Assembly: GCF_032190615.1 (NCBI RefSeq)
Contig: NZ_JAVLAT010000002.1
Location: 858,001 to 922,000 of the forward strand
Origin: Brucella pseudogrignonensis
GTDB taxonomy: Bacteria > Pseudomonadota > Alphaproteobacteria > Rhizobiales > Rhizobiaceae
DNA: 64,000 nt
Direction: 5' to 3'
The position numbers were made by a program, and so were the translations under genes. This document shows, in pieces, positions 1 through 64,000 of the stretch. The number at the start of each line of letters is the position of its first letter. Positions within the stretch are counted from its first letter, which is position 1. Under the pieces are notes generated by a model. The model did not search any database, was not told the DNA's origin, and saw only the letters and a list, made by a program, of their open reading frames with translations.

Positions 1-184
1 CGGGTAGCAGACGCATGATGGCGCCTGCCGAAAGCGATTTACCGGAACCGCTTTCACCCACAAGGCAGACAATTTCACCCGGCTTGATGGTGAGTGTCAG
101 GTCTTGCAATGCAAAAGGACGATCGGCGCCCTTGGGCAGCGCAATTTGCAGGTTCTGGATTTCGAGAACGGGAGCCGCAGTCAT
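1..184 (-). CDS. Peptide-type ABC transporter ATP-binding protein, N-terminal part (cut by window edge)
   Basis: Only the first 61 codons are present; the gene runs off the left edge. The reading begins MTAAPVLEIQNL and reaches the Walker A motif GESGSGKS, followed by SAGAIMRLLP, which is typical of OppD/DppD ATPases. The start ATG overlaps the TGA stop of the upstream permease gene (ATGA), so the two are translationally coupled. It should energise the transporter encoded just upstream on the same strand. Whether a second ATPase (DppF type) follows lies outside the window. Confidence 0.9.
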   Translation of the reverse strand, partial: MTAAPVLEIQNLQIALPKGADRPFALQDLTLTIKPGEIVCLVGESGSGKSLSAGAIMRLLP

Positions 185-1059
185 TTCTTTTTCTGCCTTG
201 GATTGAGCGCGTCGTTCAGGCCTTCGCCAAGCAGGCTGAAGGAAAGCACGGTGAGCAGAATGGCGATGCCGGGAATAACTGAGCAGAACCAGTCGCTACG
301 TAGCACCGCACGACCCTGACCAATCATATTGCCCCAACTTGCATAATTGGGATCGCCAAGTCCGAGAAAGGCGAGGGCGCTTTCCATCAGAATTGCGGTT
401 GCCATGACAACCGAGGCAAAGACAATCACAGGCGGCAGAGCATTTGGCAAAATTTCACGGAAGATAATCGATAGATTACCAACGCCGAGATTACGCGCAG
501 CATCGACAAATTCGCGTTTGCGCAGTGCGAGAAACTCAGCGCGAACCATGCGTGCTGGTGCAGTCCATGAAACGATGCCGATGCAGATGATGATGTTTTC
601 GATTGAAGAGCCGAAAATCGCAACCAGTGCCAGCAGCAGGACAAAGCTTGGAATTGTCTGGAAGGCTTCTGTGACGCGCATCAAGGTGTCATCAACCCAT
701 CCACCATAAAAGCCCGCCAGTGCGCCAATGATAATTCCGATGGCTATCGATATCATGGTTGCGACCACACCAATCAGCAACGAAATACGCGCACCGTGGA
801 CGATGCCAGCCATAATATCGCGTCCGAGCTGGTCGGTGCCAAGCGGTGTTGCTGCATTGACGAAAGGCCACGTCAGAGGATTGCCAGCTCGGCGCAAAGG
901 ATCGCCGGGTGCAATGACGTCTGCAAAAACGGCTATCAGCACGACGACAATAAAGAGAATAAGCCCTAGCACCGCGGCGCGGTTGCGGCTGAAACGTTGC
1001 CACAGAATGCGAGCGCGGGAAGCCTGAGGGCGAGGGAGGGAGACGTCCTGAATTGTCAT
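181..1059 (-). CDS. Peptide-type ABC transporter permease, DppC/OppC family
   Basis: 292-residue inner-membrane protein with a short cytoplasmic N-terminus containing a basic stretch (ARILWQRFSRNRAA) and then about six hydrophobic segments. The N-terminal extracytoplasmic loop has the OppC-type text TPLGTDQLGRDI. The EAA loop that contacts the ATPase reads EFVDAARNLGVGN...LPNALPP in the C-terminal third. It overlaps both neighbours by four bases (ATGA). It is the second permease of a binding-protein-dependent importer for peptides or similar solutes; the actual substrate cannot be told from sequence. Confidence 0.93.
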   Translation of the reverse strand: MTIQDVSLPRPQASRARILWQRFSRNRAAVLGLILFIVVVLIAVFADVIAPGDPLRRAGNPLTWPFVNAATPLGTDQLGRDIMAGIVHGARISLLIGVVATMISIAIGIIIGALAGFYGGWVDDTLMRVTEAFQTIPSFVLLLALVAIFGSSIENIIICIGIVSWTAPARMVRAEFLALRKREFVDAARNLGVGNLSIIFREILPNALPPVIVFASVVMATAILMESALAFLGLGDPNYASWGNMIGQGRAVLRSDWFCSVIPGIAILLTVLSFSLLGEGLNDALNPRQKKK

Positions 1060-2039
1060 GACAGTTCAATCCTGGAATCAAGCCGCGCATAGATAAGATC
1101 AGTGATGAAGTTGACGATCACCACCAATATCGAGCACAGAAAAATGATGCCCATCAAAGTGTTGAGGTCGCGCTTGATGACCGATGTGTAGGCAAGTTGG
1201 CCAAGACCGGGCAGCGAGAAAATCGTCTCTATCACCACCGAGCCGCCTAGCACCGTCGAGAACTGAAGCCCCAGCAGGGTCACAACCGGGAGGAATGCAT
1301 TGCGCATGATATGGTGGAACATCAGGCGTGCACCGCTTGCGCCCTTTGCACGAGCTGTGCGCACATAATCAAGGTCTTCAACTTCCAGAACGCTTGTCCG
1401 CATCAGGCGCATATAGAAAGCAACATAAATCAGCGAAAGCGCCGTCGTTGGCATCACCATGTGGACGGCAATGTCCCAGACGTTTTTCCAACCTGAGTAA
1501 AAGCCACCAATCGTTTTGTAACCGCCCACCGGCAACCAGCCGAGTTTGACAGAAAATACAAACATCAGAATGAGGCTGAGGAAGAAGCTCGGCATTGCAT
1601 AGCAAATGAGGCCAAGTGTCGAGATAGCATTATCGGTCAGCGAATAGGCCCGGCGTGCCGCAAAGGCGCCAAGCGCAATGCCGAAAACAAAAGCAACTGT
1701 GAGCGAGGACAACATCAGCAACAGCGTCGGCACCAGACGGTTCAGAAGAACATCAAGCACAGGCTGTTCGTAGACATAGGACCAGCCGAAATCGAACTGT
1801 GCGAGCTTGGTCATATAAAGCCACAGCTGCACCCAGATCTGCTGATCGAGGCCATATTCCGCACGTAAATTTGCAACGAATTGCGGATCGGCGCCACCCA
1901 TATCACCAACAAGAGCGTCGACGGTATCGCCGGGCGCAAGTTTGATCAGGAGGAAAGAGCCGACCATTATAAGAAGAATGACGGGTATTGCCTGTAAGAT
2001 GCGCCGAAGCGCAAAACTCAGGATCGGGGGCAAGGACAT
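1056..2039 (-). CDS. Peptide-type ABC transporter permease, DppB/OppB family
   Basis: 327-residue inner-membrane permease. It opens with a hydrophobic helix after FALRRILQAIP, the standard DppB N-terminus, followed by the family loop PGD(T)VDALVGD. The EAA loop DYVRTARAKGASGARLMFHH...NAFLP sits around residue 225. It is encoded downstream of its binding protein and overlaps the second permease gene by four bases. It should form the heterodimeric channel with the 181-1059 product. The length is normal for the family. Confidence 0.93.
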   Translation of the reverse strand: MSLPPILSFALRRILQAIPVILLIMVGSFLLIKLAPGDTVDALVGDMGGADPQFVANLRAEYGLDQQIWVQLWLYMTKLAQFDFGWSYVYEQPVLDVLLNRLVPTLLLMLSSLTVAFVFGIALGAFAARRAYSLTDNAISTLGLICYAMPSFFLSLILMFVFSVKLGWLPVGGYKTIGGFYSGWKNVWDIAVHMVMPTTALSLIYVAFYMRLMRTSVLEVEDLDYVRTARAKGASGARLMFHHIMRNAFLPVVTLLGLQFSTVLGGSVVIETIFSLPGLGQLAYTSVIKRDLNTLMGIIFLCSILVVIVNFITDLIYARLDSRIELS

Positions 2040-2128
2040 TGCGGGCTATCCTGCAAAGATATTTGAAGCAGCTTTATTGTGGGACGTGGAAAGCTGTTGC
2101 CGGGGTTCCGGCAACAGCCTGATCGGGA

Positions 2129-3715
2129 CTATTGATCAATCCAGAGATCGTACCAGCTTGAAGAATCCCAACGTGGGGTATTGTGATGGTTCTTCAATGC
2201 CTTGTTGGTGACGCCGACAAACGGATGTTCAATTGCAAAGATGACGGGAAGATCTTTCATCTCAAGCTTTTGAATTTGATGATAGAGCTCGGCGCGTTTT
2301 GCCGGATCAAGTTCGGAAGCAGCCTGATCAATCAGCTGATCCATTTCATCGGATTTGTAGTCGAACTGGTTTGACCACGCCGTGCCAACAGGTGCGCCGG
2401 AACGCAGCCAGACGGTTGTCGATACAGCAGGGTCGGAGCGGAACTGATGCCAGCCGCTTGCCGTGTCGAAATCGTGATCGCGATAGACGCCATTGAGGAA
2501 GCCCGGCGCGTCGTTGGTCAGAAGCTCAACGTCAATGCCAACTTCTTTCAAAGCCTGTGCATAATATTCTGCCCAGAGCTGGGTATATTCGCCCCATGGA
2601 GCCGGACGATGGCGCAGCTTGAAGCGAATGCCATCAGGGCCAGCGGGATAACCAGCTTCATCGAGCAGCTGCTTGGCTTTTTCAACATCATACGGATAAG
2701 TCTGCACGTCATCCGTGTAGTTTGCGCCACCAGAGCTTGGGATCGGTCCACGGCCCGGCTTTGCATAACCACGCATGATGTTCTTGATCGCAAAATCAAT
2801 GTCGAGCGCGTGATAAATAGCCTGCCGCACTTTCAGATTGGCGAGGATTGGATTGCGCAGGTTGAATTCAACAGTCGAGTGCGCGACGTTGTTTTCAAAA
2901 CCCTTTGTGCCGGTATCAAAGCGACCATCTTTTTGCAGCCGCTCGGTATCTGACATGGAAATGCCATTGAAGGCTGTTTCCATTATTTCACCTGATTCAA
3001 GCGCCGCTGCCGCTGCAGCTTTGTCCGGCATAAAGCGCCAGATCACGCGGTCAAGATAAGGATATTCCTTGCCGCGCCAATAGTCGTCATTACGCTCGGC
3101 AATAATATGCTGGCCACGCTCATATTCCACAAACTTGAATGGTCCGGTGCCAACAGGTGCCGAATTATACTTGTTCTTGAGAATATCGGTGCCTTCATAA
3201 AGATGCTTCGGCACCGGATGGCCAAGATCCGGCATCGCAGCAACCAGAAGCTCCAGTGGCATTGGCTTGGAATAGTTGAAAACGGCGGTATGCGGATCGG
3301 TGCAATCAACCGACTCCAAGTTTGCCTGAAGGGTTGTTGAATAGTTCAACAGCTTCTTCCAGAGGTTCATCGCGCTGAACGAAACGTCGTCACAGGTAAA
3401 TGGCTGGCCGTCATGCCAGCGAACATTCTCGCGCAACTTGAAAGTGATTGCCTTACCATCGTCCGATGACGTCCAGCTTGTTGCCAGCACAGGCACATAG
3501 CCTTCATAGGTGCGGTCAATAAGCGGCTCCATAATACGGCCGGTGATCTGGTACACCCCGGTTGAGGCACGCAAGGCTGGATTAAGGACACCCTGTTCGG
3601 TATTCATATGTACAATGACCGAACCACCGCGCTTCACTTCCTCGGCGTGGGAGGACGCCGATGCGAGCGAAAAGGCAGCGAGAAACAGGCCAAGGCCGGC
3701 TTTTCTGATATGCAT
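2129..3715 (-). CDS. Peptide-type ABC transporter substrate-binding protein (SBP family 5)
   Basis: 528-residue periplasmic protein. The start at 3715 gives a signal peptide MHIRKAGLGLFLAAFSLA ending ASSHAEE, with AGGGGA-like SD sequence just upstream on the minus strand. An in-frame extension of 30 codons to 3805 would bury the signal peptide and is rejected. Family-5 landmarks include FKLRENVRWHDGQPFTCDDV and PVGTGPFKFVEYERG. It leads the minus-strand transporter operon. The family binds peptides, opines, nickel or glycosides, so the substrate is open. Confidence 0.93.
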   Translation of the reverse strand: MHIRKAGLGLFLAAFSLASASSHAEEVKRGGSVIVHMNTEQGVLNPALRASTGVYQITGRIMEPLIDRTYEGYVPVLATSWTSSDDGKAITFKLRENVRWHDGQPFTCDDVSFSAMNLWKKLLNYSTTLQANLESVDCTDPHTAVFNYSKPMPLELLVAAMPDLGHPVPKHLYEGTDILKNKYNSAPVGTGPFKFVEYERGQHIIAERNDDYWRGKEYPYLDRVIWRFMPDKAAAAAALESGEIMETAFNGISMSDTERLQKDGRFDTGTKGFENNVAHSTVEFNLRNPILANLKVRQAIYHALDIDFAIKNIMRGYAKPGRGPIPSSGGANYTDDVQTYPYDVEKAKQLLDEAGYPAGPDGIRFKLRHRPAPWGEYTQLWAEYYAQALKEVGIDVELLTNDAPGFLNGVYRDHDFDTASGWHQFRSDPAVSTTVWLRSGAPVGTAWSNQFDYKSDEMDQLIDQAASELDPAKRAELYHQIQKLEMKDLPVIFAIEHPFVGVTNKALKNHHNTPRWDSSSWYDLWIDQ

Positions 3716-4170
3716 TCTATGTTCCCCTGAAGGACGTTGAGGGAGGGCTTTCAAGCCTCTTTTCCCGCAATGCCCAATATTGTTCAAGCCCTTGAAATAG
3801 CTCAAAAAGCTGCCTCAAAGTGCAAATAATTCACACAAGCACTGCTATGCTAGAATTTGCTGCGATATTGTCAAGATAAACTAATATTCACTCCAATATT
3901 GGTAAAATATACCGGATAGGGGGTGTTAATAAGTTTCAATTTTCTGCGTTTCTAAGGGTGGAAATTGCTACTGGGTGGCTCTCAAGGCGGACTCTGCGAA
4001 AAATAATCCTAATTTTCTTGAAAAATCGACGCCTAAAGCCTCGGCTTAATAACAATTCTTTCTTTGTTAGCTTGAACTTGAAAACTCGTCATGCACTATC
4101 TCACCAGAATAGCCCACCCAAGCAGCTGAACTCAAATAGCTGAATCGATCACGCGAAAGGAACTCTTTGC
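3716..4170. other. Intergenic region between divergent transporter operon and VOC gene
   Basis: 455 bases without a convincing gene, clearly AT-richer than the flanking genes. It must hold the promoters of the minus-strand peptide ABC operon and the plus-strand VOC gene. The only notable element is a 10-base perfect palindrome CCAATATTGG at 3893-3902. No tRNA, riboswitch or transposon end is visible. Confidence 0.5.
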
Positions 4171-5031
4171 ATGTCTCATCCTGTTAAAGGTGTCGATCAC
4201 GTTTTTCTTCTGGTCAACGATCTGGATAAAAGTGCTGAGCAATATCGACGTCTTGGCTTCACGTTGAGCCCTCGTGGACTTCACAGCAAAGAAAAGGGTA
4301 CGGGCAATTATACAATCATGTTCCCGGATGATTATTTTGAACTTCTCGGCATTGTCGCTGAAACAGAAGGCAACCTGCATCAGCGTGAGAAGCTGAGCGC
4401 GCAAGGCGAGGGACTGCATGCAATTGCATGCCGTATCGAAAATGCGCAGCAGGCGAAGTCAGAACTCGCTGCATTGGGCATCCAAACAGGTGAAGTGGGT
4501 AAGTTCTCTCGCCCAGTTGAGTTGCCAGATGGCAGCAAAGGTGTCGCAGCATTTGAGACCGTTTCGTTTGCTGAGGGTGAAGTGCCACAGGGTATGGTCT
4601 TTATGTGTCAGCATAAGACACGGGATACCGTTTGGGTACCTGAATTGCTTAAGCATGCGAATGGTGCAAATGGGCTGGCGGCAATTATTGCAATTTCCGC
4701 TGATCCGGCAAAGTCCGCCGAAGGTTTTGCAAGGCTTTATGCCGATGGCAAGGCAACGGAGAGTAGCGGAGAGTGGACTGTTTCAACGGGGCCGAACTCA
4801 GCTGATATCTCGGTGCTTACATCCGCTCAGGCACAGAAGCTCTATCCAGATGTTGATTTTAGCAAGACGCCGTCCGGTGCGTTTGCAGCACTTCGCATTC
4901 GGGTTAGCGCCTTAGATACGGTACGCAAGGTGCTGGATGATAATGATCTCGCTTACGTCAACACTTCTGCTGGCATTGCAGTTTTGCCAGAAAATACCAA
5001 CGGGACGGTGCTTGAATTTGTAGAAGTATAA
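4171..5031 (+). CDS. VOC-fold (glyoxalase/dioxygenase-like) protein
   Basis: 286-residue soluble protein with a vicinal-oxygen-chelate fold. The N-terminal module starts VKGVDHVFLLVNDLDKSAEQYRRLGF, the classic first beta-alpha unit, with the candidate metal ligand His in VDHVF and a later Glu in YFELLGIV. A second, weaker module follows from about residue 160. The overall length fits the two-module Glyoxalase_3-type proteins. It stands alone, with GAAAGGAAC upstream as ribosome-binding site. The reaction is unknown; members act on glyoxal adducts, aromatic diols or antibiotics. Confidence 0.8.
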   Translation: MSHPVKGVDHVFLLVNDLDKSAEQYRRLGFTLSPRGLHSKEKGTGNYTIMFPDDYFELLGIVAETEGNLHQREKLSAQGEGLHAIACRIENAQQAKSELAALGIQTGEVGKFSRPVELPDGSKGVAAFETVSFAEGEVPQGMVFMCQHKTRDTVWVPELLKHANGANGLAAIIAISADPAKSAEGFARLYADGKATESSGEWTVSTGPNSADISVLTSAQAQKLYPDVDFSKTPSGAFAALRIRVSALDTVRKVLDDNDLAYVNTSAGIAVLPENTNGTVLEFVEV

Positions 5032-5197
5032 ACTGCATTCTAATGCATGCTGAAGGATCGTGTCCTGGAATTCAAATTTCGAGGCTTGGACACGATTCAG
5101 CTTCAAACAAGAATCATGCGTGAAATTTTCTCAGAAACGTAATGAATCAGATTTAACGATCGGAATTTACTGGGATTTTAAATAATCCTCCAAAAGC

Positions 5198-5226
5198 AAA
5201 AATCCCGGACGAAGCCGGGATTTTGA
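5198..5226 (-). terminator. Rho-independent terminator of tRNA-Gly
   Basis: AATCCCGG (5201-5208) pairs perfectly with CCGGGATT (5215-5222) around a six-base loop. On the minus strand the stem is followed by a T-run, placing it just downstream of tRNA-Gly. The plus strand also ends in TTTT, so it may work both ways. Confidence 0.75.
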
Positions 5227-5248
5227 TGCCTAAACCAATCGGAAAAAC

Positions 5249-5323
5249 TGGAGCGGGCGAAGGGATTCGAACCCTCGACCCCAACCTTGGCAAGGTTGTG
5301 CTCTACCCCTGAGCTACACCCGC
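5249..5323 (-). tRNA. tRNA-Gly (anticodon GCC)
   Basis: A complete cloverleaf is readable on the minus strand. The acceptor 5' GCGGGTG pairs with CGCCCGC, the D-arm reads TAGCTCAGGGGTAGAGCA, the anticodon stem-loop is CAACC-TTGCCAA-GGTTG with anticodon GCC, and the T-arm is GAGGG-TTCGAAT-CCCTT. The 3' CCA is genome-encoded (TGG at 5249-5251). It decodes GGC/GGT. A perfect hairpin terminator follows it. No integrase or attachment-site duplication was seen around it. Confidence 0.97.
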
Positions 5324-5492
5324 TCGCGCCAGTCTTCTCTGAGAGAGAAGTCGTTTCCGTTAGGCAGGCGGTATATGAACCAATGGATTCCGGAATGCAA
5401 TAGGGAATTTTATGCGTTTTTAAAAAAATTTGAAAAGATTCACAGGCTTGTGGATTTTCGCGTTTGAGACGCAACAAAATCATCCTCTGAGC

Positions 5493-6872
5493 TCATCGCT
5501 TGCGGCGCGAAATGCTGATGATCGAGGCAAAAGCCGCAAATCCAGCAGCAACAAGCAGGATGCTTGGAATGTTATTGATGCCCCAATGCGAGAGCAGGAA
5601 GGCAACCAGTGCAGCGCCGAGCGACTGTCCGAGAAGGCGGGCCGTTCCAAGCATACCGCTTGCAGCGCCACTTCTTGCGCGTGGGGCCGAGGTTATAATC
5701 ATGCGATTGTTCGGAGCCTGAAAAAAGCCGAACCCGATTCCGCAAATCGCCATGCGCCAGCAGATATCGACCACGGACGGTTGTTCTGGCAGCGTTCCGA
5801 CCAGTGCAAGCCCGGCAGCGAAGAACACCAGCCCAACCAAACCCAGTGTGGCAGGTGAATATTTGTCCGAGAATTTACCGGATAGCGGCGCAACGATGGC
5901 CAGTGCAATCGGCCAGGGCATCATCAGAAACCCAACTTCAATGGGCTGGAAACCATAGATATTCTGAAATAGAAATGGCAGCGATATGAATGCCATCATC
6001 TGTGCGAGAAAGGACATGATGGAGGTGCACAGCGACAGGCTGAACACTGGGATACGCAGAAGATCGAGCGGCAGCAATGGGTTAGTTGTCAGCATTGAGC
6101 GTCGTATGAGCCATGTTGCTGCCACGACACAGCCAATTGCCTGCAAGGCCAGAAATGTCGAGCTGACGCCATTACCTGCACTATCAATGACCGTAATCAG
6201 CAGGCCGAGCGTGAAGGCAGTGAGGATAGCGCTCAGATAATCGAACCGACGTGATGAGAGTTCGTTATAGGGCAGGCTTTTCAGTCCCATAATGACCGCC
6301 AGAACGCCGAGTGGAATATTGATGACAAAGAGCCAGGGCCATGTCAGCGAATGCAAAATGACGCCTGCCAGCGTTGGCCCTATGGTCGAGGAGAGTGCCA
6401 CGAAAAGCGCATTCAAACCGATAGCGGTCCCAAGCTTTGCCTGGGGCACCGTATAGCGCAGCAAGGCAGCGTTAACGCTCATCAGGCCTGCCGCACCAAA
6501 GCCTTGTATAACGCGTGCGATTGTGAGCGCTTCAAGCGACCGCGCAAAAACACAGGCGATTGATGCGAGTGTAAACAGCGATACGCCGAGCAAGTAGACA
6601 CGGCGATAGCTATAAATTTCGCCCAAAGCTGCGAATGGCAGCAGAGTGATAACGATGGCGAGCTGATATCCGTTGACGATCCAGATAGAAGCGGCCGGTC
6701 CTGCTGAGAAATCCGCTGCAATGGTTGGAAGCGCGACATTGGCAATCGTGCCATCGATAACAGCCAGTGTGAGGCCAACCATAAGGGTCGCCCAGGCCCA
6801 ATAAATTCGTGGCTTGGGCAAACCGTCCTGAATTGTGGACTTGTTCGGCTCTATAACTGCTTCGTGCTTCAT
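5493..6872 (-). CDS. MFS drug efflux transporter, DHA2 (EmrB/QacA-like) family
   Basis: 459-residue multi-pass membrane protein with roughly 13-14 hydrophobic segments, as in 14-TM DHA2 antiporters. The first helix carries LAVIDGTIANVALPTIA, the DHA2 motif D-x-T-I-x-N-V-A-L-P. Motif C-like text IGLNALFVALSSTIGPTLAGV follows in TM5. It probably exports toxic organic compounds with proton exchange. The gene is monocistronic by position, and no dedicated regulator adjoins it. Substrate unknown. Confidence 0.88.
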   Translation of the reverse strand: MKHEAVIEPNKSTIQDGLPKPRIYWAWATLMVGLTLAVIDGTIANVALPTIAADFSAGPAASIWIVNGYQLAIVITLLPFAALGEIYSYRRVYLLGVSLFTLASIACVFARSLEALTIARVIQGFGAAGLMSVNAALLRYTVPQAKLGTAIGLNALFVALSSTIGPTLAGVILHSLTWPWLFVINIPLGVLAVIMGLKSLPYNELSSRRFDYLSAILTAFTLGLLITVIDSAGNGVSSTFLALQAIGCVVAATWLIRRSMLTTNPLLPLDLLRIPVFSLSLCTSIMSFLAQMMAFISLPFLFQNIYGFQPIEVGFLMMPWPIALAIVAPLSGKFSDKYSPATLGLVGLVFFAAGLALVGTLPEQPSVVDICWRMAICGIGFGFFQAPNNRMIITSAPRARSGAASGMLGTARLLGQSLGAALVAFLLSHWGINNIPSILLVAAGFAAFASIISISRRKR

Positions 6873-6994
6873 TCAATTGACCAGTCATGCGGAATTTCAA
6901 GCAAGCTCGACCCTCAAGGAAGGGACAACAAGTCATCTAGCTCAGAATTGCCCGCAGAACATAGATAAACCCCGCTTTATCGCCTTAGGTAACG

Positions 6995-8218
6995 CTATTG
7001 TGTGCCATTTTCGGCAGGAAGCGCCAGATTCATCACATGCGCGTAATGGCGCGGATTAAAGCTCAGATAGAGTGGACAGATGCTTGCCACCAAAACCAGA
7101 TGCATGATCCAGCCGGATGCAAAGGTGCCGGTTAAATTGTGTAGCAATGCCGTTGCCACTGGGCCCAGCGCTGCGATCAGAAAGCCGCCGCCTTGCATCA
7201 TCGCGGCCAGAGCACCTGCTTCTTGAGGCTTGGGCAGATGATCAAGCGAGGTAATCATGGCGAGCGCAAAGCTGCCACCAAGACCTGCGCCGCAGATCGC
7301 GGACCAGAAATAAGGCGAGAGCTGCGGTGCAAAAGCCAGACCAGCAAAGCCTGTCGCTTGCATCGCCAGTGTCAGGAGAAGCCGAGGGCGACGATCAACG
7401 CTATGTCGTGCAAGCAACGGCAGGCCAAAGGCCGACAAAGCCTGCGCTATGGCCATGACAGCAACCAGATTGCCGGTTTCTGCCGCTTCCATGCCCAATG
7501 ATTGATAGTAGGGCGCAAGCCAGGCCACCATGGATGAATAGCCTGCATTGACGAGGCCAAAAGCTGCCATCAGCACCCATGTTCGTGGGCGACGGAGCAG
7601 CTTTCCGGTGATTCCGGATTTGGAATCAGAAGATGCCGTTTCTTTAAGAATGGGGATAGCCGTCAGCAGCGCAAGAAGTGCAGGAATTGCGAGAACTGCC
7701 AGCGCAAAACGCCAGTTATGATCAGAGCCTGCAAGCCAGGGTGTCAGCCGGGCACCAAGCGCCCCGCCGCCCATGATCATTGCAGAATAAAGGCCTGTAA
7801 CAGCCGCAATGCTTGCTGGGAAATTTGCTTTGATCAGGCCGGGCATCAGCGCCTGTATCATAGCAACGCCTGCACCACACAAAACAGCCGTAAGCACCAG
7901 AGAAAAACCATCTGGCACGAAGCCCCGCAAAACAGAACCCAATGCAAGAATGATGAGTGCTGCGAACATGCTGCGGCGCGTGCCGATGATCGATTGAATG
8001 CGTGGGGCGATGAATGCGCCAAGTCCCATCAGCATCATGGGAAGGAATGTGAGCAGAGACAACATGCCAAAGCCCATTCCCGTATCTGTGACAATATCGG
8101 AAAGCACGGGCCCCGGGGCCGTCAGGAATGGTCTGAGATTAAGGCCAATCAGAACGACGAGGACGATAAGGGCTATGGGAGCGGCTTGCGTGCCGCCATT
8201 GGCTTGCTGGGTCTGCAT
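6995..8218 (-). CDS. MFS transporter of the CynX/NimT type
   Basis: 407-residue 12-TM transporter. The N-terminal helix contains LNLRPFLTAPGPVL, the L-R-P signature of the CynX (cyanate) / NimT (2-nitroimidazole) group. It lies 15 bases after a nucleoside deaminase gene whose start overlaps the stop of an ankyrin gene, so all three should share one transcript. Context suggests movement of a small nitrogenous compound tied to the deaminase, but direction and substrate are inference only. No strong Shine-Dalgarno sequence is visible before the ATG. Confidence 0.85.
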   Translation of the reverse strand: MQTQQANGGTQAAPIALIVLVVLIGLNLRPFLTAPGPVLSDIVTDTGMGFGMLSLLTFLPMMLMGLGAFIAPRIQSIIGTRRSMFAALIILALGSVLRGFVPDGFSLVLTAVLCGAGVAMIQALMPGLIKANFPASIAAVTGLYSAMIMGGGALGARLTPWLAGSDHNWRFALAVLAIPALLALLTAIPILKETASSDSKSGITGKLLRRPRTWVLMAAFGLVNAGYSSMVAWLAPYYQSLGMEAAETGNLVAVMAIAQALSAFGLPLLARHSVDRRPRLLLTLAMQATGFAGLAFAPQLSPYFWSAICGAGLGGSFALAMITSLDHLPKPQEAGALAAMMQGGGFLIAALGPVATALLHNLTGTFASGWIMHLVLVASICPLYLSFNPRHYAHVMNLALPAENGTQ

Positions 8219-8233
8219 GATGAATTCAGTCTT

Positions 8234-8695
8234 TTATGTCTTCTTTTCCTGCCAGCGCCGATAAAGTGCTGCATCATCGTCTGGCGGACAGTGTTCAAAA
8301 TGAACGCCAGTTTGTTCTGTCACTGGCTTGGCCAGTTCCTTGGCAATTTTTGCTGTCGAAAGGCCGAATGGTTCTGCCTGCTCGTTGGAATAAGCAAATA
8401 TGATTTTATTGATGCCTGACATCCGCATTGCAGCGAAACACATAGGGCAGGGTTGGCCGCTCGCATAAACGCTGCAATCATCCAGCCGAGGCGACTGCAA
8501 AACCTTGCCTGCCGCGCGCAATGCGAGAAGTTCCGCATGGGCAGTCGGATCGCAATCGGCCTGCATACGATTGACGCCGATGGAGATAATCTTGTCATCC
8601 TTTACGACAACGGCTCCAAAAGGGCGACCACCGAGGTCGACATTGTCAAATGCAAGTGCGATTGCCTTTTGCAAAAACTCCTGGTCGTTGCTCAT
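8234..8695 (-). CDS. Nucleoside/nucleobase deaminase (CDA fold)
   Basis: 153-residue zinc hydrolase of the cytidine deaminase superfamily, closest in layout to guanine deaminase/TadA-like proteins. The zinc-binding and catalytic motif HAE is at residues 53-55 and PCPMC at 82-86. The N-terminal GGRPFGAVVVKDDKII is the usual substrate-cradle strand. The start ATG overlaps the ankyrin gene stop (ATGA). A second CDA-fold gene sits at 58609-59208. It likely deaminates guanine, cytosine or a related heterocycle in the cytoplasm; the base cannot be assigned from sequence. Confidence 0.88.
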   Translation of the reverse strand: MSNDQEFLQKAIALAFDNVDLGGRPFGAVVVKDDKIISIGVNRMQADCDPTAHAELLALRAAGKVLQSPRLDDCSVYASGQPCPMCFAAMRMSGINKIIFAYSNEQAEPFGLSTAKIAKELAKPVTEQTGVHFEHCPPDDDAALYRRWQEKKT

Positions 8696-9381
8696 TTGCC
8701 GCCCGCTTTCTCAAGCATCGCAACCATAGTGGAAAACCCACGTGCTCGCGCATGCTGCAATGGCGTAACACCATCATTGTCCGCGAGATTCACGTCAGCA
8801 CCTGCATCAATCAGCAACTTCACAATATCGACGTGGCGCTGACCGCCATCGCCGAGAATTATGGCTTCAAGCAAAGCGGTCCATCCAAGATTGTTGACGT
8901 GATCAACCTTGACACCTGCTTCAATCAGCGTGCGGACGGTTTCAACATGACCCCGTTCTGAGGCCGGGATAAGTGCCGTGCCGCCATAGCGATTGGTGCT
9001 TTTAAGGTCAGCACCGTGCGTAAGCGTGAGTTTTAGTATTTCCAGATGTCCGCGTGCGCCTGCGTAAAGATAAGGGCTGTCCTTGATCGCATCCTTGGCA
9101 TTTACATCAGCACCGGCTTCGATAAGCGCACGGGCTACATCAATATGATTGGCATGGGTCGCAGCCAAAAGCGCAGTTTCACCAGCCTGGCCACGTGCTT
9201 CTATATCGGCTCCTGCTGTGATTGCATCTTTTACAGCGGACAAATCGCCAGCGCTTGCAGCCTGAATAAGTGATGTCTGTGCGTAGGCTGCGATGTTCTG
9301 GCCCGGCAGAGTTGGTTCAGTCATGACGAATGCTCCTGCAATCAGTGCCAAGGCACTCAAGCGGTATAGTGTTTGACGCAT
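8692..9381 (-). CDS. Exported ankyrin-repeat protein
   Basis: 229 residues with an N-terminal signal peptide (MRQTLYRLSALALIAGAFVM) followed by about five to six ankyrin repeats. Repeat consensus is visible in DIEARGQAGETALLAATHAN, VNAKDAIKDSPYLYAGARGH and VNLADNDGVTPLQHARARGF. The repeats run to the C-terminus with no extra domain, so the protein is probably a periplasmic protein-binding scaffold. It is first in the operon with the deaminase and MFS genes and divergent from the LysR gene. The combination of an exported ankyrin protein with a deaminase is uncommon and unexplained. Confidence 0.85.
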   Translation of the reverse strand: MRQTLYRLSALALIAGAFVMTEPTLPGQNIAAYAQTSLIQAASAGDLSAVKDAITAGADIEARGQAGETALLAATHANHIDVARALIEAGADVNAKDAIKDSPYLYAGARGHLEILKLTLTHGADLKSTNRYGGTALIPASERGHVETVRTLIEAGVKVDHVNNLGWTALLEAIILGDGGQRHVDIVKLLIDAGADVNLADNDGVTPLQHARARGFSTMVAMLEKAGGK

Positions 9382-9452
9382 CGGCGTTACTCCTTATTTC
9401 TTGCTAAAATAATCATGGTGAGACATATTTAAAAATTAAATGTTCAACTGGC

Positions 9453-9471
9453 ATTCATTCGAATCATGAAT
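9453..9471. promoter_or_regulatory. Inverted repeat between ankyrin operon and LysR gene
   Basis: ATTCAT (9453-9458) and ATGAAT (9466-9471) form an inverted repeat with a seven-base spacer and enclose the palindrome ATTCGAAT. The right arm includes the proposed ATG of the divergent LysR gene. This placement is typical of an autoregulatory LysR site, but binding is inferred only. Confidence 0.35.
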
Positions 9472-10317
9472 ATGATATTCAATCTCGATCTTTTGCGTGC
9501 TTTCGTGGCAGTCGTTGATAGCCGCAGCTTCACGGCTGCAGCGCTGCAGCTGCATTCGACGCAATCCACGGTCAGCCAAAAAATTTTACGCCTTGAAGAG
9601 GCTGCCGGACAATCGCTCCTGGAGCGGGCAAGGCATGATGTTCGGCCAACCGATGCGGGTGAAAAGCTGCTCGGTTATGCGCGGCGAATGCTGCATCTGC
9701 ATGATGAAGCCGCAGCAGCTATGACGGGAAGTGCGCTTACAGCCGTGTTTCGCCTCGGTCTGGCAGAAGATTTTGCTGCCAAACTGGTCACACCAACACT
9801 TGCGGCTTTTCTGCGTGCTCATCCGAAAGTGAAACTTGAAGTGACGAGCGGGCTAAGCCGAGAGTTGCAGAAAGGTTTTGAAACGGGCGAATTTGATCTC
9901 GTTATGGTTAAACAAAAGCGCGGTGAAACGCTTGGCACCAAGCATTGGCCTGAACCACTATGCTGGTTGGAGAGTGCTGATTATCCGGTTTCAGAGGCTG
10001 ATCCGCTCCCGCTTGTCGCATTTCCGCCAAATGGGCTTTATCGCAGTGATATGATGGAGGCGCTTGATCGTATCGGCAGACCTTGGCATGTCGTTTTCAC
10101 CAGTTCCAGCCTCGCGAGTGTTCAAAGCGCGATCGCTGAGGGGCTCGGTGTTAGTCTGCTGCCGAGTCGTGTTGCTTTGCCGTCGCATCGTTTGGTTCCA
10201 AAAGAAGCCGGACTACCATTTGTAGAGCCGATGGAAATTGTTATCCAGCATATGGAAAATGGTTCTGATCAAATGCAGCAGCTCGTGCAGATGCTAGCCG
10301 ATATTGTGGGTGATTGA
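9466..10317 (+). CDS. LysR-family transcriptional regulator
   Basis: 283-residue regulator. The winged helix-turn-helix occupies residues 1-65 with the LysR signature FVAVVDSRSFTAAALQLHSTQS. The effector-binding domain begins near residue 90. It is divergent from the ankyrin/deaminase/MFS operon, with only 84 bases between, so that operon is the likeliest target. The start could be the ATG at 9466 or the in-frame ATG at 9472; neither has a clear Shine-Dalgarno sequence. The effector is unknown. Confidence 0.92.
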   Translation: MNMIFNLDLLRAFVAVVDSRSFTAAALQLHSTQSTVSQKILRLEEAAGQSLLERARHDVRPTDAGEKLLGYARRMLHLHDEAAAAMTGSALTAVFRLGLAEDFAAKLVTPTLAAFLRAHPKVKLEVTSGLSRELQKGFETGEFDLVMVKQKRGETLGTKHWPEPLCWLESADYPVSEADPLPLVAFPPNGLYRSDMMEALDRIGRPWHVVFTSSSLASVQSAIAEGLGVSLLPSRVALPSHRLVPKEAGLPFVEPMEIVIQHMENGSDQMQQLVQMLADIVGD

Positions 10318-10386
10318 TCGTTTATTGCTTTAATAGCTAGATTTAATGTGACTCATTGCGTCAGAGGCGCTGAATCTGTTTGACTC

Positions 10387-10407
10387 CACCGCAAACGCGG
10401 TGTTTTT
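10387..10407 (+). terminator. Terminator after the LysR gene
   Basis: CACCGC (10387-10392) pairs with GCGGTG (10397-10402) around AAAC, followed by TTTTT. It separates the LysR gene from the ECF transporter cassette. A role as the end of a leader attenuator for the cassette is possible but not demonstrated. Confidence 0.6.
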
Positions 10408-10545
10408 GCCCAGTGATAGCGCTACAGAAATGCCGACAGGATAGCTCCACCACCTTCATCTCAAAGTTCCCTTCGTTTGCTGCAATCACCAGGCGGCACG
10501 GTTTTTGCTTGTTGCAAGCGGGAGGCACTTTACGGGAATACGACA

Positions 10546-11118
10546 ATGTCCAACACCACGATCACCCATAACGATGGAAATACACTGTTTCCGATCGTTC
10601 TTTCTATCGTTGCAGCAGCTGCAACCGGCGTTCTCTGGGCCTATGCCAATCCGATTCAGCTCGTCCCGGGCGTGATTCAATGGCGCATTTTCGCGTTTTT
10701 GCCACCGCTGGTCGGCATTCTTCTCGGCCGCAAAAGCGGGTTCATCTGCGGATATCTCGGAACCGTTATCTGGTCGTTGCTGGCTGGCACCTTCATTCCA
10801 GCGCATTCGCTGATCATTGATGGTATCATGGTTGGCCTGACTGGTCTTATTCCGGGCATGCTGTTCGATCCAAAGACAACAACCTTTAATCGCGCAACGC
10901 TGATTAAAATTGCAGCAACTTGCCTTGTTGTTGGTCTTGTGATGGTTGCGGCCGTTTCGGCCAGCTTGGCCTATCTTGGGATTTTCCCATATTGGTGGGC
11001 GGTCATGTATCTCGGTCTTTCAGACATCGTTCCAATGCTGATCGGTACGCCGCTGCTGGTTGTTCCAGCTCTCAAAATTCTCAAGGGCGCTCATCCGTCC
11101 GGCTTCACCCGTTTCTGA
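10546..11118 (+). CDS. ECF transporter S component (substrate-binding membrane subunit), specificity unknown
   Basis: 190-residue integral membrane protein with five to six hydrophobic segments. Features shared with ECF S components are the loop LLGRKSGFICGYLGTVIWSLLAGT and the late YWWAVMYLGLSDIVPMLIGTPLL. It is followed at once by a fused double ATPase and a T component, so it forms a dedicated ECF importer. The ATG at 10546 is chosen because an upstream in-frame start would add a non-membrane, cysteine-rich segment. It does not match a family of known vitamin specificity that I can recognise. The phosphoribosyltransferase downstream points to a nucleobase-like substrate. Confidence 0.8.
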   Translation: MSNTTITHNDGNTLFPIVLSIVAAAATGVLWAYANPIQLVPGVIQWRIFAFLPPLVGILLGRKSGFICGYLGTVIWSLLAGTFIPAHSLIIDGIMVGLTGLIPGMLFDPKTTTFNRATLIKIAATCLVVGLVMVAAVSASLAYLGIFPYWWAVMYLGLSDIVPMLIGTPLLVVPALKILKGAHPSGFTRF

Positions 11119-11133
11119 TTGAGAGCAGTAAAA

Positions 11134-12660
11134 GTGCTCAAGCTTCAGAATGTAAAAGTAGGTTTTGGCGATTCCAATCTTGCAATCGCCGAAGCCAACC
11201 TCGAAATTCGCGACGGCGAACGGCTTCTGGTGTGTGGTGCGGGCGGCAGTGGCAAAACCACGCTGCTCAACGCTGCATCGGGCATCGTTCCACGCCTGAT
11301 TACCCCACAAGTCTTCGATGGCGAAGTCTCGCTCAATGGCAAGCCCATGTCTTCCATGCCGAAGGATGAGCTGTTCAGCACTGTCGGCATCGTTTCACAG
11401 AATGTGGAAGATCAGCTCTGGGACCTGAGCGTTGAAGATCTGGTCGCTTTTCCACTCGAAAATCATGGACTTGCCAAGGATGCTGTTCGTGCTCGTATCG
11501 ACGAGCTGCTTAACGAGTTAGAGCTGAATGCATTGCGAGGGCGACGCGTCTTGACGCTTTCGGGCGGCGAACGGCGCATGGTGGCGATGGCAGCGGCACT
11601 TGCGGCCGAACCGAAACTACTCGTACTGGATGAGCCGACAACCGGGCTTGATCCAGCAGCACGCCAGCGTCTTGTGCGGGTTCTCAAAAAACTCGGTGCA
11701 TCTATATCAGCCTTGCTGATTGCAGAGCAGGATCCTGCATCACTGCAGGCGGTCGTTACCGATGTCGGTCTGGTAAAAGACGGTAAGTTAGCGCCCGTCG
11801 TGCCGCTCGCGTCGATCATCAACGATGCGGCTGCGTGGGAAGATGCAGGCGTTTTGCCACCAATTGCTGCACGCAAACGTCTGGCAGATGTGAAGAGCGG
11901 CGGTGAAGTTCTTGTTTCCGTTTCGGGAATCAAGACGCAGCTTCAGCGCCGGGACGGCCAGCCGGTTTTGGAGAATGTGAATTTCCAGATCCGCGCCGGC
12001 GAAGTCGTCGCTCTGATCGGCAAAAACGGTGCGGGCAAGACCACGCTGTTTCAATCGATCCTTGGGCTTCAGAAAATTGCAGCAGGCTCAATTATTATTG
12101 GTGGCGAGAATGCCGACAAGTGGACCGCTGCAAAGCGTGCCCGCTCGGTGGCTTACCTGCCGCAGAACATGCGCCGCATCCTGTTTAACATGACTGTGCT
12201 GGAAGAAGTGGTCTTTGCGATCACCGCCGCGACCCGTGCAGCAAAGGACGATGCAGTGACTGCTCGCGCAACGGCCTGCCTGCAAAAATATGGACTTGGT
12301 AGCCATGAAGAAACCAACCCATTTGCGCTTTCGTCTCGTCAGCAAGCTCTGCTGGGCCTTGCCTGTGCGGAAGCAGCAGGCGCTTCGGTTGCCATTCTCG
12401 ATGAGCCGCTTCTGGCACGCGATCTCAATGGTCGTCGCATGCTGGAACTGTTCCTCGAAACAGCGCTTTCCGAAAACCGTGCGGTCATGTTGATCTCTCA
12501 CGATCTGGAACTCGTGGATGATGTTTCGTCGCGCGTCATGATCCTGGATCGCGGCCATGTCACCTTTGATGGCGATGTGGATGCATCCTGGAATTCCGAT
12601 GCCTATCATGCGCTGGGTTGGCCGAAGCCGCGTGTTGTCGAGACAGGAGAAGCGGCATGA
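11134..12660 (+). CDS. ECF transporter ATPase with two fused ABC domains
   Basis: 508 residues if the GTG at 11134 is used, which is preceded by GAGAGCAG; a TTG at 11119 would add five residues. The first ABC domain has Walker A GAGGSGKTT (residues 35-43), signature LSGGE and Walker B LLVLDEP. The second has Walker A GKNGAGKTT near residue 295 and Walker B VAILDEP, but its signature reads LSSRQ instead of LSGGQ, so one ATP site may be impaired. It powers the S and T components encoded on either side and overlaps the T gene by ATGA. Confidence 0.9.
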   Translation: MLKLQNVKVGFGDSNLAIAEANLEIRDGERLLVCGAGGSGKTTLLNAASGIVPRLITPQVFDGEVSLNGKPMSSMPKDELFSTVGIVSQNVEDQLWDLSVEDLVAFPLENHGLAKDAVRARIDELLNELELNALRGRRVLTLSGGERRMVAMAAALAAEPKLLVLDEPTTGLDPAARQRLVRVLKKLGASISALLIAEQDPASLQAVVTDVGLVKDGKLAPVVPLASIINDAAAWEDAGVLPPIAARKRLADVKSGGEVLVSVSGIKTQLQRRDGQPVLENVNFQIRAGEVVALIGKNGAGKTTLFQSILGLQKIAAGSIIIGGENADKWTAAKRARSVAYLPQNMRRILFNMTVLEEVVFAITAATRAAKDDAVTARATACLQKYGLGSHEETNPFALSSRQQALLGLACAEAAGASVAILDEPLLARDLNGRRMLELFLETALSENRAVMLISHDLELVDDVSSRVMILDRGHVTFDGDVDASWNSDAYHALGWPKPRVVETGEAA

Positions 12661-13349
12661 AAATCTTTTATGATCTGAACTTCTTTGTAAAGCTGGCAGC
12701 GGCATTTCTGGTCATGCTTGCAGCCTGGCTCGTGCCGGGTTGGAAATACGGAGTGCCACTCGCGTTGATCACGGTCGCTTTTCTGGTGCTGGTCAAGGTG
12801 CCGGGCTTGCGTGGTTATCTCAAAGGTGCCGTGCTTCTGACACTGCTTGTCATGGCGAGCTGGATTCTCAATCTCGTGCTTCAAGGCGTTGCATTTGTTG
12901 ATACTTTGCCCATTGCAGCCGGTATGGCTGCGCGTCTGGTGACAACGACTGCAGCTTTCTATTTTGTGATGGAAACCAGCACGCCCGGCTCCATTCTGGC
13001 TGCTGCGAGTGCTGCGCGCCTGCCGCCGATGGTGACACTCGTCTTGTCGCTCACATTCGGCATTATTCCGATGCTGCGTGAGGATTTCGAGCGTATTGCG
13101 GATGCTCAGCGCGCACGCGGAATGGAAATTGACGACGTTTCCTTCCCAATGCGTCTGCGTTTTGCGCTGGCGCGCGGCGTGCCATTGCTGGTTCAGGCTA
13201 TCCGCATGGCCCACGCAATTTCGCTGTCCCTTGCCATTTATGGCTTTGACACCAAGCGCAAGCGTACAACATGGCGTAATGTCGACCTGCTGGTTGAATC
13301 GAGACTTACAACGGTTCCGGTTAAAAATGAATCGCCAAAATCGCTTTAA
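12657..13349 (+). CDS. ECF transporter T component (EcfT/CbiQ-like)
   Basis: 230-residue membrane protein. Four to five hydrophobic segments are followed by the coupling region with two Ala-Arg-Gly-like motifs, of which DAQRARGME is clear; EcfT uses such motifs to grip the ATPase grooves. The ATG overlaps the stop of the double ATPase gene (ATGA). It completes a self-contained group of S, A-A and T subunits. An in-frame upstream start at 12618 lies within the ATPase gene and is rejected. Confidence 0.88.
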   Translation: MKIFYDLNFFVKLAAAFLVMLAAWLVPGWKYGVPLALITVAFLVLVKVPGLRGYLKGAVLLTLLVMASWILNLVLQGVAFVDTLPIAAGMAARLVTTTAAFYFVMETSTPGSILAAASAARLPPMVTLVLSLTFGIIPMLREDFERIADAQRARGMEIDDVSFPMRLRFALARGVPLLVQAIRMAHAISLSLAIYGFDTKRKRTTWRNVDLLVESRLTTVPVKNESPKSL

Positions 13350-13430
13350 CTGGTTGTTTTTACGCATTATCCGACGCAAAACCGCTTCGCACTTTTGTTG
13401 GAAATGCTATAATCCCGAGGATGCAAAACG

Positions 13431-14069
13431 ATGACTGAAGACAGCGCTGAACTTTCTGGAAACGGTCAGGTCTGGACCGTTGATGTAGCTGGCCGCAAGG
13501 TCGATCTGCCGATCGTACCGATCAACCCGAATTTCGCCATTTCCTTAATGATGGTCATTGATCTTGGGGTTCGCTTTGGTGAACATGTAGGCAAGGCGCT
13601 GGCCGAAAAGCTGGCTCCACTGAAGCCTGATGTGATTGTCGGTGCTGCGACCCTTGGTATTCCCGTAGCGATTGAAGTCTCTCGCGCTCTTGGTCTCGAT
13701 GATTACGTTATCTTGCAGAAATCGCCAAAGATTCATCTGGGCGATGCACTGGTGCAGACAATCTCGTCCATCACCTCGAAGGGCGAGCAACGCCTGCTTC
13801 TCGACCGTCAGGCGATTCCGCTGCTCGCAGGCAAGCGCGTGGTTGTGGTGGATGATGTCGTTGCTTCCGGTTCCAGCCTCAAAGGTTCAATCGAGCTGGT
13901 GCGAAAGGCGGGTGGCGAGGTCGTTGGCATTGGAGTCATCCTGACCGAAGCGAAGGACTGGCAGGACGTGCTTGGCAAAGATGTGGAGCTGCTTCACGCC
14001 CTCGCACATATTCCGCAGTTTGATCGTCAGGATGGTGAGTGGAGGCCGATCCCGGAGAGTTTCTTGTAA
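13431..14069 (+). CDS. Purine-type phosphoribosyltransferase
   Basis: 212-residue cytoplasmic enzyme of the type-I PRT fold. The PRPP-binding loop reads VVVVDDVVASGSS at residues 137-149. The hood has GAATLGIPVAIEVSRALG, resembling adenine or xanthine PRTs. It should convert a free base and PRPP into the nucleotide and pyrophosphate. It follows the ECF importer by 81 bases, so it may trap the imported base by phosphoribosylation. The base itself is not identified. A terminator follows directly, closing the unit. Confidence 0.85.
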   Translation: MTEDSAELSGNGQVWTVDVAGRKVDLPIVPINPNFAISLMMVIDLGVRFGEHVGKALAEKLAPLKPDVIVGAATLGIPVAIEVSRALGLDDYVILQKSPKIHLGDALVQTISSITSKGEQRLLLDRQAIPLLAGKRVVVVDDVVASGSSLKGSIELVRKAGGEVVGIGVILTEAKDWQDVLGKDVELLHALAHIPQFDRQDGEWRPIPESFL

Positions 14070-14091
14070 GGTGGCCGCATTGTGAAAGTTG

Positions 14092-14120
14092 AAACGCCGC
14101 GCTTGTCGCGGCGTTTTTGT
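14092..14120 (+). terminator. Terminator of the ECF-PRT unit
   Basis: AAACGCCGC (14092-14100) pairs with GCGGCGTTT (14108-14116), followed by a T-tract. This is a standard rho-independent terminator just after the phosphoribosyltransferase gene. Confidence 0.85.
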
Positions 14121-14225
14121 TTTCTTGCGACTTATTTCGCACGACGGTTGTTACCCGAAACTATCAATCGCCGGCTCAGACAATTCTTTCCACAAAACAC
14201 ATATAATTTTAATTGACCAATTTTG

Positions 14226-14236
14226 TATCCAGGATA
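14226..14236. promoter_or_regulatory. Candidate operator upstream of the GntR gene
   Basis: TATCC-A-GGATA is an 11-base palindrome 30 bases before the GTG start of the GntR/FCD regulator. FCD regulators commonly bind short palindromes of this size and often repress their own operon. The assignment is by position only. Confidence 0.35.
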
Positions 14237-14266
14237 TTGTACTCATAAAGTTGGGAGGCTTATCTT

Positions 14267-14947
14267 GTGACGGCTTTTGAGTGGCGTAGTCAGACCCGTT
14301 TGCTGGACGAAGTAGCAGAAGCGCTTCGTGAGAGAATTTATGCGGGCGTGTATGGGCCCGGCGCCATTCTCCGACAGGAACATATCGCTGCCGAATTCGG
14401 TATAAGCCGCACGCCTTTGCGCGAAGCCTTGCGTGTTCTGGAGCGTGACGGGTTGGTGATTCACTTGCCGGGCAGGGGCGTGCGTGTAGCCTCGGCTGAT
14501 TTAACGCTGTTGATTGATGCTTATGCGGTGCGCGAAGTTCTGGATGGTGTTGCGGCACGCTTTGCTGCGGAGCGCGCGACAGATGAGGCTATCGAAAAGT
14601 TGCGTGCTCTTGTTGCAGGGCAGGTAACGGTTGTCGATCCGTGGGATCCAAAAGCTTACACCCAGACGAATGTCGATTTTCATATGGCAGTGATGAATAC
14701 GGCATCGAATGCCTCGCTGATTGCGTTCGTTCCGCTGTTGCGGATGACCTCGCAGGTTTTCGCCCCTTCTTTTTCTCTGTCGGTTGATAGAGCACGCGAT
14801 GCAATCCGCGAACATGGTGCAATTGTTGAAGCCATCGCTTCACGCGACGGGGAAGAGGCCGAGCGGCTGGCGCGGGCCCATATCCGCGCGACCAGAGCGA
14901 GACTGGAGGCGGAAATGCCTCTGCGGGAGACTGAGAATGAAGCATGA
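14267..14947 (+). CDS. GntR-family (FCD) transcriptional regulator
   Basis: 226 residues starting at GTG with GGGAGG at 14252-14257 as ribosome-binding site. The winged HTH lies at residues 10-75 with the GntR text LREALRVLERDGLVIHLPGRGVRV. The FCD effector domain spans about residues 80-215. It overlaps the following aldehyde dehydrogenase gene by 11 bases and is first of ten co-directional genes. It most likely represses the whole catabolic unit until a metabolite of the imported compound appears. Confidence 0.93.
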   Translation: MTAFEWRSQTRLLDEVAEALRERIYAGVYGPGAILRQEHIAAEFGISRTPLREALRVLERDGLVIHLPGRGVRVASADLTLLIDAYAVREVLDGVAARFAAERATDEAIEKLRALVAGQVTVVDPWDPKAYTQTNVDFHMAVMNTASNASLIAFVPLLRMTSQVFAPSFSLSVDRARDAIREHGAIVEAIASRDGEEAERLARAHIRATRARLEAEMPLRETENEA

Positions 14948-16409
14948 AAACAAGTCGGGTGGCTCAGGCCTCCTTCATTACGGCAATTTCATTGATGGAC
15001 AATGGCAGGATGCTCTGGGTGGGGAGCACATTCCGCTTCGCAATCCTTCCGATGGAAGTGATCTGGCTCTCATCGCGCGCGGCTCGAAAGCGGATATCGA
15101 TCTGGCTGTGGCCGCAGCCCGTGCCGCCCTTTCCGGTGAATGGAGCAAGTTGACCGCGACCGAACGTGGCCGTGTCTTGCACCGCATTTCAGAAGAGGTG
15201 CTCAAAAATATAGATGTGTTAACTGATCTTGAATCACGGGATGTTGGCAAGCCTGTCACGCAGGCGCGCGCCGATGTGGTGGCGCTGGCGCGGTATCTTG
15301 AATTCTATGGCGCGTCTGCTGACAAGGTTCATGGTGACACGCTGCCTTATCAGAACGGCTTTACGGTCCTGTCGATCTATGAGCCGCATGGTGTGACGGG
15401 CCATATTATCCCGTGGAACTATCCGATGCAGATTTTGGGCCGTAGCCTCGGCGCAGCACTGGCGATGGGCAATGCCGCTGTGGTCAAGCCGGCGGAAGAA
15501 GCATGCCTCACCATTCTGGAGTTCGCAAAGATTGCTGAGAAAGCTGGTCTGCCGAAAGGCGCACTTAATGTCGTCACCGGGCTTGGCGCAGAGGCGGGGG
15601 CAGCACTTTCTGAACACCCGGATGTGAACCACATTTCGTTTACCGGCTCGGTGCGTACAGGTGAAGCGGTGCAGGCGGCAGCCGCAAAGAACACTGTGCC
15701 GGTAACGCTGGAGCTTGGTGGCAAATCTCCGCAGATCGTTTTCGCCGATGCTGATCTCGAGCGCGCTATTCCGTTCCTCGTCAATGCGGGCATTCAGAAT
15801 GCCGGTCAAACCTGCTCGGCATCCTCGCGTATTCTGGTCGAACGCAGTGTCTATGAAGATGTTGTTGCGCGCATGAGCGAACGTTATCGCGCATTGAAGG
15901 TTGGCCCGGCAGGCGATGATCTTTCTGTCGGTCCCGTTGTATCGCAGCGCCAGAAGGCGATTGTTGACAGCTATCTTGATCTTGCAAAGGAAAGTGGTCT
16001 GACGATTGCGGCGCAAGGTGTGTTGGTGGACGATGCACCAGAGGGGGGGGCTTATGTACTGCCAACACTGATCCGTGATGTGCCTGCCGACCATCGTCTG
16101 GCGCAGGAAGAAATTTTTGGTCCGGTTCAGGTCATTCTGCCTTTCGACACCGAAGAAGAAGCCATCGCGATAGCCAATGGAACATCCTATGGCCTTGTCT
16201 GCGGGATCTGGACCAATGATGGCGGACGTCAGTTCCGTTTGGCCCGCGCTATCCATTCCGGTCAGGTATTCATCAATAATTACGGCGCTGGCGGCGGTAT
16301 CGAATTGCCATTCGGCGGCGTGAAAAAATCTGGCCACGGACGCGAGAAGGGTTTTGAGGCGCTCTATGGGTTTGCCTCGCTGAAGACCATCTCGGTCTGG
16401 CACGGATAA
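14937..16409 (+). CDS. NAD(P)-dependent aldehyde dehydrogenase
   Basis: 490 residues of the ALDH superfamily. The catalytic Cys sits in NAGQTCSASSRILVE and the general-base Glu in LELGGKSPQIVFAD; the cofactor loop is FTGSVRTGEAVQ. The ATG at 14937 is chosen because GGGAGA precedes it; it overlaps the regulator's end. It oxidises an aldehyde to the acid. The neighbouring SDR dehydrogenase would make such an aldehyde from an alcohol, which fits a two-step alcohol-to-acid route in this operon. Confidence 0.93.
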   Translation: MKHENKSGGSGLLHYGNFIDGQWQDALGGEHIPLRNPSDGSDLALIARGSKADIDLAVAAARAALSGEWSKLTATERGRVLHRISEEVLKNIDVLTDLESRDVGKPVTQARADVVALARYLEFYGASADKVHGDTLPYQNGFTVLSIYEPHGVTGHIIPWNYPMQILGRSLGAALAMGNAAVVKPAEEACLTILEFAKIAEKAGLPKGALNVVTGLGAEAGAALSEHPDVNHISFTGSVRTGEAVQAAAAKNTVPVTLELGGKSPQIVFADADLERAIPFLVNAGIQNAGQTCSASSRILVERSVYEDVVARMSERYRALKVGPAGDDLSVGPVVSQRQKAIVDSYLDLAKESGLTIAAQGVLVDDAPEGGAYVLPTLIRDVPADHRLAQEEIFGPVQVILPFDTEEEAIAIANGTSYGLVCGIWTNDGGRQFRLARAIHSGQVFINNYGAGGGIELPFGGVKKSGHGREKGFEALYGFASLKTISVWHG

Positions 16410-16432
16410 GTTTAGCATTTGGGAGAATTGCA

Positions 16433-17191
16433 GTGTCATTTGAAGGTAAGGTCGCGCTCATCACTGGAGCAGGTTCGGGTTTTGGCGAGGGTATGGCAAA
16501 GCGCTTTGCCAGAGACGGCGCCAAGGTCGTTATTGTGGACCGCGACAAGACAGGCGCTGAGCGCGTCGCAGCCGAAATTGGAGATGCCGCGCTGGCTGTC
16601 GCTGCCGATATTTCTAAGGAAGCAGATGTTGATGCAGCCGTAGAAGCTGCCCTGTCGAAATTTGGTAAAGTCGATATTCTCATCAACAATGCTGGTATCG
16701 GCCACAAACCGCAAAATGCTGAACTGGTTGAGCCGGAAGAATTTGATCGCATTCTTGGCGTCAATGTTCGTGGCGTTTATCTGATGACACGCAAGCTCAT
16801 CCCACATTTCAAGGACAATGGTGCCGAGGGGGAGGAATGCGTCATTCTCAATGTCGCTTCGACTGGCGCAGGTCGTCCGCGCCCGAATCTCGCCTGGTAC
16901 AATGCGACCAAGGGCTGGGTGGTTTCAGTGACCAAGGCGCTCGCTATCGAGCTTGCACCGGCAAAGATTCGTGTCGTTGCTTTGAACCCTGTCGCAGGTG
17001 AGACACCGCTTCTCACCACCTTTATGGGCGAGGATACCGAAGAAATCCGCAAGAAGTTCCGCGATTCCATTCCGATGGGCCGCCTGTTGAAGCCTGATGA
17101 TCTGGCTGAAGCTGCGGCTTTTCTTTGCTCGTCTCATGCCTCGATGATCACCGGGGTTGCGCTCGATGTGGATGGCGGACGTTCGATCTGA
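16433..17191 (+). CDS. Short-chain dehydrogenase/reductase (SDR)
   Basis: 252-residue classical SDR starting at GTG after GGGAGA. The Rossmann motif is TGAGSGFGEGMA, the structural motif NNAG is present, and the catalytic YxxxK is in WYNATKGW. The C-terminal DVDGGRSI is the usual SDR ending. Asp in VIVDRD suggests NAD(H) preference. It sits between the aldehyde dehydrogenase and the ABC importer genes on one transcript. Probable role: oxidation of an alcohol derived from the imported compound. Confidence 0.93.
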   Translation: MSFEGKVALITGAGSGFGEGMAKRFARDGAKVVIVDRDKTGAERVAAEIGDAALAVAADISKEADVDAAVEAALSKFGKVDILINNAGIGHKPQNAELVEPEEFDRILGVNVRGVYLMTRKLIPHFKDNGAEGEECVILNVASTGAGRPRPNLAWYNATKGWVVSVTKALAIELAPAKIRVVALNPVAGETPLLTTFMGEDTEEIRKKFRDSIPMGRLLKPDDLAEAAAFLCSSHASMITGVALDVDGGRSI

Positions 17192-17220
17192 AAATTGATA
17201 AGGGGAGCCAAAGAAAAGCG

Positions 17221-18699
17221 ATGAGTAAACTGCTGAAAGCCGGGCTGATTACAGCCACGATGCTCGCATCAATCAACGGTGCCTTTGCAAAAGATACATT
17301 GGTGGTCGGCGAAGTGCTGGAACCGCCGGGCTTGGATCCGACGGCAAATGCAGCTGCCGGTATCCGTCAGGTTACTTATGCCAATCTTTATGAAGGTCTG
17401 GTTCGTATTGTTGAAGACGGCACAGTGAAGCCACAGCTGGCTGAAAGCTGGACTGTTTCCGACGACAAGAAGACGTATACGTTCAAGCTGCGTGAGGGCG
17501 TGAAATTCCATGATGGAACGCCCTTCGATTGTTCGGTCGTGAAATTCTCTTACGAGCGTGCAGTGGCTCCAGATTCCACCAATGCGCAAAAGGGCCTTTT
17601 TGAACCAATCGCCAGCACCGAATGTCCTGATCCAGCGACTGCCGTTGTGACGCTGAAGCGGCCAACCTCGAACTTTCTGTTCAATATGGGGTGGGGCGAC
17701 GCGGTTATGATTGCGCCGAATTCGGCGGCCGATAACAAGACCAAGCCTGTCGGAACGGGTCCATTCAAGTTCAAGCGCTGGGTGCAGGGTGATCGTGTCG
17801 AGCTCGACCGGAACCCGGACTATTGGGGCGAACCAGCAAAGCTTTCTGCCGTCACTTTCCGCTTTGTGAGCGATCCTTCGGCAGCAGCAGCTGCAATCCT
17901 CGCTGGCGATATTGACGTCTTCCCGATGTTCCAGGCGCCGGAATTGATCAGTCGCTTCAAGAGCGATGATAAGTTGCAGGTCGAAGTCGGTGATACTGCA
18001 GGCAAAGTTCTGCTTTCGCTTAACAATGCCAAGGCCCCCTTTGACAATGTGAAGGTGCGTCAGGCACTGGCTCATGCCATCGATAGCAAGGCGCTGATCG
18101 AAGGTGTCTATTCCGGTTTTGGCACACCAATCGGCTCGCATTATGCGCCGGTCGATCCGGGCTATGTCGACCTTTCGGAAACCTATCCGTATGATCCGGC
18201 AAAAGCCAAGCAGCTGCTGGAAGAGGCGGGTGTTCCGGCTGGCACGTCAATAACCATCACGCTTCCACCTCCGGCCTATGCGCGTCGCGGTGGTGAAATC
18301 ATCGCAGCCATGCTGGCGGAAGTAGGTATTCAGGCCAATCTCGTTCCAATCGAGTTTGCACAATGGCTGGATCAGGTATTCAAGCGCTCGGATTTCGACG
18401 CCACGATCATTGCACATACAGAAGCGCGTGATCTCGATATCTATGCCCGCGATAAATATTACTTCAACTACAACAACCCGGAATATAAGGCGCTTTACAA
18501 AGCCTATGCCGAGGCCGGTAGCGATGAAGAACAACTCGAACTGGTGAAGAAGCTTCAGGAAAAGCTTGCGGCAGACGAGCCGAATATCTTCCTCTACGCG
18601 CTGCCGAAAATTGGTGTGTGGAATAAGAACGTGAAAGGTCTTTGGAAGAACATGCCGATCCCGGCGGACGATCTGACACAGGCTTACTGGGCTGAGTAA
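17221..18699 (+). CDS. Peptide-type ABC transporter substrate-binding protein (SBP family 5)
   Basis: 492-residue periplasmic protein. The signal peptide MSKLLKAGLITATMLASINGAFA precedes KDTLVVGEV. Family-5 markers are FKLREGVKFHDGTPFDCSV and PVGTGPFKFKRWVQGD. AAGGGGAGCC lies before the ATG at 17221; a longer in-frame reading overlaps the SDR gene and lacks a signal peptide at its start. It delivers substrate to the permeases at 18899-20709. Context with an amidase and two dehydrogenases suggests an amide-containing small molecule rather than ordinary peptides. Confidence 0.93.
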   Translation: MSKLLKAGLITATMLASINGAFAKDTLVVGEVLEPPGLDPTANAAAGIRQVTYANLYEGLVRIVEDGTVKPQLAESWTVSDDKKTYTFKLREGVKFHDGTPFDCSVVKFSYERAVAPDSTNAQKGLFEPIASTECPDPATAVVTLKRPTSNFLFNMGWGDAVMIAPNSAADNKTKPVGTGPFKFKRWVQGDRVELDRNPDYWGEPAKLSAVTFRFVSDPSAAAAAILAGDIDVFPMFQAPELISRFKSDDKLQVEVGDTAGKVLLSLNNAKAPFDNVKVRQALAHAIDSKALIEGVYSGFGTPIGSHYAPVDPGYVDLSETYPYDPAKAKQLLEEAGVPAGTSITITLPPPAYARRGGEIIAAMLAEVGIQANLVPIEFAQWLDQVFKRSDFDATIIAHTEARDLDIYARDKYYFNYNNPEYKALYKAYAEAGSDEEQLELVKKLQEKLAADEPNIFLYALPKIGVWNKNVKGLWKNMPIPADDLTQAYWAE

Positions 18700-18707
18700 G
18701 ACAATTT

Positions 18708-18734
18708 CCGCCCCGCACGCGTGCTGCGGGGCGG
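18708..18734 (+). repeat. Intra-operon hairpin between binding-protein and permease genes
   Basis: CCGCCCCGCA (18708-18717) pairs perfectly with TGCGGGGCGG (18725-18734). No T-run follows, so it is probably an mRNA-stabilising or partially terminating hairpin that raises binding-protein output over the permeases. Confidence 0.7.
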
Positions 18735-18898
18735 TTCACGCGAATTGTCGTGCAGCGATAACAACCAAGGGGCTGCGGCACGGCAGGAAATGGAATGTGG
18801 AGTGAATGGCCTGATGTGCTCATTCCTGCATTTTTATGATGCGCAATCCTGGCCAAAAAGTTCAAAGCTTTTTTTGGGATTGTGCTTAGGAGGTCGCC

Positions 18899-19852
18899 TT
18901 GCTGGCTTATATTTCCGGGCGAATAATTTCGCTCTTGCTGACGACGCTTGCGGCATCCGTCATCGTCTTCCTGTTGATGCAGGTGCTGCCGGGCGACCCT
19001 GCTGCGGTTATCCTCGGTATCAATGCGCAGCCTGAAACGCTGGCAGCGCTGCATAAACAGCTTGGCCTCGATCAGCCGCTTTGGTGGCGGTATCTTTCGT
19101 GGATTGGCGGCTTTCTGAAGGGGGATTTCGGCACCAGCTACACCTATTCAGTGCCGATCAGCGAATTGCTCGGACCACGCATCATGGTCACGCTGCCGCT
19201 GGCGCTTTTATCCATGGTTCTGTCGGTAGCAGTAGCTATTCCCGTGGGCGTTTATGCGGCCTCCAAACGTGGCAAAACCGGTGATGTGCTTTCCATGGGG
19301 GTGGCGCAGGTGGGTGTTGCTATCCCGAATTTCTGGCTCGGCCTGCTCTTGATCCTGCTGTTTGCTTTACAGCTCGGCTGGTTTCCAGCCTCTGGTTTTG
19401 CCGGTTGGGAAAATGGATTCGGGAATGGTATCCGCTCGCTGTTTCTGCCCGCTCTGGCGCTTGCCCTGCCTCTTGCCGCCATCCTCGCCCGTGTGACGCG
19501 CTCTGCCGTCATCGAAACGCTGGGTGAAGATTTCGTGCGCACCGCGCGCGCTAAGGGGCTTACCCGCAAGGCGGCACTCTGGCGCCATGCTGTGCCCAAC
19601 GCGCTGATCCCGGTTGTCACGATTATTGGCTTGCAATTCTCATTTCTGTTGGCTGGAACGATCATCATCGAAAATGTCTTCAATCTTCCCGGCCTTGGAA
19701 GGCTGGTGTTTCAGGCAATCGCCCAGCGCGATCTGATAACGGTGCAGTCGCTGGTGACGCTGCTTGCGGCTTCCGTTATTGCGGTCAATTTTATTGTCGA
19801 TCTCGTCTATGGTTTCATTGATCCGCGTCTTTCGACGGGAGGCAGCCGATGA
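18899..19852 (+). CDS. Peptide-type ABC transporter permease, DppB family
   Basis: 317 residues from a TTG start at 18899, supported by AGGAGG at 18888-18893. The N-terminus MLAYISGRIISLLLTTLAAS is a typical DppB first helix, followed by QVLPGDPAAVILG. The EAA loop is DFVRTARAKGLTRKAALWRHAVPN. It lies about 200 bases after its binding protein, with a strong hairpin between them, and overlaps the next permease gene by ATGA. Confidence 0.93.
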   Translation: MLAYISGRIISLLLTTLAASVIVFLLMQVLPGDPAAVILGINAQPETLAALHKQLGLDQPLWWRYLSWIGGFLKGDFGTSYTYSVPISELLGPRIMVTLPLALLSMVLSVAVAIPVGVYAASKRGKTGDVLSMGVAQVGVAIPNFWLGLLLILLFALQLGWFPASGFAGWENGFGNGIRSLFLPALALALPLAAILARVTRSAVIETLGEDFVRTARAKGLTRKAALWRHAVPNALIPVVTIIGLQFSFLLAGTIIIENVFNLPGLGRLVFQAIAQRDLITVQSLVTLLAASVIAVNFIVDLVYGFIDPRLSTGGSR

Positions 19853-20709
19853 GTGAGGTTCAGACAATTGCAAAGCCAAGCCGTTTTCGGATGCTGTTTT
19901 TAAGCCGCAGCCTTGTGATCGGTTCGCTTGTTACCGCTATTCTGGTGGCTATGGCTTTCGTCTCTTATTTCTGGACGCCTTATTCGCCCACCGCCATGAA
20001 CTTTCGCGACAAGCTGCAAGGGCCGAGCTTCAGTCATCTGTTCGGAACGGATAATTTTGGTCGTGATGTGTTTTCCATGATTATGGTCGGTGCGCGCAAT
20101 TCCATTGCCGTTTCGATTATTGCGGTGCTTGTTGGTGCAGGTATAGGTATCCCTCTCGGTGCCTTTGCAGCAGCACGCGGTGGACTGGTCGATGGCTTTG
20201 TCATGCGCATGACCGATCTGGCCTTTGCATTTCCGGCGCTGCTGACTGCAGTCATTATCACAGCTATTTTTGGTCCCGGTGCGGTCAATGCCATGATTGC
20301 AATCGGTATTTTCAATATTCCGGTCTTTGCCCGAGTTACGCGCGGTGCATCGCTCGGGCTTTGGAAGCGCGAATATGTTCAGGCAGCGCGTTGTGCAGGG
20401 CGCGGCGATATCTCGATCACGCTGCTGCATATTCTGCCCAACATCAATCATGTGCTGATCGTCCAGGCGACGATCCAATTCGCACTCGCAATTGTTGCCG
20501 AGGCTGGCCTTTCCTATGTGGGGCTTGGCACACAGCCGCCCATGCCGAGCTGGGGCAAGATGCTCAACGATGCACAGACCTTTATCTATGATGCGCCATG
20601 GCTGGCGATCTTCCCCGGTCTTGCCATTACACTCGCAGTCCTTGGCCTTAACATGCTGGGTGATGGTCTGCGCGACATACTTGACCCGCGCGTAAGGAGG
20701 CAGAGATGA
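19849..20709 (+). CDS. Peptide-type ABC transporter permease, DppC family
   Basis: 286-residue inner-membrane protein with about six hydrophobic segments. The family text LFGTDNFGRDVFS follows the first helix, and the EAA loop reads EYVQAARCAGRGDISITLLHILPN. The start overlaps the previous stop and its own stop overlaps the next ATG, so the transporter genes are tightly coupled. It pairs with the 18899-19852 product. Confidence 0.93.
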   Translation: MSEVQTIAKPSRFRMLFLSRSLVIGSLVTAILVAMAFVSYFWTPYSPTAMNFRDKLQGPSFSHLFGTDNFGRDVFSMIMVGARNSIAVSIIAVLVGAGIGIPLGAFAAARGGLVDGFVMRMTDLAFAFPALLTAVIITAIFGPGAVNAMIAIGIFNIPVFARVTRGASLGLWKREYVQAARCAGRGDISITLLHILPNINHVLIVQATIQFALAIVAEAGLSYVGLGTQPPMPSWGKMLNDAQTFIYDAPWLAIFPGLAITLAVLGLNMLGDGLRDILDPRVRRQR

Positions 20710-21734
20710 TAAAAGCTTTGCCAAAAACACCTCTTCTTGAAATGGACAATATGTCTGTCGAGCTGCCATTTGGTACGCGCACTGCAGATATCGTGTCGGG
20801 CATTACGCTGACCCTCAACCGTGGTGAACGCCTGGGCGTTGTGGGTGAATCTGGCAGTGGCAAGTCGATTACCGCGCTTGCTGCCATGGGCTTGCTGCCT
20901 GACCGGATGCGCGTGCGTGGAACCTTGCGTTTTGATGGGCAGGATCTGGCAAACAAGCCAGAAGCCGAACTCTGCAAAATGCGCGGTCGTCGCATGGCGA
21001 TGATCTTTCAGGAGCCAATGACAGCGCTCAATCCGGTTAAGACCATTGGTGCGCAAATTGCCGAAGGCCGCCGTCTGCATCTTGGCGAAAGCCGCGCTGA
21101 TGCCGAACGCAAGGCGCGCGAGTTGCTGCATCGCGTGGGACTGCCTGCACCGCGCTTTAATCTCGATCTGTATCCGCACCAGCTTTCCGGCGGACAGCGC
21201 CAGCGCGTGATGATCGCCATGGCGATTGCCTGCGAGCCTGATCTTCTGATTGCTGATGAACCGACAACTGCGCTCGATGTCACTGTCCAGGCACAGATTC
21301 TTGATCTCATGGATGAGCTGATCGATGAAACTGGAACAGCGCTGATGCTCATTACCCATGATCTTGGCGTTGTTTCGGAAATGACTGATCGTATCGCAGT
21401 GATGTATGCCGGGCGGATTGTAGAAACAGGGCGAACCGAAGCCGTGTTTAATCGTATGGCGCATCCCTATGCGCGGGGGCTGTTTCAGGCTTCTCCACAT
21501 GGGGCTAATCTGGTTCGCAATCATACGAAACCGCGTCAGCGCCTCGCTGCAATTCCCGGCGTTGTACCAGACCCGCTGGCGCGCCCGCCATATTGCAGCT
21601 TTGCTGATCGTTGCGCCTTCGTTGAAGGCGATTGTCGAAAGCTTATTCCGCCGCTCGATCTGATCGGCGAAAGCGAAGGCATTGCCCATCGCGCTGCTTG
21701 TCTGCATCCTCGCGATGGCGGGGTGCTGGCATGA
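20706..21734 (+). CDS. Peptide-type ABC transporter ATPase, DppD family
   Basis: 342-residue ATPase with Walker A GESGSGKS, signature [16 protein letters not shown] and Walker [13 protein letters not shown]. The C-terminal oligopeptide-transporter extension has the cysteine pattern of the iron-sulfur-like OppD tail (PYCSFADRC...EGDC...HRAACLHP). Start and stop overlap neighbours by four bases. It works with the DppF-type ATPase that follows. Confidence 0.94.
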
Positions 21735-22579
21735 GCAAGATGATTTTGCAGGTTCGGGATGTCGTGCGTGAATATCAGCTCCCGCGCCCATCATTCCTTT
21801 CAAAGCCGGGGTCTTTGCGCGTTCTCCACGGTGTTAATGTCGAGATCGAAGCAGGGCAAAGTCTTGGTATCGTGGGCGAAAGCGGTTCGGGCAAATCAAC
21901 ACTTGCGCGTGCTGTGATGGGACTTGAGCGACCGCAATCTGGCCAAATCCTTATCAATGGTCAGGATATCTACGCGCTTGACCGTTCAGGCCTGCGTGAA
22001 GCGCGTAAAGGTTTTCAGGCGATCTTTCAGGACCCTTATGGTTCGCTCGATCCGCGCCACACGGTCAAGCGGATCATTTCGGAGCCGATTGTTTCACTGG
22101 AGCGCGGGACAAGCAGCAAGGAACGGGATGAGCGCGTGGCAGAAGTGCTGGAAGCTGTCGGCCTCCCAAAAGCATCTGCTGAAAAATATCCGCATGAGTT
22201 TTCCGGGGGGCAACGCCAGCGTATCGCTATTGCCCGAGCCCTTATTACCAAACCGGCGCTCATCGTTGCTGACGAACCCGTTTCAGCTCTTGATGTTTCC
22301 ATTCAGGCGCAGGTTCTCAATCTGATGATGGATCTGCAGGAAAAGTTCGGCCTTTCCTATCTTTTCATCAGTCACGATCTCGGTGTCGTGCGCGCAATTA
22401 CCGATCGTGTAGCGGTGATTTACCACGGCAATATCGTCGAGCAGGGAAAGACCAACGCGGTTTTCGATAACCCGCAACATGAATATACGCGCGCATTGGT
22501 TGATGCTGTGCCGAAGCCTTTTTCGGGGCGGCGCAAACGGGCCCGCACACTTAATTCTACAATGAAACTGCCAGAATGA
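21731..22579 (+). CDS. Peptide-type ABC transporter ATPase, DppF family
   Basis: 282 residues starting at the ATG of the ATGA overlap at 21731. Walker [10 protein letters not shown], signature FSGGQRQRIAIARAL and Walker B LIVADEPVSALD are intact. The N-terminal VREYQLPRPSFLSKPGSLRVLHGVNV is the usual DppF insertion before the ABC core. The C-terminal extension is short. The amidase gene follows after 14 bases, so it is on the same transcript. Confidence 0.93.
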   Translation: MSKMILQVRDVVREYQLPRPSFLSKPGSLRVLHGVNVEIEAGQSLGIVGESGSGKSTLARAVMGLERPQSGQILINGQDIYALDRSGLREARKGFQAIFQDPYGSLDPRHTVKRIISEPIVSLERGTSSKERDERVAEVLEAVGLPKASAEKYPHEFSGGQRQRIAIARALITKPALIVADEPVSALDVSIQAQVLNLMMDLQEKFGLSYLFISHDLGVVRAITDRVAVIYHGNIVEQGKTNAVFDNPQHEYTRALVDAVPKPFSGRRKRARTLNSTMKLPE

Positions 22580-22593
22580 AATAAGGGAACGCC

Positions 22594-23982
22594 ATGTCTT
22601 CACTTGCCGATTTGTCAGCTGTCGATCTTGTGTCTGCCTATAGGGCGAAATCGCTTTCGCCAGTTGAAGTTACGGAAGCTGTAATTGAGCGCATCGAGGC
22701 TTATGAGCCGAAACTGAATGCGCTTTGGGCTTATGATCCCGATGCGGCGAGGGCATCTGCGAAGGCATCGGAAGCACGTTGGGCAAAGGGTGAGCCTGCC
22801 GGCCCCATTGACGGTGTTCCGCTAACGATCAAGGAAAATATTGCCACGAAAGGTACTGCTGTTCCACTTGGCTGTGCAGCTCTGCCTCTCAATCCCGCAG
22901 CCGTTGATGCCCCGCCCGCAGCCCGCACCCGCGAGGCGGGTGGCGTGCTTTTGGCTAAAACGACCATGCCTGATCTCGGGATGTTGTCCTCGGGGCTTTC
23001 GAGTTTCCATAAGCTTGCACGTAATCCATGGGACTTGAACACCAATCCGGGCGGTTCAAGTGCGGGTGCCGGAAGTGCTGGTGCTGCGGGTTACGGGCCT
23101 TTGCATATTGGCACGGATATTGGTGGCTCTATCCGCCTGCCTGCTGGCTGGTGCGGTCTGGTTGGCCTGAAACCGTCCTTCGGACGTATTCCGATTGATC
23201 CGGCGTTTCTTGGTCGCGTTGCCGGTCCGATGACGCGTACGGTTGCCGACAATGCGCTTTATATGTCGGTGCTTTCGCGTCCAGATCGCCGCGACGCGAT
23301 GAGCCTGCCATATCAGGATATCGACTGGATGAGCCTTGATATTGATGTAAAAGGTCTCAAAATCGGCCTTTGGCTGGATGCCGGTTTTGGCGAACCAACA
23401 GGCGATGAAACACGCGCGGCGGTGGAAGCGGCGGCGAAGCTGTTCGCGGATGCTGGCGCGATTGTTGAGCCGGTTGCTCCATTTCTCAATCGCACCATGA
23501 TCGATGGGCTTGATCGCTTCTGGCGGGCGCGGTCCTGGGCCGATGTTTCTAAGATGACGCCGGAAAACCGTGCGAAAATCCTGCCATACATCTATCAATG
23601 GACTGAAACCGCTGAAGGATTGACGGGCGAGCAAGTCTATTCCGGTTTTTCCCAAATAGATGCAATGCGCCATGCCGCTCTTGCGGCGTCGAAGGATTTC
23701 GATTTCATCATCTCTCCCACCTCTCCGATGCCAACCTATCCGGCGGAATGGGCCTCTCCGGTCAATGATCCGCAGCGCCCTTTCGAGCACATCGCATTTA
23801 CCGTTGCGATGAATATGTCGGAACAGCCTGCAATCTCGCTCAATTGTGGCTATACGTCCAAGGGGCTGCCGATTGGTTTGCAGATTTTTGGTCAGCGTTT
23901 CGATGATCTGGGCGTGCTGCGTCTTGCAAAGGCCTACGAAGATATGCGCCCAGTGCAGCGCCCTTGGCCTATCATTAATTGA
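22594..23982 (+). CDS. Amidase-signature family hydrolase
   Basis: 462-residue enzyme. The Ser-cisSer-Lys triad is visible as Lys in PLTIKENIA, and the serines in NPGGSSAGAGSAGAAG and TDIGGSIRLPAGWCGLVGLKPS. It hydrolyses a carboxamide to acid plus ammonia or amine. Being last in the GntR-controlled unit, directly after an importer, it probably performs the first step on the imported compound in the cytoplasm. Related enzymes include GatA, but there is no GatB or GatC here, so a catabolic role is likelier. Confidence 0.92.
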   Translation: MSSLADLSAVDLVSAYRAKSLSPVEVTEAVIERIEAYEPKLNALWAYDPDAARASAKASEARWAKGEPAGPIDGVPLTIKENIATKGTAVPLGCAALPLNPAAVDAPPAARTREAGGVLLAKTTMPDLGMLSSGLSSFHKLARNPWDLNTNPGGSSAGAGSAGAAGYGPLHIGTDIGGSIRLPAGWCGLVGLKPSFGRIPIDPAFLGRVAGPMTRTVADNALYMSVLSRPDRRDAMSLPYQDIDWMSLDIDVKGLKIGLWLDAGFGEPTGDETRAAVEAAAKLFADAGAIVEPVAPFLNRTMIDGLDRFWRARSWADVSKMTPENRAKILPYIYQWTETAEGLTGEQVYSGFSQIDAMRHAALAASKDFDFIISPTSPMPTYPAEWASPVNDPQRPFEHIAFTVAMNMSEQPAISLNCGYTSKGLPIGLQIFGQRFDDLGVLRLAKAYEDMRPVQRPWPIIN

Positions 23983-23986
23983 TAAT

Positions 23987-24014
23987 AAAAAAGGCCGCTT
24001 GAAGCGGCCTTTTC
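23987..24014. terminator. Bidirectional terminator between convergent amidase and exonuclease genes
   Basis: AAAGGCCGC pairs with GCGGCCTTT around TTGA, with an A-run before and a T-run after. It can end transcripts from both sides. Confidence 0.85.
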
Positions 24015-24015
24015 T

Positions 24016-25011
24016 TTACTTTGATCTGAGTGGTGCTCGCTCTTTATAGCGGTCGACGGCTGTGAGCTTTTGAATCAACGGCTCTGCATCGCGCCAAGGG
24101 TAAATCTCTGTACGCAGATATTCGAGTTCGGCTTCGAGTTCATCTTCGTCGATTTCCGTCCACCAGGATTTCGGGCGTCCGTCGCTGCCATCAGACCAGC
24201 GATAACGGCGTTCTTTCAGCTTGTCCTTCATTTCAAAAGGGCTGTTTTCTGCATAAATGCGCAGGCGCGATTTCTCGCTGGCCTTCAGCAATTCTGCAAA
24301 AGGTGTCGTCTTGCCGGATTGTCCCTTCAACACGGCGAGCAACGCCTGACAATCATCTTCTGCACGATGGCCATTATGGAAATAGCCGCTCTGGCCGATC
24401 AGATAACCAAGCTTTGTGCCTTCAAAGCCGCGCGCAGTCCAATCAATCTCCTTGACCGAACAGGCCCAGGGCTTGTTTTCAAAGACGGGTGAAAAGCGTT
24501 CCAGAAAGGGGCGGTCAAAAGCCGCATTGTGTGCAATGATAATGTCAGCATCAGCGATCAATGCTTCAAGTCTCGCACGCGGAATGATCTGCCCGGCAAC
24601 CATTTCGTCGGTAATGCCAGTGATACGCGTAATATCTGCTGGAATTGGCTTTGATGGCTCTTGCAAAGCACCAAAGGTTGCACAGACATCGCCGATTGAG
24701 CCGTCATCCGCATAGCGGAAGGCCACAACACCAATCTCAATAATTTCTTCCTGCGCAGCACTTAAGCCTGTCGTTTCGGTGTCAACGACAACGCCTAAAC
24801 GTGGGAAGGCAATTTTATCCGCGTTAGCTACCGTCGGCGGCGGATCAAGTCGTTGCAATATACGATAACGCCCACTCTCCTTAAGTCTTTGCACCATTTC
24901 CGCTTCGTTGGGAACGGTCGTCTTTCCCGGCCTGGTGCGGGCAGGGCGCAGTTCTGACTTCTTCTCCCCATTTGGCACGGGAGGAGCAAATAAGTCGAAC
25001 TGTTGGCGCAT
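24016..25011 (-). CDS. DEDDh-type 3'-5' exonuclease (DNA polymerase III epsilon-like)
   Basis: 331 residues from the ATG at 25011, preceded by GGAGAAACC; an in-frame ATG five codons upstream is less well placed. Exo I is VVDTETTGLSAAQEEIIEIG, Exo II is HNAAFDRPFLERF, and Exo III with the late His is GHRAEDDCQALL, giving an intact DEDDh set. The C-terminal third is a charged extension outside the nuclease fold (KERRYRWSDGSDGRPKSWW). It is probably a repair or RNA-processing exonuclease, not the main proofreading subunit. It stands alone. Confidence 0.88.
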   Translation of the reverse strand: MRQQFDLFAPPVPNGEKKSELRPARTRPGKTTVPNEAEMVQRLKESGRYRILQRLDPPPTVANADKIAFPRLGVVVDTETTGLSAAQEEIIEIGVVAFRYADDGSIGDVCATFGALQEPSKPIPADITRITGITDEMVAGQIIPRARLEALIADADIIIAHNAAFDRPFLERFSPVFENKPWACSVKEIDWTARGFEGTKLGYLIGQSGYFHNGHRAEDDCQALLAVLKGQSGKTTPFAELLKASEKSRLRIYAENSPFEMKDKLKERRYRWSDGSDGRPKSWWTEIDEDELEAELEYLRTEIYPWRDAEPLIQKLTAVDRYKERAPLRSK

Positions 25012-25339
25012 AAGGTTTCTCCGCAATAGGGCTGTGCGTCTCTATAAAATGGCATTTTGGGGGTCGAGCTCCAAGCCCCGAATAGTTTTAGTAACAATTA
25101 ATATGGCTTTAAAGCCAGCCTTAAAGGGGCGTGCCTATACGATCTTCATGTCTTAATTTCGAAAAGGCCGGGGTAGAATATTTTTGTCTGAATGCGCCTT
25201 GTAAAGACTTTGGTTACCATAATTCTTCATATTCCAAGCACTCTGTCATTCGCGTTTCTCGCCACGATTGGTTCGTGTTTTCGCCGAACTCTCGTGCAAT
25301 GCGGTAGCGCGAGCCCTTATTTTACTCAGGACGATTAGT
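25012..25339. other. Intergenic region between divergent exonuclease and DUF2778 genes
   Basis: 328 bases with no supported gene. It holds a 14-base perfect palindrome TGGCTTTAAAGCCA at 25104-25117 that could be an operator. An in-frame extension of the DUF2778 gene upstream to 25268 is not supported by a signal or ribosome-binding site. Confidence 0.45.
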
Positions 25340-26530
25340 ATGGCGTTCGTCTCAGATTTCTATGGTTTGCAATCTGCTCCGTCGTTCAGGATAGCGTTGC
25401 CTTTTCGTCTTAAAGGCGTTGTACGCTTTGCCGCTATGGCATCTGGTGCGGTGGTGATTGGTGGCTGCATGATGGCTTCATTGGGGATGGTTGAGGCGGT
25501 GTTGCCGGCATTCATGCCATTGGCTCCAGTGATGCGTCGCTTGCCGGTGGCAACCCCGCAAAAATTGACTGTTGTCGATCAAAAAATCGGAATGGGGCAT
25601 GCCGCCCGACAAGGTTTTATCAAGGCTTATACTGCTGATACTGCCTATTCGAATCTGGACTGGCGTCGAAATAAATCCCAAGGCTTTGATATTATTGCCG
25701 ATGTCGGACCAGAGGCGGTGATCGAAGCGCCCGTTGCCGTACAGCCCAAGGTTCTTGAAGCGCGTGACGAGCGCGTCGCACCACTGGAGCAAATGCAATT
25801 TGTCGTTTCGCCAGATGCGATCGACACGGCTGCAAATTCGGCGCGTTATGCCTTCCAGGATTTTAGCACAATCGATGAGGTTCCGCTGCCAACAGCACGT
25901 GTTACGCCCGTGCCTTCCGTGCGTTCTGATTCAAGAATTGCGGACGCGACTACCGACGCCGGAACAGGTCTGGCTCTTCCTGATGTTGTCCCCTTTCCAG
26001 AAAACCGTCCCCGGGTGAAGGCTGCTGTGCCTGAAAAGCAGCCGCAAATCGCATACGCACCTTCTAAAGCTCAGACCGAAGATATGCAGCGCGGTCTTGT
26101 GAAGCGGCTATTCGGTCAAACAGCTCGCAATAAGACGGCAATTTATGATATTTCCGCCGCTATCGTCTATTTGCCCAATGGCGAAAAGCTCGAAGCCCAC
26201 TCGGGTATCGGCTACATGCGCGATAATCCTAAATTTGTTGATCAGAAAATGCGCGGTGCAACGCCGCCAAGCACCTATAACCTGCGCATGCGGGAAAGCC
26301 TCTTTCACGGCGTGGAAGCTGTTCGGTTGCTCCCGGCCAATGGACGCAATCCCCACAATCGTGATGGTCTTCTGGCGCACACCTATATGCTTCGTCGTCC
26401 TGGTGATTCCAATGGCTGTGTCGTGTTTAAAGATTATGCGCGGTTCTTGAGGGCCTTTAAACGTGGTGAAATTGACAGAATGATCGTTGTGGAAAATAGT
26501 TCAAGTATTTCTAATAAAAGATATATGTAG
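25340..26530 (+). CDS. DUF2778 (Tlde1-like transpeptidase fold) membrane-anchored protein
   Basis: 396 residues from ATG 25340 with AGGA upstream. An N-terminal membrane segment near residues 28-60 (FAAMASGAVVIGGCMMASLG) is followed by a long proline-rich linker, then the DUF2778 domain from about residue 250. The domain ends with the His...SNGCVVF pattern of YkuD-like cysteine transpeptidases (DGLLAHTYMLRRPGDSNGCVVF). The Tlde1 members of this family attack or modify peptidoglycan, so a periplasmic cell-wall role is plausible. It resembles a housekeeping alphaproteobacterial protein more than a secreted toxin; no type VI secretion genes are near. Confidence 0.75.
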   Translation: MAFVSDFYGLQSAPSFRIALPFRLKGVVRFAAMASGAVVIGGCMMASLGMVEAVLPAFMPLAPVMRRLPVATPQKLTVVDQKIGMGHAARQGFIKAYTADTAYSNLDWRRNKSQGFDIIADVGPEAVIEAPVAVQPKVLEARDERVAPLEQMQFVVSPDAIDTAANSARYAFQDFSTIDEVPLPTARVTPVPSVRSDSRIADATTDAGTGLALPDVVPFPENRPRVKAAVPEKQPQIAYAPSKAQTEDMQRGLVKRLFGQTARNKTAIYDISAAIVYLPNGEKLEAHSGIGYMRDNPKFVDQKMRGATPPSTYNLRMRESLFHGVEAVRLLPANGRNPHNRDGLLAHTYMLRRPGDSNGCVVFKDYARFLRAFKRGEIDRMIVVENSSSISNKRYM

Positions 26531-26638
26531 TCTATTAACAATAATGATATTTTTAAAAATATATTGTTGATTTTTAAGTCTAGCTTCTGAAGTATTATTC
26601 AAATTCATATTTTGAAAATATTTCAGAAAGGTATCGTC

Positions 26639-28474
26639 TTGAGTATCACGAGAGAATATTTAGGGGTTTATGGTGCATTATCACGCCGCTCCTTTCTGAA
26701 GGCTAGTTGTACCGTGCCCGTTGGTGGCGCGTTATTTGCGTGCGGTTGTGCGCCGCATCAAGTCTTTTCAGCAGAAGAGACGCAGTCTGAAGCTTTAACC
26801 ACATTGGATAAAGCGATTGTCCCCGGCGAATATCTCACAAAAGGTAAACGTTACCGGCAGCTTGCCTATGATAATGGTTTGCCATTGATCGTGCGCGAAG
26901 ATTTGGCGCCCGCACTCGACAAGCGCGACGCCAATCGAAAAGCGCTGGTGGCTTTTGCCCAAATCACTGACTTGCACATTATCGACGCATCCTCTCCCGC
27001 TCACGCCGCATTTATGCGGCAATATGGTGGACCAAACGGAAATCTTGATGGTGCGCCGTTGGCTAATGCTTGGCGACCGCAGGAAACACTCACCATCCAA
27101 GTGCTAGATGCTATGATCAGGCGCATTAATCAAATAGGCGCTGGACCGATATCGAAGCGGAAATTCGACTTCGCAATATCGACAGGTGATAGCGCCGATA
27201 CGCGAGCAATGCATGAACTGCTGTCTGTTCTGACGGTTTTGAACGGCGGTTCTGCGATAATGTCAGCCAGCGGTGCCGCCTACATCGGTGTTCAGGATAA
27301 TAACGTTTTTTCTGAAGAGACGTATGATGCTTATTGGCATCCAGAGCCTCAAACGGGAAACGTAAAGGCGGATATTTGGAAGCGCGCTTATGGTTTTCCT
27401 GAGGTTGAAGGTTTTCTGTCATCTATTAGCCAGCCCATAAACGCTGAAGGCTTTAAAATGCCTTGGTATTCAGGCTTTGGAAACCACGACGTCCTTGATT
27501 ATGGTGTCTTTGGTGGTGGTGGAATTTCTGAATTCATATCAACGATTAGTACGTCAAACCGGGTCTTGATGGGACTGCCGAACGGAATGCAGCCTGAGAT
27601 GTTCTTGGGGGCGGTGAGTAAAGTTTTACCAGGGCAAATGGCGCAAATGATGAACGAAGTTCCGAGCGTTCAAATTATGCCTTCCGAAATGCGTCGCCCT
27701 TTTTCAAAGATGGAATTTATTCAACAACACCTGGATGCCAAGGGTCCGTTTGGCCCAAATGGCCATGGCTTTACGCAGGAAAATGTTGAGCAGCAGAATG
27801 CTTATTATCAATTCCAAATGGCAGATGGGGTCGTCGGTATCATGCTGGATACGACCAATCCCAATGGTGGTCCGGATGGCTCCTTGGATGTCGATCAAGC
27901 CAATTGGCTTGAAAATCAGCTTCGGAATTACTCGTCATCCTATTATCTTGAGGATGGTTCGCTAATCCGAACCGATAATCGAGATGCTTTGATTACGATT
28001 TTCTCTCATCATAATTCTATTACTTTTGATAATATGAAGCGCGCGCCTGCGGGAATGCCCGATTTGGAGCGTTTAGGATCTGCCGCTTTTCTGGCGTTAT
28101 TGGCGCGTTACCCCAACGTTGTGCTTTGGGTAAACGGGCATACGCACTGCAACCGTATATGGAGCCATTACGACCCTTTGAATAACGGTCACGGCTTATG
28201 GGAGATTAATACCGCAGCACATATCGATTATCCTCAACAATCCCGAACGATTGAAATTTTGGATAATCGCGATGGTACATTGTCCATCATTGCAGTCGTA
28301 ATTGATCACTCGTCCCCTGATGCGATCAAGCGTAGCGGGCCACAAACATCACAATCGCTTGCTGCATTAAGTCTGGAGCTCGCTATGAATGATCCGGCGC
28401 TTGATCGGGCATACCGTCTGGGTGCTCCGGAAGATTTGAACGTAGAACTTATAATAAAGAAACCTTTTGCTTAA
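26639..28474 (+). CDS. Tat-exported metallophosphoesterase (TIGR03767-like)
   Basis: 611 residues from a TTG at 26639 that follows AGAAAGG; another TTG at 26612 is less well spaced. The twin-arginine motif SRRSFLK is at residues 15-21, followed by a hydrophobic run and FACGCAP, which could also be a lipobox. Calcineurin-type metal ligands appear in order: QITDLHIID, STGDSAD, GNHDVLDYG and VNGHTHCNR. It should be a periplasmic or surface phosphoesterase carrying metal on export. The surrounding DNA is AT-richer than average. Substrate unknown. Confidence 0.85.
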   Translation: MSITREYLGVYGALSRRSFLKASCTVPVGGALFACGCAPHQVFSAEETQSEALTTLDKAIVPGEYLTKGKRYRQLAYDNGLPLIVREDLAPALDKRDANRKALVAFAQITDLHIIDASSPAHAAFMRQYGGPNGNLDGAPLANAWRPQETLTIQVLDAMIRRINQIGAGPISKRKFDFAISTGDSADTRAMHELLSVLTVLNGGSAIMSASGAAYIGVQDNNVFSEETYDAYWHPEPQTGNVKADIWKRAYGFPEVEGFLSSISQPINAEGFKMPWYSGFGNHDVLDYGVFGGGGISEFISTISTSNRVLMGLPNGMQPEMFLGAVSKVLPGQMAQMMNEVPSVQIMPSEMRRPFSKMEFIQQHLDAKGPFGPNGHGFTQENVEQQNAYYQFQMADGVVGIMLDTTNPNGGPDGSLDVDQANWLENQLRNYSSSYYLEDGSLIRTDNRDALITIFSHHNSITFDNMKRAPAGMPDLERLGSAAFLALLARYPNVVLWVNGHTHCNRIWSHYDPLNNGHGLWEINTAAHIDYPQQSRTIEILDNRDGTLSIIAVVIDHSSPDAIKRSGPQTSQSLAALSLELAMNDPALDRAYRLGAPEDLNVELIIKKPFA

Positions 28475-28601
28475 GGAAGGCTGGCTATTTGGTTCGACTG
28501 TTAAAAGCTGGTAACAAGAGATTTGTTGTGGCGGGGTTCTTTATGGTTATTGATTATCTGCGTCGCGATTTTACTTTTAGCAATCTCTGTAGCAGGTAAG
28601 A

Positions 28602-29411
28602 ATGTTTGGTCTGAAAGTCAGTTTGAACCATCCGTATCTGGCCTATCGCGATAAAAGCTTTTATCAAAGCTCGCGCGAGGTTCCCGAAGAAGTGCCAGTT
28701 GCAATGAGTTACAATGGCACCACTCATGCCGTAATGATGGCAACGCCTGCTGATCTGGAAGATTTTGCACTTGGATTCAGCTTAACGGAAGGCATTATTT
28801 CCAGCATTTCCGAAATTGAAGATTTAGGCATTGAGGTCTTTGAAAAAGGGATTGATGTGCAAATGCGACTGTCTGCGGAGCCGGGGAATGCGCTGGCTGC
28901 CCGGCGCAGATTTATGGCCGGTCCGGTTGGTTGCGGATTATGCGGCATCGATTCAATCGATCAAGCATTGCGCCCGTTATATGCGCTTTCTGCCGAGACG
29001 TTACGGTTTCAACCTCGATCCATCATAGATGCCATGGATGCGTTGGCTGCAGCACAAAAGTTGAATGCAGAAACGAGGGCCGTACATGGTGCAGGTTTCT
29101 TCATTCCGGGCGAGGGGCTTTTTGCAGTTCGCGAGGATGTCGGACGCCACAACGCTTTCGATAAGCTCATCGGTGCAATGGCACGCGCCGGAAAGGTCGC
29201 AGAGCAGGGCCTCGTTGCGATTACCAGCCGCGTGTCTGTTGAAATGGTGCAAAAAGCTGTGATTTTGCGCGTTCCATTGTTGGCCGCTATTTCTGCGCCG
29301 ACGGCATTAGCGATCCGCACTGCAGATGAGGCGAGGCTGACGCTCGCAGCGCTCGTTCGGGGTAATGACTTCGATGTCTATTGCCATCCTGAGCGCATTC
29401 TCGGTGAGTAA
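28602..29411 (+). CDS. fdhD: Formate dehydrogenase accessory sulfurtransferase FdhD
   Basis: 269-residue FdhD family protein. The two functional cysteines lie in CGLCG at residues 111 and 114. The conserved VGRHNAFDKLIG and SRVSVEMVQKA follow. FdhD passes sulfur from IscS to the molybdenum cofactor of formate dehydrogenases. No formate dehydrogenase gene is in this window, so it acts on a distant partner. AGGTAAG lies just before the ATG. Confidence 0.94.
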   Translation: MFGLKVSLNHPYLAYRDKSFYQSSREVPEEVPVAMSYNGTTHAVMMATPADLEDFALGFSLTEGIISSISEIEDLGIEVFEKGIDVQMRLSAEPGNALAARRRFMAGPVGCGLCGIDSIDQALRPLYALSAETLRFQPRSIIDAMDALAAAQKLNAETRAVHGAGFFIPGEGLFAVREDVGRHNAFDKLIGAMARAGKVAEQGLVAITSRVSVEMVQKAVILRVPLLAAISAPTALAIRTADEARLTLAALVRGNDFDVYCHPERILGE

Positions 29412-29438
29412 CCGACCTCGCTAAGGCAAGGTCGGTTA
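29409..29438. terminator. Bidirectional terminator between fdhD and ribH2
   Basis: TAACCGACCT (29409-29418) pairs with AGGTCGGTTA (29429-29438). The fdhD stop codon forms the base of the stem. It lies between convergent genes. Confidence 0.7.
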
Positions 29439-29444
29439 TCTTGA

Positions 29445-29948
<504 letters not shown>

Positions 29949-30006
29949 CTAGAATCAGGGCGCACAAAGGAACGCAACCCCGCACAAAGCCAGGTTAAAC
30001 GCTCTT

Positions 30007-30165
<159 letters not shown>

Positions 30166-30413
30166 AAACCCGCACACCATTGTGCGAGTGAGCGAAAACT
30201 AGGCTTTCCTTTGGCCGATGTCTAGTCACCACACGGGAAATTTATGCTGATCTGGCACTGGATGAGCGTTGAATTTTTCAGATATCCGCTAACGAGTAAT
30301 ATACCGCTATAAGAAATATTTTTTCGTACACTAAGATGCTCAAATTATTTCGTTTTTTGGATGATTTTCTCGCTTTAACGTTGCAGAGTTTGGGTCTCCG
30401 TGAGCTAACTGTA

Positions 30414-30444
30414 TTGACACACATCAGGTTTCTCGGCCTATTCT
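30414..30444 (+). promoter_or_regulatory. Probable sigma-70 promoter of the sugar ABC operon
   Basis: TTGACA at 30414-30419 is a perfect -35 box. TATTCT at 30439-30444 is a weak -10 with a long 19-base spacing; CCTATT two bases earlier is the alternative. A palindromic operator follows about 43 bases downstream. Confidence 0.5.
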
Positions 30445-30486
30445 AGGCGCACATCTTGTCTGAAATGAAAATATTCAACGAAAAAA

Positions 30487-30498
30487 GACAACGTTGTC
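30487..30498. promoter_or_regulatory. LacI-type operator palindrome
   Basis: GACAACGTTGTC is a 12-base perfect palindrome with the central CG of LacI/GalR-family operators. It sits downstream of the promoter candidate and about 140 bases before the sugar-binding protein gene. No LacI-family gene is inside the window, so the regulator is elsewhere. Confidence 0.6.
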
Positions 30499-30639
30499 AA
30501 TCGCAGGTGGAGCTGCGGTGGAATGATTGGGATGGAGGTCTCAAAGCAGATTGAATGCGCTTTTGGATGCGTGGGGCAACGACCTTATGACAGCATCCGA
30601 CAAAGTTTTGTTTTGTAGCGTTCTACGGGAGGTAGACAT

Positions 30640-31905
30640 ATGCATAAATATTTTAAAATGGCCGCTATGGGTACGGCTGCGTGTGCAATGCTTGCCACAA
30701 TGGCGCCTGTTGCACATGCGCAGGATAAACAAAACGTGGAGGTTCTGCATTGGTGGACCGCCGGCGGCGAAGCCGCAGCGCTTGATGTTCTCAAAAAAGA
30801 TCTGGAAGCTAAGGGGATTAGCTGGACAGACATGCCAGTTGCAGGCGGTGGCGGCACAGAAGCGATGACTGTCCTTCGCGCCCGCGTTACAGCTGGCAAT
30901 GCTCCGACCGCCGTGCAGATGCTCGGTTTCGACATCCGCGACTGGTCTGAGCAAGGTTCGCTTGGCAATCTCGATGAGGTTGCGGGCAAGGAAGGCTGGG
31001 ACAAGGTTATTCCAGCACCTTTGCAGGATTTTGCGAAGTATGATGGCCACTGGATCGCCGCACCTGTGAACATTCACTCCACCAACTGGATGTGGATCAA
31101 CAAGGCAGCCCTCGACAAGGCCGGCGGCAAAGAGCCGACCAATTGGGATGAACTGGTTGCTCTTCTCGATAATTTCAAAGAACAGGGCATTACGCCAATC
31201 GCACATGGCGGCCAGCCATGGCAGGACGCAACAATTTTTGACGCGGTTGTCCTTTCCTTTGGCCCAGACTTTTACAAAAAGGCTTTCATCGATCTCGATC
31301 CGGAAGCACTTGGCAGCGATACGATGAAGCAGGCCTTTGACCGCATGACAAAGCTGCGTTCTTATGTGGATGATAACTTCTCTGGTCGTGACTGGAATCT
31401 TGCTTCAGCAATGGTCATCGAAGGCAAGGCTGGCGTTCAGTTTATGGGTGATTGGGCTAAGGGCGAGTTCGTGAAGGCCGGTAAAAAGCCGGGCGAAGAT
31501 TTTGTTTGCATGCGCTACCCCGAAACCCAGGGGGCGGTAACCTTCAACTCCGATATGTTCGCGATGTTCAAGGTTGCTGATGATAAGGTACCAGCACAGC
31601 TTGAAATGGCTTCTGCTATCGAAAGTCCAGCGTTTCAGTCGGCCTTTAACGTAGTCAAGGGCTCTGCTCCTGCCCGCACCGATGTTCCAGATACCGCTTT
31701 TGATGCTTGCGGCAAAAAGGCCATTGCTGATGTGAAAGAAGCTGCAGAAAAGGGCACGATGCTCGGCTCCATGGCGCATGGCTATGCAAACCCGGCTTCC
31801 GTAAAGAATGCGATTTACGACGTTGTAACTCGTCAGTTTAACGGCCAGCTTTCGTCGGATGACGCGGTCAAGGAGCTGGTTTCGGCCGTTGAAGGTGCGA
31901 AGTAG
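30640..31905 (+). CDS. Sugar ABC transporter substrate-binding protein (family 1)
   Basis: 421-residue periplasmic protein with signal peptide [20 protein letters not shown] ending VAHAQDK. The start of the mature protein, [20 protein letters not shown], is typical of family-1 sugar-binding proteins, and the text resembles the glucose/mannose-binding GtsA group. CGGGAGG precedes the ATG. It leads a four-gene operon with two permeases and a MalK-type ATPase. The sugar is not certain; glucose or mannose is the best guess. Confidence 0.92.
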
Positions 31906-31914
31906 GCAGATCAA

Positions 31915-31940
31915 ATGTGCCCGGATTTTTCCGGGCACAT
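31915..31940 (+). repeat. Intra-operon hairpin after the sugar-binding protein gene
   Basis: ATGTGCCCGGA (31915-31925) pairs perfectly with TCCGGGCACAT (31930-31940) around TTTT. No T-run follows. It probably protects the binding-protein mRNA or reduces readthrough into the permease genes. Confidence 0.75.
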
Positions 31941-32108
31941 GCAGCTTATTCTTATAAATCTTTGAAATATTGGCGAGTATTTCGTCAGACGCATACAAAT
32001 TGCAATAAGCGGCCAATAATTTGCCGCGCAAACAACAGTCCGCATCTGAAACGCGCCGCATTGAACGACGGCCGCCGGATGCGCAGCGCAGAAATGGGTA
32101 GCGCATAC

Positions 32109-32990
32109 ATGAAGCGTAGTAGCCGACTACAGGAACTGGTGCCGAAGCTGGTTCTTGCACCCAGTTTTTTGATTGTCCTTGTCTTTGTATATGGATTTAT
32201 CATTTACACTGGCGTTCTTTCCGTCACCAACAGCCGCATGTTGCCATCATATGGCTTTGTCGGGCTTTCGAATTACGAAAAATTGTGGGCCTTGCCGCAT
32301 TGGTGGCGCGCTATCACCAATCTCGCGATTTTTGCATCGCTTTACATCATTATATGTTCGGTCATCGGCCTGTTTCTAGCCATTCTGCTTGATCAGAAAA
32401 TCCGTGGTGAGGGCTTTTTGCGTCCGATTTATCTTTATCCGATGGCGCTGTCGTTCATCGTGACAGGGACGGCCTGGAAGTGGTTCCTTGATCCAGGTAT
32501 TGGCCTTGAACATACGATGCGCGTTTGGGGGTGGGAAGGATTTACCTTTAACTGGATTAAGAGCAATACAATGGCAATTTATTGCCTTGTCATTGCAGCT
32601 GTCTGGCAGTCGTCCGGCTTTGTTATGGCGATGTTCCTTGCGGGCCTCCGTGGCGTAGACAATGAAATCATCAAAGCGGCGCAAATCGACGGTGCTTCCA
32701 CGAGCACTATTTACCGCCGTATCATAATTCCTTTGATGCGTCCGGTATTCTTGTCGGCTTTTGTGGTTCTCGCGCATCTTGCGATCAAGGCTTATGATCT
32801 TGTGGTTGCTTTGACCGGCGGCGGACCGGGGCAGGCCACCGAACTCCCGGCAACATTCATGTATTCTTACACATTCACGCGCAATCAGATGGGCATTGGT
32901 GCCTCTTCCGCGATTATTATGCTCGTGATGATTTTCTCGATTATCATCCCCTACCTTTATTCGGAAATTCGCGGGGGAGCGCGGTCATGA
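32109..32990 (+). CDS. Sugar ABC transporter permease (MalF type)
   Basis: 293 residues from the ATG at 32109 (MKRSSRLQELVPKLVLAPSF). An in-frame ATG at 32094 is possible; longer readings to 31917 give a basic, non-conserved leader and begin inside the hairpin. Six hydrophobic segments are present. The EAA loop reads EIIKAAQIDGASTSTIYRRIIIPLM. The stop overlaps the next permease start (ATGA). It pairs with the MalG-type subunit. Confidence 0.92.
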   Translation: MKRSSRLQELVPKLVLAPSFLIVLVFVYGFIIYTGVLSVTNSRMLPSYGFVGLSNYEKLWALPHWWRAITNLAIFASLYIIICSVIGLFLAILLDQKIRGEGFLRPIYLYPMALSFIVTGTAWKWFLDPGIGLEHTMRVWGWEGFTFNWIKSNTMAIYCLVIAAVWQSSGFVMAMFLAGLRGVDNEIIKAAQIDGASTSTIYRRIIIPLMRPVFLSAFVVLAHLAIKAYDLVVALTGGGPGQATELPATFMYSYTFTRNQMGIGASSAIIMLVMIFSIIIPYLYSEIRGGARS

Positions 32991-33868
32991 GTGCTCCGAC
33001 CCAGGAAAATGCAATCAACAGCGGCAAGCTAACCCGCGCCTTGATCTATTCGGCGTTGCTGCTATTTGCGATCTATTATTTGCTGCCGCTCTATGTAATG
33101 TTGGTAAATTCATTCAAGCCATTGGATGAAATCCGTCAGGGCGGCATGCTAAGCCTGCCACAGCAATGGACGATTGAGCCATGGCTTTCGGCATGGTCAA
33201 CGGCGCAGATTGGCGTGCAGCCAACTGGCATCAAGCCATTCTTTATCAACTCAATCCTGATGGTTGTGCCTGCCGTTGCTATCTCAACAATCGTGGGCGC
33301 TCTAAACGGCTATGTGCTGACGAAATGGCGTTTTCGCGGCTCGAATATCTTCTTCGGCCTGCTATTATTATCATGTTTCATCCCGTTTCAGATCGTGCTG
33401 ATCCCAATGGCGCGTGTGCTTGGTATGCTTGGCATTGCAGGTACGATCTGGGGGCTGATCCTTGTGCATGTGGTCTATGGTATCGGTTTCACGACTCTTT
33501 ATTTCCGCAATTATTATGAGGCGTTTCCGACCGAACTGGTTCGCGCTGCACAGATTGACGGTGCAAGTTTCCTCCAGATTTTCCGGCGTATTCTTTTGCC
33601 ATCATCAGGACCAATCATCGTTGTGTCGGTTATCTGGCAGTTTACCAATATTTGGAACGACTTCCTTTTTGGTGCTTCCTTCTCGGGTGCAAATTCAACG
33701 CCGATGACGGTTGCGCTCAATAATCTGGTTTCCTCCTCGACCGGGGTCAAGGAATACAACGTGCATTTCGCAGCCGCCATTCTCGCCGCTCTGCCTACGC
33801 TGATCGTCTACATCGTTTCCGGGCGCTATTTTGTACGCGGCCTGATGTCCGGTGCTGTTAAAGGATAA
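32987..33868 (+). CDS. Sugar ABC transporter permease (MalG type)
   Basis: 293-residue inner-membrane protein. Text typical of MalG subunits includes PLYVMLVNSFKPLDEIRQGG near the N-terminus and the EAA loop ELVRAAQIDGASFLQIFRRILLP. It ends with YFVRGLMSGAVKG, a standard MalG C-terminus. It is coupled to the previous permease by ATGA and followed after seven bases by the ATPase gene. Confidence 0.93.
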   Translation: MSAPTQENAINSGKLTRALIYSALLLFAIYYLLPLYVMLVNSFKPLDEIRQGGMLSLPQQWTIEPWLSAWSTAQIGVQPTGIKPFFINSILMVVPAVAISTIVGALNGYVLTKWRFRGSNIFFGLLLLSCFIPFQIVLIPMARVLGMLGIAGTIWGLILVHVVYGIGFTTLYFRNYYEAFPTELVRAAQIDGASFLQIFRRILLPSSGPIIVVSVIWQFTNIWNDFLFGASFSGANSTPMTVALNNLVSSSTGVKEYNVHFAAAILAALPTLIVYIVSGRYFVRGLMSGAVKG

Positions 33869-33875
33869 GTCTGTT

Positions 33876-34991
33876 ATGTCATTTCTAAAAATCTCTAATC
33901 TTTACAAATCCTATGGCAGTGTCTCGGTTCTTAAAGATATCAATATCGACATTGAAGAAGGTGGCTTTCTTGTTCTGGTTGGGCCGTCTGGTTGTGGCAA
34001 GTCTACGCTGCTCAATACCATTGCCGGACTTGAGCCGATTACATCTGGCGATATTTCTATCAATGGGCGCTCAGTATCGGGCCTTCATCCTTCTCAGCGT
34101 GATATTGCGATGGTGTTTCAGTCCTATGCACTCTATCCGAATATGACTGTTGCGGGGAATATCGCTTTCGGTATGGAAATTCGTAAGGTCCCAAAGCCAG
34201 AGCGCGATAAGGCTATTCAGGAAGTGGCCGACATTCTCCAGATCGGCCATCTTCTGGATCGCAAACCGAGTCAGCTTTCCGGTGGTCAGCGTCAGCGTGT
34301 TGCGATGGGGCGTGCGTTGGTTCGCAATCCGCAGGTGTTTTTATTCGACGAACCGCTTTCAAACCTTGATGCCAAGCTGCGTGTTGATATGCGCACCGAA
34401 ATCAAGCGTCTGCATCATCGTATGAAAACGACGATTGTTTACGTGACGCACGACCAGATCGAAGCCATGACGCTCGCAACGAAGATCGCGGTTCTCAAAG
34501 ACGGAATCTTGCAGCAGTTTGGCACGCCAGCGGAGATTTATAACAATCCAGCAAATATGTTTGTGGCCGATTTTATGGGTTCGCCAGCCATGAACCTTCT
34601 CACAGCCAGCGTTGAAAAGAATGGCGCCGATTTTTCTGTGCGGCTTGCGCAAGCGGAAGGCGAGGCCTTGAAACTTCCGCTCGTTAATGCACCGGAAGGG
34701 CTTGGCGATTATGTCGGTAAGGATATTATTTTTGGAATTCGTCCAGAAGCACTCACAGACCCGGATGGGGCAGATCGTAATGCGCAATCTATCATCGAGG
34801 GCGATTGCCTGATTGACGTGGTTGAGCCTGCCGGTTCAGACACATTCGCCGTTACGCGTATTGGTGGCAAACAGGTCGTAGCGCGTTTGCGTGCTGACGC
34901 GCGGATTGTTGCTGGCCAGCGTTCGCGCCTCGCATTCAATCTCGACAAAGCTGTGTTTTTCGATCCCCAAAGTCAGGAACGTATTCGTTGA
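33876..34991 (+). CDS. Sugar ABC transporter ATPase (MalK/UgpC type)
   Basis: 371 residues from ATG 33876 with AAGGATAAG upstream. Walker A is GPSGCGKST, the signature is [19 protein letters not shown] and Walker B is VFLFDEPLSNLD. The C-terminal regulatory OB-fold (TOBE) runs from about residue 240 and includes FGIRPEAL. It energises the two sugar permeases. A strong terminator ends the operon after it. Confidence 0.94.
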   Translation: MSFLKISNLYKSYGSVSVLKDINIDIEEGGFLVLVGPSGCGKSTLLNTIAGLEPITSGDISINGRSVSGLHPSQRDIAMVFQSYALYPNMTVAGNIAFGMEIRKVPKPERDKAIQEVADILQIGHLLDRKPSQLSGGQRQRVAMGRALVRNPQVFLFDEPLSNLDAKLRVDMRTEIKRLHHRMKTTIVYVTHDQIEAMTLATKIAVLKDGILQQFGTPAEIYNNPANMFVADFMGSPAMNLLTASVEKNGADFSVRLAQAEGEALKLPLVNAPEGLGDYVGKDIIFGIRPEALTDPDGADRNAQSIIEGDCLIDVVEPAGSDTFAVTRIGGKQVVARLRADARIVAGQRSRLAFNLDKAVFFDPQSQERIR

Positions 34992-35003
34992 ATACAAATG
35001 AAA

Positions 35004-35038
35004 AGAGCGCTCCAAATAACTCGGGAGCGCTCTTTTTC
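35004..35038 (+). terminator. Terminator of the sugar ABC operon
   Basis: AGAGCGCTCC (35004-35013) pairs perfectly with GGAGCGCTCT (35024-35033), followed by TTTTT. Confidence 0.9.
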
Positions 35039-35081
35039 ATGCTTGCCTGGAGGGCAAAATTAAACTGTTAGGGTCTCGCAC

Positions 35082-35183
35082 TTAACGCAGGAAGTCTAAT
35101 CCAAGAAGACCAATCGCCAGCGCCGTGTTCAGGGAAACGATCATCATTCCATAAACAAGTGCGGTTCTAGTAATGTCATTCAT
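35082..35183 (-). CDS. Small membrane peptide of 33 residues
   Basis: Start ATG at 35183 and stop TAA at 35084-35082. A perfect Shine-Dalgarno sequence AAGGAGG lies seven bases before the ATG. The peptide opens MNDITRTALVYGMM, then a single hydrophobic stretch with a Met-Ile-Val-Ser-Leu core and an Ala-Ile-Gly-Leu-Leu-Gly end, finishing in FLR. That is one membrane-spanning helix with a short polar head. It is too short for most gene callers. It lies between the sugar operon terminator and a divergent DHA2 pump gene. Function unknown. Confidence 0.6.
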   Translation of the reverse strand: MNDITRTALVYGMMIVSLNTALAIGLLGLDFLR

Positions 35184-35246
35184 TTTCTACCTCCTTGAAC
35201 CTCGACGCTGGTGCATCCGGTTCTAAAGCTCGAGAACATAACGAAA

Positions 35247-35263
35247 TGTAACAGTCTGTTACG
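35247..35263. promoter_or_regulatory. TetR-like operator palindrome
   Basis: GTAACA (35248-35253), GTC, TGTTAC (35257-35262) form an inverted repeat of the type bound by TetR-family efflux regulators. It lies 65 bases upstream of the 33-residue peptide and about 200 bases upstream of the DHA2 pump. No TetR gene is adjacent. Confidence 0.45.
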
Positions 35264-35468
35264 AGTGGCGCAACCCATTTCTCACAAATGTGAACGATTG
35301 TAATGTCGCGTGAGGAAATATCTTTTCAGAAACGAAGAGCTGTTTGCGGCACTCACCGCATTGTGAGCCAAGTCTGTCTGGCAAATTATTGCCCGACGCT
35401 ACATAAAAAGCGAGATATGATCGACGAGCTAAGTCGACAGTAATTGACTGCTTTTATTCGGAATTCCC

Positions 35469-36905
35469 GTGAACCGCATCGTTCCTCTCGTGTTGGCTAT
35501 CGCTCTTTTCATGGAGCAGATGGACTCCAACGTCATTTCAACGTCGTTACCAGCAATTGCAGCTGACATCGGCACAAGCCCGATTGCCTTAAAACTCGCG
35601 CTGACTGCTTATCTGGTCTCACTCGCAGTTTTTATTCCGGTGAGCGGTTGGATGGCAGACCGATTCGGCGCAAAGAATGTATTTCGTGCTGCAATCGCGG
35701 TGTTTGTGGTGGGGTCGGTTGCTTGTGCTGCGTCGAACTCATTGACTGCTTTTGTTGTCGCGCGTTTCTTGCAGGGGATGGGCGGTGCAATGATGACGCC
35801 GGTTGGGCGCTTGGTGTTGATCCGCTCGACGCCGCGAAGTGAACTGGTGTCTGCAATGGCATGGCTGACTATACCAGCAATGGTTGGCCCGTTGGTTGGC
35901 CCGCCTGTCGGCGGGTTTATTACCACCTTCTTTTCATGGCACTGGATATTCCTCATTAACGTGCCGATCGGACTTCTGGGCATCTGGTTTGCAACACGTT
36001 TTCTGCCGGACACTGATGAGCGCATTCTCAAGCCGCTGGATTGGCCGGGATTCGTTCTATCTGGCGTTGCGATGTCGGGCGTCGTATTCGGTTTGTCAGT
36101 CGTCAGTCTGCCGGCACTGCCGCCAATCATTGGTATTGTTATTGTGACTGTCGGCTTGGTTTGTGCTGCTCTGTATATTCTACATGCACGTCGCGTGACC
36201 GATCCGCTGCTGAATCTGAAGCTCTTCGATAATCAGGTTTTTCGTTCGGCGGTTTTTGGCGGCAGCGTGTTTCGTTTGGGCATTGGTGCAATTCCATTTC
36301 TATTGCCTTTAATGTTTCAGCTCGGCTTCGGCATGACGCCGTTTCAATCCGGCATGATGACGTTCGTTTCGGCAATTGGCGCAATCAGCATGAAGTTTGG
36401 TGCGAGGCAGGTGTTCAATCTGTTTGGCTTCCGCCGCACGCTTATGTATGGATCGCTGATTTCAGCCGGTTTTATTGCCGCCAACGGACTGTTTTTCCCT
36501 GAAACGCCTTATGGTGTTATTATCGGATTTTTGTTGATTGGTGGTTTTTTCCGCTCGCTGTTTTTCACAGGCGTGAATGCTTTGGCATTTGCTGAGATAC
36601 CGGATGCCAAGACGAGTCAGGCGACACCTATCACGGCGGTCGCGCAACAGGTCTCAATAGCATTGGGAGTGGCGCTTGCGGGTGGCATTCTTGAACTGAG
36701 CACGGCGATCCGGCAGGCACCGTTACAGCTGGCCGATTTCCATATCGGGTTCTTCGTGGTCGCGTTGGTATCAGCCACAGCAATTTTCTGGTTTGCTCGA
36801 CTAGCCCCGGATGCTGGTCACGAGCTTTCAAGCTCAACAAAGTTCAACCGCAAAGGCAATGCGGCTGGGTCTTTGGAAGAAGCAGGACTGTCTAATGGTA
36901 AATAA
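35469..36905 (+). CDS. MFS drug efflux transporter, DHA2 family
   Basis: 478 residues from a GTG at 35469. The first helix has MEQMDSNVISTSLPAIAADI, matching the DHA2 D-x-x-x-x-x-x-x-L-P pattern. Motif A GWMADRFGAKNVF and motif C-like VGPLVGPPVGGFI are present. Around 13-14 hydrophobic segments are followed by a short polar tail. It is probably a proton-coupled exporter of organic toxicants. Upstream lies a TetR-like palindrome. The Shine-Dalgarno sequence is weak (GGAATTCCC). Confidence 0.88.
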   Translation: MNRIVPLVLAIALFMEQMDSNVISTSLPAIAADIGTSPIALKLALTAYLVSLAVFIPVSGWMADRFGAKNVFRAAIAVFVVGSVACAASNSLTAFVVARFLQGMGGAMMTPVGRLVLIRSTPRSELVSAMAWLTIPAMVGPLVGPPVGGFITTFFSWHWIFLINVPIGLLGIWFATRFLPDTDERILKPLDWPGFVLSGVAMSGVVFGLSVVSLPALPPIIGIVIVTVGLVCAALYILHARRVTDPLLNLKLFDNQVFRSAVFGGSVFRLGIGAIPFLLPLMFQLGFGMTPFQSGMMTFVSAIGAISMKFGARQVFNLFGFRRTLMYGSLISAGFIAANGLFFPETPYGVIIGFLLIGGFFRSLFFTGVNALAFAEIPDAKTSQATPITAVAQQVSIALGVALAGGILELSTAIRQAPLQLADFHIGFFVVALVSATAIFWFARLAPDAGHELSSSTKFNRKGNAAGSLEEAGLSNGK

Positions 36906-36906
36906 A

Positions 36907-36929
36907 AAGGCGGCTTTGAAAGCCGCCTT
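36907..36929. terminator. Bidirectional terminator between DHA2 pump and rlmE genes
   Basis: AAGGCGGCTT (36907-36916) pairs with AAGCCGCCTT (36920-36929), with an A-run on the left; it lies between convergent genes. Confidence 0.8.
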
Positions 36930-36940
36930 GATGGTCGTTT

Positions 36941-37663
36941 TTAGCCTTTAAAGTCACGTGCGAGCAAATAAAGCTCGACGGACTCAGCGCGCGATGCCGG
37001 TGGCTTGATGTGATGCACAGATTTGAATTTCTGTTTAAGCATCGCCAACAGATCATTTTCTGTGCCGCCCTGAAAGGTCTTTGTCAGGAAGTGGCCGCCG
37101 GGTTTAAGAACCGACACCGCAAAGTCCGCAGCAACTTCACAGAGATGCACGGTACGCAAGTGATCTGTGCGGCGATGGCCAGTCGTTGGTGCTGCCATAT
37201 CTGAAATCACCAGATCAGGCTTGTCGCCAAGCGCTTCCATCAGTTTTTCGGGTGCTGCGTCATCAAGAAAGTCCATTTCCAGCAAAATAACGCCGGGAAG
37301 CGGATCAACATGCAGATAATCGATGCCAACAACCTGCGGGTCTTCATCTGTAGAGCCAACGATTTTAGCCGCAATTTGCGACCAGCCACCCGGCGCTGCA
37401 CCGAGATCGATGATTTTCTGACCTTTTTTCAGGAGGTTATAGCGATCGTTGATTTCGATCAGCTTATAAGCTGCGCGCGAACGATAGCCATCCTTCTTCG
37501 ATTGGTGGACATAGGGGTCGTTCAGATGGCGTAGCAGCCACCGGCGTGACGATTCCTTGATCGTTCCGGCTTTCTTCTTCACGCGAACGCGAAGATTGCT
37601 GGTTCCGGCACCGCCGCGTCCACCCGTTTTGGTGCCACTCTTGTTTCCGCCTGCTTTGCTCAT
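36941..37663 (-). CDS. rlmE: 23S rRNA 2'-O-ribose methyltransferase RlmE (FtsJ)
   Basis: 240 residues. RlmE uses SAM to methylate U2552 of 23S rRNA during late large-subunit assembly. The SAM motif [13 protein letters not shown] is clear, and the K-D-K-E tetrad is visible in [29 protein letters not shown] and FLTKTFQGG. The N-terminal 30 residues are Gly/Lys/Arg-rich, as in alphaproteobacterial members. It begins one base after the stop of the Ppx/GppA gene, so both share a transcript. Confidence 0.96.
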
Positions 37664-37664
37664 C

Positions 37665-39191
37665 TTAGTGCCTGTTTCTTACGTCGGTTTTGCCGCCAGT
37701 TTTGACGGTTGGCGCGCGGTTATGGCGCCAGGCACCGTCACGCGACATGAGTTCGGTCAATATGCCTTCACGCAATCCGCGGTCGGCAACGAGAAGCTTT
37801 TCACTCGGCCACACATTGCGTATGGCATCAAGAATAGCACAGCCTGCAAGCACCAGATCAGCACGATCGGCTCCAATGCAGGGATTGGCAACGCGCGCTT
37901 CAAAATCCCATGACAGCAGACGTTGCGTCATCTGCGTCACGTCTTCTGATCCCATCCACATACCATCGACGCGCCGCCGATCATAGCGTTCAAGTCCGAG
38001 ATGAATACCAGCAAGCGTTGTCACCGTTCCAGATGTGCCCAACAGATGAAAGCGCGAGCTCGCCGTCAGGTTTCCGAGACAGTTGCGTTCTGCGAAACCG
38101 GAAAGCAAGTCTGTGACATGGCCTACCATTGCATCAAAGCTATCCTGCGTGACATTGCGACCACCGAAACGTTCGGCAAGCGTGACAACACCAACGGGCA
38201 GGGAGGTCCATGCCATGATGTGCTCAGCAAGTCTTGGAGAGCGACGCTGAGACACATCGATCAGTGCGATTTCCGACGAGCCGCCACCGATGTCAAACAG
38301 CACGACCGCATCCGTTTCGCGTGTGACCAGCGTTCCGCAGCCAGATACAGCAAGGCGGGCTTCCGTCTGGCGGTCAACGATTTCGAGTTCAAGCCCGGTT
38401 TCTGTGCGAACGCGCTCGAGAAACTCTTCGCCATTGGCAGCTGAACGGCAAGCCTCGGTCGCAATCAAACGGGAACGTTTGATTTGACGGGATTGAAGCT
38501 TGTCATGGCAGATCTTCAAAGCTTCGATAGCACGTTGCATCGCGTGCTCGCTCAGCCGTCCGGTTGAACTCAGACCTTCGCCAAGTCGCACAATGCGCGA
38601 GAATGCATCCACAACACGAAATTGCCCGGGGCGCGTTGGTGATGCAATCAACAGGCGGCAATTGTTTGTGCCGAGATCAAGCGCCGCATAAAGCGGTGCT
38701 TCATGTGGTGCATGATTGCGCAGGCTATGCGTGTTGGCGGATTGGCGCTTTAATGGCTGTAAAGCGCTACCCGTCATTTCTGGTCGGGCGGCGGTGTTTT
38801 GCAGCTTCGTACCATTATCCGAATTTACCGGCGTGCTTCCCTGCTGGCGGGCCTGCTTCTTCTTGCGGGCGCGCCTGCGACGATTCGATATTTTACCGCC
38901 GGGCTTTCCATCTGCCGATTTAGTATCTGCATTGGGTGTTTCAGCCATTGCTGGCTTTTGGCCGCGAGCATCCGCATTACCGGGAGATTTACCACGGTTA
39001 CGACGGCGCGCACGCTTGCGCTGGCTTTGCGAGCCCTTGTTTTCTGTGTCTGAGCGTCCTGAATCGGGGGCTTTCGCTGCCTTGCCGACTTCTGGAACGG
39101 CATGCTTACGCGATTTGCGCTTGCCGTTCTCGGACGGATTCCGAGCCTGCTGGTTGCCCGTTTGTCCGCCGGACGCCCCTTGTTGCGCCAT
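37665..39191 (-). CDS. Ppx/GppA family phosphatase with a long basic N-terminal extension
   Basis: 508 residues from ATG 39191 with GAGGAG upstream; a start at 39269 is less likely. The Ppx/GppA core begins near residue 165 with [18 protein letters not shown], followed by [13 protein letters not shown] and [17 protein letters not shown]. These proteins hydrolyse polyphosphate or pppGpp. The first 165 residues are low-complexity, Lys/Arg/Gln-rich and predicted disordered ([28 protein letters not shown]), suggesting binding to RNA or polyphosphate. rlmE follows after one base, which hints at a ribosome-linked role. Confidence 0.9.
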
Positions 39192-39449
39192 TCCTGCGGG
39201 GCGCTCCTCGGGGTTTTTCAAGGTTTTTATCCTTATGGCGCCGCGCGAACCATTACAGGACGCAAGCAAGGCGCTTCAATTTTTACGTTGTCCTTAATGT
39301 AGCAGCGCTTTGGGCATTTACCAAGGGGCAGGCGAGGACCAGTCGTGGGAAATTGATAAAAGGACGCAGGAATCTGATATCACCCATATGAATAGGGGCT
39401 CTTGCTGTCTGCAAAAGCCCCATCATCAAAATCAAAAAAGTTTTTTAGT

Positions 39450-40211
39450 TCAAATGTCGTAGCTGTGCGCGGCATTGATTGTTGCCACGAACTGCTTGGT
39501 CCGTTCGCGCGCCGGTGTAACGAAAATATCATGTGCAGTGCCGGTTTCGACAATATTGCCAGCTTCCAAAAACACAACATTCTGCGCGATTTTTGAGGCA
39601 AGCCTCAAGTCATGGGTGGCAATGACCATGGTTGTTCCTTCCTGAGCAAGCTTGCTCAGTACGTCAACAACTTCCGATGCCAGTTCTGGATCGAGAGCAG
39701 ATGTAGGCTCGTCGCAAAGCAGAACGCGCGGCGACGGCGCAAGTGCACGCGCGATAGCGATGCGCTGTTGCTGGCCACCAGAAAGTGTTGCAGGCCAAGC
39801 GTCAGCCTTGTGCGCCATGCCCACCTTTACAAGCAGTTCCATGGCGCGTTCCTGCGCCTTTGCCTTAGGCCATTTGAGAACGGTCACGAGACCTTCCATA
39901 ACGTTCTGAATTGCTGTCTGATGGGGGAACAATTGGAAATTCTGAAACACCATTCCAGTCTGACGGCGGATCGACTGGATCGCCTGCCAGCTTGGCTTGC
40001 GGTCGGGATCAAGGGTTATGCTTTGGCCGCCCAGTGTTAATGTTCCGGAGGTCGGAATCTCCAGCAGATTGATGCAGCGCAGAAGCGTGCTTTTACCACC
40101 ACCCGAAGGGCCAACGAGCGCTGTAACAGTCCCTTCGGCGATTTTGACGTTGATGTCATTAAGGATCACAACGTTATCAAAGCTTTTGAAGATGTTTTTC
40201 AACTCGATCAT
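39450..40211 (-). CDS. Polar amino acid ABC transporter ATPase (GlnQ type)
   Basis: 253 residues. Walker A GPSGGGKST, signature LSGGQQQRIAIARALAPSP and Walker B VLLCDEPTSALDPEL are typical of the PAAT family. It ends the minus-strand operon binding protein - permease - ATPase, overlapping the permease gene by ATGA. A single permease gene implies a homodimeric channel. Downstream at 39394-39420 a GGGGCT...AGCCCC hairpin may terminate the operon. Confidence 0.94.
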   Translation of the reverse strand: MIELKNIFKSFDNVVILNDINVKIAEGTVTALVGPSGGGKSTLLRCINLLEIPTSGTLTLGGQSITLDPDRKPSWQAIQSIRRQTGMVFQNFQLFPHQTAIQNVMEGLVTVLKWPKAKAQERAMELLVKVGMAHKADAWPATLSGGQQQRIAIARALAPSPRVLLCDEPTSALDPELASEVVDVLSKLAQEGTTMVIATHDLRLASKIAQNVVFLEAGNIVETGTAHDIFVTPARERTKQFVATINAAHSYDI

Positions 40212-40888
40212 GAATTTGTCTCCAGCGTTCCGCCATAGCGTCTGAAACGTTTTTCAAGGCGTCCCTGAAGGTTGGACAGGATCGTGCTGAGCAGCAGATA
40301 AATGAGCGCAGCTTCGATATAAAGAACAAGCGGCTCATAAGTGGTGGCGACGATACGTTGTGCAGACTGGAACAGTTCCGGCACTGTTATCGCGGCAGCG
40401 AGTGATGTATCTTTTACGAGCGAGATGAAGGTGTTTGATAATGGCGGAACGGCTGTGCGCGTGGCTTGCGGAAGAACTGTGCGTGTGAGCGCCTGGCGCC
40501 AACTCATCCCGATGGAATAAGCTGCTTCCCACTGACCTTTTGGAACTGCGGAAATAACGGCTCGAATGACTTCGGAACTATATGCGCCAACATTGAGTGA
40601 GAAGCCGATGACAGCTGCGGTGAAGGCATCGAGATAAATGCCAGCGCTTGGAAGCCCGTAGAAAATGACGAAGAGCTGCACCAACATTGGCGTGCCGCGG
40701 AAAATCCAAACATAAAAACGCGCAACAAGAGATACCCATATGGGCGCAAACAAACGCACAAGCGCTGTAATCAATCCGAGAGAAAGCCCGAAAATGAATG
40801 ACAAAAGGGTCAGTGGGATGGTGAATTTGATACCGGCCCAAAGCAGGGTGGGCAGGGAATCCGCCATGAGTTGAAGCCAATCGGGCAC
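40208..40888 (-). CDS. Polar amino acid ABC transporter permease (HisM/TcyL type)
   Basis: 226 residues with five hydrophobic segments. The EAA loop reads GQWEAAYSIGMSWRQALTRTVLPQATR, the PAAT consensus. The text VWIFRGTPMLVQLFVIFYGLP is also diagnostic of the family. It lies behind a hairpin terminator that separates it from the binding-protein gene. Cystine or another polar amino acid is the probable substrate class. Confidence 0.94.
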   Translation of the reverse strand: MPDWLQLMADSLPTLLWAGIKFTIPLTLLSFIFGLSLGLITALVRLFAPIWVSLVARFYVWIFRGTPMLVQLFVIFYGLPSAGIYLDAFTAAVIGFSLNVGAYSSEVIRAVISAVPKGQWEAAYSIGMSWRQALTRTVLPQATRTAVPPLSNTFISLVKDTSLAAAITVPELFQSAQRIVATTYEPLVLYIEAALIYLLLSTILSNLQGRLEKRFRRYGGTLETNS

Positions 40889-40955
40889 GTGTCGAATTCC
40901 TTAGTTGTGATCGGTCCTGAACGCTGAATTATCAGGCTGTAACATATAGACCATA

Positions 40956-40988
40956 AAATAAAGCCGGAAACGGGTCCCGGCTTTATTT
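40956..40988 (-). terminator. Partial terminator between amino-acid-binding protein and permease genes
   Basis: AAATAAAGCCGG (40956-40967) pairs with CCGGCTTTATTT (40977-40988), a 12-base perfect stem whose outer part supplies T-rich ends in both directions. It should end most binding-protein transcripts and let a minority continue into the permease. Confidence 0.75.
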
Positions 40989-41006
40989 AAATGCACTATC
41001 CAGAGC

Positions 41007-41780
41007 TTACTTCGAAACGTCCTGGCCGAAATATTTCTGCGAAATCTTGTCGTAAGTGCCTTCAGCCTTGATTTCGTCCAGCGCCTTGTTGATTGTACCG
41101 ACCAGATCGTCATCCCCCTTGCGAACGATGATGCCGGAAGCCGTCGCGTTTTCCTGTTCAGCAACGACTTTTACAGGAGCTTTTGGCTGCTGCTTCTTAA
41201 AGTCAAGGTAGGAAAGGCTGTCATTGAGTGTTGCATCCGCGCGGCCCGTCACAACAAGCTGGATCGACTGGTCAAAACCGTCTGTGGCGACGAGTTCAGC
41301 ACCGGCTTCGGTTGCAAGTTTACCATAGTTGCTTGTCAGAGACTGGGCAGCTTTCTTACCCTTGAGGTCAGCAAAGTCCTTAATGGTATCGTTCTTATCA
41401 TTAACAATGAGGACGACCTTGGAAACGATGTAAGGATTGGAGAAGTTGAACTTCTTCTGGCGTTCTTCGGTGATGCCGACCTGATTGATAACGGCGTCAT
41501 AACGATTTGCATCGAGACCAGCAATGAGACCATCCCATTTGCCTTCCACGAATTCGGGTTTCACGCCGAGCTTAGCGGCGACAGCTTCACCAATTTCAAC
41601 ATCGAAGCCTACGAGCTTGTTGTCTTTATCGTGGAATGTGAATGGCGCATAGGTGCCTTCTGTGCCGATTTTGAGAACGCCCGCCGCCTTGATGGCGTCG
41701 AGATTCTCACCTGCCATAGCGGTCGAGAACAGTGCTGCCTGGAGGACGCCGACTGTTGCGAGGATTTTTGCGAACTTCAT
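41007..41780 (-). CDS. Polar amino acid (cystine-like) ABC transporter binding protein
   Basis: 257-residue family-3 periplasmic protein. The signal peptide MKFAKILATVGVLQAALFST ends AMAGEN. The mature start LKIGTEGTYAPFTFHDKDNK, then GFDVEIGEAVAAKLG, resembles cystine-binding TcyJ/FliY. The ligand-anchoring Arg lies in ADATLND/ITEERQKKFNFS context. It leads the three-gene importer. AGGTGACC precedes the ATG. Confidence 0.93.
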   Translation of the reverse strand: MKFAKILATVGVLQAALFSTAMAGENLDAIKAAGVLKIGTEGTYAPFTFHDKDNKLVGFDVEIGEAVAAKLGVKPEFVEGKWDGLIAGLDANRYDAVINQVGITEERQKKFNFSNPYIVSKVVLIVNDKNDTIKDFADLKGKKAAQSLTSNYGKLATEAGAELVATDGFDQSIQLVVTGRADATLNDSLSYLDFKKQQPKAPVKVVAEQENATASGIIVRKGDDDLVGTINKALDEIKAEGTYDKISQKYFGQDVSK

Positions 41781-41956
41781 TTTAAGGTCACCTGTAAAAA
41801 ATATTCGATGTGATTAAAATACAGGAATTATTTTCTAATGATGCGTCGAAAATGACCCAAAAGATGCATCGAATAAAAAATATTTCTATTTTATATATGC
41901 TATAAGCAATATGAATCCATATAGAGATGAATTGTAATTTTTGGTTCTATTCCATT

Positions 41957-42715
41957 TTAGAGATAATAGACGGCGATACGATTTCCGCCAACAGTTTCGA
42001 CGGCAATTTCCATTTCGTAGATATCGCGCAGAATATCTGGTTGAATGAGCTGTTCCGGCGTCCCCTGATGCGCCACCTTACCTTTGCGCATGGCAACGAT
42101 ATGGTCGGAATAACAGGAGGCGAAATTGATGTCGTGCAGCACCAGAACTACAGTTTTGCCCAGATCATCCGCTGCACGCCGCAAAAGCTTCATCATCGAC
42201 GCTGAGTGTTTCATGTCGAGATTGTTGAGTGGCTCATCCAAGAGAACATAGTCTGTGTTCTGGCAGAGAACCATCGCCACGAATGCGCGCTGGCGCTGGC
42301 CGCCCGAAAGTTCGTCGAGAAAGCGGTTGCCCAGCTCTGCCAGTTCGAGATAACCGATTGCTTGATCGACGTGAACAAGATCTTCACGGGTTGGACGTCC
42401 CTTGGAATGCGGATAACGTCCGAAAGTTACCAGATCGCGCACTGTGAGGCGCGCGTTAATGGCATTGTCCTGCCTTAGGATTGACAGCCTTTTTGCCAGT
42501 ACGTCGCCGGGTGTGGTCGATACATCCAGCCCATCGATGGTCACGCGGCCTTTACACATGGGAAGAAGGCGGCTGACCATGGAGAGCAGGGTGGATTTTC
42601 CGGCTCCGTTTGGTCCGATAATCGAGGTAATACCGCGTGCGGGCAATCGCAGCGTTACATCATCAACGACGATTGTATCGCGGTAGGATTTACTGACCTG
42701 GCTTATTTCGATCAA
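41957..42715 (-). CDS. Iron-siderophore ABC transporter ATPase (FepC/CeuD type)
   Basis: 252-residue ATPase. Walker A GPNGAGKST, signature [19 protein letters not shown] and Walker B YVLLDEPLNNLDMKHS match the siderophore/cobalamin importer class. It is the last gene of the minus-strand siderophore operon and overlaps the permease gene by ATGA. It drives transport of the ferric siderophore across the inner membrane. Confidence 0.94.
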   Translation of the reverse strand: MIEISQVSKSYRDTIVVDDVTLRLPARGITSIIGPNGAGKSTLLSMVSRLLPMCKGRVTIDGLDVSTTPGDVLAKRLSILRQDNAINARLTVRDLVTFGRYPHSKGRPTREDLVHVDQAIGYLELAELGNRFLDELSGGQRQRAFVAMVLCQNTDYVLLDEPLNNLDMKHSASMMKLLRRAADDLGKTVVLVLHDINFASCYSDHIVAMRKGKVAHQGTPEQLIQPDILRDIYEMEIAVETVGGNRIAVYYL

Positions 42716-43665
42716 CGTGCGTTTCCCCTGACGAGTAGGATGATAAAGACGAGCCCGCCCAGGAACTCGATAATGACACTAAGCGCGGTATTAAACGCGA
42801 AGACACGCTCTAGAATGGTCTGTCCGCCGACGATGCAAAGGATTGCCAGCAATACGGCGATGGGCAGGACGATACGATGTCTGGATGAACCTGTGATCAT
42901 GTAAGCCAGATTGGCAACCAGCAGGCCGAAGAAGGTGATGGGGCCGACAAGGGCTGTGGAAACCGCAACGAGGATTGTGACGATCAGCAGAATGCGGTGC
43001 ACAACGCGACGATGATCGATGCCGAGATTGATGGCTGCATCGCGTCCAAGCGAGAGCACATCGAAGACATTGATAAAACGTAGTCCGTAAAGCGTCACCA
43101 CCGCCACGATAATCGCAGCCAGCAATAGAATGTCGCCATTAACGCTATTGAAATTCGCAAAGAAGCGGTCCTGAAGCACGGCAAATTCATTCGGGTCAAT
43201 CATGCGCTGCATGAGGTTTGATGCACTTCGAAAGAAGACACCGAATACGATGCCGACAAGCATAACCAGATGCAGACTGCGCGCCGCTCCTGAAAACAGC
43301 CATGCATAAAGCGTGCTGGCAAAAACAACCATGATTGCCGTTTCGGCAAAAAAGCGGCCATTGGGGCCGATCCCGTTGACATGGATAGCGCCAAACGCGA
43401 AGACCGCGAATGTCTGAATCAGGATATAAAGCGCATCGAAACCCATGATTGAGGGTGTCAGAATGCGGTTGTTGGTGACTGTTTGAAAGAGAACAGTAGA
43501 GACAGCAATCGAGTAGGCGACGAGTATCATTGCGGCGAGCTTGGTGCCTCGGAAGCTGAGGATGAACGACCAGCTGCCCTTTGCGCCCAGCGTCATGAAG
43601 GCTGCGCAGGAAAGAATGACGAGGATTGAAAGAAGAGTGATGATGAAGCCGGAACGTTTAAGCAA
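42712..43665 (-). CDS. Iron-siderophore ABC permease (second subunit, FecCD family)
   Basis: 317 residues from a TTG at 43665 with GGGGA seven bases before it; the longer reading to 43713 lies inside the preceding gene and starts with a Cys-rich, non-membrane segment. About nine hydrophobic helices are present. Family text includes LGRDAAINLGIDHRRV and GPITFFGLLVANLAYMITG. It overlaps the first permease gene by eight bases and pairs with it, as in FatC/FatD or CeuB/CeuC. Confidence 0.9.
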   Translation of the reverse strand: MLKRSGFIITLLSILVILSCAAFMTLGAKGSWSFILSFRGTKLAAMILVAYSIAVSTVLFQTVTNNRILTPSIMGFDALYILIQTFAVFAFGAIHVNGIGPNGRFFAETAIMVVFASTLYAWLFSGAARSLHLVMLVGIVFGVFFRSASNLMQRMIDPNEFAVLQDRFFANFNSVNGDILLLAAIIVAVVTLYGLRFINVFDVLSLGRDAAINLGIDHRRVVHRILLIVTILVAVSTALVGPITFFGLLVANLAYMITGSSRHRIVLPIAVLLAILCIVGGQTILERVFAFNTALSVIIEFLGGLVFIILLVRGNAR

Positions 43666-44620
43666 GACGTGATCCCCGACGCAACAGCAAGTAGAGGAAG
43701 ATGGCGCTGCCAACGACGCCCATCATCGTACCAATAGGGATCTCATAGGGAAAGCGGATGAGCCGCCCGATAATATCGCAGGCAAGCACCAGTCCCGCGC
43801 CAAGCACGGCAACCCACGGCACAGCACGGCGCATATTATCGCCAATAAACATGCTGACCACATTCGGAACAATCAACCCCAGAAACGGGATCATACCCAC
43901 CGTTACCACGACACTGGCGCTAACCATCGATACGATGATCAACCCCAGCGTTACCACACGGCGATAGTTGAGGCCGAGATTGGTGGTGAAATCTTCGCCC
44001 ATACCAGCCACTGTGAAACGATCAGCCGCAATATAGGCGATGACGGTGAGGGCGAATGAAAGATAAAGCAACTCATAACGACCGCGCAGCACGCCTGAGA
44101 AATCGCCCGTCGTCCACGAATTCAGGGATTGGAGGAGATCAAAGCGATAGGCGATGAAAGTCGTCACTGCGCTGATCACACCACCTAGCATAATGCCGAC
44201 AAGTGGCACCACGAGTACCGAACGTAATGGAATGCTGCGCAGGATGCGCAGAAAAAGGGCTGTACCAGCAAGGGCCGTAACGGAGGCGACCAGCATCTTG
44301 CCGAAAACCGATGTTTCAGGTGCAAACAGGATGACGAGCAGGATGCCGAGGCTTGCAGATTCAACGGTCCCGGCTGTCGAGGGTTCAACAAAACGGTTGC
44401 GGGTCAACATCTGCATGATCATGCCGGCAACGGCCATCGACATGCCTGCAAGAATAATCGCAAGCGTGCGTGGTATGCGGCTGATCAGTAGCACTTCCGT
44501 CGCGCGATCTGTGCTGTTTGCGCCAAACAGCGTGTTAAGCGACACATCGCTGACGCCGATGAAGAGGCTGATGAAGGCCAGGACCAAGACCAAAATTATA
44601 GCTAGGGCGAGTGCCTTCAC
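43658..44620 (-). CDS. Iron-siderophore ABC permease (first subunit, FecCD family)
   Basis: 320 residues from a GTG at 44620 with AGGA seven bases before it. An ATG at 44662 lies within a strong hairpin and would add a charged leader, so it is rejected. Helices 1-9 fit the BtuC/FecCD fold, with family text GAVVSA-like GGVISAVTTFIAY and LGLNYRRVVTLGLI, and GMIPFLGLIVPNVVSMFIG. It works with the 42712-43665 subunit. Confidence 0.9.
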   Translation of the reverse strand: MKALALAIILVLVLAFISLFIGVSDVSLNTLFGANSTDRATEVLLISRIPRTLAIILAGMSMAVAGMIMQMLTRNRFVEPSTAGTVESASLGILLVILFAPETSVFGKMLVASVTALAGTALFLRILRSIPLRSVLVVPLVGIMLGGVISAVTTFIAYRFDLLQSLNSWTTGDFSGVLRGRYELLYLSFALTVIAYIAADRFTVAGMGEDFTTNLGLNYRRVVTLGLIIVSMVSASVVVTVGMIPFLGLIVPNVVSMFIGDNMRRAVPWVAVLGAGLVLACDIIGRLIRFPYEIPIGTMMGVVGSAIFLYLLLRRGSRLA

Positions 44621-44650
44621 GCTAAATTCCTGTTCTCTTGCCTTGTCATG

Positions 44651-44680
44651 AAGTCGGGCCATGACTGCGCGGCCCGACCT
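44651..44680 (-). repeat. Hairpin between siderophore-binding protein and permease genes
   Basis: AAGTCGGGCC (44651-44660) pairs with GGCCCGACCT (44671-44680) with one wobble. There is no T-run. Its position just after the binding-protein stop suggests mRNA protection or dampened permease expression. Confidence 0.7.
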
Positions 44681-44697
44681 GACTGGGTTAGAAAATG

Positions 44698-45627
44698 TTA
44701 CTGGGCCTTGCTAAAGGCATCCGAAAGCTGCTGGATCGTGCTGTGCAGCGCACCAAGCCCGCCGCCGACGAGATACCAGTTCTGGGCGTTCAGATAGACG
44801 ACCTGATCATTTTTCCAGGCATTTGTCTGGCGCACGAGTTCATTATCGAGCAACTGCTTGGCGGACGTGCCTTCACGGCCAATAGCTGCGTCACGATCAA
44901 GTACGAAAAGCCAATCCGGATTGGTTTCAAGCATAAATTCGGAGCTTATGGGCTGCCCATGATTGCCAACAGAAAGATCAGGCGCCGCTGGTTCGATACC
45001 GAAACTGTCATGCAATACGCCGAAACGCGAACCCGGACCATAGGCACTGATCTTGCCGCCTGAGGTCAGGATCATCAGGCCCTTGCCTTTGCCTTTTGTT
45101 CTTTCGTTTAGCGCGGCGAGTTCGCTGTTGAGCTTATCTACTTCAGCTTTGGCTTCCGCTTCCTTGCCAAAAATCTGGCCCAGCTTTTCGATATTGGCTT
45201 CGGTGCCCGAAATGAATTCCTTGGCTGGAACAGTCAGATCGATGGTCGGTGCAATTTTTGCGAGCTCACCATACTTTGCAGCCGAGCGACCACCGACAAT
45301 AATGAGATCCGGTTCTGCTGCATTGACCGCTTCATAGTCTGGCTCAAACAATGTGCCGACTTTTTCGTAATCGGCACCGTCATATTTCTTGAGATATTCC
45401 GGGTAAGCAATGCTGCCGGGCACGCCGATAACTTTCACGCCGAGACGATCAAGATTGTCGAGTGTTGCAAAATCAAACACCACGACTTTCTCTGGATTGA
45501 CCTTAACCGATGTTTCGCCTTGCGCGTGTTTTACCGCGACATCAGCTGCATGTGCGCCAGAAGCAAGTGCCGTCGCAACAAGTGCTGCGCCGAGCAGACG
45601 GGAAAAATGTTGGCCGAATTTCAACAT
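44698..45627 (-). CDS. Siderophore ABC transporter binding protein (FatB/CeuE type)
   Basis: 309 residues from ATG 45627 with AAAGGATTG upstream. The signal peptide MLKFGQHFSRLLGAALVATA ends SGAHAAD. The first lobe has VVVFDFATLDNLDRLGVKVIG and EPDLIIVGGRSAAKYGEL, and the second VGNHGQPISSEFMLETNPDW. These are hallmarks of the catecholate/petrobactin-binding class. It hands ferric siderophore to the FecCD permeases. Confidence 0.92.
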   Translation of the reverse strand: MLKFGQHFSRLLGAALVATALASGAHAADVAVKHAQGETSVKVNPEKVVVFDFATLDNLDRLGVKVIGVPGSIAYPEYLKKYDGADYEKVGTLFEPDYEAVNAAEPDLIIVGGRSAAKYGELAKIAPTIDLTVPAKEFISGTEANIEKLGQIFGKEAEAKAEVDKLNSELAALNERTKGKGKGLMILTSGGKISAYGPGSRFGVLHDSFGIEPAAPDLSVGNHGQPISSEFMLETNPDWLFVLDRDAAIGREGTSAKQLLDNELVRQTNAWKNDQVVYLNAQNWYLVGGGLGALHSTIQQLSDAFSKAQ

Positions 45628-45700
45628 GGCGTTCAATCCTTTCGTCAATCCTGTGTTTTATAGTCCGGTTTTCCGCGAGTGAAAGCAGGAAGATGATAAT

Positions 45701-46597
45701 TCAGTGTTTTTCGGCGCTTGGCTTTTCATCAAGCAGGATAAATCTCAAACTGTCTTCAACAGTCAGTGGTATCATCGATCCGTGGCTTTCCTTCTCGAAG
45801 CGACGATAGGCAACCTCAAATCCCGGGAGTTGTTTCAACTCAGTCTGAATGTCTGCACCCGATGGCCCGCCGCGCAGCTTCTTCAAGCGCTCCATGTCTT
45901 CCTTTGACTGGCCGGGACGTTCGCCGCGCTTTCCAGAGTTTTCAATCAACAAACGGATGGGGCTCGGGTTAGCCTTAAATGCTTCTACGAACTTGTTCTT
46001 GTCAGCGAGAATGGAACGTCCATTCCACCAAATCGATGGGTCGGCAGATGCATAGGTCTGGAAAGAGCCTGTGTGATTAAAGAGCGCATAAAGCGTGAAA
46101 AGGCCACCAAGTGAATGTCCAAACAGGGCCTGTTTGTCCTTGTCGATGATAAAACGCTTTTCAATTTCCGCTTTCACCTGATGATTGATGAAATCGAAGA
46201 AAGCATCACGTCCACCGGTGTTTGGAATATTCGTTTGAATAGGAATGAGTTCATCAGGCGTCGGCGGCGTAAGATCGAAATAGCGCAGGCGGACGATTTC
46301 GTCTTTGTCTTCAGTCGGATAACCAACGCCGACATAAACTGCATTAAGCTTTGGATCTTTCTCCATAAGCTTTGCAGCAATCGGCAGCATGCGATTGCCG
46401 TCCGTCATATAGACGACAGGAAACCCTTCTGCAGGGGCTTTTTCAACAGGAGCTGCCACAAAAATTCGATAATCAATACCGTTCGCTTGCAAGTCAAATG
46501 AACTGACTTGTGGTGTTTGAGCATGCGCGGATGCGCTCACGAGGATGCTTCCGAACATGAGACAGACCTTTAGAATGATATTCTTCATTTTGCTCAT
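45701..46597 (-). CDS. Periplasmic siderophore esterase (IroE/Fes-like alpha/beta hydrolase)
   Basis: 298 residues. The start at 46597 gives MSKMKNIILKVCLMFGSILV, a signal peptide ending SASAHAQ. The esterase D fold is evident from the nucleophile elbow GHSLGG (Ser about 152), with later KESHGSMIPL supplying the probable His. IroE and related enzymes linearise tri-lactone catecholate siderophores in the periplasm. Its place between the TonB receptor and the binding protein supports that role. A hairpin separates it from the receptor gene. Confidence 0.88.
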   Translation of the reverse strand: MSKMKNIILKVCLMFGSILVSASAHAQTPQVSSFDLQANGIDYRIFVAAPVEKAPAEGFPVVYMTDGNRMLPIAAKLMEKDPKLNAVYVGVGYPTEDKDEIVRLRYFDLTPPTPDELIPIQTNIPNTGGRDAFFDFINHQVKAEIEKRFIIDKDKQALFGHSLGGLFTLYALFNHTGSFQTYASADPSIWWNGRSILADKNKFVEAFKANPSPIRLLIENSGKRGERPGQSKEDMERLKKLRGGPSGADIQTELKQLPGFEVAYRRFEKESHGSMIPLTVEDSLRFILLDEKPSAEKH

Positions 46598-46620
46598 GAG
46601 AGCATCCAATTCATAAAAAT

Positions 46621-46646
46621 GACGCCAGCCAAAATCGGCTGGCGTC
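46621..46646 (-). terminator. Partial terminator after the TonB receptor gene
   Basis: GACGCCAGCC (46621-46630) pairs perfectly with GGCTGGCGTC (46637-46646). On the minus strand the stem is followed by ATTTTT. It would let the receptor gene be expressed above the downstream transport genes. Confidence 0.7.
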
Positions 46647-46656
46647 TTTGCGTATT

Positions 46657-48894
46657 CTAGAAGCGCGATGTCATGCCGAGCCAGAGACGACGGCCTTCGA
46701 CCACGTTGTTGGTTTCATCCACAGTGACCTTCTTGTCGAAGATATTGTAGACAGCCGCATTCAGCGTCACGTTTTCGCTGAATTCATACGAGCCACCGAA
46801 ATCAAGCGTAGCATATCCCTTGTATTTGCGCGCAATGACCTGTCCGCGGCTGTTGTAGGCATAGGGTTCGCCGACTGTGCCGATACGAAGACCGGCATTG
46901 ATTTCTGAACCGTGATAGTTCGCAGCCGTCCAAGCCGTTAAGCCATCTACGGGGGTGTCCCAATCCGCGCGGATGCTACCCATGTGCTTTGGTGTGCGGG
47001 CCAACGGTAGGCCTGCATATTCACCAGTTTTCTGTTCCGAATGGGTGTAAGTATAATTTGCGCGCAGCTTGATCGTGTCGGTCGCTTCCCAGTCAGCCGT
47101 CAATTCGACGCCCTGAATGACAGCTTCGTCAATGTTATAGCTGTAATAAAGGACATAGTTCGGGTCTTGAGCCCAGCGAAGTGGCTGACCAGTGATTGGA
47201 TCGTACTGGATGTTGCTGGCGATCTTATCTTTGAAATCAGTGTAAAAATAAGTTGCGCCGAGACGCAGACCCTGCTGATTGTCCCAGAGTGCACTGGCTT
47301 CATAGCTTGTGCTTTTTTCTGGCTGGAGATTCGGATCGCCAATGATGACGCCGCAGTTTCCAGTTGGGCCATAGGTACAATTGCCGCCGCCGGTGGTATA
47401 AGCATAGCCCGGCGCAATGGTGCGCAGTTCAGGTGCACGGAAACCCGTTGAAATGCCGCCCTTGATAGTCAGCTGATCGGTTGCATGCCAAACGGCATAG
47501 CCTCGTGGGCTCCAATGCGAACCGTAGATTTCATGGTGATCCATACGCAGACCGCCGGTGAGGGCGAAATCTGGTGTGATCCACCATTCATCCTCAGCAA
47601 AGAGCGCCCACTGCTTAATCGTGAACTGTTCGTCTAATCCGGTACGACGGCCAGGGTTCTGATCTGTCAGGGTGCCTTCGATGAATTGGCCGCCCGTTAC
47701 GAGCGTATGGTTGCCATAAAGCTCGAAGGGCGTCGTGAACTTACCATCAAGTGTTGAATTGCGGATGTGCGGTGAACGCAGGTTTTCCACGAACTCGCTG
47801 CGCGCATTATTCCAGCTGAAATTCGTTCTTTCAGCCGTTTCCTGCATGAAGGAGAATTCGGAAGTCGTTGGACCCCAACGGCCAGTATGACTGATAGACC
47901 AATGGTTGCGGTCATTAAGATTGTAAGCATCAACAGGCGCAGTGCTGTTGGTGGAGACTGGATTGATCGTGTTTCCAACCGAAGAGTCACGGCGTAAGCG
48001 TGTCTTGCCTGCTTCAAAGACAATGTCGTGATCCGCATTTGGTGTGATGGTTACACGACCTGTAATGTCGATGTCTTTTTGCTCAGGCGTACCACTGATG
48101 ATCTGGTCTTCCTGACGCTTCATACCACGTCCCCAGAGCTGCACACCAACGAGGTTGGGTACGAGCGGGCCAGTTATGTAATATGAACCCTGATAGGAAT
48201 TACCGTACTTGGAATGCTGCTGGAGTGTCGTGTCGACACTGAGCGAGCCGCTCCACGTGTCTGCAACTTTTTTGGTAATGACGTTGATAACGCCGCCCAT
48301 CGCGTCTGAACCATAAAGCGATGACATTGGACCGCGAATGACTTCAATACGCTCAATAGCATTGGCTGGCGGCAGGAAACTTTGCTCAAAGCCGGAATTG
48401 CCGTTGGTACGCGCATCGCGTGTGCTTTGGCGCTTTCCATCGACGAGTATAAGCGTATAGGTGCCGGGAAGACCGCGAATGAAGATATCACGTTCAGCAG
48501 CGGAACCAGTTACGGCAACGCCTTGCACATCACGCAGTGCATCGCCAAGATCACGATAAGCACGTTTTTCAAGCTCTTCACCTGGAATGACCGAAATGCT
48601 GGCTGGTGCATCAGTGATGTTTTGTTCAAAACCTGTTGCCGATACAACGATCTGATTAAGTGTAATGCCACCCCCAGCATTCACCTGTTCAGCCGCTTGC
48701 GCCTCAGCCTGTTTCTTTTTGGCAGCTTCTTCCTCTGCCTTGGTTAAGGTCTGTGCGAAGGAAACGGTGCCGGTCAAAACAAGTGCAGTGAAAAGACAGG
48801 TGCCCGCAAGAACAGCTTTTGCAAAAAGCGATTTGCTGGCCAAGTGCCTGTTCTGCGAGCCAGTGGCGCGTGATCCCCGAAACAAGCTGGTCAT
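46657..48894 (-). CDS. TonB-dependent outer-membrane siderophore receptor (FepA/CirA type)
   Basis: 745 residues from ATG 48894, with AAGGGTG seven bases before it; the GTG at 48903 lies within that ribosome-binding site. A signal peptide ends VSFAQ. A Glu/Ala/Lys-rich spacer is followed by the TonB box region LNQIVVSATG and the plug (DAPASISVIPGEELEKRAYR, IRGLPGTYTLILVDGKR, RIEVIRGPMSSLYGSDAMGG). The beta-barrel ends in LWLGMTSRF with terminal Phe. It imports a ferric siderophore, probably a catecholate, at the head of the operon. Confidence 0.94.
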   Translation of the reverse strand: MTSLFRGSRATGSQNRHLASKSLFAKAVLAGTCLFTALVLTGTVSFAQTLTKAEEEAAKKKQAEAQAAEQVNAGGGITLNQIVVSATGFEQNITDAPASISVIPGEELEKRAYRDLGDALRDVQGVAVTGSAAERDIFIRGLPGTYTLILVDGKRQSTRDARTNGNSGFEQSFLPPANAIERIEVIRGPMSSLYGSDAMGGVINVITKKVADTWSGSLSVDTTLQQHSKYGNSYQGSYYITGPLVPNLVGVQLWGRGMKRQEDQIISGTPEQKDIDITGRVTITPNADHDIVFEAGKTRLRRDSSVGNTINPVSTNSTAPVDAYNLNDRNHWSISHTGRWGPTTSEFSFMQETAERTNFSWNNARSEFVENLRSPHIRNSTLDGKFTTPFELYGNHTLVTGGQFIEGTLTDQNPGRRTGLDEQFTIKQWALFAEDEWWITPDFALTGGLRMDHHEIYGSHWSPRGYAVWHATDQLTIKGGISTGFRAPELRTIAPGYAYTTGGGNCTYGPTGNCGVIIGDPNLQPEKSTSYEASALWDNQQGLRLGATYFYTDFKDKIASNIQYDPITGQPLRWAQDPNYVLYYSYNIDEAVIQGVELTADWEATDTIKLRANYTYTHSEQKTGEYAGLPLARTPKHMGSIRADWDTPVDGLTAWTAANYHGSEINAGLRIGTVGEPYAYNSRGQVIARKYKGYATLDFGGSYEFSENVTLNAAVYNIFDKKVTVDETNNVVEGRRLWLGMTSRF

Positions 48895-48928
48895 AAATGT
48901 CACCCTTTAAGTTGAGTTTTCGGCTCTC

Positions 48929-48956
48929 CTTATGTATGGCAATAAGATGACGTCAA
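48929..48956 (-). promoter_or_regulatory. Probable promoter of the siderophore operon
   Basis: On the minus strand, TTGACG (48956-48951) and CATAAG (48934-48929) are separated by 16 bases, matching a sigma-70 promoter. The -35 box lies within the spacer of a strong inverted repeat. Confidence 0.5.
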
Positions 48957-48966
48957 CGGTCATCTT
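48944..48966. promoter_or_regulatory. Inverted-repeat operator over the siderophore promoter
   Basis: AAGATGAC (48944-48951) and GTCATCTT (48959-48966) are perfect 8-base arms with a seven-base spacer. The element overlaps the -35 region of the TonB receptor promoter and lies 51 bases before the divergent hybrid regulator gene. It is a good candidate binding site for that regulator or for an iron regulator such as Irr. Confidence 0.55.
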
Positions 48967-49016
48967 TTATAACAATTCCAAGTTTCGAAAAACGCAACTG
49001 ATCGGATAAGACAGCA

Positions 49017-50483
49017 ATGGCTGGCAAGCGCATGAAAACACAGACAGAGCCAGAGGCTGCCGCAGGCGAAAGCCTGAAGTTGGGTGAGCTTCGCTTGTTG
49101 ATTGCGCTTGATGCACTTCTTGTGGAAGGCAGTGTTGGTGGTGCCGCTCGGCAAATGGGCTTGAGCATGGCAGCCATGAGTCGATTGCTTGGACAGATAC
49201 GCGAAAAATTTGACGATCCGATTTTCATCCGTTCAGGCCGCAATATGATCGCAACGCCGAAGGCGGAGGCATTGCGGGGACGACTTCGCAGACTTGCCAA
49301 TGAAACGGAAGCGTTGATGAATTTTGACGGCAAAGATGCTGCTGAAGTGCATTGCGAACGACGGGGATGGGAAAAGACAAGCATGATTGTTGCCCCACCA
49401 CCGCTTGGCATCCGCAAGGTGGTGCAGCTTGAGAACCACCCGACGCCAGAACAGCTTGCTGCGCAATTTGCCAATGTTCAGGATGAAAATGATCCGTCCC
49501 TGCGCTTGGCAAAATATATAGCGATTATTGGCCGTAAGATTGGCTATACGCGTCCGCTTGAAATGCATGAGGCGGAAGACGCCTTCACCACGATTTTTGC
49601 TGGTGAGGCAGACCCTATGCAGATCAGTGCTTTGTTGCGTCTCATCCATTACCGTGGAGAAACTGCGCCGGAGTTAGCCGGGATGGCTCGTGCAGCGCAT
49701 CGCTATTATACGCTTGATGCAAATATAGGGACTTCAGCGCTCGACTGGCCAGCCTATCTGTCGCCCAATTCCAATCAATCGCCCTGGTTTATGTTGGCGG
49801 CCATTCTCGTTTCGCGAGCCGGGTATCCGGTGGTGTTGCACGGCAACTGCGGTATGGGCGAATTGTCAGGAAAGCTTGAACTTGCAGCGCAGGCCGTAAA
49901 TATTCCGATTGCCACGTCGCTGGCGCTTGGAAAAAGTGCTTTGAACGCTCATGGTATTTGCTTCATGCCGCTTGCAGGCTTTGCACCTCAGGTTCATTCT
50001 CTACTGGCGCTCTATCCGTTGTTTAATTCGCGCTCATCGATAAACAGCCTTGCGCATCTGCTAAATCCCTTGAGGCTTTCAGCGTCTTTTGTGGGTGTGA
50101 CACAGCCTGCTTACCGCGAACTGCATCGCGATGCAGGGGCACTTTTGAATATGAAGTCCGTCTCCGCTGTTTCGACAAGCCGCGATGTTGCCGAATTGGT
50201 TCCCCATCATGCGCACACGGTTTATCGATGGCTAGGCTCGCAGAAAATCGACATCAATCTCCCGACCTTATCAAAGGCTGCAACAGACCGCCATGCCAGC
50301 CAAAGCACGTTTGAATATTGGCTCGCAGTTTGGTCTGGTGCGGCTATCGATGAGCGCGCTGAACTCACGGTCATTGCATCAACTGCGATGGCATTGATGA
50401 CTGCTCTTGCTGCCGATAACGATAGTTACGGACATTTCTATGCGCAGGCACAGGCGCTTTGGCAAGCGCGTCATCAACGCTAA
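49017..50483 (+). CDS. Hybrid regulator: LysR-type HTH fused to a TrpD2/anthranilate-PRT-like domain
   Basis: 488 residues. Residues 20-85 form a LysR-type HTH (LDALLVEGSVGGAARQMGLS...IRSGRNMIATPKAEAL). Instead of the usual periplasmic-binding-like effector domain, residues 150-480 resemble glycosyltransferase family 3, as in TrpD and YbiB: a helical N-domain (LAKYIAIIGRKIGYTRPLEMHEAEDAF) and VVLHGNCGMGELSG in place of the TrpD K-H-G-N-R block. The TrpD GTGGD loop is degenerate (ANIGTSALDWPAY), so catalysis is doubtful. It is divergent from the siderophore operon with an inverted repeat between, suggesting control of iron uptake by a sugar-phosphate or nucleotide ligand. Function inferred. 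Confidence 0.85.
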   Translation: MAGKRMKTQTEPEAAAGESLKLGELRLLIALDALLVEGSVGGAARQMGLSMAAMSRLLGQIREKFDDPIFIRSGRNMIATPKAEALRGRLRRLANETEALMNFDGKDAAEVHCERRGWEKTSMIVAPPPLGIRKVVQLENHPTPEQLAAQFANVQDENDPSLRLAKYIAIIGRKIGYTRPLEMHEAEDAFTTIFAGEADPMQISALLRLIHYRGETAPELAGMARAAHRYYTLDANIGTSALDWPAYLSPNSNQSPWFMLAAILVSRAGYPVVLHGNCGMGELSGKLELAAQAVNIPIATSLALGKSALNAHGICFMPLAGFAPQVHSLLALYPLFNSRSSINSLAHLLNPLRLSASFVGVTQPAYRELHRDAGALLNMKSVSAVSTSRDVAELVPHHAHTVYRWLGSQKIDINLPTLSKAATDRHASQSTFEYWLAVWSGAAIDERAELTVIASTAMALMTALAADNDSYGHFYAQAQALWQARHQR

Positions 50484-50616
50484 TTTGCTAAACATAAACC
50501 CATTCCTTGACGGTTAATATTTTTATTTGTTTTTCACCCGTCAAGGAACAGGTTCGGGGGTACAAAGCTATAATGTGCCGATCAATTGACGAAAAATAGC
50601 TGGTAGATATAGCAAT

Positions 50617-50644
50617 AAAAAACGCCGGGTAGTCGGCGTTTTTT
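50617..50644. terminator. Bidirectional terminator between hybrid regulator and aldehyde dehydrogenase genes
   Basis: AAAAAACGCCG (50617-50627) pairs with CGGCGTTTTTT (50634-50644) between the convergent genes, giving T-runs on both strands. Confidence 0.9.
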
Positions 50645-50665
50645 ATTATATTATAGTTTTTATAA

Positions 50666-52111
50666 TCAGCCGCTTATGAGCTTTACTTCCATAAAGTCTT
50701 CAAGGCCCCATTTGCCGCCTTCACGGCCATTGCCAGATTGTTTGTAGCCACCAAACGGACTGCCCGGTGCGCGTGAAGTTCCGTTGATCTGGATCATGCC
50801 AGCACGAAGCTTGCGGGCGACGCGCTTAGCCCGCTCCGGGTTTCCCGTCTGAATATATGCGGCCAAACCATAGGGCGTGTCATTGGCGATAGCGATGGCT
50901 TCTTCTTCTGTATCGAAGGGGATCATTGCCAGCACAGGGCCGAAGATTTCCTCACGAGCAATGGTCATTTCGTTGTTCACATCGGCGAAAATGGTCGGCT
51001 TGACGAAGTCGCCTTCTGAAATGCCGTCAGGGCGTCCGGTACCACCAGCAATCAGACGTGCACCTTCATCGATCCCTTTCTGAATAAGTGCCTGCACCTT
51101 GTCGAACTGGATTGAGGAGGAAAGCGGGCCGATATGTTCGCCTTCTTTGGATGGATCATCGACAATGGTTTTCGATGCCGACTTTTTTGCAAACTCAACC
51201 GCCTGATCATAAACTGAGCGTTCGACCAGCATGCGGGTTGGTGCATTGCAGGATTGACCGGTGTTTTCAAAGCAATGGTTCACACCGCGTTCAATCGCTT
51301 TTTCGAGATCGCTGTCGGCAAACACGATGTTTGGCGACTTTCCGCCGAGTTCAAGCGAAACACGTTTAACGGTCGCGGCTGCAGCCCGCGAAACTGCAGT
51401 TCCGGCGCGGGTTGAACCGGTGAACGACATCATGTCGATATCAGGATGTTGTGACATCGCTTCGCCGACAACTGGACCTTCGCCGTTGACGAGGTTGAAA
51501 ACGCCTTTTGGCAAGCCGGCTTCATCGACAAATTCAGCGAAGAGCATCGCCGACATAGGCGCGATTTCGGATGGCTTGAGTATGACTGTGCAACCCACGG
51601 CAAGGGCAGGGATGACCTTGAGCGCGATCTGGTTCATTGGCCAGTTCCACGGCGTAATCAAGCCGCAAACACCGATCGGTTCACGCACAATAGCCTGATT
51701 GGAATGCTTTGGTGAAAGAATTTCATCGAATTCGAAATTCTCGAATGCTGCAATAAAAGCTTTTGTGTGCGAGATGCCTGCTGCGGCCTGCGATTCACGC
51801 GCAAGCTTGATTGGCGCACCCATTTCCTTGGAAATAGCCTGCGCCATTTCTTCAAGACGGCGTTCGTAGATTTCTACGATACGGCGGAGATAGCCAATGC
51901 GTTCTTCAGCAGGTGTTTCACTCCACGAAGGAAATGCCTTTTTTGCCGCAGCGACAGCCAGATCAATATCGGCAGATGAGCCAGCAGAAATCACTGCATA
52001 AGGCTTTTCATTGGCTGGATTGATGACTTCAATCGTCTTTGCTTCGAGTGGTGCGCGCCATGCGCCATCAATGTAGAAATCTGTTTTCTGATCCAGATTT
52101 TTCTGAAGCAT
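50666..52111 (-). CDS. NAD(P)-dependent aldehyde dehydrogenase
   Basis: 481 residues from ATG 52111 with GGAGGA eight bases upstream. The catalytic Cys is in ENTGQSCNAPTRMLVE and the Glu in SLELGGKSPNIVFAD. PWNWPMNQIALKVIPALAVG is the conserved cofactor cleft text. It is not closely linked to a pathway gene: a DUF3775 gene lies upstream. The substrate aldehyde is unknown. It is distinct from the ALDH at 14937-16409. Confidence 0.93.
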   Translation of the reverse strand: MLQKNLDQKTDFYIDGAWRAPLEAKTIEVINPANEKPYAVISAGSSADIDLAVAAAKKAFPSWSETPAEERIGYLRRIVEIYERRLEEMAQAISKEMGAPIKLARESQAAAGISHTKAFIAAFENFEFDEILSPKHSNQAIVREPIGVCGLITPWNWPMNQIALKVIPALAVGCTVILKPSEIAPMSAMLFAEFVDEAGLPKGVFNLVNGEGPVVGEAMSQHPDIDMMSFTGSTRAGTAVSRAAAATVKRVSLELGGKSPNIVFADSDLEKAIERGVNHCFENTGQSCNAPTRMLVERSVYDQAVEFAKKSASKTIVDDPSKEGEHIGPLSSSIQFDKVQALIQKGIDEGARLIAGGTGRPDGISEGDFVKPTIFADVNNEMTIAREEIFGPVLAMIPFDTEEEAIAIANDTPYGLAAYIQTGNPERAKRVARKLRAGMIQINGTSRAPGSPFGGYKQSGNGREGGKWGLEDFMEVKLISG

Positions 52112-52219
52112 GATGAAATCCTCCAATGCTTTGCTTTTTGTTTCCCGTGTCGAAGCGCAGACTACGCGCCAGCTGTGACGGCGTCAAAACAGAACGATCA
52201 ATGGAAACATCAATTTTTC

Positions 52220-52624
52220 TTATTCGTTATCGTAGGCTTCGAAATCTATGCCGAGCGTTTCGAGGCCTTCTTCGATATAATCACCAAGAAGCGGGATACC
52301 GAGAAGATATTTCGCTTCCCGGCCATTGTGGCGGTCACTTGCGGTCGAAAGAGCATCACTCCACTCTTCCGCGCTGAAATCCCCGCGGCCGACCCACACC
52401 AAAGCCAACAATTCGATCTTCTCATCTTCGTTCAGAGAGCGAATTGCGGCGACCAGTTCTCGGCGTGTCGGGTTGGTGATGGAAGAATCAAGAATGTCAA
52501 CGTCGCCATCATCCGATGCATTAGAGCCGGAATCTTCGTCCACAGCGGGAACCTGAACATCATATTCTCGCGCCTTGGCGATAATAAACTCAATGTTTTC
52601 GATATTGTTGACCAGCTCAACCAT
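52220..52624 (-). CDS. DUF3775 family protein
   Basis: 134-residue acidic soluble protein. The DUF3775 region covers most of it, with AIRSLNEDEKIELLALVWVG and WSDALSTASDRHNGREAKYLLGIP as recognisable family text. An acidic insert (DEDSGSNASDDGDVD) lies near residues 28-43. The C-terminus GDYIEEGLETLG is typical. No function is known for the family. AGGCAAAT precedes the ATG. It stands alone, upstream of the ALDH gene on the same strand. Confidence 0.8.
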   Translation of the reverse strand: MVELVNNIENIEFIIAKAREYDVQVPAVDEDSGSNASDDGDVDILDSSITNPTRRELVAAIRSLNEDEKIELLALVWVGRGDFSAEEWSDALSTASDRHNGREAKYLLGIPLLGDYIEEGLETLGIDFEAYDNE

Positions 52625-52713
52625 TATATTTGCCTCCGTAACGTCGCTGTTTATCGAACGCAGTGAGAGGTCTGTGGTTCCGTTAGAAACGGTTCGTCAG
52701 AAATTCTGTGCTG

Positions 52714-52738
52714 CGGCTCTATAAAAGATATAGAGCCG
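52714..52738. repeat. Hairpin downstream of the TauE-type gene
   Basis: CGGCTCTATA (52714-52723) pairs perfectly with TATAGAGCCG (52729-52738) around AAAGA. It lies between the TauE and DUF3775 genes, both on the minus strand. No T-run follows; it may end or protect the tauE transcript. Confidence 0.6.
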
Positions 52739-52804
52739 TTACGAAGGTTTATTAGGCTTGTTGCAAAAATATTGATTTTGGGTGGGGGTCTGCGGTTTTA
52801 AATT

Positions 52805-53566
52805 TCAAAGCGTAAAAAACGGGATCACCCAATCTGCTATGAGCTTGATCGACAGCCCAAAAAGCGTGAGCTGTACGAGCAGGAAAAACGGACCATCCGG
52901 CATGATACGGGTGAGCTTGGCACCAACGAACGTGCCGATAATCGCGGCAGGCAAAAGCCAAAGGCCAAGCGACCAGTCAAGATTGGAAAACTGCTGCAAC
53001 TGCCAATAGGGGATCAGCTTAACCGCATTGACGATCGCAAAAAGAATGGTCGATGTGCCAGCAAATACCAGCTTTTCCAGATGCTGTGGCAGTACATACA
53101 TCTGAAAGGGTGGTGCGCCGGAGTGTGAAACGAAACTTGTGAGGCCGGTTATAATTCCCCAAAAGGTTCCACCTGGGATATCTGCCTTACGCGCCGCGCG
53201 TCGGTATTTTGCACCGACCCAGACGTTGAAGCAGAAGAATAGCCCCACAAGTCCGACCATCATGCCGATGAATGTGCTGGAAAGATGCGAGCTGAAAAAC
53301 CAGCCCAATCCGATCCCTACAATGGCAGCTGGCGTAAGAATTGCCAGATTTCGTGCTGAGAAGTGGTGGCGATAGAGGTAAAGCCCGAACATATCGCTGA
53401 CGACATAGATTGGCAGCAACAGGGCTGCTGCCGTTACAGGCGAGATAACCAGAGCCATCAACGGTACTGATAACGTGCCTACGGACGGCAAACCACCTTT
53501 GGACAGGCCGACCAAAAAGGCTGCAATAACAGCTACTGTCATAAATAAGGGGGTATGCTCAAGCAT
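52805..53566 (-). CDS. Sulfite exporter TauE/SafE family membrane protein
   Basis: 253 residues with about eight hydrophobic segments. The TauE motifs are clear: FLVGLSKGGLPSVGTLSVPLMAL near the N-terminus and GIITGLTSFVSHSGAPPFQMYVLPQ in the second half. Members export sulfoacetate, sulfite or related anions, or import them. The gene stands alone, 50 bases downstream of the aminotransferase gene on the same strand. Substrate unproven. Confidence 0.9.
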   Translation of the reverse strand: MLEHTPLFMTVAVIAAFLVGLSKGGLPSVGTLSVPLMALVISPVTAAALLLPIYVVSDMFGLYLYRHHFSARNLAILTPAAIVGIGLGWFFSSHLSSTFIGMMVGLVGLFFCFNVWVGAKYRRAARKADIPGGTFWGIITGLTSFVSHSGAPPFQMYVLPQHLEKLVFAGTSTILFAIVNAVKLIPYWQLQQFSNLDWSLGLWLLPAAIIGTFVGAKLTRIMPDGPFFLLVQLTLFGLSIKLIADWVIPFFTL

Positions 53567-53616
53567 TCACGCAGCAACCGTTATTGGGGTCAAATTTAGA
53601 GGATAAGCCGTTTTTC

Positions 53617-54471
53617 TCAGCTGTGCGCCCATTCCCAGTAAAGCGAACGTGCACGCTTTGTAACAGCACCGTATTCCAGCCTGCGGTCGTCAAAGCCGAT
53701 AACTGGAACGACCTTGCTTAAGTTACCTGTAGAGAAGATTTCATCTGCTTCACGAAAATCTTCAAGCGTGAGGGAAATTTCGTGAACGCTCACTCCGGCC
53801 TCGCGCAAAAGTCCGATCACGCGCTGGCGTGTGATGCCGTTCAGGAATGTACCATTAGGAACCGGCGTGAAAACTTCTCCACCGCGAACCATGAAGACAT
53901 TCGAGGTTGCCGTTTCTGCAACATTGCCGAGAACGTCTGTAACGAGCGCATTATGGAAGCCCTTGGCTTTCGCTTCACGCAGCATCCTTCCATTGTTCGG
54001 ATAAAGGCATGCAGCCTTGGCATTCACGGGCATGACCTGCAGATAAGGACGATGAAACGAAGTTGTCGTAACGGTAAAGCCCTTTGGCTCGACCATTGGG
54101 ATTTCTTCAAGACAAAGGGCAAAATCGGTTGATTCCGGCGCTGCCGCAACCGTGGTGCTATCGCCGTCTTCGGCCCAATACATCGGGCGGATATAGACAT
54201 CTGTCCCCGGCGCGAACTTCTTCAAACCTTCGCGAGCGAGCGTTTCAATATCGCTGCCGCTCAGCATAGGTGCCAGTCCAAGCGCGCGTGCAGAGTCGTT
54301 TGCGCGTGCAGAGTGCCGATCAAGATCAGGCGTTACGCCTTCAAAAAGACGTGCACCGTCGAAAACGAGAGAGCCAAGCCATGTCGCATGTGAAGCTGCG
54401 CCGAGAATGCGTACATCGCCTTGATGCCACTCACCTTTGTAATAGGTCCAAGTTGCTCGCTTCTCAGCCAT
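53617..54471 (-). CDS. Class-IV PLP aminotransferase (branched-chain aminotransferase-like)
   Basis: 284 residues of fold-type IV. The PLP-binding Lys lies in VNAKAACLYPNNGRMLREAKAKGFHNALVTD, followed by ETATSNVFMVRGGEVFTP and the late FSTGNLSKVVPV. These are the landmarks of BCAT-type enzymes. It transfers an amino group between branched-chain or related amino acids and 2-oxoglutarate. The classical IlvE text is only partly kept, so a D-amino-acid or other substrate is possible. Confidence 0.88.
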   Translation of the reverse strand: MAEKRATWTYYKGEWHQGDVRILGAASHATWLGSLVFDGARLFEGVTPDLDRHSARANDSARALGLAPMLSGSDIETLAREGLKKFAPGTDVYIRPMYWAEDGDSTTVAAAPESTDFALCLEEIPMVEPKGFTVTTTSFHRPYLQVMPVNAKAACLYPNNGRMLREAKAKGFHNALVTDVLGNVAETATSNVFMVRGGEVFTPVPNGTFLNGITRQRVIGLLREAGVSVHEISLTLEDFREADEIFSTGNLSKVVPVIGFDDRRLEYGAVTKRARSLYWEWAHS

Positions 54472-54577
54472 AGTTTTTATCCTTGATCGATTGCATTTCG
54501 TACCAAATCCCGCGCGAAGCGCTTTCAGTTCTAAATAGAATTGCTGGAAAGAGCTGGGGTAGGATATGAATCTGCGC

Positions 54578-54629
54578 TTTTATAGCATCAAACCCGAAAC
54601 TGGAAACCAGTTTCGGGTTTTATAGCATC
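54578..54629. repeat. Perfect hairpin flanked by 12-base direct repeats
   Basis: AAACCCGAAACTGG (54590-54603) pairs with CCAGTTTCGGGTTT (54607-54620). The identical 12-mer TTTTATAGCATC lies on each side (54578-54589 and 54618-54629). It is between the aminotransferase and the EamA gene, both on the minus strand, and may serve as the EamA terminator. Confidence 0.65.
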
Positions 54630-54660
54630 TTATATTGATCGGGCTTACGAGAGAGCGGGT

Positions 54661-55569
54661 CTATTTTTCTTCCGCCAAAGCAGGTGATGGATCCGATGTT
54701 GCAACGGCGGCTGGACCCGCAACACCGCGCTGACGCTCACGCACGAAGGTGAAAAGGCCGGAAATCGTGATTAGAACGATGCCGATAAGCATCGGAAGAT
54801 CAATATGATCATGGAAAACGAAATATCCGAAGAGAATGGCCCAGATCATCTGGCTATATTGCGGGGACGCGATAGCACTGGCTGGCGCGCGCTGGGCTGC
54901 AAGCATGAGAAGAATGTTGGCGAATGCCGCAAGCAGGCCGTAGCCTGCGAGGTATCCCCATTGAATGGCGGACGGTGTCTGATAGCTTGGAATCATCAAT
55001 GCGCCACAGATGAGGATGGGGCCGATAAGTCCCGCAGTATAAAGCGAGATACGCTTCTCCTTTTTACCCATTGCGCGAAAGATCACGATGCTGAAAGCTC
55101 CGCCCAGTCCACCGCCAAGCGCGCCAAGATGACCGATCGACAGTTCGCGAAAACCGGGGCGCAGCACCACAAGCACGCCAATAAAGCCGATGATAACTGC
55201 CGACCAGCGACGCCAGCCAACCTGCTCTTTAAGAAAAAGAACCGACAGGATTGTTACAAATGCTGGAAGCAGGAAAATCAGTGCAAAGGCTTCAGCCATT
55301 GATAGATGTGTGAAGGCGACAACGCTGCCAATCACCCCCATTGCTGCCGTGACTGTTCGAAGTAACCAGAGTTTTATATTTGTGGTTCGAAACATATCGA
55401 GCCACTGATCTTCCGGTTTCTTCGTGAATGGGATGGCAAGAATACCAAGCACGGCACCAAAAAACGCGATCTCATAGGGAGATAATGTACCGTCAATAAA
55501 CTTGACGCATGCATCGCTGACAGCGAATGCAGCATAGGACGCAAACGCGAGGAAAATACCGTAAAGCAT
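54661..55569 (-). CDS. DMT-superfamily (EamA) transporter
   Basis: 302 residues with ten hydrophobic segments in two EamA repeats. Family text is seen in VAFTHLSMAEAFALIFLLPAF and in the second-half segment LLMLAAQRAPASAIASPQYSQM. The C-terminus is a short polar tail. Members export amino acids or metabolites. No operon partner is evident, and substrate and direction are unknown. Confidence 0.88.
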   Translation of the reverse strand: MLYGIFLAFASYAAFAVSDACVKFIDGTLSPYEIAFFGAVLGILAIPFTKKPEDQWLDMFRTTNIKLWLLRTVTAAMGVIGSVVAFTHLSMAEAFALIFLLPAFVTILSVLFLKEQVGWRRWSAVIIGFIGVLVVLRPGFRELSIGHLGALGGGLGGAFSIVIFRAMGKKEKRISLYTAGLIGPILICGALMIPSYQTPSAIQWGYLAGYGLLAAFANILLMLAAQRAPASAIASPQYSQMIWAILFGYFVFHDHIDLPMLIGIVLITISGLFTFVRERQRGVAGPAAVATSDPSPALAEEK

Positions 55570-55818
55570 AGTGGTGTCCGCAAAAGCTAGAGATAAACTC
55601 CTCCGCCAAACGGCTTAATCGATTAAGACGAGTTTAGCAAAAGGCAAATTCTCTCAAAATCAAAAAAAAGATCGTCCGCTATGCCCTATGGGGTAGGCGA
55701 TTGCGGCGTTTTCAAGAGCGCGAGCTCTAGCGAAAACGCATGCCTCATTTGCAATCATATCCGTGGTGGAAATTTGTGCAAAAGACTATTTATGAGGCAT
55801 CCAACGAGGAGATAGAAA

Positions 55819-55956
55819 ATGAACATTCGTCAGAAATTCCAGCAGTACGTTTCCCGTCGTCGTGCAATTCGTGAACTCGGTGCAATGGACGATCATCTTC
55901 TTGCCGATATCGGCGTATCGCGTTCTCAGATTCAGAGCGCAGTGTTCGGTAAGTAA
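55819..55956 (+). CDS. DUF1127 family small protein
   Basis: 45 residues. The C-terminal DUF1127 signature is clear: a basic first helix (RRRAIRELGAMDDHLLADIG) then VSRSQIQSAV. The ribosome-binding site CGAGGAGATAG is seven bases before the ATG at 55819. Short DUF1127 proteins in Alphaproteobacteria bind RNA/RNases and affect phosphate metabolism and small-RNA turnover. The gene stands alone and is followed by a terminator at 56015-56044. Confidence 0.9.
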   Translation: MNIRQKFQQYVSRRRAIRELGAMDDHLLADIGVSRSQIQSAVFGK

Positions 55957-56014
55957 TCACTGATGGTGCGGCTGATAACTAATCGCCCGGTAAGTGAAAC
56001 AAAATTGATATGAC

Positions 56015-56044
56015 AAAGCGTCGGTGCTCCAGTCCCGGCGCTTT
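56015..56044 (+). terminator. Terminator of the DUF1127 gene
   Basis: AAAGCGTCGG (56015-56024) pairs with CCGGCGCTTT (56035-56044) with one wobble, followed by TGTTTT. Confidence 0.8.
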
Positions 56045-56388
56045 TGTTTTATAATTACTACTATAAATCAATAGAAATAGTAGATATCTATTATCCTAAG
56101 TAAAAATCTGATAAAATTAGTAATGATAATCGTCTTCCAATTTTGAGACGTTTTCCATGTTCATTTGAGACGTAAAACGCTTGTGAACATTAATCCTTGC
56201 AGTATTATTGATTTCGCGGGGGCTGGCGATGAAGATCTGTCTCTTTGGAGGGAGTTAAGTTGTCTGCAACCTTCATCGCCGCCAAATTTACAGGTTTTAT
56301 TCCGTAGATATTTTCTGCGCATGCATATCTAATATTTGTGCAAGTAGTATATTATCTGGAGTTAACCCAATAGATTATTAGGTCTTGC

Positions 56389-56426
56389 GTATTAGGCAGC
56401 CACAAGGTTATGTGGCTGCCTAATAC
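56389..56426 (+). repeat. Long perfect hairpin just before the DUF2938 gene
   Basis: GTATTAGGCAGCCAC (56389-56403) pairs perfectly with GTGGCTGCCTAATAC (56412-56426) around an eight-base loop; TTTTAGGATC and the start codon follow. It reads as a terminator or attenuator whose T-run merges into the ribosome-binding region. Confidence 0.75.
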
Positions 56427-56441
56427 TTTTAGGATCTAGAC

Positions 56442-56930
56442 ATGCTTGAGCTTATAATAAAAGGAATTTTGATCGGACTCGGGGCAACGGTCGTTATGGA
56501 CCTTTGGGCATTGGTTCTTGCCCAATTTCCGGGTCAATCGCGCCCGAATTGGGGATTGGTCGGACGCTGGTTTTGGCATTTGCGACAGGGTCAGATATTT
56601 CACGACGATATTGCTGCCACTAAGCCGTATATACATGAAGTCGCGTTAGGCTGGGTTGGCCATTATGCGGTCGGTATTCTTTATGGTGTCGTTTTTGCGC
56701 TTTATGGTGGCTTTGCCTGGTTTGCGAATCCCCTTTTTCTTCCTGCTTGGATATTTGGTATTATGACGGTGGCTGCTGGATGGTTTTTATTACAGCCTGG
56801 TCTGGGAATCGGTTGGGCCGCTTCGCGTTTACCGAATGCGGGAAACGTTCGCGTTCTCAACCTCATTGCGCATACATTTTTTGCTTTCGGTCTGTATGGC
56901 ACAGGAATTTTACTTAAAACTGTATTTTAA
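56442..56930 (+). CDS. DUF2938 family membrane protein
   Basis: 162 residues with four hydrophobic segments. Family text includes LGATVVMDLWALVLAQFPG, the stretch RPNWGLVGRWFWHLRQGQIFHDDIA, and late GWAASRLPNAGNVRVLNLIAHTFFAFGLYG. AGGATCTAG lies before the ATG. It is a small inner-membrane protein of unknown function. The 15-base hairpin directly upstream may limit its expression. Confidence 0.88.
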   Translation: MLELIIKGILIGLGATVVMDLWALVLAQFPGQSRPNWGLVGRWFWHLRQGQIFHDDIAATKPYIHEVALGWVGHYAVGILYGVVFALYGGFAWFANPLFLPAWIFGIMTVAAGWFLLQPGLGIGWAASRLPNAGNVRVLNLIAHTFFAFGLYGTGILLKTVF

Positions 56931-57256
56931 TCAGTGTGATAGCGGCAGAGACGCGAACTTAGCCTATTGCCAATTTTGAAGCACTTTCAAAAATATACAT
57001 TTGAATAGCTGGCTAGCGTTATCGTTTGAGTCAGACCAAACTAAATCACGTTAATAAACAGACATTCTTGCGGCAGAACTGTGTTTTTTGTCGACTTGGG
57101 TGTATGGGGAACAAATCCGCTCGCTAACAGGCGGCTGCGGCTAACAAATACGGCAATCGCAATAGATTGCACCGATTTTCATCATCCAATCGCAAGCAAT
57201 TGCTTTTGGCGGATTATGGGTGCTTTTGAATGCGCGCTTTTTGCCCTGGAGGGATC
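56931..57256. promoter_or_regulatory. Upstream region of the AzgA purine permease gene
   Basis: 326 bases without a gene. Two near symmetric elements precede azgA: GCAATC-gcaata-GATTGC at 57153-57170 and the 12-base perfect palindrome AAGCAATTGCTT at 57194-57205. CTGGAGGGA at 57246-57254 is the ribosome-binding site. I do not recognise a known purine riboswitch. Confidence 0.45.
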
Positions 57257-58549
57257 ATGCTGGAAAAGCTGTTCAAATTGCAGGAACACGGAACATCGGT
57301 GAGAACGGAAGTGATCGCTGGTCTGACAACCTTCCTGACGATGTCTTACATCATCTTCGTCAATCCTGATATTCTGTCCAGCACGGGCATGGATCGAAAT
57401 GCGGTTTTCGTCGCGACCTGTCTTGCGGCGGCACTTGGTTCGATCGTTATGGCGCTGGTCGCCAACTGGCCGATTGGTATGGCTCCGGGCATGGGTCTGA
57501 ATGCCTTCTTCGCCTTCACCGTTGTTGGTGCTATGGGCTTTTCATGGCAGCAGGCGCTGGGTGCGGTGTTCATCTCTGGCATTATATTCCTGCTCCTCAC
57601 CGTGACAGGTATTCGCCGGTGGCTTGTTGAAGGAATTCCACAATCCCTGCGAAGTGCCATTGCTGCCGGTATCGGCATGTTTCTGGCGCTGATCGGTCTC
57701 AAGAATGCCGGTATTGTTGTAGATAATCCTGCAACACTTGTTGGGCTTGGCGATCTACATGGTGCTGGTCCGCTTCTCGCAATTGCTGGCTTTTTCATCA
57801 TCGCCGCGCTTGATGCCCTCAAAATACGTGGTGCAATTCTGATTGGTATTCTGGTTGTTACCATCGCATCGATTGCGCTTGGTATCACCGAGTTTAACGG
57901 CGTATTCGATACACCTCCAAGCCTGATGCCGACGTTCCTTCAGCTTGATATCATGGGCGCTTTGCACACCGGTATTCTGCATGTAATTCTGGTTTTCGTG
58001 CTTGTCGAAGTTTTTGACGCGACTGGAACGCTGATTGGTGTTGCAAAACGCGGCGGGCTGATCGAACCGGGTAAGCCCAACCGTCTCGGTAAAGCCTTGT
58101 TTGCTGATAGTACTGCCATCCTCGGCGGCTCCCTGCTCGGTACTTCGTCCACGACCGCTTATGTGGAAAGCGCATCCGGTGTACAGGCTGGTGGCCGTAC
58201 AGGTTTGACAGCACTTGTTGTCGCGGTTCTTTTCCTTGCTGCACTCTTTATTTCGCCGCTTGCGGGTTCTGTTCCTGCCTATGCCACAGCGCCTGCGCTT
58301 GTATATGTCGCTTGCCTGATGATGCGTGAATTGTCGGAAATCAAGTGGGATGAGATCACGGAAGCAGCGCCTGCGGCTTTGACTGCGCTTGCAATCCCGT
58401 TCACCTATTCGATTGCGAATGGTCTTGCCTTTGGTTTTATCACATATGTTGTGCTCAAAGCAGTGACTGGCAAGGCGCGCGAGGTTCATCTGGCAACCTG
58501 GATCGTGGCAGCATTGTTTGTGATCCGCTTCGCATTCTTTCCCGAATAA
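57257..58549 (+). CDS. NCS2 purine permease, AzgA type
   Basis: 430 residues with about 13 hydrophobic segments. The AzgA signature is APGMGLNAFFAFTVVGAMGF, preceded by GLTTFLTMSYIIFVNPDIL. DSTAILGGSLLGTSSTTAYVESASG carries the NCS2 half-helix residues. It should import adenine, guanine or hypoxanthine with protons. The deaminase gene follows after a terminator. The ATG at 57257 is supported by GGAGGGATC. Confidence 0.94.
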   Translation: MLEKLFKLQEHGTSVRTEVIAGLTTFLTMSYIIFVNPDILSSTGMDRNAVFVATCLAAALGSIVMALVANWPIGMAPGMGLNAFFAFTVVGAMGFSWQQALGAVFISGIIFLLLTVTGIRRWLVEGIPQSLRSAIAAGIGMFLALIGLKNAGIVVDNPATLVGLGDLHGAGPLLAIAGFFIIAALDALKIRGAILIGILVVTIASIALGITEFNGVFDTPPSLMPTFLQLDIMGALHTGILHVILVFVLVEVFDATGTLIGVAKRGGLIEPGKPNRLGKALFADSTAILGGSLLGTSSTTAYVESASGVQAGGRTGLTALVVAVLFLAALFISPLAGSVPAYATAPALVYVACLMMRELSEIKWDEITEAAPAALTALAIPFTYSIANGLAFGFITYVVLKAVTGKAREVHLATWIVAALFVIRFAFFPE

Positions 58550-58554
58550 ACTTT

Positions 58555-58582
58555 AACGCCGGGGCAATGCCCTGGCGTTTTT
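58555..58582 (+). terminator. Terminator of the AzgA gene
   Basis: AACGCCGGGGC pairs with GCCCTGGCGTT (one wobble), followed by a T-run. Confidence 0.85.
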
Positions 58583-58608
58583 CTTTCTGATTTGTATGGG
58601 AGTTGATT

Positions 58609-59208
58609 ATGTCCTCAGATGAATTCAAGCTGCTCGAGAAGTTGATTGATGTCATTGAACACGACATCGTACCTTTGACTGAACAAGGGGTTTCGGAAGG
58701 CAACAAGGTTTTTGGCGCAGCTCTTTTGAACAAGTCTGATTTGTCTCTGGTGCTGGCCGAAACAAACAATGAGACAGAAAATCCACTGTGGCATGGCGAA
58801 GTCCATACGATAAAACGTTTCTATGAAATGTCTGAGCAAGGGCGTCCTGAAACGAAGGACATGATTTTCCTCTCAACGCACGAGCCATGCTCCATGTGCC
58901 TGTCCGCGATAACCTGGAGTGGTTTTGATAATTTCTACTATCTGTTCAGCCATGAAGATTCACGCGACGCATTTTCGATCCCGCATGATCTGAAGATTCT
59001 CAAGGAGGTCTTTACGCTTGAGCCGGGCGGTTACAACCACGACAATAGTTTCTGGCATAGCCATTCGATCCCGAAAATGGTGGCGGCACTGCCTGAGCCA
59101 GATCGGGCTCGTCTTGAAAAGCGGCTCGATGCCATCCGAGCCAAATATAATGAGATGTCGAATGCTTACCAGAGTTCCAAAGATGGAAATGTTATTCCGC
59201 TGAATTAA
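58609..59208 (+). CDS. CDA-fold deaminase of unknown substrate
   Basis: 199 residues from ATG 58609, with GGGAG at 58599-58602 region. Zinc-binding motifs are HGE at 62-64 and PCSMC at 93-97. Compared with ordinary nucleoside deaminases it has a long C-terminal part (residues 125-199) of unknown fold, ending KDGNVIPLN. It lies after the AzgA permease and may act on an imported purine or derivative. It shares little obvious text with the 8234-8695 deaminase beyond the core motifs. Confidence 0.82.
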   Translation: MSSDEFKLLEKLIDVIEHDIVPLTEQGVSEGNKVFGAALLNKSDLSLVLAETNNETENPLWHGEVHTIKRFYEMSEQGRPETKDMIFLSTHEPCSMCLSAITWSGFDNFYYLFSHEDSRDAFSIPHDLKILKEVFTLEPGGYNHDNSFWHSHSIPKMVAALPEPDRARLEKRLDAIRAKYNEMSNAYQSSKDGNVIPLN

Positions 59209-59212
59209 TAAA

Positions 59213-59241
59213 AAGGCCGCATATGTTTAATATGCGGCCTT
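59213..59241. terminator. Bidirectional terminator between deaminase and FAH genes
   Basis: AAGGCCGCATAT (59213-59224) pairs perfectly with ATATGCGGCCTT (59230-59241), a 12-base stem with a five-base loop, between convergent genes. Confidence 0.85.
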
Positions 59242-59248
59242 CTCAGTT

Positions 59249-60418
59249 TTAAATCTTGTCGAGAAGATTGCGCTTTTGCAAGTTTTGGATCAGCGCACGA
59301 ATGCCGAACGTCCATTCAGCACATTTGTCGGTCCGGTCGACCCAATTGACGAGGCGTCCGAGTTTCGGCGTCGAAATTTCAACCTTATCGCCGATTTCGT
59401 GCGTAAAGCCCTGGCCTGCGCCGCGACGGTCCTTCACTGGTGCAAACATTGTGCCGAGGAAAAGAACAGCGCCATCCGGGTATTGATGATTGCGATTCAT
59501 CATCTGTCCCGCAAGGTCTTCAGGGTCGCGACTGATTGCTTCCATCGGGCTTTCGCCCGTCATTTCAAAGCCGTCCGTTCCGGTAACATGCAACGAAAGC
59601 TTAAGCTTACGCAGAACGTCCATGGTGAATTCACCGTCGAAGAGACGGATGAACGGGCCAATGGCGCAGGATGCATTGTTATCTTTGGCCTTGCCGAGCA
59701 GAAGGGCCGAGCGACCTTCAACGTCTCGCAGATTGACATCATTGCCAAGCGTTGCGCCGACAATACGACCATCAGAGGCGACAGCCAGTACAACTTCCGG
59801 CTCCGGATTGTTCCATTGTGAAATCGGCAGGATGCCAACAGTATCCCCACAACCCATCGAAGACATTGGCTGCGATTTTGTGAAAATTTCCGCATCGGGT
59901 CCAATGCCGACTTCGAGATATTGCGACCAGAGGCCCATATCCTGAAGCAGCGCTTTAACTTGTGCCGCCTTTTCGGAGCCAGCGGCCACGCCACGTAGGC
60001 TGTCGCCAATTACTGGCGCCAAACGTTTGCGCACTTCCAACGCACGGGTAGGGTCTCCCTTTGCTTGTTCTTCGATCACGCGTTCAAGCATACTGTCTGC
60101 GAAAGTAACGCCCGCTGCCTTGATAGACTGAAGATCAATCGGCGCAAGCAATTCACCTTTTTCGCCAGAAAGATAGTCATCGAGCGCGCCAAGATCAGCA
60201 AAGCGGCTCACATCTTTTAACTCTTCAACCAGCTGCTTGCGTTCCAGAAGCCCTGAGACGGTTGCCGAAATGCTGGATAGATTGTGAACATGACCGTTTG
60301 CGACGAGTACAGGGCATGGGCCATTTTCTTCCTTGGACCATACGCGTCCGATGAGGACTGCTGAAGCGCTGTCTTCAGGTAAAATCACAGATGAGTTCAG
60401 AGTATGCTTGTCTTGCAC
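59249..60418 (-). CDS. Fumarylacetoacetate hydrolase (FAH) family protein
   Basis: 389 residues from a GTG at 60418 with GGGAGGAAAA upstream; an in-frame ATG at 60493 is not supported. The FAH core occupies about residues 160-370, with metal-ligand acidic residues in NNPEPEVVLAVA, GNDVNLRDVEGRS and the loop LGKAKDNNASCAIGP. Members hydrate or hydrolyse 2-keto acids. Its closest relatives in layout act on 2-keto-3-deoxy sugar acids, which fits the gluconokinase and FadR-type regulator encoded divergently. The substrate is inferred. Confidence 0.88.
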   Translation of the reverse strand: MQDKHTLNSSVILPEDSASAVLIGRVWSKEENGPCPVLVANGHVHNLSSISATVSGLLERKQLVEELKDVSRFADLGALDDYLSGEKGELLAPIDLQSIKAAGVTFADSMLERVIEEQAKGDPTRALEVRKRLAPVIGDSLRGVAAGSEKAAQVKALLQDMGLWSQYLEVGIGPDAEIFTKSQPMSSMGCGDTVGILPISQWNNPEPEVVLAVASDGRIVGATLGNDVNLRDVEGRSALLLGKAKDNNASCAIGPFIRLFDGEFTMDVLRKLKLSLHVTGTDGFEMTGESPMEAISRDPEDLAGQMMNRNHQYPDGAVLFLGTMFAPVKDRRGAGQGFTHEIGDKVEISTPKLGRLVNWVDRTDKCAEWTFGIRALIQNLQKRNLLDKI

Positions 60419-60757
60419 AGGTTTTCCTCCCGGTGTGCTCTGTTCATGATGCAAATTTAAGTCGTAGAGCAGATAGAAGAGATACCGCAACATTCAACAG
60501 ACCCGCATGTGGTACTGCAAACGGCATCACAACGGAACTCCTCTAAATTATATTGTTGGGTTGTCTGATAACTGTATATTCGATGTTTGAAAACTAGTTT
60601 ATGTGTAGCTTGCCATGAAACATGATCATTTCATGGGGTACGCTTACGCAATCTGGCGCATCAAAACGTTAAACAGATCTGGCCGTCAGCTTTCGCTTGA
60701 CTTGATAAAAAACTGACGACAAATCAATGGCACAGAATATAGGGGAAGCAGCATACG
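60419..60757. promoter_or_regulatory. Divergent promoter region with candidate FadR-type operator
   Basis: 339 bases between the FAH gene and the FadR-type regulator gene. TTGTC-T-GATAA at 60561-60571 is an imperfect 11-base palindrome of the kind FCD regulators bind. Nothing else stands out. Confidence 0.4.
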
Positions 60758-61465
60758 ATGTTCGGTGAAATCAGGCGTAACGAACAGCTTCCAGCTCGGA
60801 TTGCTTCTGAAATTGTCCGCCAAATTAGCGAGGGCAGTTGGTTGCCGGGGCATAAATTGCCGACTGAACATAATCTTGCGCAAAGCTTCGGTGTTAGCCG
60901 TTCTGTCATCCGTGAGGCGATTGCTCAATTGCGCAACGAAGGGCTTATCGAAACGCGGCAGGGTGTCGGTGCCTTTGTCACCGAGCCTGATCGCCGCCAT
61001 GCTATTCGGATCGAGCCTGAAACACTTGCTGACCGTGACCATTTTCGCAGCCTTTTTCAATTGCGCATGGCGCTTGAAATCGAAGCTGCGGGTCTTGCTG
61101 CGGTGCATCATACCGCTGACGATTTGCACAAGCTGGATGCTGCATTGGCTAAGATGACAGGTGGTGAAAAATGGTCTGATGACGGCATTGCTGCGGATCT
61201 TACATTTCATCGTGTGCTTGCGAGCGCTACGCACAATGAGTATTTTCCCTTGGTGCTTGGATTTATTGCAGAGCGTATCAGTCAGGCCATCCGCGCAGCA
61301 CGCGCGCGTGCCGTTCTTGAAGAGATTGTAGAGATTACGATCGCCGAGCATGTTGCCATTCGCGATGCGATTGCAACGCGCGATCCGCTGAAAGCACGTG
61401 ACGTTATGCGCAACCATGTCGTGGGTGCTGCAAACCGCGTTAATCTTCAGCTGGAAACATTTTGA
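60758..61465 (+). CDS. FadR-type (GntR/FCD) transcriptional regulator
   Basis: 235 residues. The winged HTH spans residues 5-75 (HNLAQSFGVSRSVIREAIAQLRNEGLIETRQGVGAFV). The FCD domain covers 85-225, with the metal/ligand residues in DLTFHRVLASATHNEYF. It is divergent from the FAH gene and 11 bases upstream of gluconokinase. It probably responds to a sugar acid and controls both. GGGGAAG is upstream of the ATG. Confidence 0.92.
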   Translation: MFGEIRRNEQLPARIASEIVRQISEGSWLPGHKLPTEHNLAQSFGVSRSVIREAIAQLRNEGLIETRQGVGAFVTEPDRRHAIRIEPETLADRDHFRSLFQLRMALEIEAAGLAAVHHTADDLHKLDAALAKMTGGEKWSDDGIAADLTFHRVLASATHNEYFPLVLGFIAERISQAIRAARARAVLEEIVEITIAEHVAIRDAIATRDPLKARDVMRNHVVGAANRVNLQLETF

Positions 61466-61476
61466 GGATCAGGAAC

Positions 61477-61983
61477 ATGCATATTATTGTGATGGGTGTC
61501 TCCGGTTCTGGAAAATCGACTGTTGGCGAAAAGCTCGCTGAGGCGCTCAACCTGCCTTTTCTGGAAGGTGATAGCCTGCATCCTCAATCCAATGTCGATA
61601 AAATGGTGGCTGGAATTCCGTTGCAGGATGAAGACCGTTGGCCGTGGCTGGAACAGATCGGTGAACGCCTCGCCGCTGAGCATGATGGTATCGTGGTATC
61701 ATGCTCATCGTTAAAGAAAAGCTATCGCGACCGGATGCGTGCTGCGTCTGGCGGACCGCTGATGTTTGTCTTTCTCGATGGGAGTTTTGACATTTTACAT
61801 CAGCATATGGGGCAAAGAACGGGCCACTTCATGCCCGTAAAAATGCTGGAAAGCCAGCTTGCAACGCTTGAAAGCCCCGTTGGTGAAGCACTGGTTTTTC
61901 GTGCCGATGTAGCTGACCCAATCGAGAAAATCGTTGCGGAAAGTCTCGACTGGATTCGTTCTGTAAAGGACGGGCTATCGTAA
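61477..61983 (+). CDS. gntK: Gluconokinase
   Basis: 168 residues. It phosphorylates gluconate to 6-phosphogluconate with ATP. The P-loop is GVSGSGKST at residues 7-15. The family text LPFLEGDSLHPQSNVDKM and GIPLQDEDRWPWLEQIGE is diagnostic. AGGATCAGGA lies before the ATG. The stop overlaps the convergent SLC13 gene by nine bases, an unusually tight arrangement. It shares a transcript with the FadR-type regulator. Confidence 0.95.
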   Translation: MHIIVMGVSGSGKSTVGEKLAEALNLPFLEGDSLHPQSNVDKMVAGIPLQDEDRWPWLEQIGERLAAEHDGIVVSCSSLKKSYRDRMRAASGGPLMFVFLDGSFDILHQHMGQRTGHFMPVKMLESQLATLESPVGEALVFRADVADPIEKIVAESLDWIRSVKDGLS

Positions 61984-63747
61984 AGGCCAGAAGAACATCA
62001 GTGCTGGTACAGTCACCAGTGCGATGATGATCGACAAAGGCAGTCCAAGTCTCGGATAGTCGCTGAACTTATAGCCACCCGGTCCCATCACGAGTGTATT
62101 GCATTGATGTCCGATTGGTGTGAGGAAATCGCAGCCTGCTCCAATTGCGACTGCCATCAGAAATGCTTCGGGCTTGAAACCAAGACCGGATGCAAAGCTG
62201 GTTGCAATTGGCGCCATGACAAGGACGGTTGCCGCGTTATTAAGAAATGGCGTTACCATCATGGCTGTGACCAGAATAAGCGCCAGCGCGCCATAGGGCG
62301 GCAATTGGTGGCCTATTCCTGAAAGCCATTGCGCTATCAGTTCAGTTCCGCCGGATGTGCGCAGCGCGTCTGATACGGGTATGAGTGCCGCAAGCATGAC
62401 CAGAATGGGTCCATCAATTTCGTCATAGACCTCGTTGATCGGGATGACTTTAAACAGCAGCATCGCAACTGCCGCGGCGAAGAACGCAATAGCCACAGGG
62501 ACAATGCTGAACGCCGTGGCCCCAATCGCTGCGATCAGTATCGAAAGAGGAATGAGTGCGCGTCGGACACTGCCGAGCATCAGCTTGCGACGAGCCAGTG
62601 GCAGTAATTCAAATTCTGTCAAAAAGCTCGAAAGATTCGCTTGCCTGCCTTGCAAGACGATCACATCACCAAAGCTTAACCGCACTTCGCTCAGCCGTTC
62701 AGAAATGCGCTGTCCGGGACGACTGACGGCCAGCAGATTGACCTCGTAGCGCGCATAGAGATCGAGCTGTTGAGCATTCAGACCTACAAGACGGGAATTG
62801 GTTCCAATAACCGCTTCGACCGTTTCGATCTGGGTCGAACCGCTTGTCTCTGATGGGTTGCGATTTTTCGACAGCGTGAGCTTGCCGGAGCTGACAACCG
62901 TATCCAGAGCTTTTGGATCGCCTTCGAGAAGCACGATGTCATTTTCGGCAAGGACGGTATCGGGCAGGGGCGTGATGCGGCTTTTCTTACGAATGATCGA
63001 CGTCACCATAGCCTCACCTTCAGCAGGCTTTATGAGGTCGCTGATACGCTTTCCCAAGACTGAAGAATTTGCAGAGACACTGGCTTCGGATGCGTAGTTT
63101 TTAATCTTGATGGCATCGTCCAGTGATACGCTTTCACGCGTACGCTGTGGCACGAGCCAATAGAATGTGACCAGATAAATAAGGCCAACAACTGCCAGAA
63201 CAGCACCGACGGGGGTGAAGTCGAACATCGTGAAAGGCTCGCCAACCATTTCACCGCGAATGCGCGACACAACGATGTTAGGTGAGGTGCCGACCTGTGT
63301 CATCAGTCCGCCAATCAACGCACCGAATGCCATCGGCATCAGAAAAGTCGAAGGCGATACATTGGAACGTCGGGCGAACTGAAACGCGACCGGAATCATG
63401 ATTGCCAATGCACCGACATTTTTAACAAAGGCGGATAAAACCGTGACGATTGCGACAAGAACCGCAAGCTGTAATCTTACGCTGTTCAGATCGGGAAGAA
63501 AACGCTGAACTGCTTCCTGCATGAGGCCGGAGCGTGCTACACCCGCGCTTACAATCAGGGCGCTACCGACAATAATAACGATGTCATCGCTGAAGCCTGT
63601 AAAGGCCTGATCATATGGAACGACACCAACTGCTACGGCCAGTAGCAGCGAGCATAGAGCGACAATATCGTAGCGGAATCTGCCCCAGATAAATGCCCCC
63701 ATCATGAGAATTATCACAGCGAAGGACAGTATCTGCTGATGGGTCAT
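61975..63747 (-). CDS. SLC13 (DASS) permease with central RCK_C domains
   Basis: 590 residues. Two blocks of membrane helices flank a soluble region (about residues 205-385) holding two RCK_C/TrkA-C modules. DASS text is seen in IVIVGSALIVSAGVARSGL and GGLMTQVGTSPNIVVSRIRG in the first half, and VTAMMVTPFLNNAATVLVMAPIA in the second. Such proteins carry sulfate or dicarboxylates with sodium. The RCK modules usually bind a regulatory ligand. Its 3' end overlaps gntK by nine bases on the opposite strand. Confidence 0.9.
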   Translation of the reverse strand: MTHQQILSFAVIILMMGAFIWGRFRYDIVALCSLLLAVAVGVVPYDQAFTGFSDDIVIIVGSALIVSAGVARSGLMQEAVQRFLPDLNSVRLQLAVLVAIVTVLSAFVKNVGALAIMIPVAFQFARRSNVSPSTFLMPMAFGALIGGLMTQVGTSPNIVVSRIRGEMVGEPFTMFDFTPVGAVLAVVGLIYLVTFYWLVPQRTRESVSLDDAIKIKNYASEASVSANSSVLGKRISDLIKPAEGEAMVTSIIRKKSRITPLPDTVLAENDIVLLEGDPKALDTVVSSGKLTLSKNRNPSETSGSTQIETVEAVIGTNSRLVGLNAQQLDLYARYEVNLLAVSRPGQRISERLSEVRLSFGDVIVLQGRQANLSSFLTEFELLPLARRKLMLGSVRRALIPLSILIAAIGATAFSIVPVAIAFFAAAVAMLLFKVIPINEVYDEIDGPILVMLAALIPVSDALRTSGGTELIAQWLSGIGHQLPPYGALALILVTAMMVTPFLNNAATVLVMAPIATSFASGLGFKPEAFLMAVAIGAGCDFLTPIGHQCNTLVMGPGGYKFSDYPRLGLPLSIIIALVTVPALMFFWPLR

Positions 63748-63842
63748 GTAATGCGCATTCCTCAGAAAGAGAAAAATATTCTACGGTTGTGTAGCGCATA
63801 AATTCTAAAACGAAAACGGCTAATAAGCGGACTTATTATGTT

Positions 63843-63870
63843 TCGGGCGCTCAGTTTCCTGAACGCCCGA
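63843..63870 (-). terminator. Hairpin after the right-edge ABC ATPase gene
   Basis: TCGGGCGCTCAG (63843-63854) pairs with CTGAACGCCCGA (63859-63870) with one mismatch. No T-run follows on the minus strand, so termination efficiency is uncertain. Confidence 0.55.
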
Positions 63871-63875
63871 GATTG

Positions 63876-63907
63876 AAATTAGTTGCTTGCGAAATTAGTT
63901 GCTTGCG
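63876..63907. repeat. 16-base tandem duplication at a stop codon
   Basis: AAATTAGTTGCTTGCG occurs twice in direct tandem (63876-63891 and 63892-63907). The first copy met by transcription contains the stop codon of the right-edge ATPase gene, so the second copy is 3' non-coding. Confidence 0.85.
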
Positions 63908-64000
63908 CGGCGACCGTCAGCGCTAAAAATATGCACGTCTTTTGCAGACGCACCAATTTTCACAACTTCATCCACCGAATGTTCAGAACGGCCCGGAACG
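63895..64000 (-). CDS. Sugar ABC transporter ATPase, C-terminal end (cut by window edge)
   Basis: Only the last 34 residues and stop are visible. They read [20 protein letters not shown] then [14 protein letters not shown], matching the C-terminus of UgpC/MalK-type ATPases (the H-x-F-D/A-x-x-G-R-R end of the TOBE-like region). The stop TAA lies inside a 16-base tandem duplication. Upstream parts are outside the window. Confidence 0.75.

What the first reader, a model, noticed from the sequence alone, without database searches (positions are those of the whole stretch)
49017..50483. LysR DNA-binding head joined to a TrpD2-like body
LysR regulators normally carry a two-lobe effector-binding domain. 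Here the head is followed by a glycosyltransferase-3 / anthranilate-PRT-like region with degraded PRPP and catalytic loops. That suggests a regulator sensing a phosphorylated sugar, nucleotide or nucleic acid. TrpD2-type YbiB of E. coli binds DNA, so two DNA-binding surfaces in one chain are possible. Its position, divergent from a siderophore operon, gives it an obvious target.
Basis: partly seen in the sequence, partly recalled or inferred. Interest (0 to 1): 0.75.

Follow-up and report, generated by a model that had tools for sequence, protein, structure and literature searches.

The report
Enzyme-derived sensor regulating siderophore uptake
A bacterial gene switch made of an ordinary LysR-type DNA-binding head and a dead relative of a tryptophan-synthesis enzyme sits beside iron-scavenging (siderophore uptake) genes in many Alphaproteobacteria, usually with the same DNA element in front of those genes, which makes it a likely and, as far as I could search, undescribed kind of siderophore-uptake regulator.

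Summary
Residues 25-84 are a LysR helix-turn-helix; residues 153-488 are an anthranilate-PRT-like body (NCBIfam NF006564), nearest by profile to YbiB/TrpD2. No ordinary LysR effector domain was found and the PRPP motif is gone. The 49 fusions placed in a tree form one clade. Of 39 fetched orthologous loci, 38 have a TonB receptor divergent from the gene and the 39th the siderophore-binding protein. In the window the receptor is CirA-like, with an enterobactin-esterase-like gene and an iron-siderophore ABC transporter. The intergenic DNA carries an 88-bp composite element, ending in a T-N11-A LysR-type box, in 40 of 41 fusion loci (leave-group-out scores 33-81); nine related receptors without the fusion score at most 3. 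In four loci a receptor not facing the regulator has its own copy. Five of 11 named loci lack a strong copy. So this is very probably a local regulator of catecholate-siderophore uptake, layered on general iron control; activation is likelier than repression. The ligand is unknown.

The parts
49017..50483 (+). regulator gene, LysR HTH + NF006564 (TrpD2-like) body, 488 aa
49089..49268 (+). LysR-type winged HTH (residues 25-84)
49473..50480 (+). TrpD2-like body (residues 153-488), PRPP motif lost
46657..48903 (-). TonB-dependent receptor, CirA-like (ORF from GTG 48903; a likelier start is ATG 48894 behind a purine-rich ribosome site, by eye)
45701..46609 (-). siderophore esterase: best solved matches 'BES', ferric enterobactin esterase, IroE; signal peptide by eye, so probably periplasmic
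44698..45648 (-). siderophore ABC substrate-binding protein, nearest NCBIfam model SstD (below cut-off)
43658..44662 (-). iron-siderophore ABC permease 1 (NCBIfam permease models, all below cut-off)
42712..43713 (-). iron-siderophore ABC permease 2 (same blast cluster as permease 1)
41957..42715 (-). ABC ATPase (67% over 226 aa to the gene annotated ATP-binding cassette protein in the Shinella locus)
48910..48997 (.). 88-bp composite element, score 86.9 (window is in the matrix; 66.5 with its group left out); next best in the window -7.1
48983..48997 (+). TT-N11-AA box (T-N11-A, LysR type), right half CGCAA
48966..48982 (+). dyad resembling the Irr box TTTAGAA-N3-TTCTAAA (consensus recalled), 3 mismatches here, 0-3 in 29 of 40 rows
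48951..48956 (-). inferred receptor -35 (TTGACG)
   Evidence: by eye; a like site in three receptors without the fusion
48929..48934 (-). inferred receptor -10 (CATAAG), 16-nt spacer
   Evidence: by eye
48910..48920 (+). AGTTGAGTTTT, inverted partner of AGTTGCGTTTT at 48989-48999 (-), in the inferred receptor leader

Best explanation
It is a one-component transcription regulator. The LysR head binds the T-N11-A box at 48983-48997, about 68 bp upstream of the inferred receptor transcription start (a usual place for a LysR activator site, recalled) and 19 bp before its own start codon, so it probably activates the divergent catecholate-siderophore receptor operon and limits its own expression. 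The TrpD2-like body replaces the usual LysR effector domain: it should dimerise the protein and hold a signal molecule in the former anthranilate/PRPP cleft, most likely something delivered by the siderophore the operon takes up. General iron control is separate, probably through the Irr-like dyad next to the box. Shown by computation: domain make-up, loss of the PRPP motif, linkage to siderophore uptake genes, and an element that goes with regulator and receptor. Inferred: DNA binding at that box, promoter positions, activation rather than repression, dimerisation, and the ligand. The confidence given is for local regulation of the uptake genes through this element with the body as sensor; activation over repression I put at about two to one.
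For: Domains. Siderophore gene divergent in 39 of 39 fetched loci: receptor 38, binding protein 1. Element leave-group-out scores 33.3-80.9 in 40 of 41 loci; 9 receptor loci without the fusion reach 3.0 at most; Markov null (200 sequences) -7.5 at most; 1.63 million positions of other fetched DNA 3.9 at most. T-N11-A in 38 and GCAA in 37 of the 40 copies. Receptors not facing the regulator have their own copy: L061 26.2 and L132 22.4 with those loci left out of the matrix, L192 33.7 and L189 36.6, never in the matrix. Named loci not used for the matrix: Shinella 78.0, Pararhizobium 68.8, Pannonibacter 50.7 (its site differs in 1 base from L132, which is in the matrix), Neorhizobium 39.6, Cereibacter 34.2. 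Receptor, esterase and binding-protein identity. PRPP motif lost in 104 of 104; pocket Arg changed in 49 of 49.
Against: No binding, expression or ligand data. Five of the 11 named loci have no strong element: Sulfitobacter -14.7, A. lipoferum -17.5, A. ramasamyi -8.9, A. brasilense 6.3, Rhizobium ACO-34A -2.1; the last four have their best hit just before the place of the downstream receptor, but by score that is not distinguishable from background. The motif seed was written by eye from the same loci, so the 40 scores are not wholly independent. The element includes the receptor core promoter and an Irr-like dyad, so part of its conservation is not the regulator's; two of five aligned controls have T and A at the right spacing by position, though none has GCAA. 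Of the four detached copies, L061 lacks the T of T-N11-A and L189 the GCAA, and in L189 the first half of the regulator's HTH is missing. Synteny counts share ancestry. Nine of 37 family genomes with a close receptor lack the fusion, so it is not essential for the receptor.
Confidence: 0.7

Rival explanations
1. Same regulator, but a repressor: it binds both TTGMG half-sites (48910-48920 and 48989-48999) and loops or blocks the receptor promoter until a ligand releases it.
For: The half-site at 48910 lies just downstream of the inferred -10 in the receptor leader and is conserved with the fusion; the pair is inverted, and 2 of only 8 genome copies of AGTTGMGTTTT lie here (reversed-pattern control 6). 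A local regulator divergent from a siderophore receptor can repress: vctA, divergent from iurV, rose 409-fold in the iurV mutant of V. cholerae (PMC7600106, passage).
Against: The box about 68 bp upstream fits an activator; the 48910-type half-site is weak in the detached-receptor copies; in the same paper IrgB is called an activator of irgA.
Confidence: 0.3
2. The body reads the siroheme/sulfur or internal iron state, as its relatives without an HTH may do, rather than a siderophore product.
For: Other NF006564 genes lie next to CysG/CobA, Tus/DsrC, Dsr or a NasC-like gene in 32 of 60 loci (families named).
Against: Residues that mark the standalones are changed in the fusions: Arg/Lys (47 of 48) to Tyr/His (48 of 49) or Ser (1), GG to RD. 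The Dsr and CobA clusters (c14-c16, c23-c26, c32) appear in no fusion row there; the fusion neighbours were not all annotated, and Shinella has a cobinamide amidohydrolase next to the regulator.
Confidence: 0.2
3. The conserved element belongs wholly to Irr/RirA and the receptor promoter; the fusion is only a linked passenger acting elsewhere.
For: Irr-like dyad with at most 3 mismatches in 29 of 40 rows and TGA-N9-TCA in 15 of 16 close loci; dyad and -35 recur in receptors without the fusion, L166-L168.
Against: The full element is missing at all 9 receptors without the fusion and the GCAA end at the five that align at all, yet the element is present at detached receptors in loci with the fusion.
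Confidence: 0.1
4. The body is a YbiB-like nucleic-acid binder, giving two DNA-binding faces in one chain.
For: YbiB is the best solved-structure match of the fusion profile (E 5.1e-16) and of a standalone relative (E 6.5e-21).
Against: The window protein alone matches TrpD chains better (E 7e-11) than YbiB (E 1.7e-9). YbiB Arg92 aligns to residue 251: Asn here, Lys/Arg in 64 of 104; body net charge +1 here, median +3.
Confidence: 0.07

Closest known systems
Vibrio cholerae IrgB / irgA
   Same: Regulator tied to an enterobactin receptor; IrgB is called an activator of irgA expression (PMC7600106, passage). That IrgB is a LysR protein encoded divergently from irgA, and that the window's receptor resembles IrgA as well as CirA, is recalled.
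   Different: IrgB has, as recalled, an ordinary LysR effector domain; here a TrpD2-like body stands in its place. No sequence comparison with IrgB was made.
YbiB / TrpD2 family
   Same: Nearest solved-structure relative of the body by profile; both lack the PRPP motif (PMC9835598, passage).
   Different: YbiB lies in a LexA-regulated operon with dinG and binds nucleic acid in a seemingly sequence-independent way through basic grooves (PMC10123104, passages); its Arg92 is not kept here.
NCBIfam NF006564 / PRK09071 proteins without HTH
   Same: Same family as the body, 407 bits against a cut-off of 257.
   Different: Siroheme/Tus/Dsr/nitrate-type contexts in 32 of 60 loci; Arg and GG where fusions have Tyr and RD. 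I found no described function, but made no search devoted to it beyond.
ModE (HTH_1 plus another sensor domain; recalled, no call)
   Same: LysR-type HTH joined to a non-LysR sensor domain.
   Different: Molybdate-binding domain, unrelated target.

Membership tests
LysR-type transcription regulators | N-terminal LysR winged HTH | tested here: met
   HTH_1 45.3 bits, cut-off 26.6
LysR-type transcription regulators | LysR substrate-binding effector domain | tested here: not met
   no such Pfam match at E <= 1; no LysR model in NCBIfam reaches its cut-off
LysR-type transcription regulators | T-N11-A box near the divergent target | tested here: met
   TT-N11-AA at 48983-48997; T-N11-A in 38 of 40 element copies. 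That the protein binds it was not tested
Anthranilate phosphoribosyltransferase (TrpD) | GTGGD PRPP loop | tested here: not met
   D-W-P in 104 of 104 fusions near the aligned place
Anthranilate phosphoribosyltransferase (TrpD) | curated equivalog score | tested here: not met
   67 bits against 199; a gene with intact GTGGD and KHGN lies at G000 C1:218872
TrpD2 / YbiB | AnPRT-like sequence without the PRPP motif | tested here: met
TrpD2 / YbiB | YbiB equivalog score | tested here: not met
   70 bits against 185
TrpD2 / YbiB | basic groove with Arg92 and Arg123 | tested here: inconclusive
   251 is Asn here (Lys/Arg in 64 of 104); near the Arg123 place residue 284 is Ser and 286 is Lys, alignment uncertain by two
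TrpD2 / YbiB | AnPRT fold and homodimer | not testable with these tools
   structure prediction switched off
NF006564 / PRK09071 | curated score cut-off | tested here: met
   407 bits, cut-off 257
IrgB-like receptor activators | regulator divergent from a CirA-type receptor | tested here: met
IrgB-like receptor activators | activates the receptor | not testable with these tools
   needs expression data

The most novel reading that the evidence does not exclude
A tryptophan-pathway fold was turned into a siderophore sensor: the old anthranilate cleft, with its carboxylate-binding Arg replaced by Tyr or His, now recognises a catechol acid or fragment (for example 2,3-dihydroxybenzoate, itself anthranilate-like) freed from the incoming siderophore, and switches the LysR head on the receptor promoter, so cells make the receptor only when iron is short and the siderophore is really there.
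Probability: 0.25. Interest if true: 0.8.

Novelty: new variant of a known kind. Interest (0 to 1): 0.62.

Why it matters
Local siderophore regulators decide which foreign siderophores a bacterium exploits. Here is an alphaproteobacterial one found in several orders, annotated as 'glycosyl transferase' or 'anthranilate phosphoribosyltransferase', with a sensor fold that I did not find described for the LysR group in the papers searched, and with a predicted operator in hand. It makes the ligand question directly testable and gives a functional lead on the NF006564 family.

Tried and rejected
A whole-genome scan with the 88-column matrix was not possible; the short pattern AGTTGMGTTTT gave 8 hits in the genome against 6 for its reversed control, so it shows no enrichment and named no further target. 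Rejected: active TrpD enzyme (PRPP loop gone); ordinary LysR effector domain; chance or assembly fusion; regulator of the right-hand neighbours (these differ between lineages). The dsrN/dsrP paper search matched dsRNA and is worthless. Rodionov et al. 2006 (PMC1698941) is not held. The Irr and RirA consensus letters are recalled; passages speak of such boxes but print no letters, and one search found none.

Rows left out: alignment A1 used 103 of the 120 listed homologues plus the window protein. The motif set left out L046, the same protein as L040; L100 was searched but kept out of the final matrix because its regulator lacks the N-terminus. The trees took 48 standalones passing a length filter with 28 fusions of the window's family, then with 21 more fusions, 14 from loci and 7 of the listed proteins. 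Of the 42 plasmid records with a fusion I opened 11, chosen across genera; none of the 20 Agrobacterium records was opened. The 60 standalone-context loci are the best-scoring ones (at most 30 loci a search), seen with 1.5 kb on either side; whether each lacks an HTH was not checked one by one.

It changed 'every fusion' to 48 of 49 for Tyr/His, brought out the T and A in two controls, the near identity of the Pannonibacter and L132 sites and the damaged HTH in L189, and widened the tree. 

Full report
The observation. The 488-aa ORF at 49017-50483 carries a LysR-type HTH (residues 25-84) and, from residue 153, a body that meets the curated cut-off of NCBIfam NF006564/PRK09071 (407 bits, cut-off 257) but not those of YbiB or TrpD. 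No LysR substrate-binding domain is listed at E <= 1. Against solved structures the profile of 104 fusions matches YbiB best (E 5.1e-16), then anthranilate phosphoribosyltransferases, and separately LysR heads; the window protein on its own matches TrpD chains (E 7e-11) before YbiB (E 1.7e-9). So 'LysR head joined to a TrpD2-like body' is correct.

The fusion is real and old. A search of 5.8 billion proteins gave 230 relatives; 115 of the 120 listed carry both HTH_1 and Glycos_trans_3N, down to 41% identity. Sources call them 'glycosyl transferase family protein' or 'anthranilate phosphoribosyltransferase'; nearly all named organisms are Alphaproteobacteria, with single records labelled Paraburkholderia and Mycolicibacterium. 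In the window's family, 297 genomes were searched: 29 listed places outside the window span head and body (one of them only from residue 54), one further locus (G078) is split in two pieces, and five genomes hold a body of about 340 aa alone (capped list). In the genus 33 of 35 genomes have a match, one of them (G1148) only to the body; the two without are G1154 (3.3 Mb, 99% complete) and G1164 (72% complete). In a thin sample of the rest of the order fusions are rare: one of 249 genomes besides the window's own, and 2 of 87 in that genome's family. Plasmid records add Azospirillum, Cereibacter, Sulfitobacter and Pannonibacter. Bodies of 28 fusions of the family form one clade against 48 standalones (support 0.986), and so do 49 fusions when 21 from other genera and families are added (support 0.889, no standalone inside). 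The join probably happened once.

The body is a changed enzyme. The GTGGD PRPP loop is replaced, with D-W-P nearby, in 104 of 104 fusions, while the His-Gly of the KHGN motif is kept in 104 of 104. One column holds Arg in the genome's own TrpD; by my reading it is Arg193 of M. tuberculosis TrpD, shown to matter for anthranilate binding (PMC9835598, passage). It is Arg or Lys in 47 of 48 standalones and Tyr (42), His (6) or Ser (1) in 49 fusions (Tyr 100, His 4 of 104). The standalone GG motif becomes Arg-Asp. The cleft was remodelled with the fusion, as expected of a new ligand. The YbiB-like DNA-binding face is doubtful here: the residue aligned to Arg92 is Asn251, and the body's net charge is +1.

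The target. In the window the gene diverges from a CirA-like receptor (best solved match the colicin I receptor, E 1.3e-101; best NCBIfam models PRK13483 and PRK13513, CirA fifth, all below cut-off). It is followed by an esterase whose best solved matches are 'BES', a ferric enterobactin esterase and IroE, a binding protein whose best model is the catecholamine-binding SstD (below cut-off), two permeases and an ATPase. Among 39 fetched orthologous loci (one duplicate pair, L040/L046), 38 have a TonB receptor divergent from the regulator and the 39th, L061, the siderophore-binding protein. No match to the binding protein lies in the stretch held for L051-L055, L057, L058, L100 and L107, so regulator plus receptor is the core. 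In L062 and L094 the divergent receptor is only 33% identical to the window's. Three later loci agree: L173 receptor, L132 and L183 binding protein. Of 11 named plasmid loci (of 42 records), three have a divergent receptor, three a divergent binding protein, one (L189) a permease gene running up against a regulator whose HTH lacks its first half, and three a receptor directly downstream (two of these also with the siderophore ABC operon beyond a small gene); the eleventh (A. brasilense Sp7) has no annotation, only an ABC ATPase match at the far end of the stretch. The converse does not hold: 37 of 297 family genomes have a receptor at E <= 1e-120, and nine of these (G026, G126, G282, G072, G040, G158, G079, G124, G159) show no fusion; in G158 the receptor lies at a contig end.

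The DNA element. The 113-bp intergenic region is strongly conserved among 16 close loci, and a composite element of 88 columns persists to about 40% protein identity. Read from the receptor side, with promoter parts assigned by eye: TTGAG half-site in the receptor leader, -10, -35 (TTGACC/G), an Irr-box-like dyad, then TT-N11-AA, a T-N11-A LysR-type box. Leave-group-out scores are 33.3-80.9 in 40 of 41 loci; the exception L100 lacks the regulator's N-terminus and half the element. The seed was written by eye from these loci, so the named loci below are the cleaner test. T-N11-A holds in 38 and GCAA in 37 of the 40 copies. Controls: nine receptors without the fusion score 3.0 or less, 200 Markov sequences -7.5 or less, and 1.63 million positions of other fetched DNA 3.9 or less. 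Three of the nine controls (L166-L168) keep the -35 and an Irr-like dyad. None of the five controls that align at all has the GCAA end, though two (L167, L168) have T and A at the right spacing. This points to general iron control in one part and a part that follows the fusion.

Detached receptors and named loci. In L061 and L132, where the regulator faces the binding protein, the receptor elsewhere in the locus (28% identical) has its own copy 14 and 0 bp before its first in-frame start, scores 26.2 and 22.4 with those loci excluded from the matrix. In Neorhizobium L192 fepA, and in Rhizobium L189 a convergent receptor, have copies scoring 33.7 and 36.6; L061 lacks the T of T-N11-A and L189 the GCAA. 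Next to the regulator, Shinella scores 78.0, Pararhizobium 68.8, Pannonibacter 50.7 (one base from L132), Neorhizobium 39.6 and Cereibacter 34.2. Against: Sulfitobacter has no copy (-14.7), and three Azospirillum loci and Rhizobium ACO-34A score -17.5 to 6.3; their best hits all lie just before the downstream receptor's place, but by score they are background.

How it probably works. The T-N11-A box is centred about 68 bp upstream of the inferred receptor start (set from the -10, not measured) and ends 19 bp before the regulator's own start, which fits a LysR activator with autoregulation. The nearest known logic is V. cholerae IrgB, an activator of the IrgA enterobactin receptor; the same paper shows the opposite sign for IurV, whose loss raises the divergent vctA 409-fold (PMC7600106, passages), so repression stays open. 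The likely scheme has two keys: iron shortage through Irr/RirA-type control, and presence of the siderophore through the TrpD2-like body. The ligand is not known. Other NF006564 genes lie beside CysG/CobA (15), Tus/DsrC (13), Dsr (7) or a NasC-like gene fragment (5), 32 of 60 loci in all (classes overlap; one or a few representatives of each named, the NasC-like one below cut-off), and YaaA in 4 and GlcD-like genes in 3; 21 loci fall in none of these. A siroheme or sulfur signal is therefore a fair rival.

Novelty. Searches for LysR with TrpD or glycosyl-transferase and siderophore terms and for TrpD2/YbiB listed no paper on this fusion; only open-licence PubMed Central papers were searched. 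I saw passages, not whole texts, of PMC5445326, PMC10123104, PMC3413700, PMC10374146, PMC12815270, PMC7600106 and PMC9835598. LysR heads on other sensor domains are known (ModE, recalled), so this is a new variant of a known kind.

Noticed in passing
L063, L066, L108, L110, L121, L129-L131, L136-L149, L151, L152, L160: NF006564 genes outside the fusion lie in tusDCBE, dsrMKLJOP-dsrN-like and nasC-like/cysG neighbourhoods; the family looks tied to siroheme enzymes and sulfur relay.
   Followed up: partly
L100 and L189: Regulators damaged at the N-terminus: L100 has lost it together with half of the promoter element, L189 lacks the first half of the HTH next to a permease gene; both loci keep a receptor gene.
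   Followed up: partly
L107 and L058: Decaying copies: in L107 the regulator is split in two ORFs and the receptor has 7 in-frame stops; in L058 the receptor is split in two pieces.
   Followed up: no
genus search, G1154, G1164, G1148: Two genomes of the genus (3.3 Mb, 99% complete; 3.1 Mb, 72% complete) show no match to the regulator; G1148 matches only to the body.
   Followed up: no
window 48894-48908: The receptor ORF's GTG start (48903) overlaps a purine-rich ribosome site; ATG 48894 is the likelier start.
   Followed up: no
L186, L187, L194: Azospirillum and Rhizobium ACO-34A carry a receptor, Fe2+-dependent dioxygenase, TPR or hypothetical gene and alpha-hydroxy-acid oxidase module just downstream of the regulator.
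   Followed up: no
L192 5899-7950: In Neorhizobium the regulator ORF runs on to about 700 aa, with a C-terminal extension not seen in the others looked at.
   Followed up: no
window 48948-48962: TGA-N9-TCA, resembling a RirA operator (consensus recalled), in 15 of 16 close loci; it overlaps the inferred -35.
   Followed up: partly
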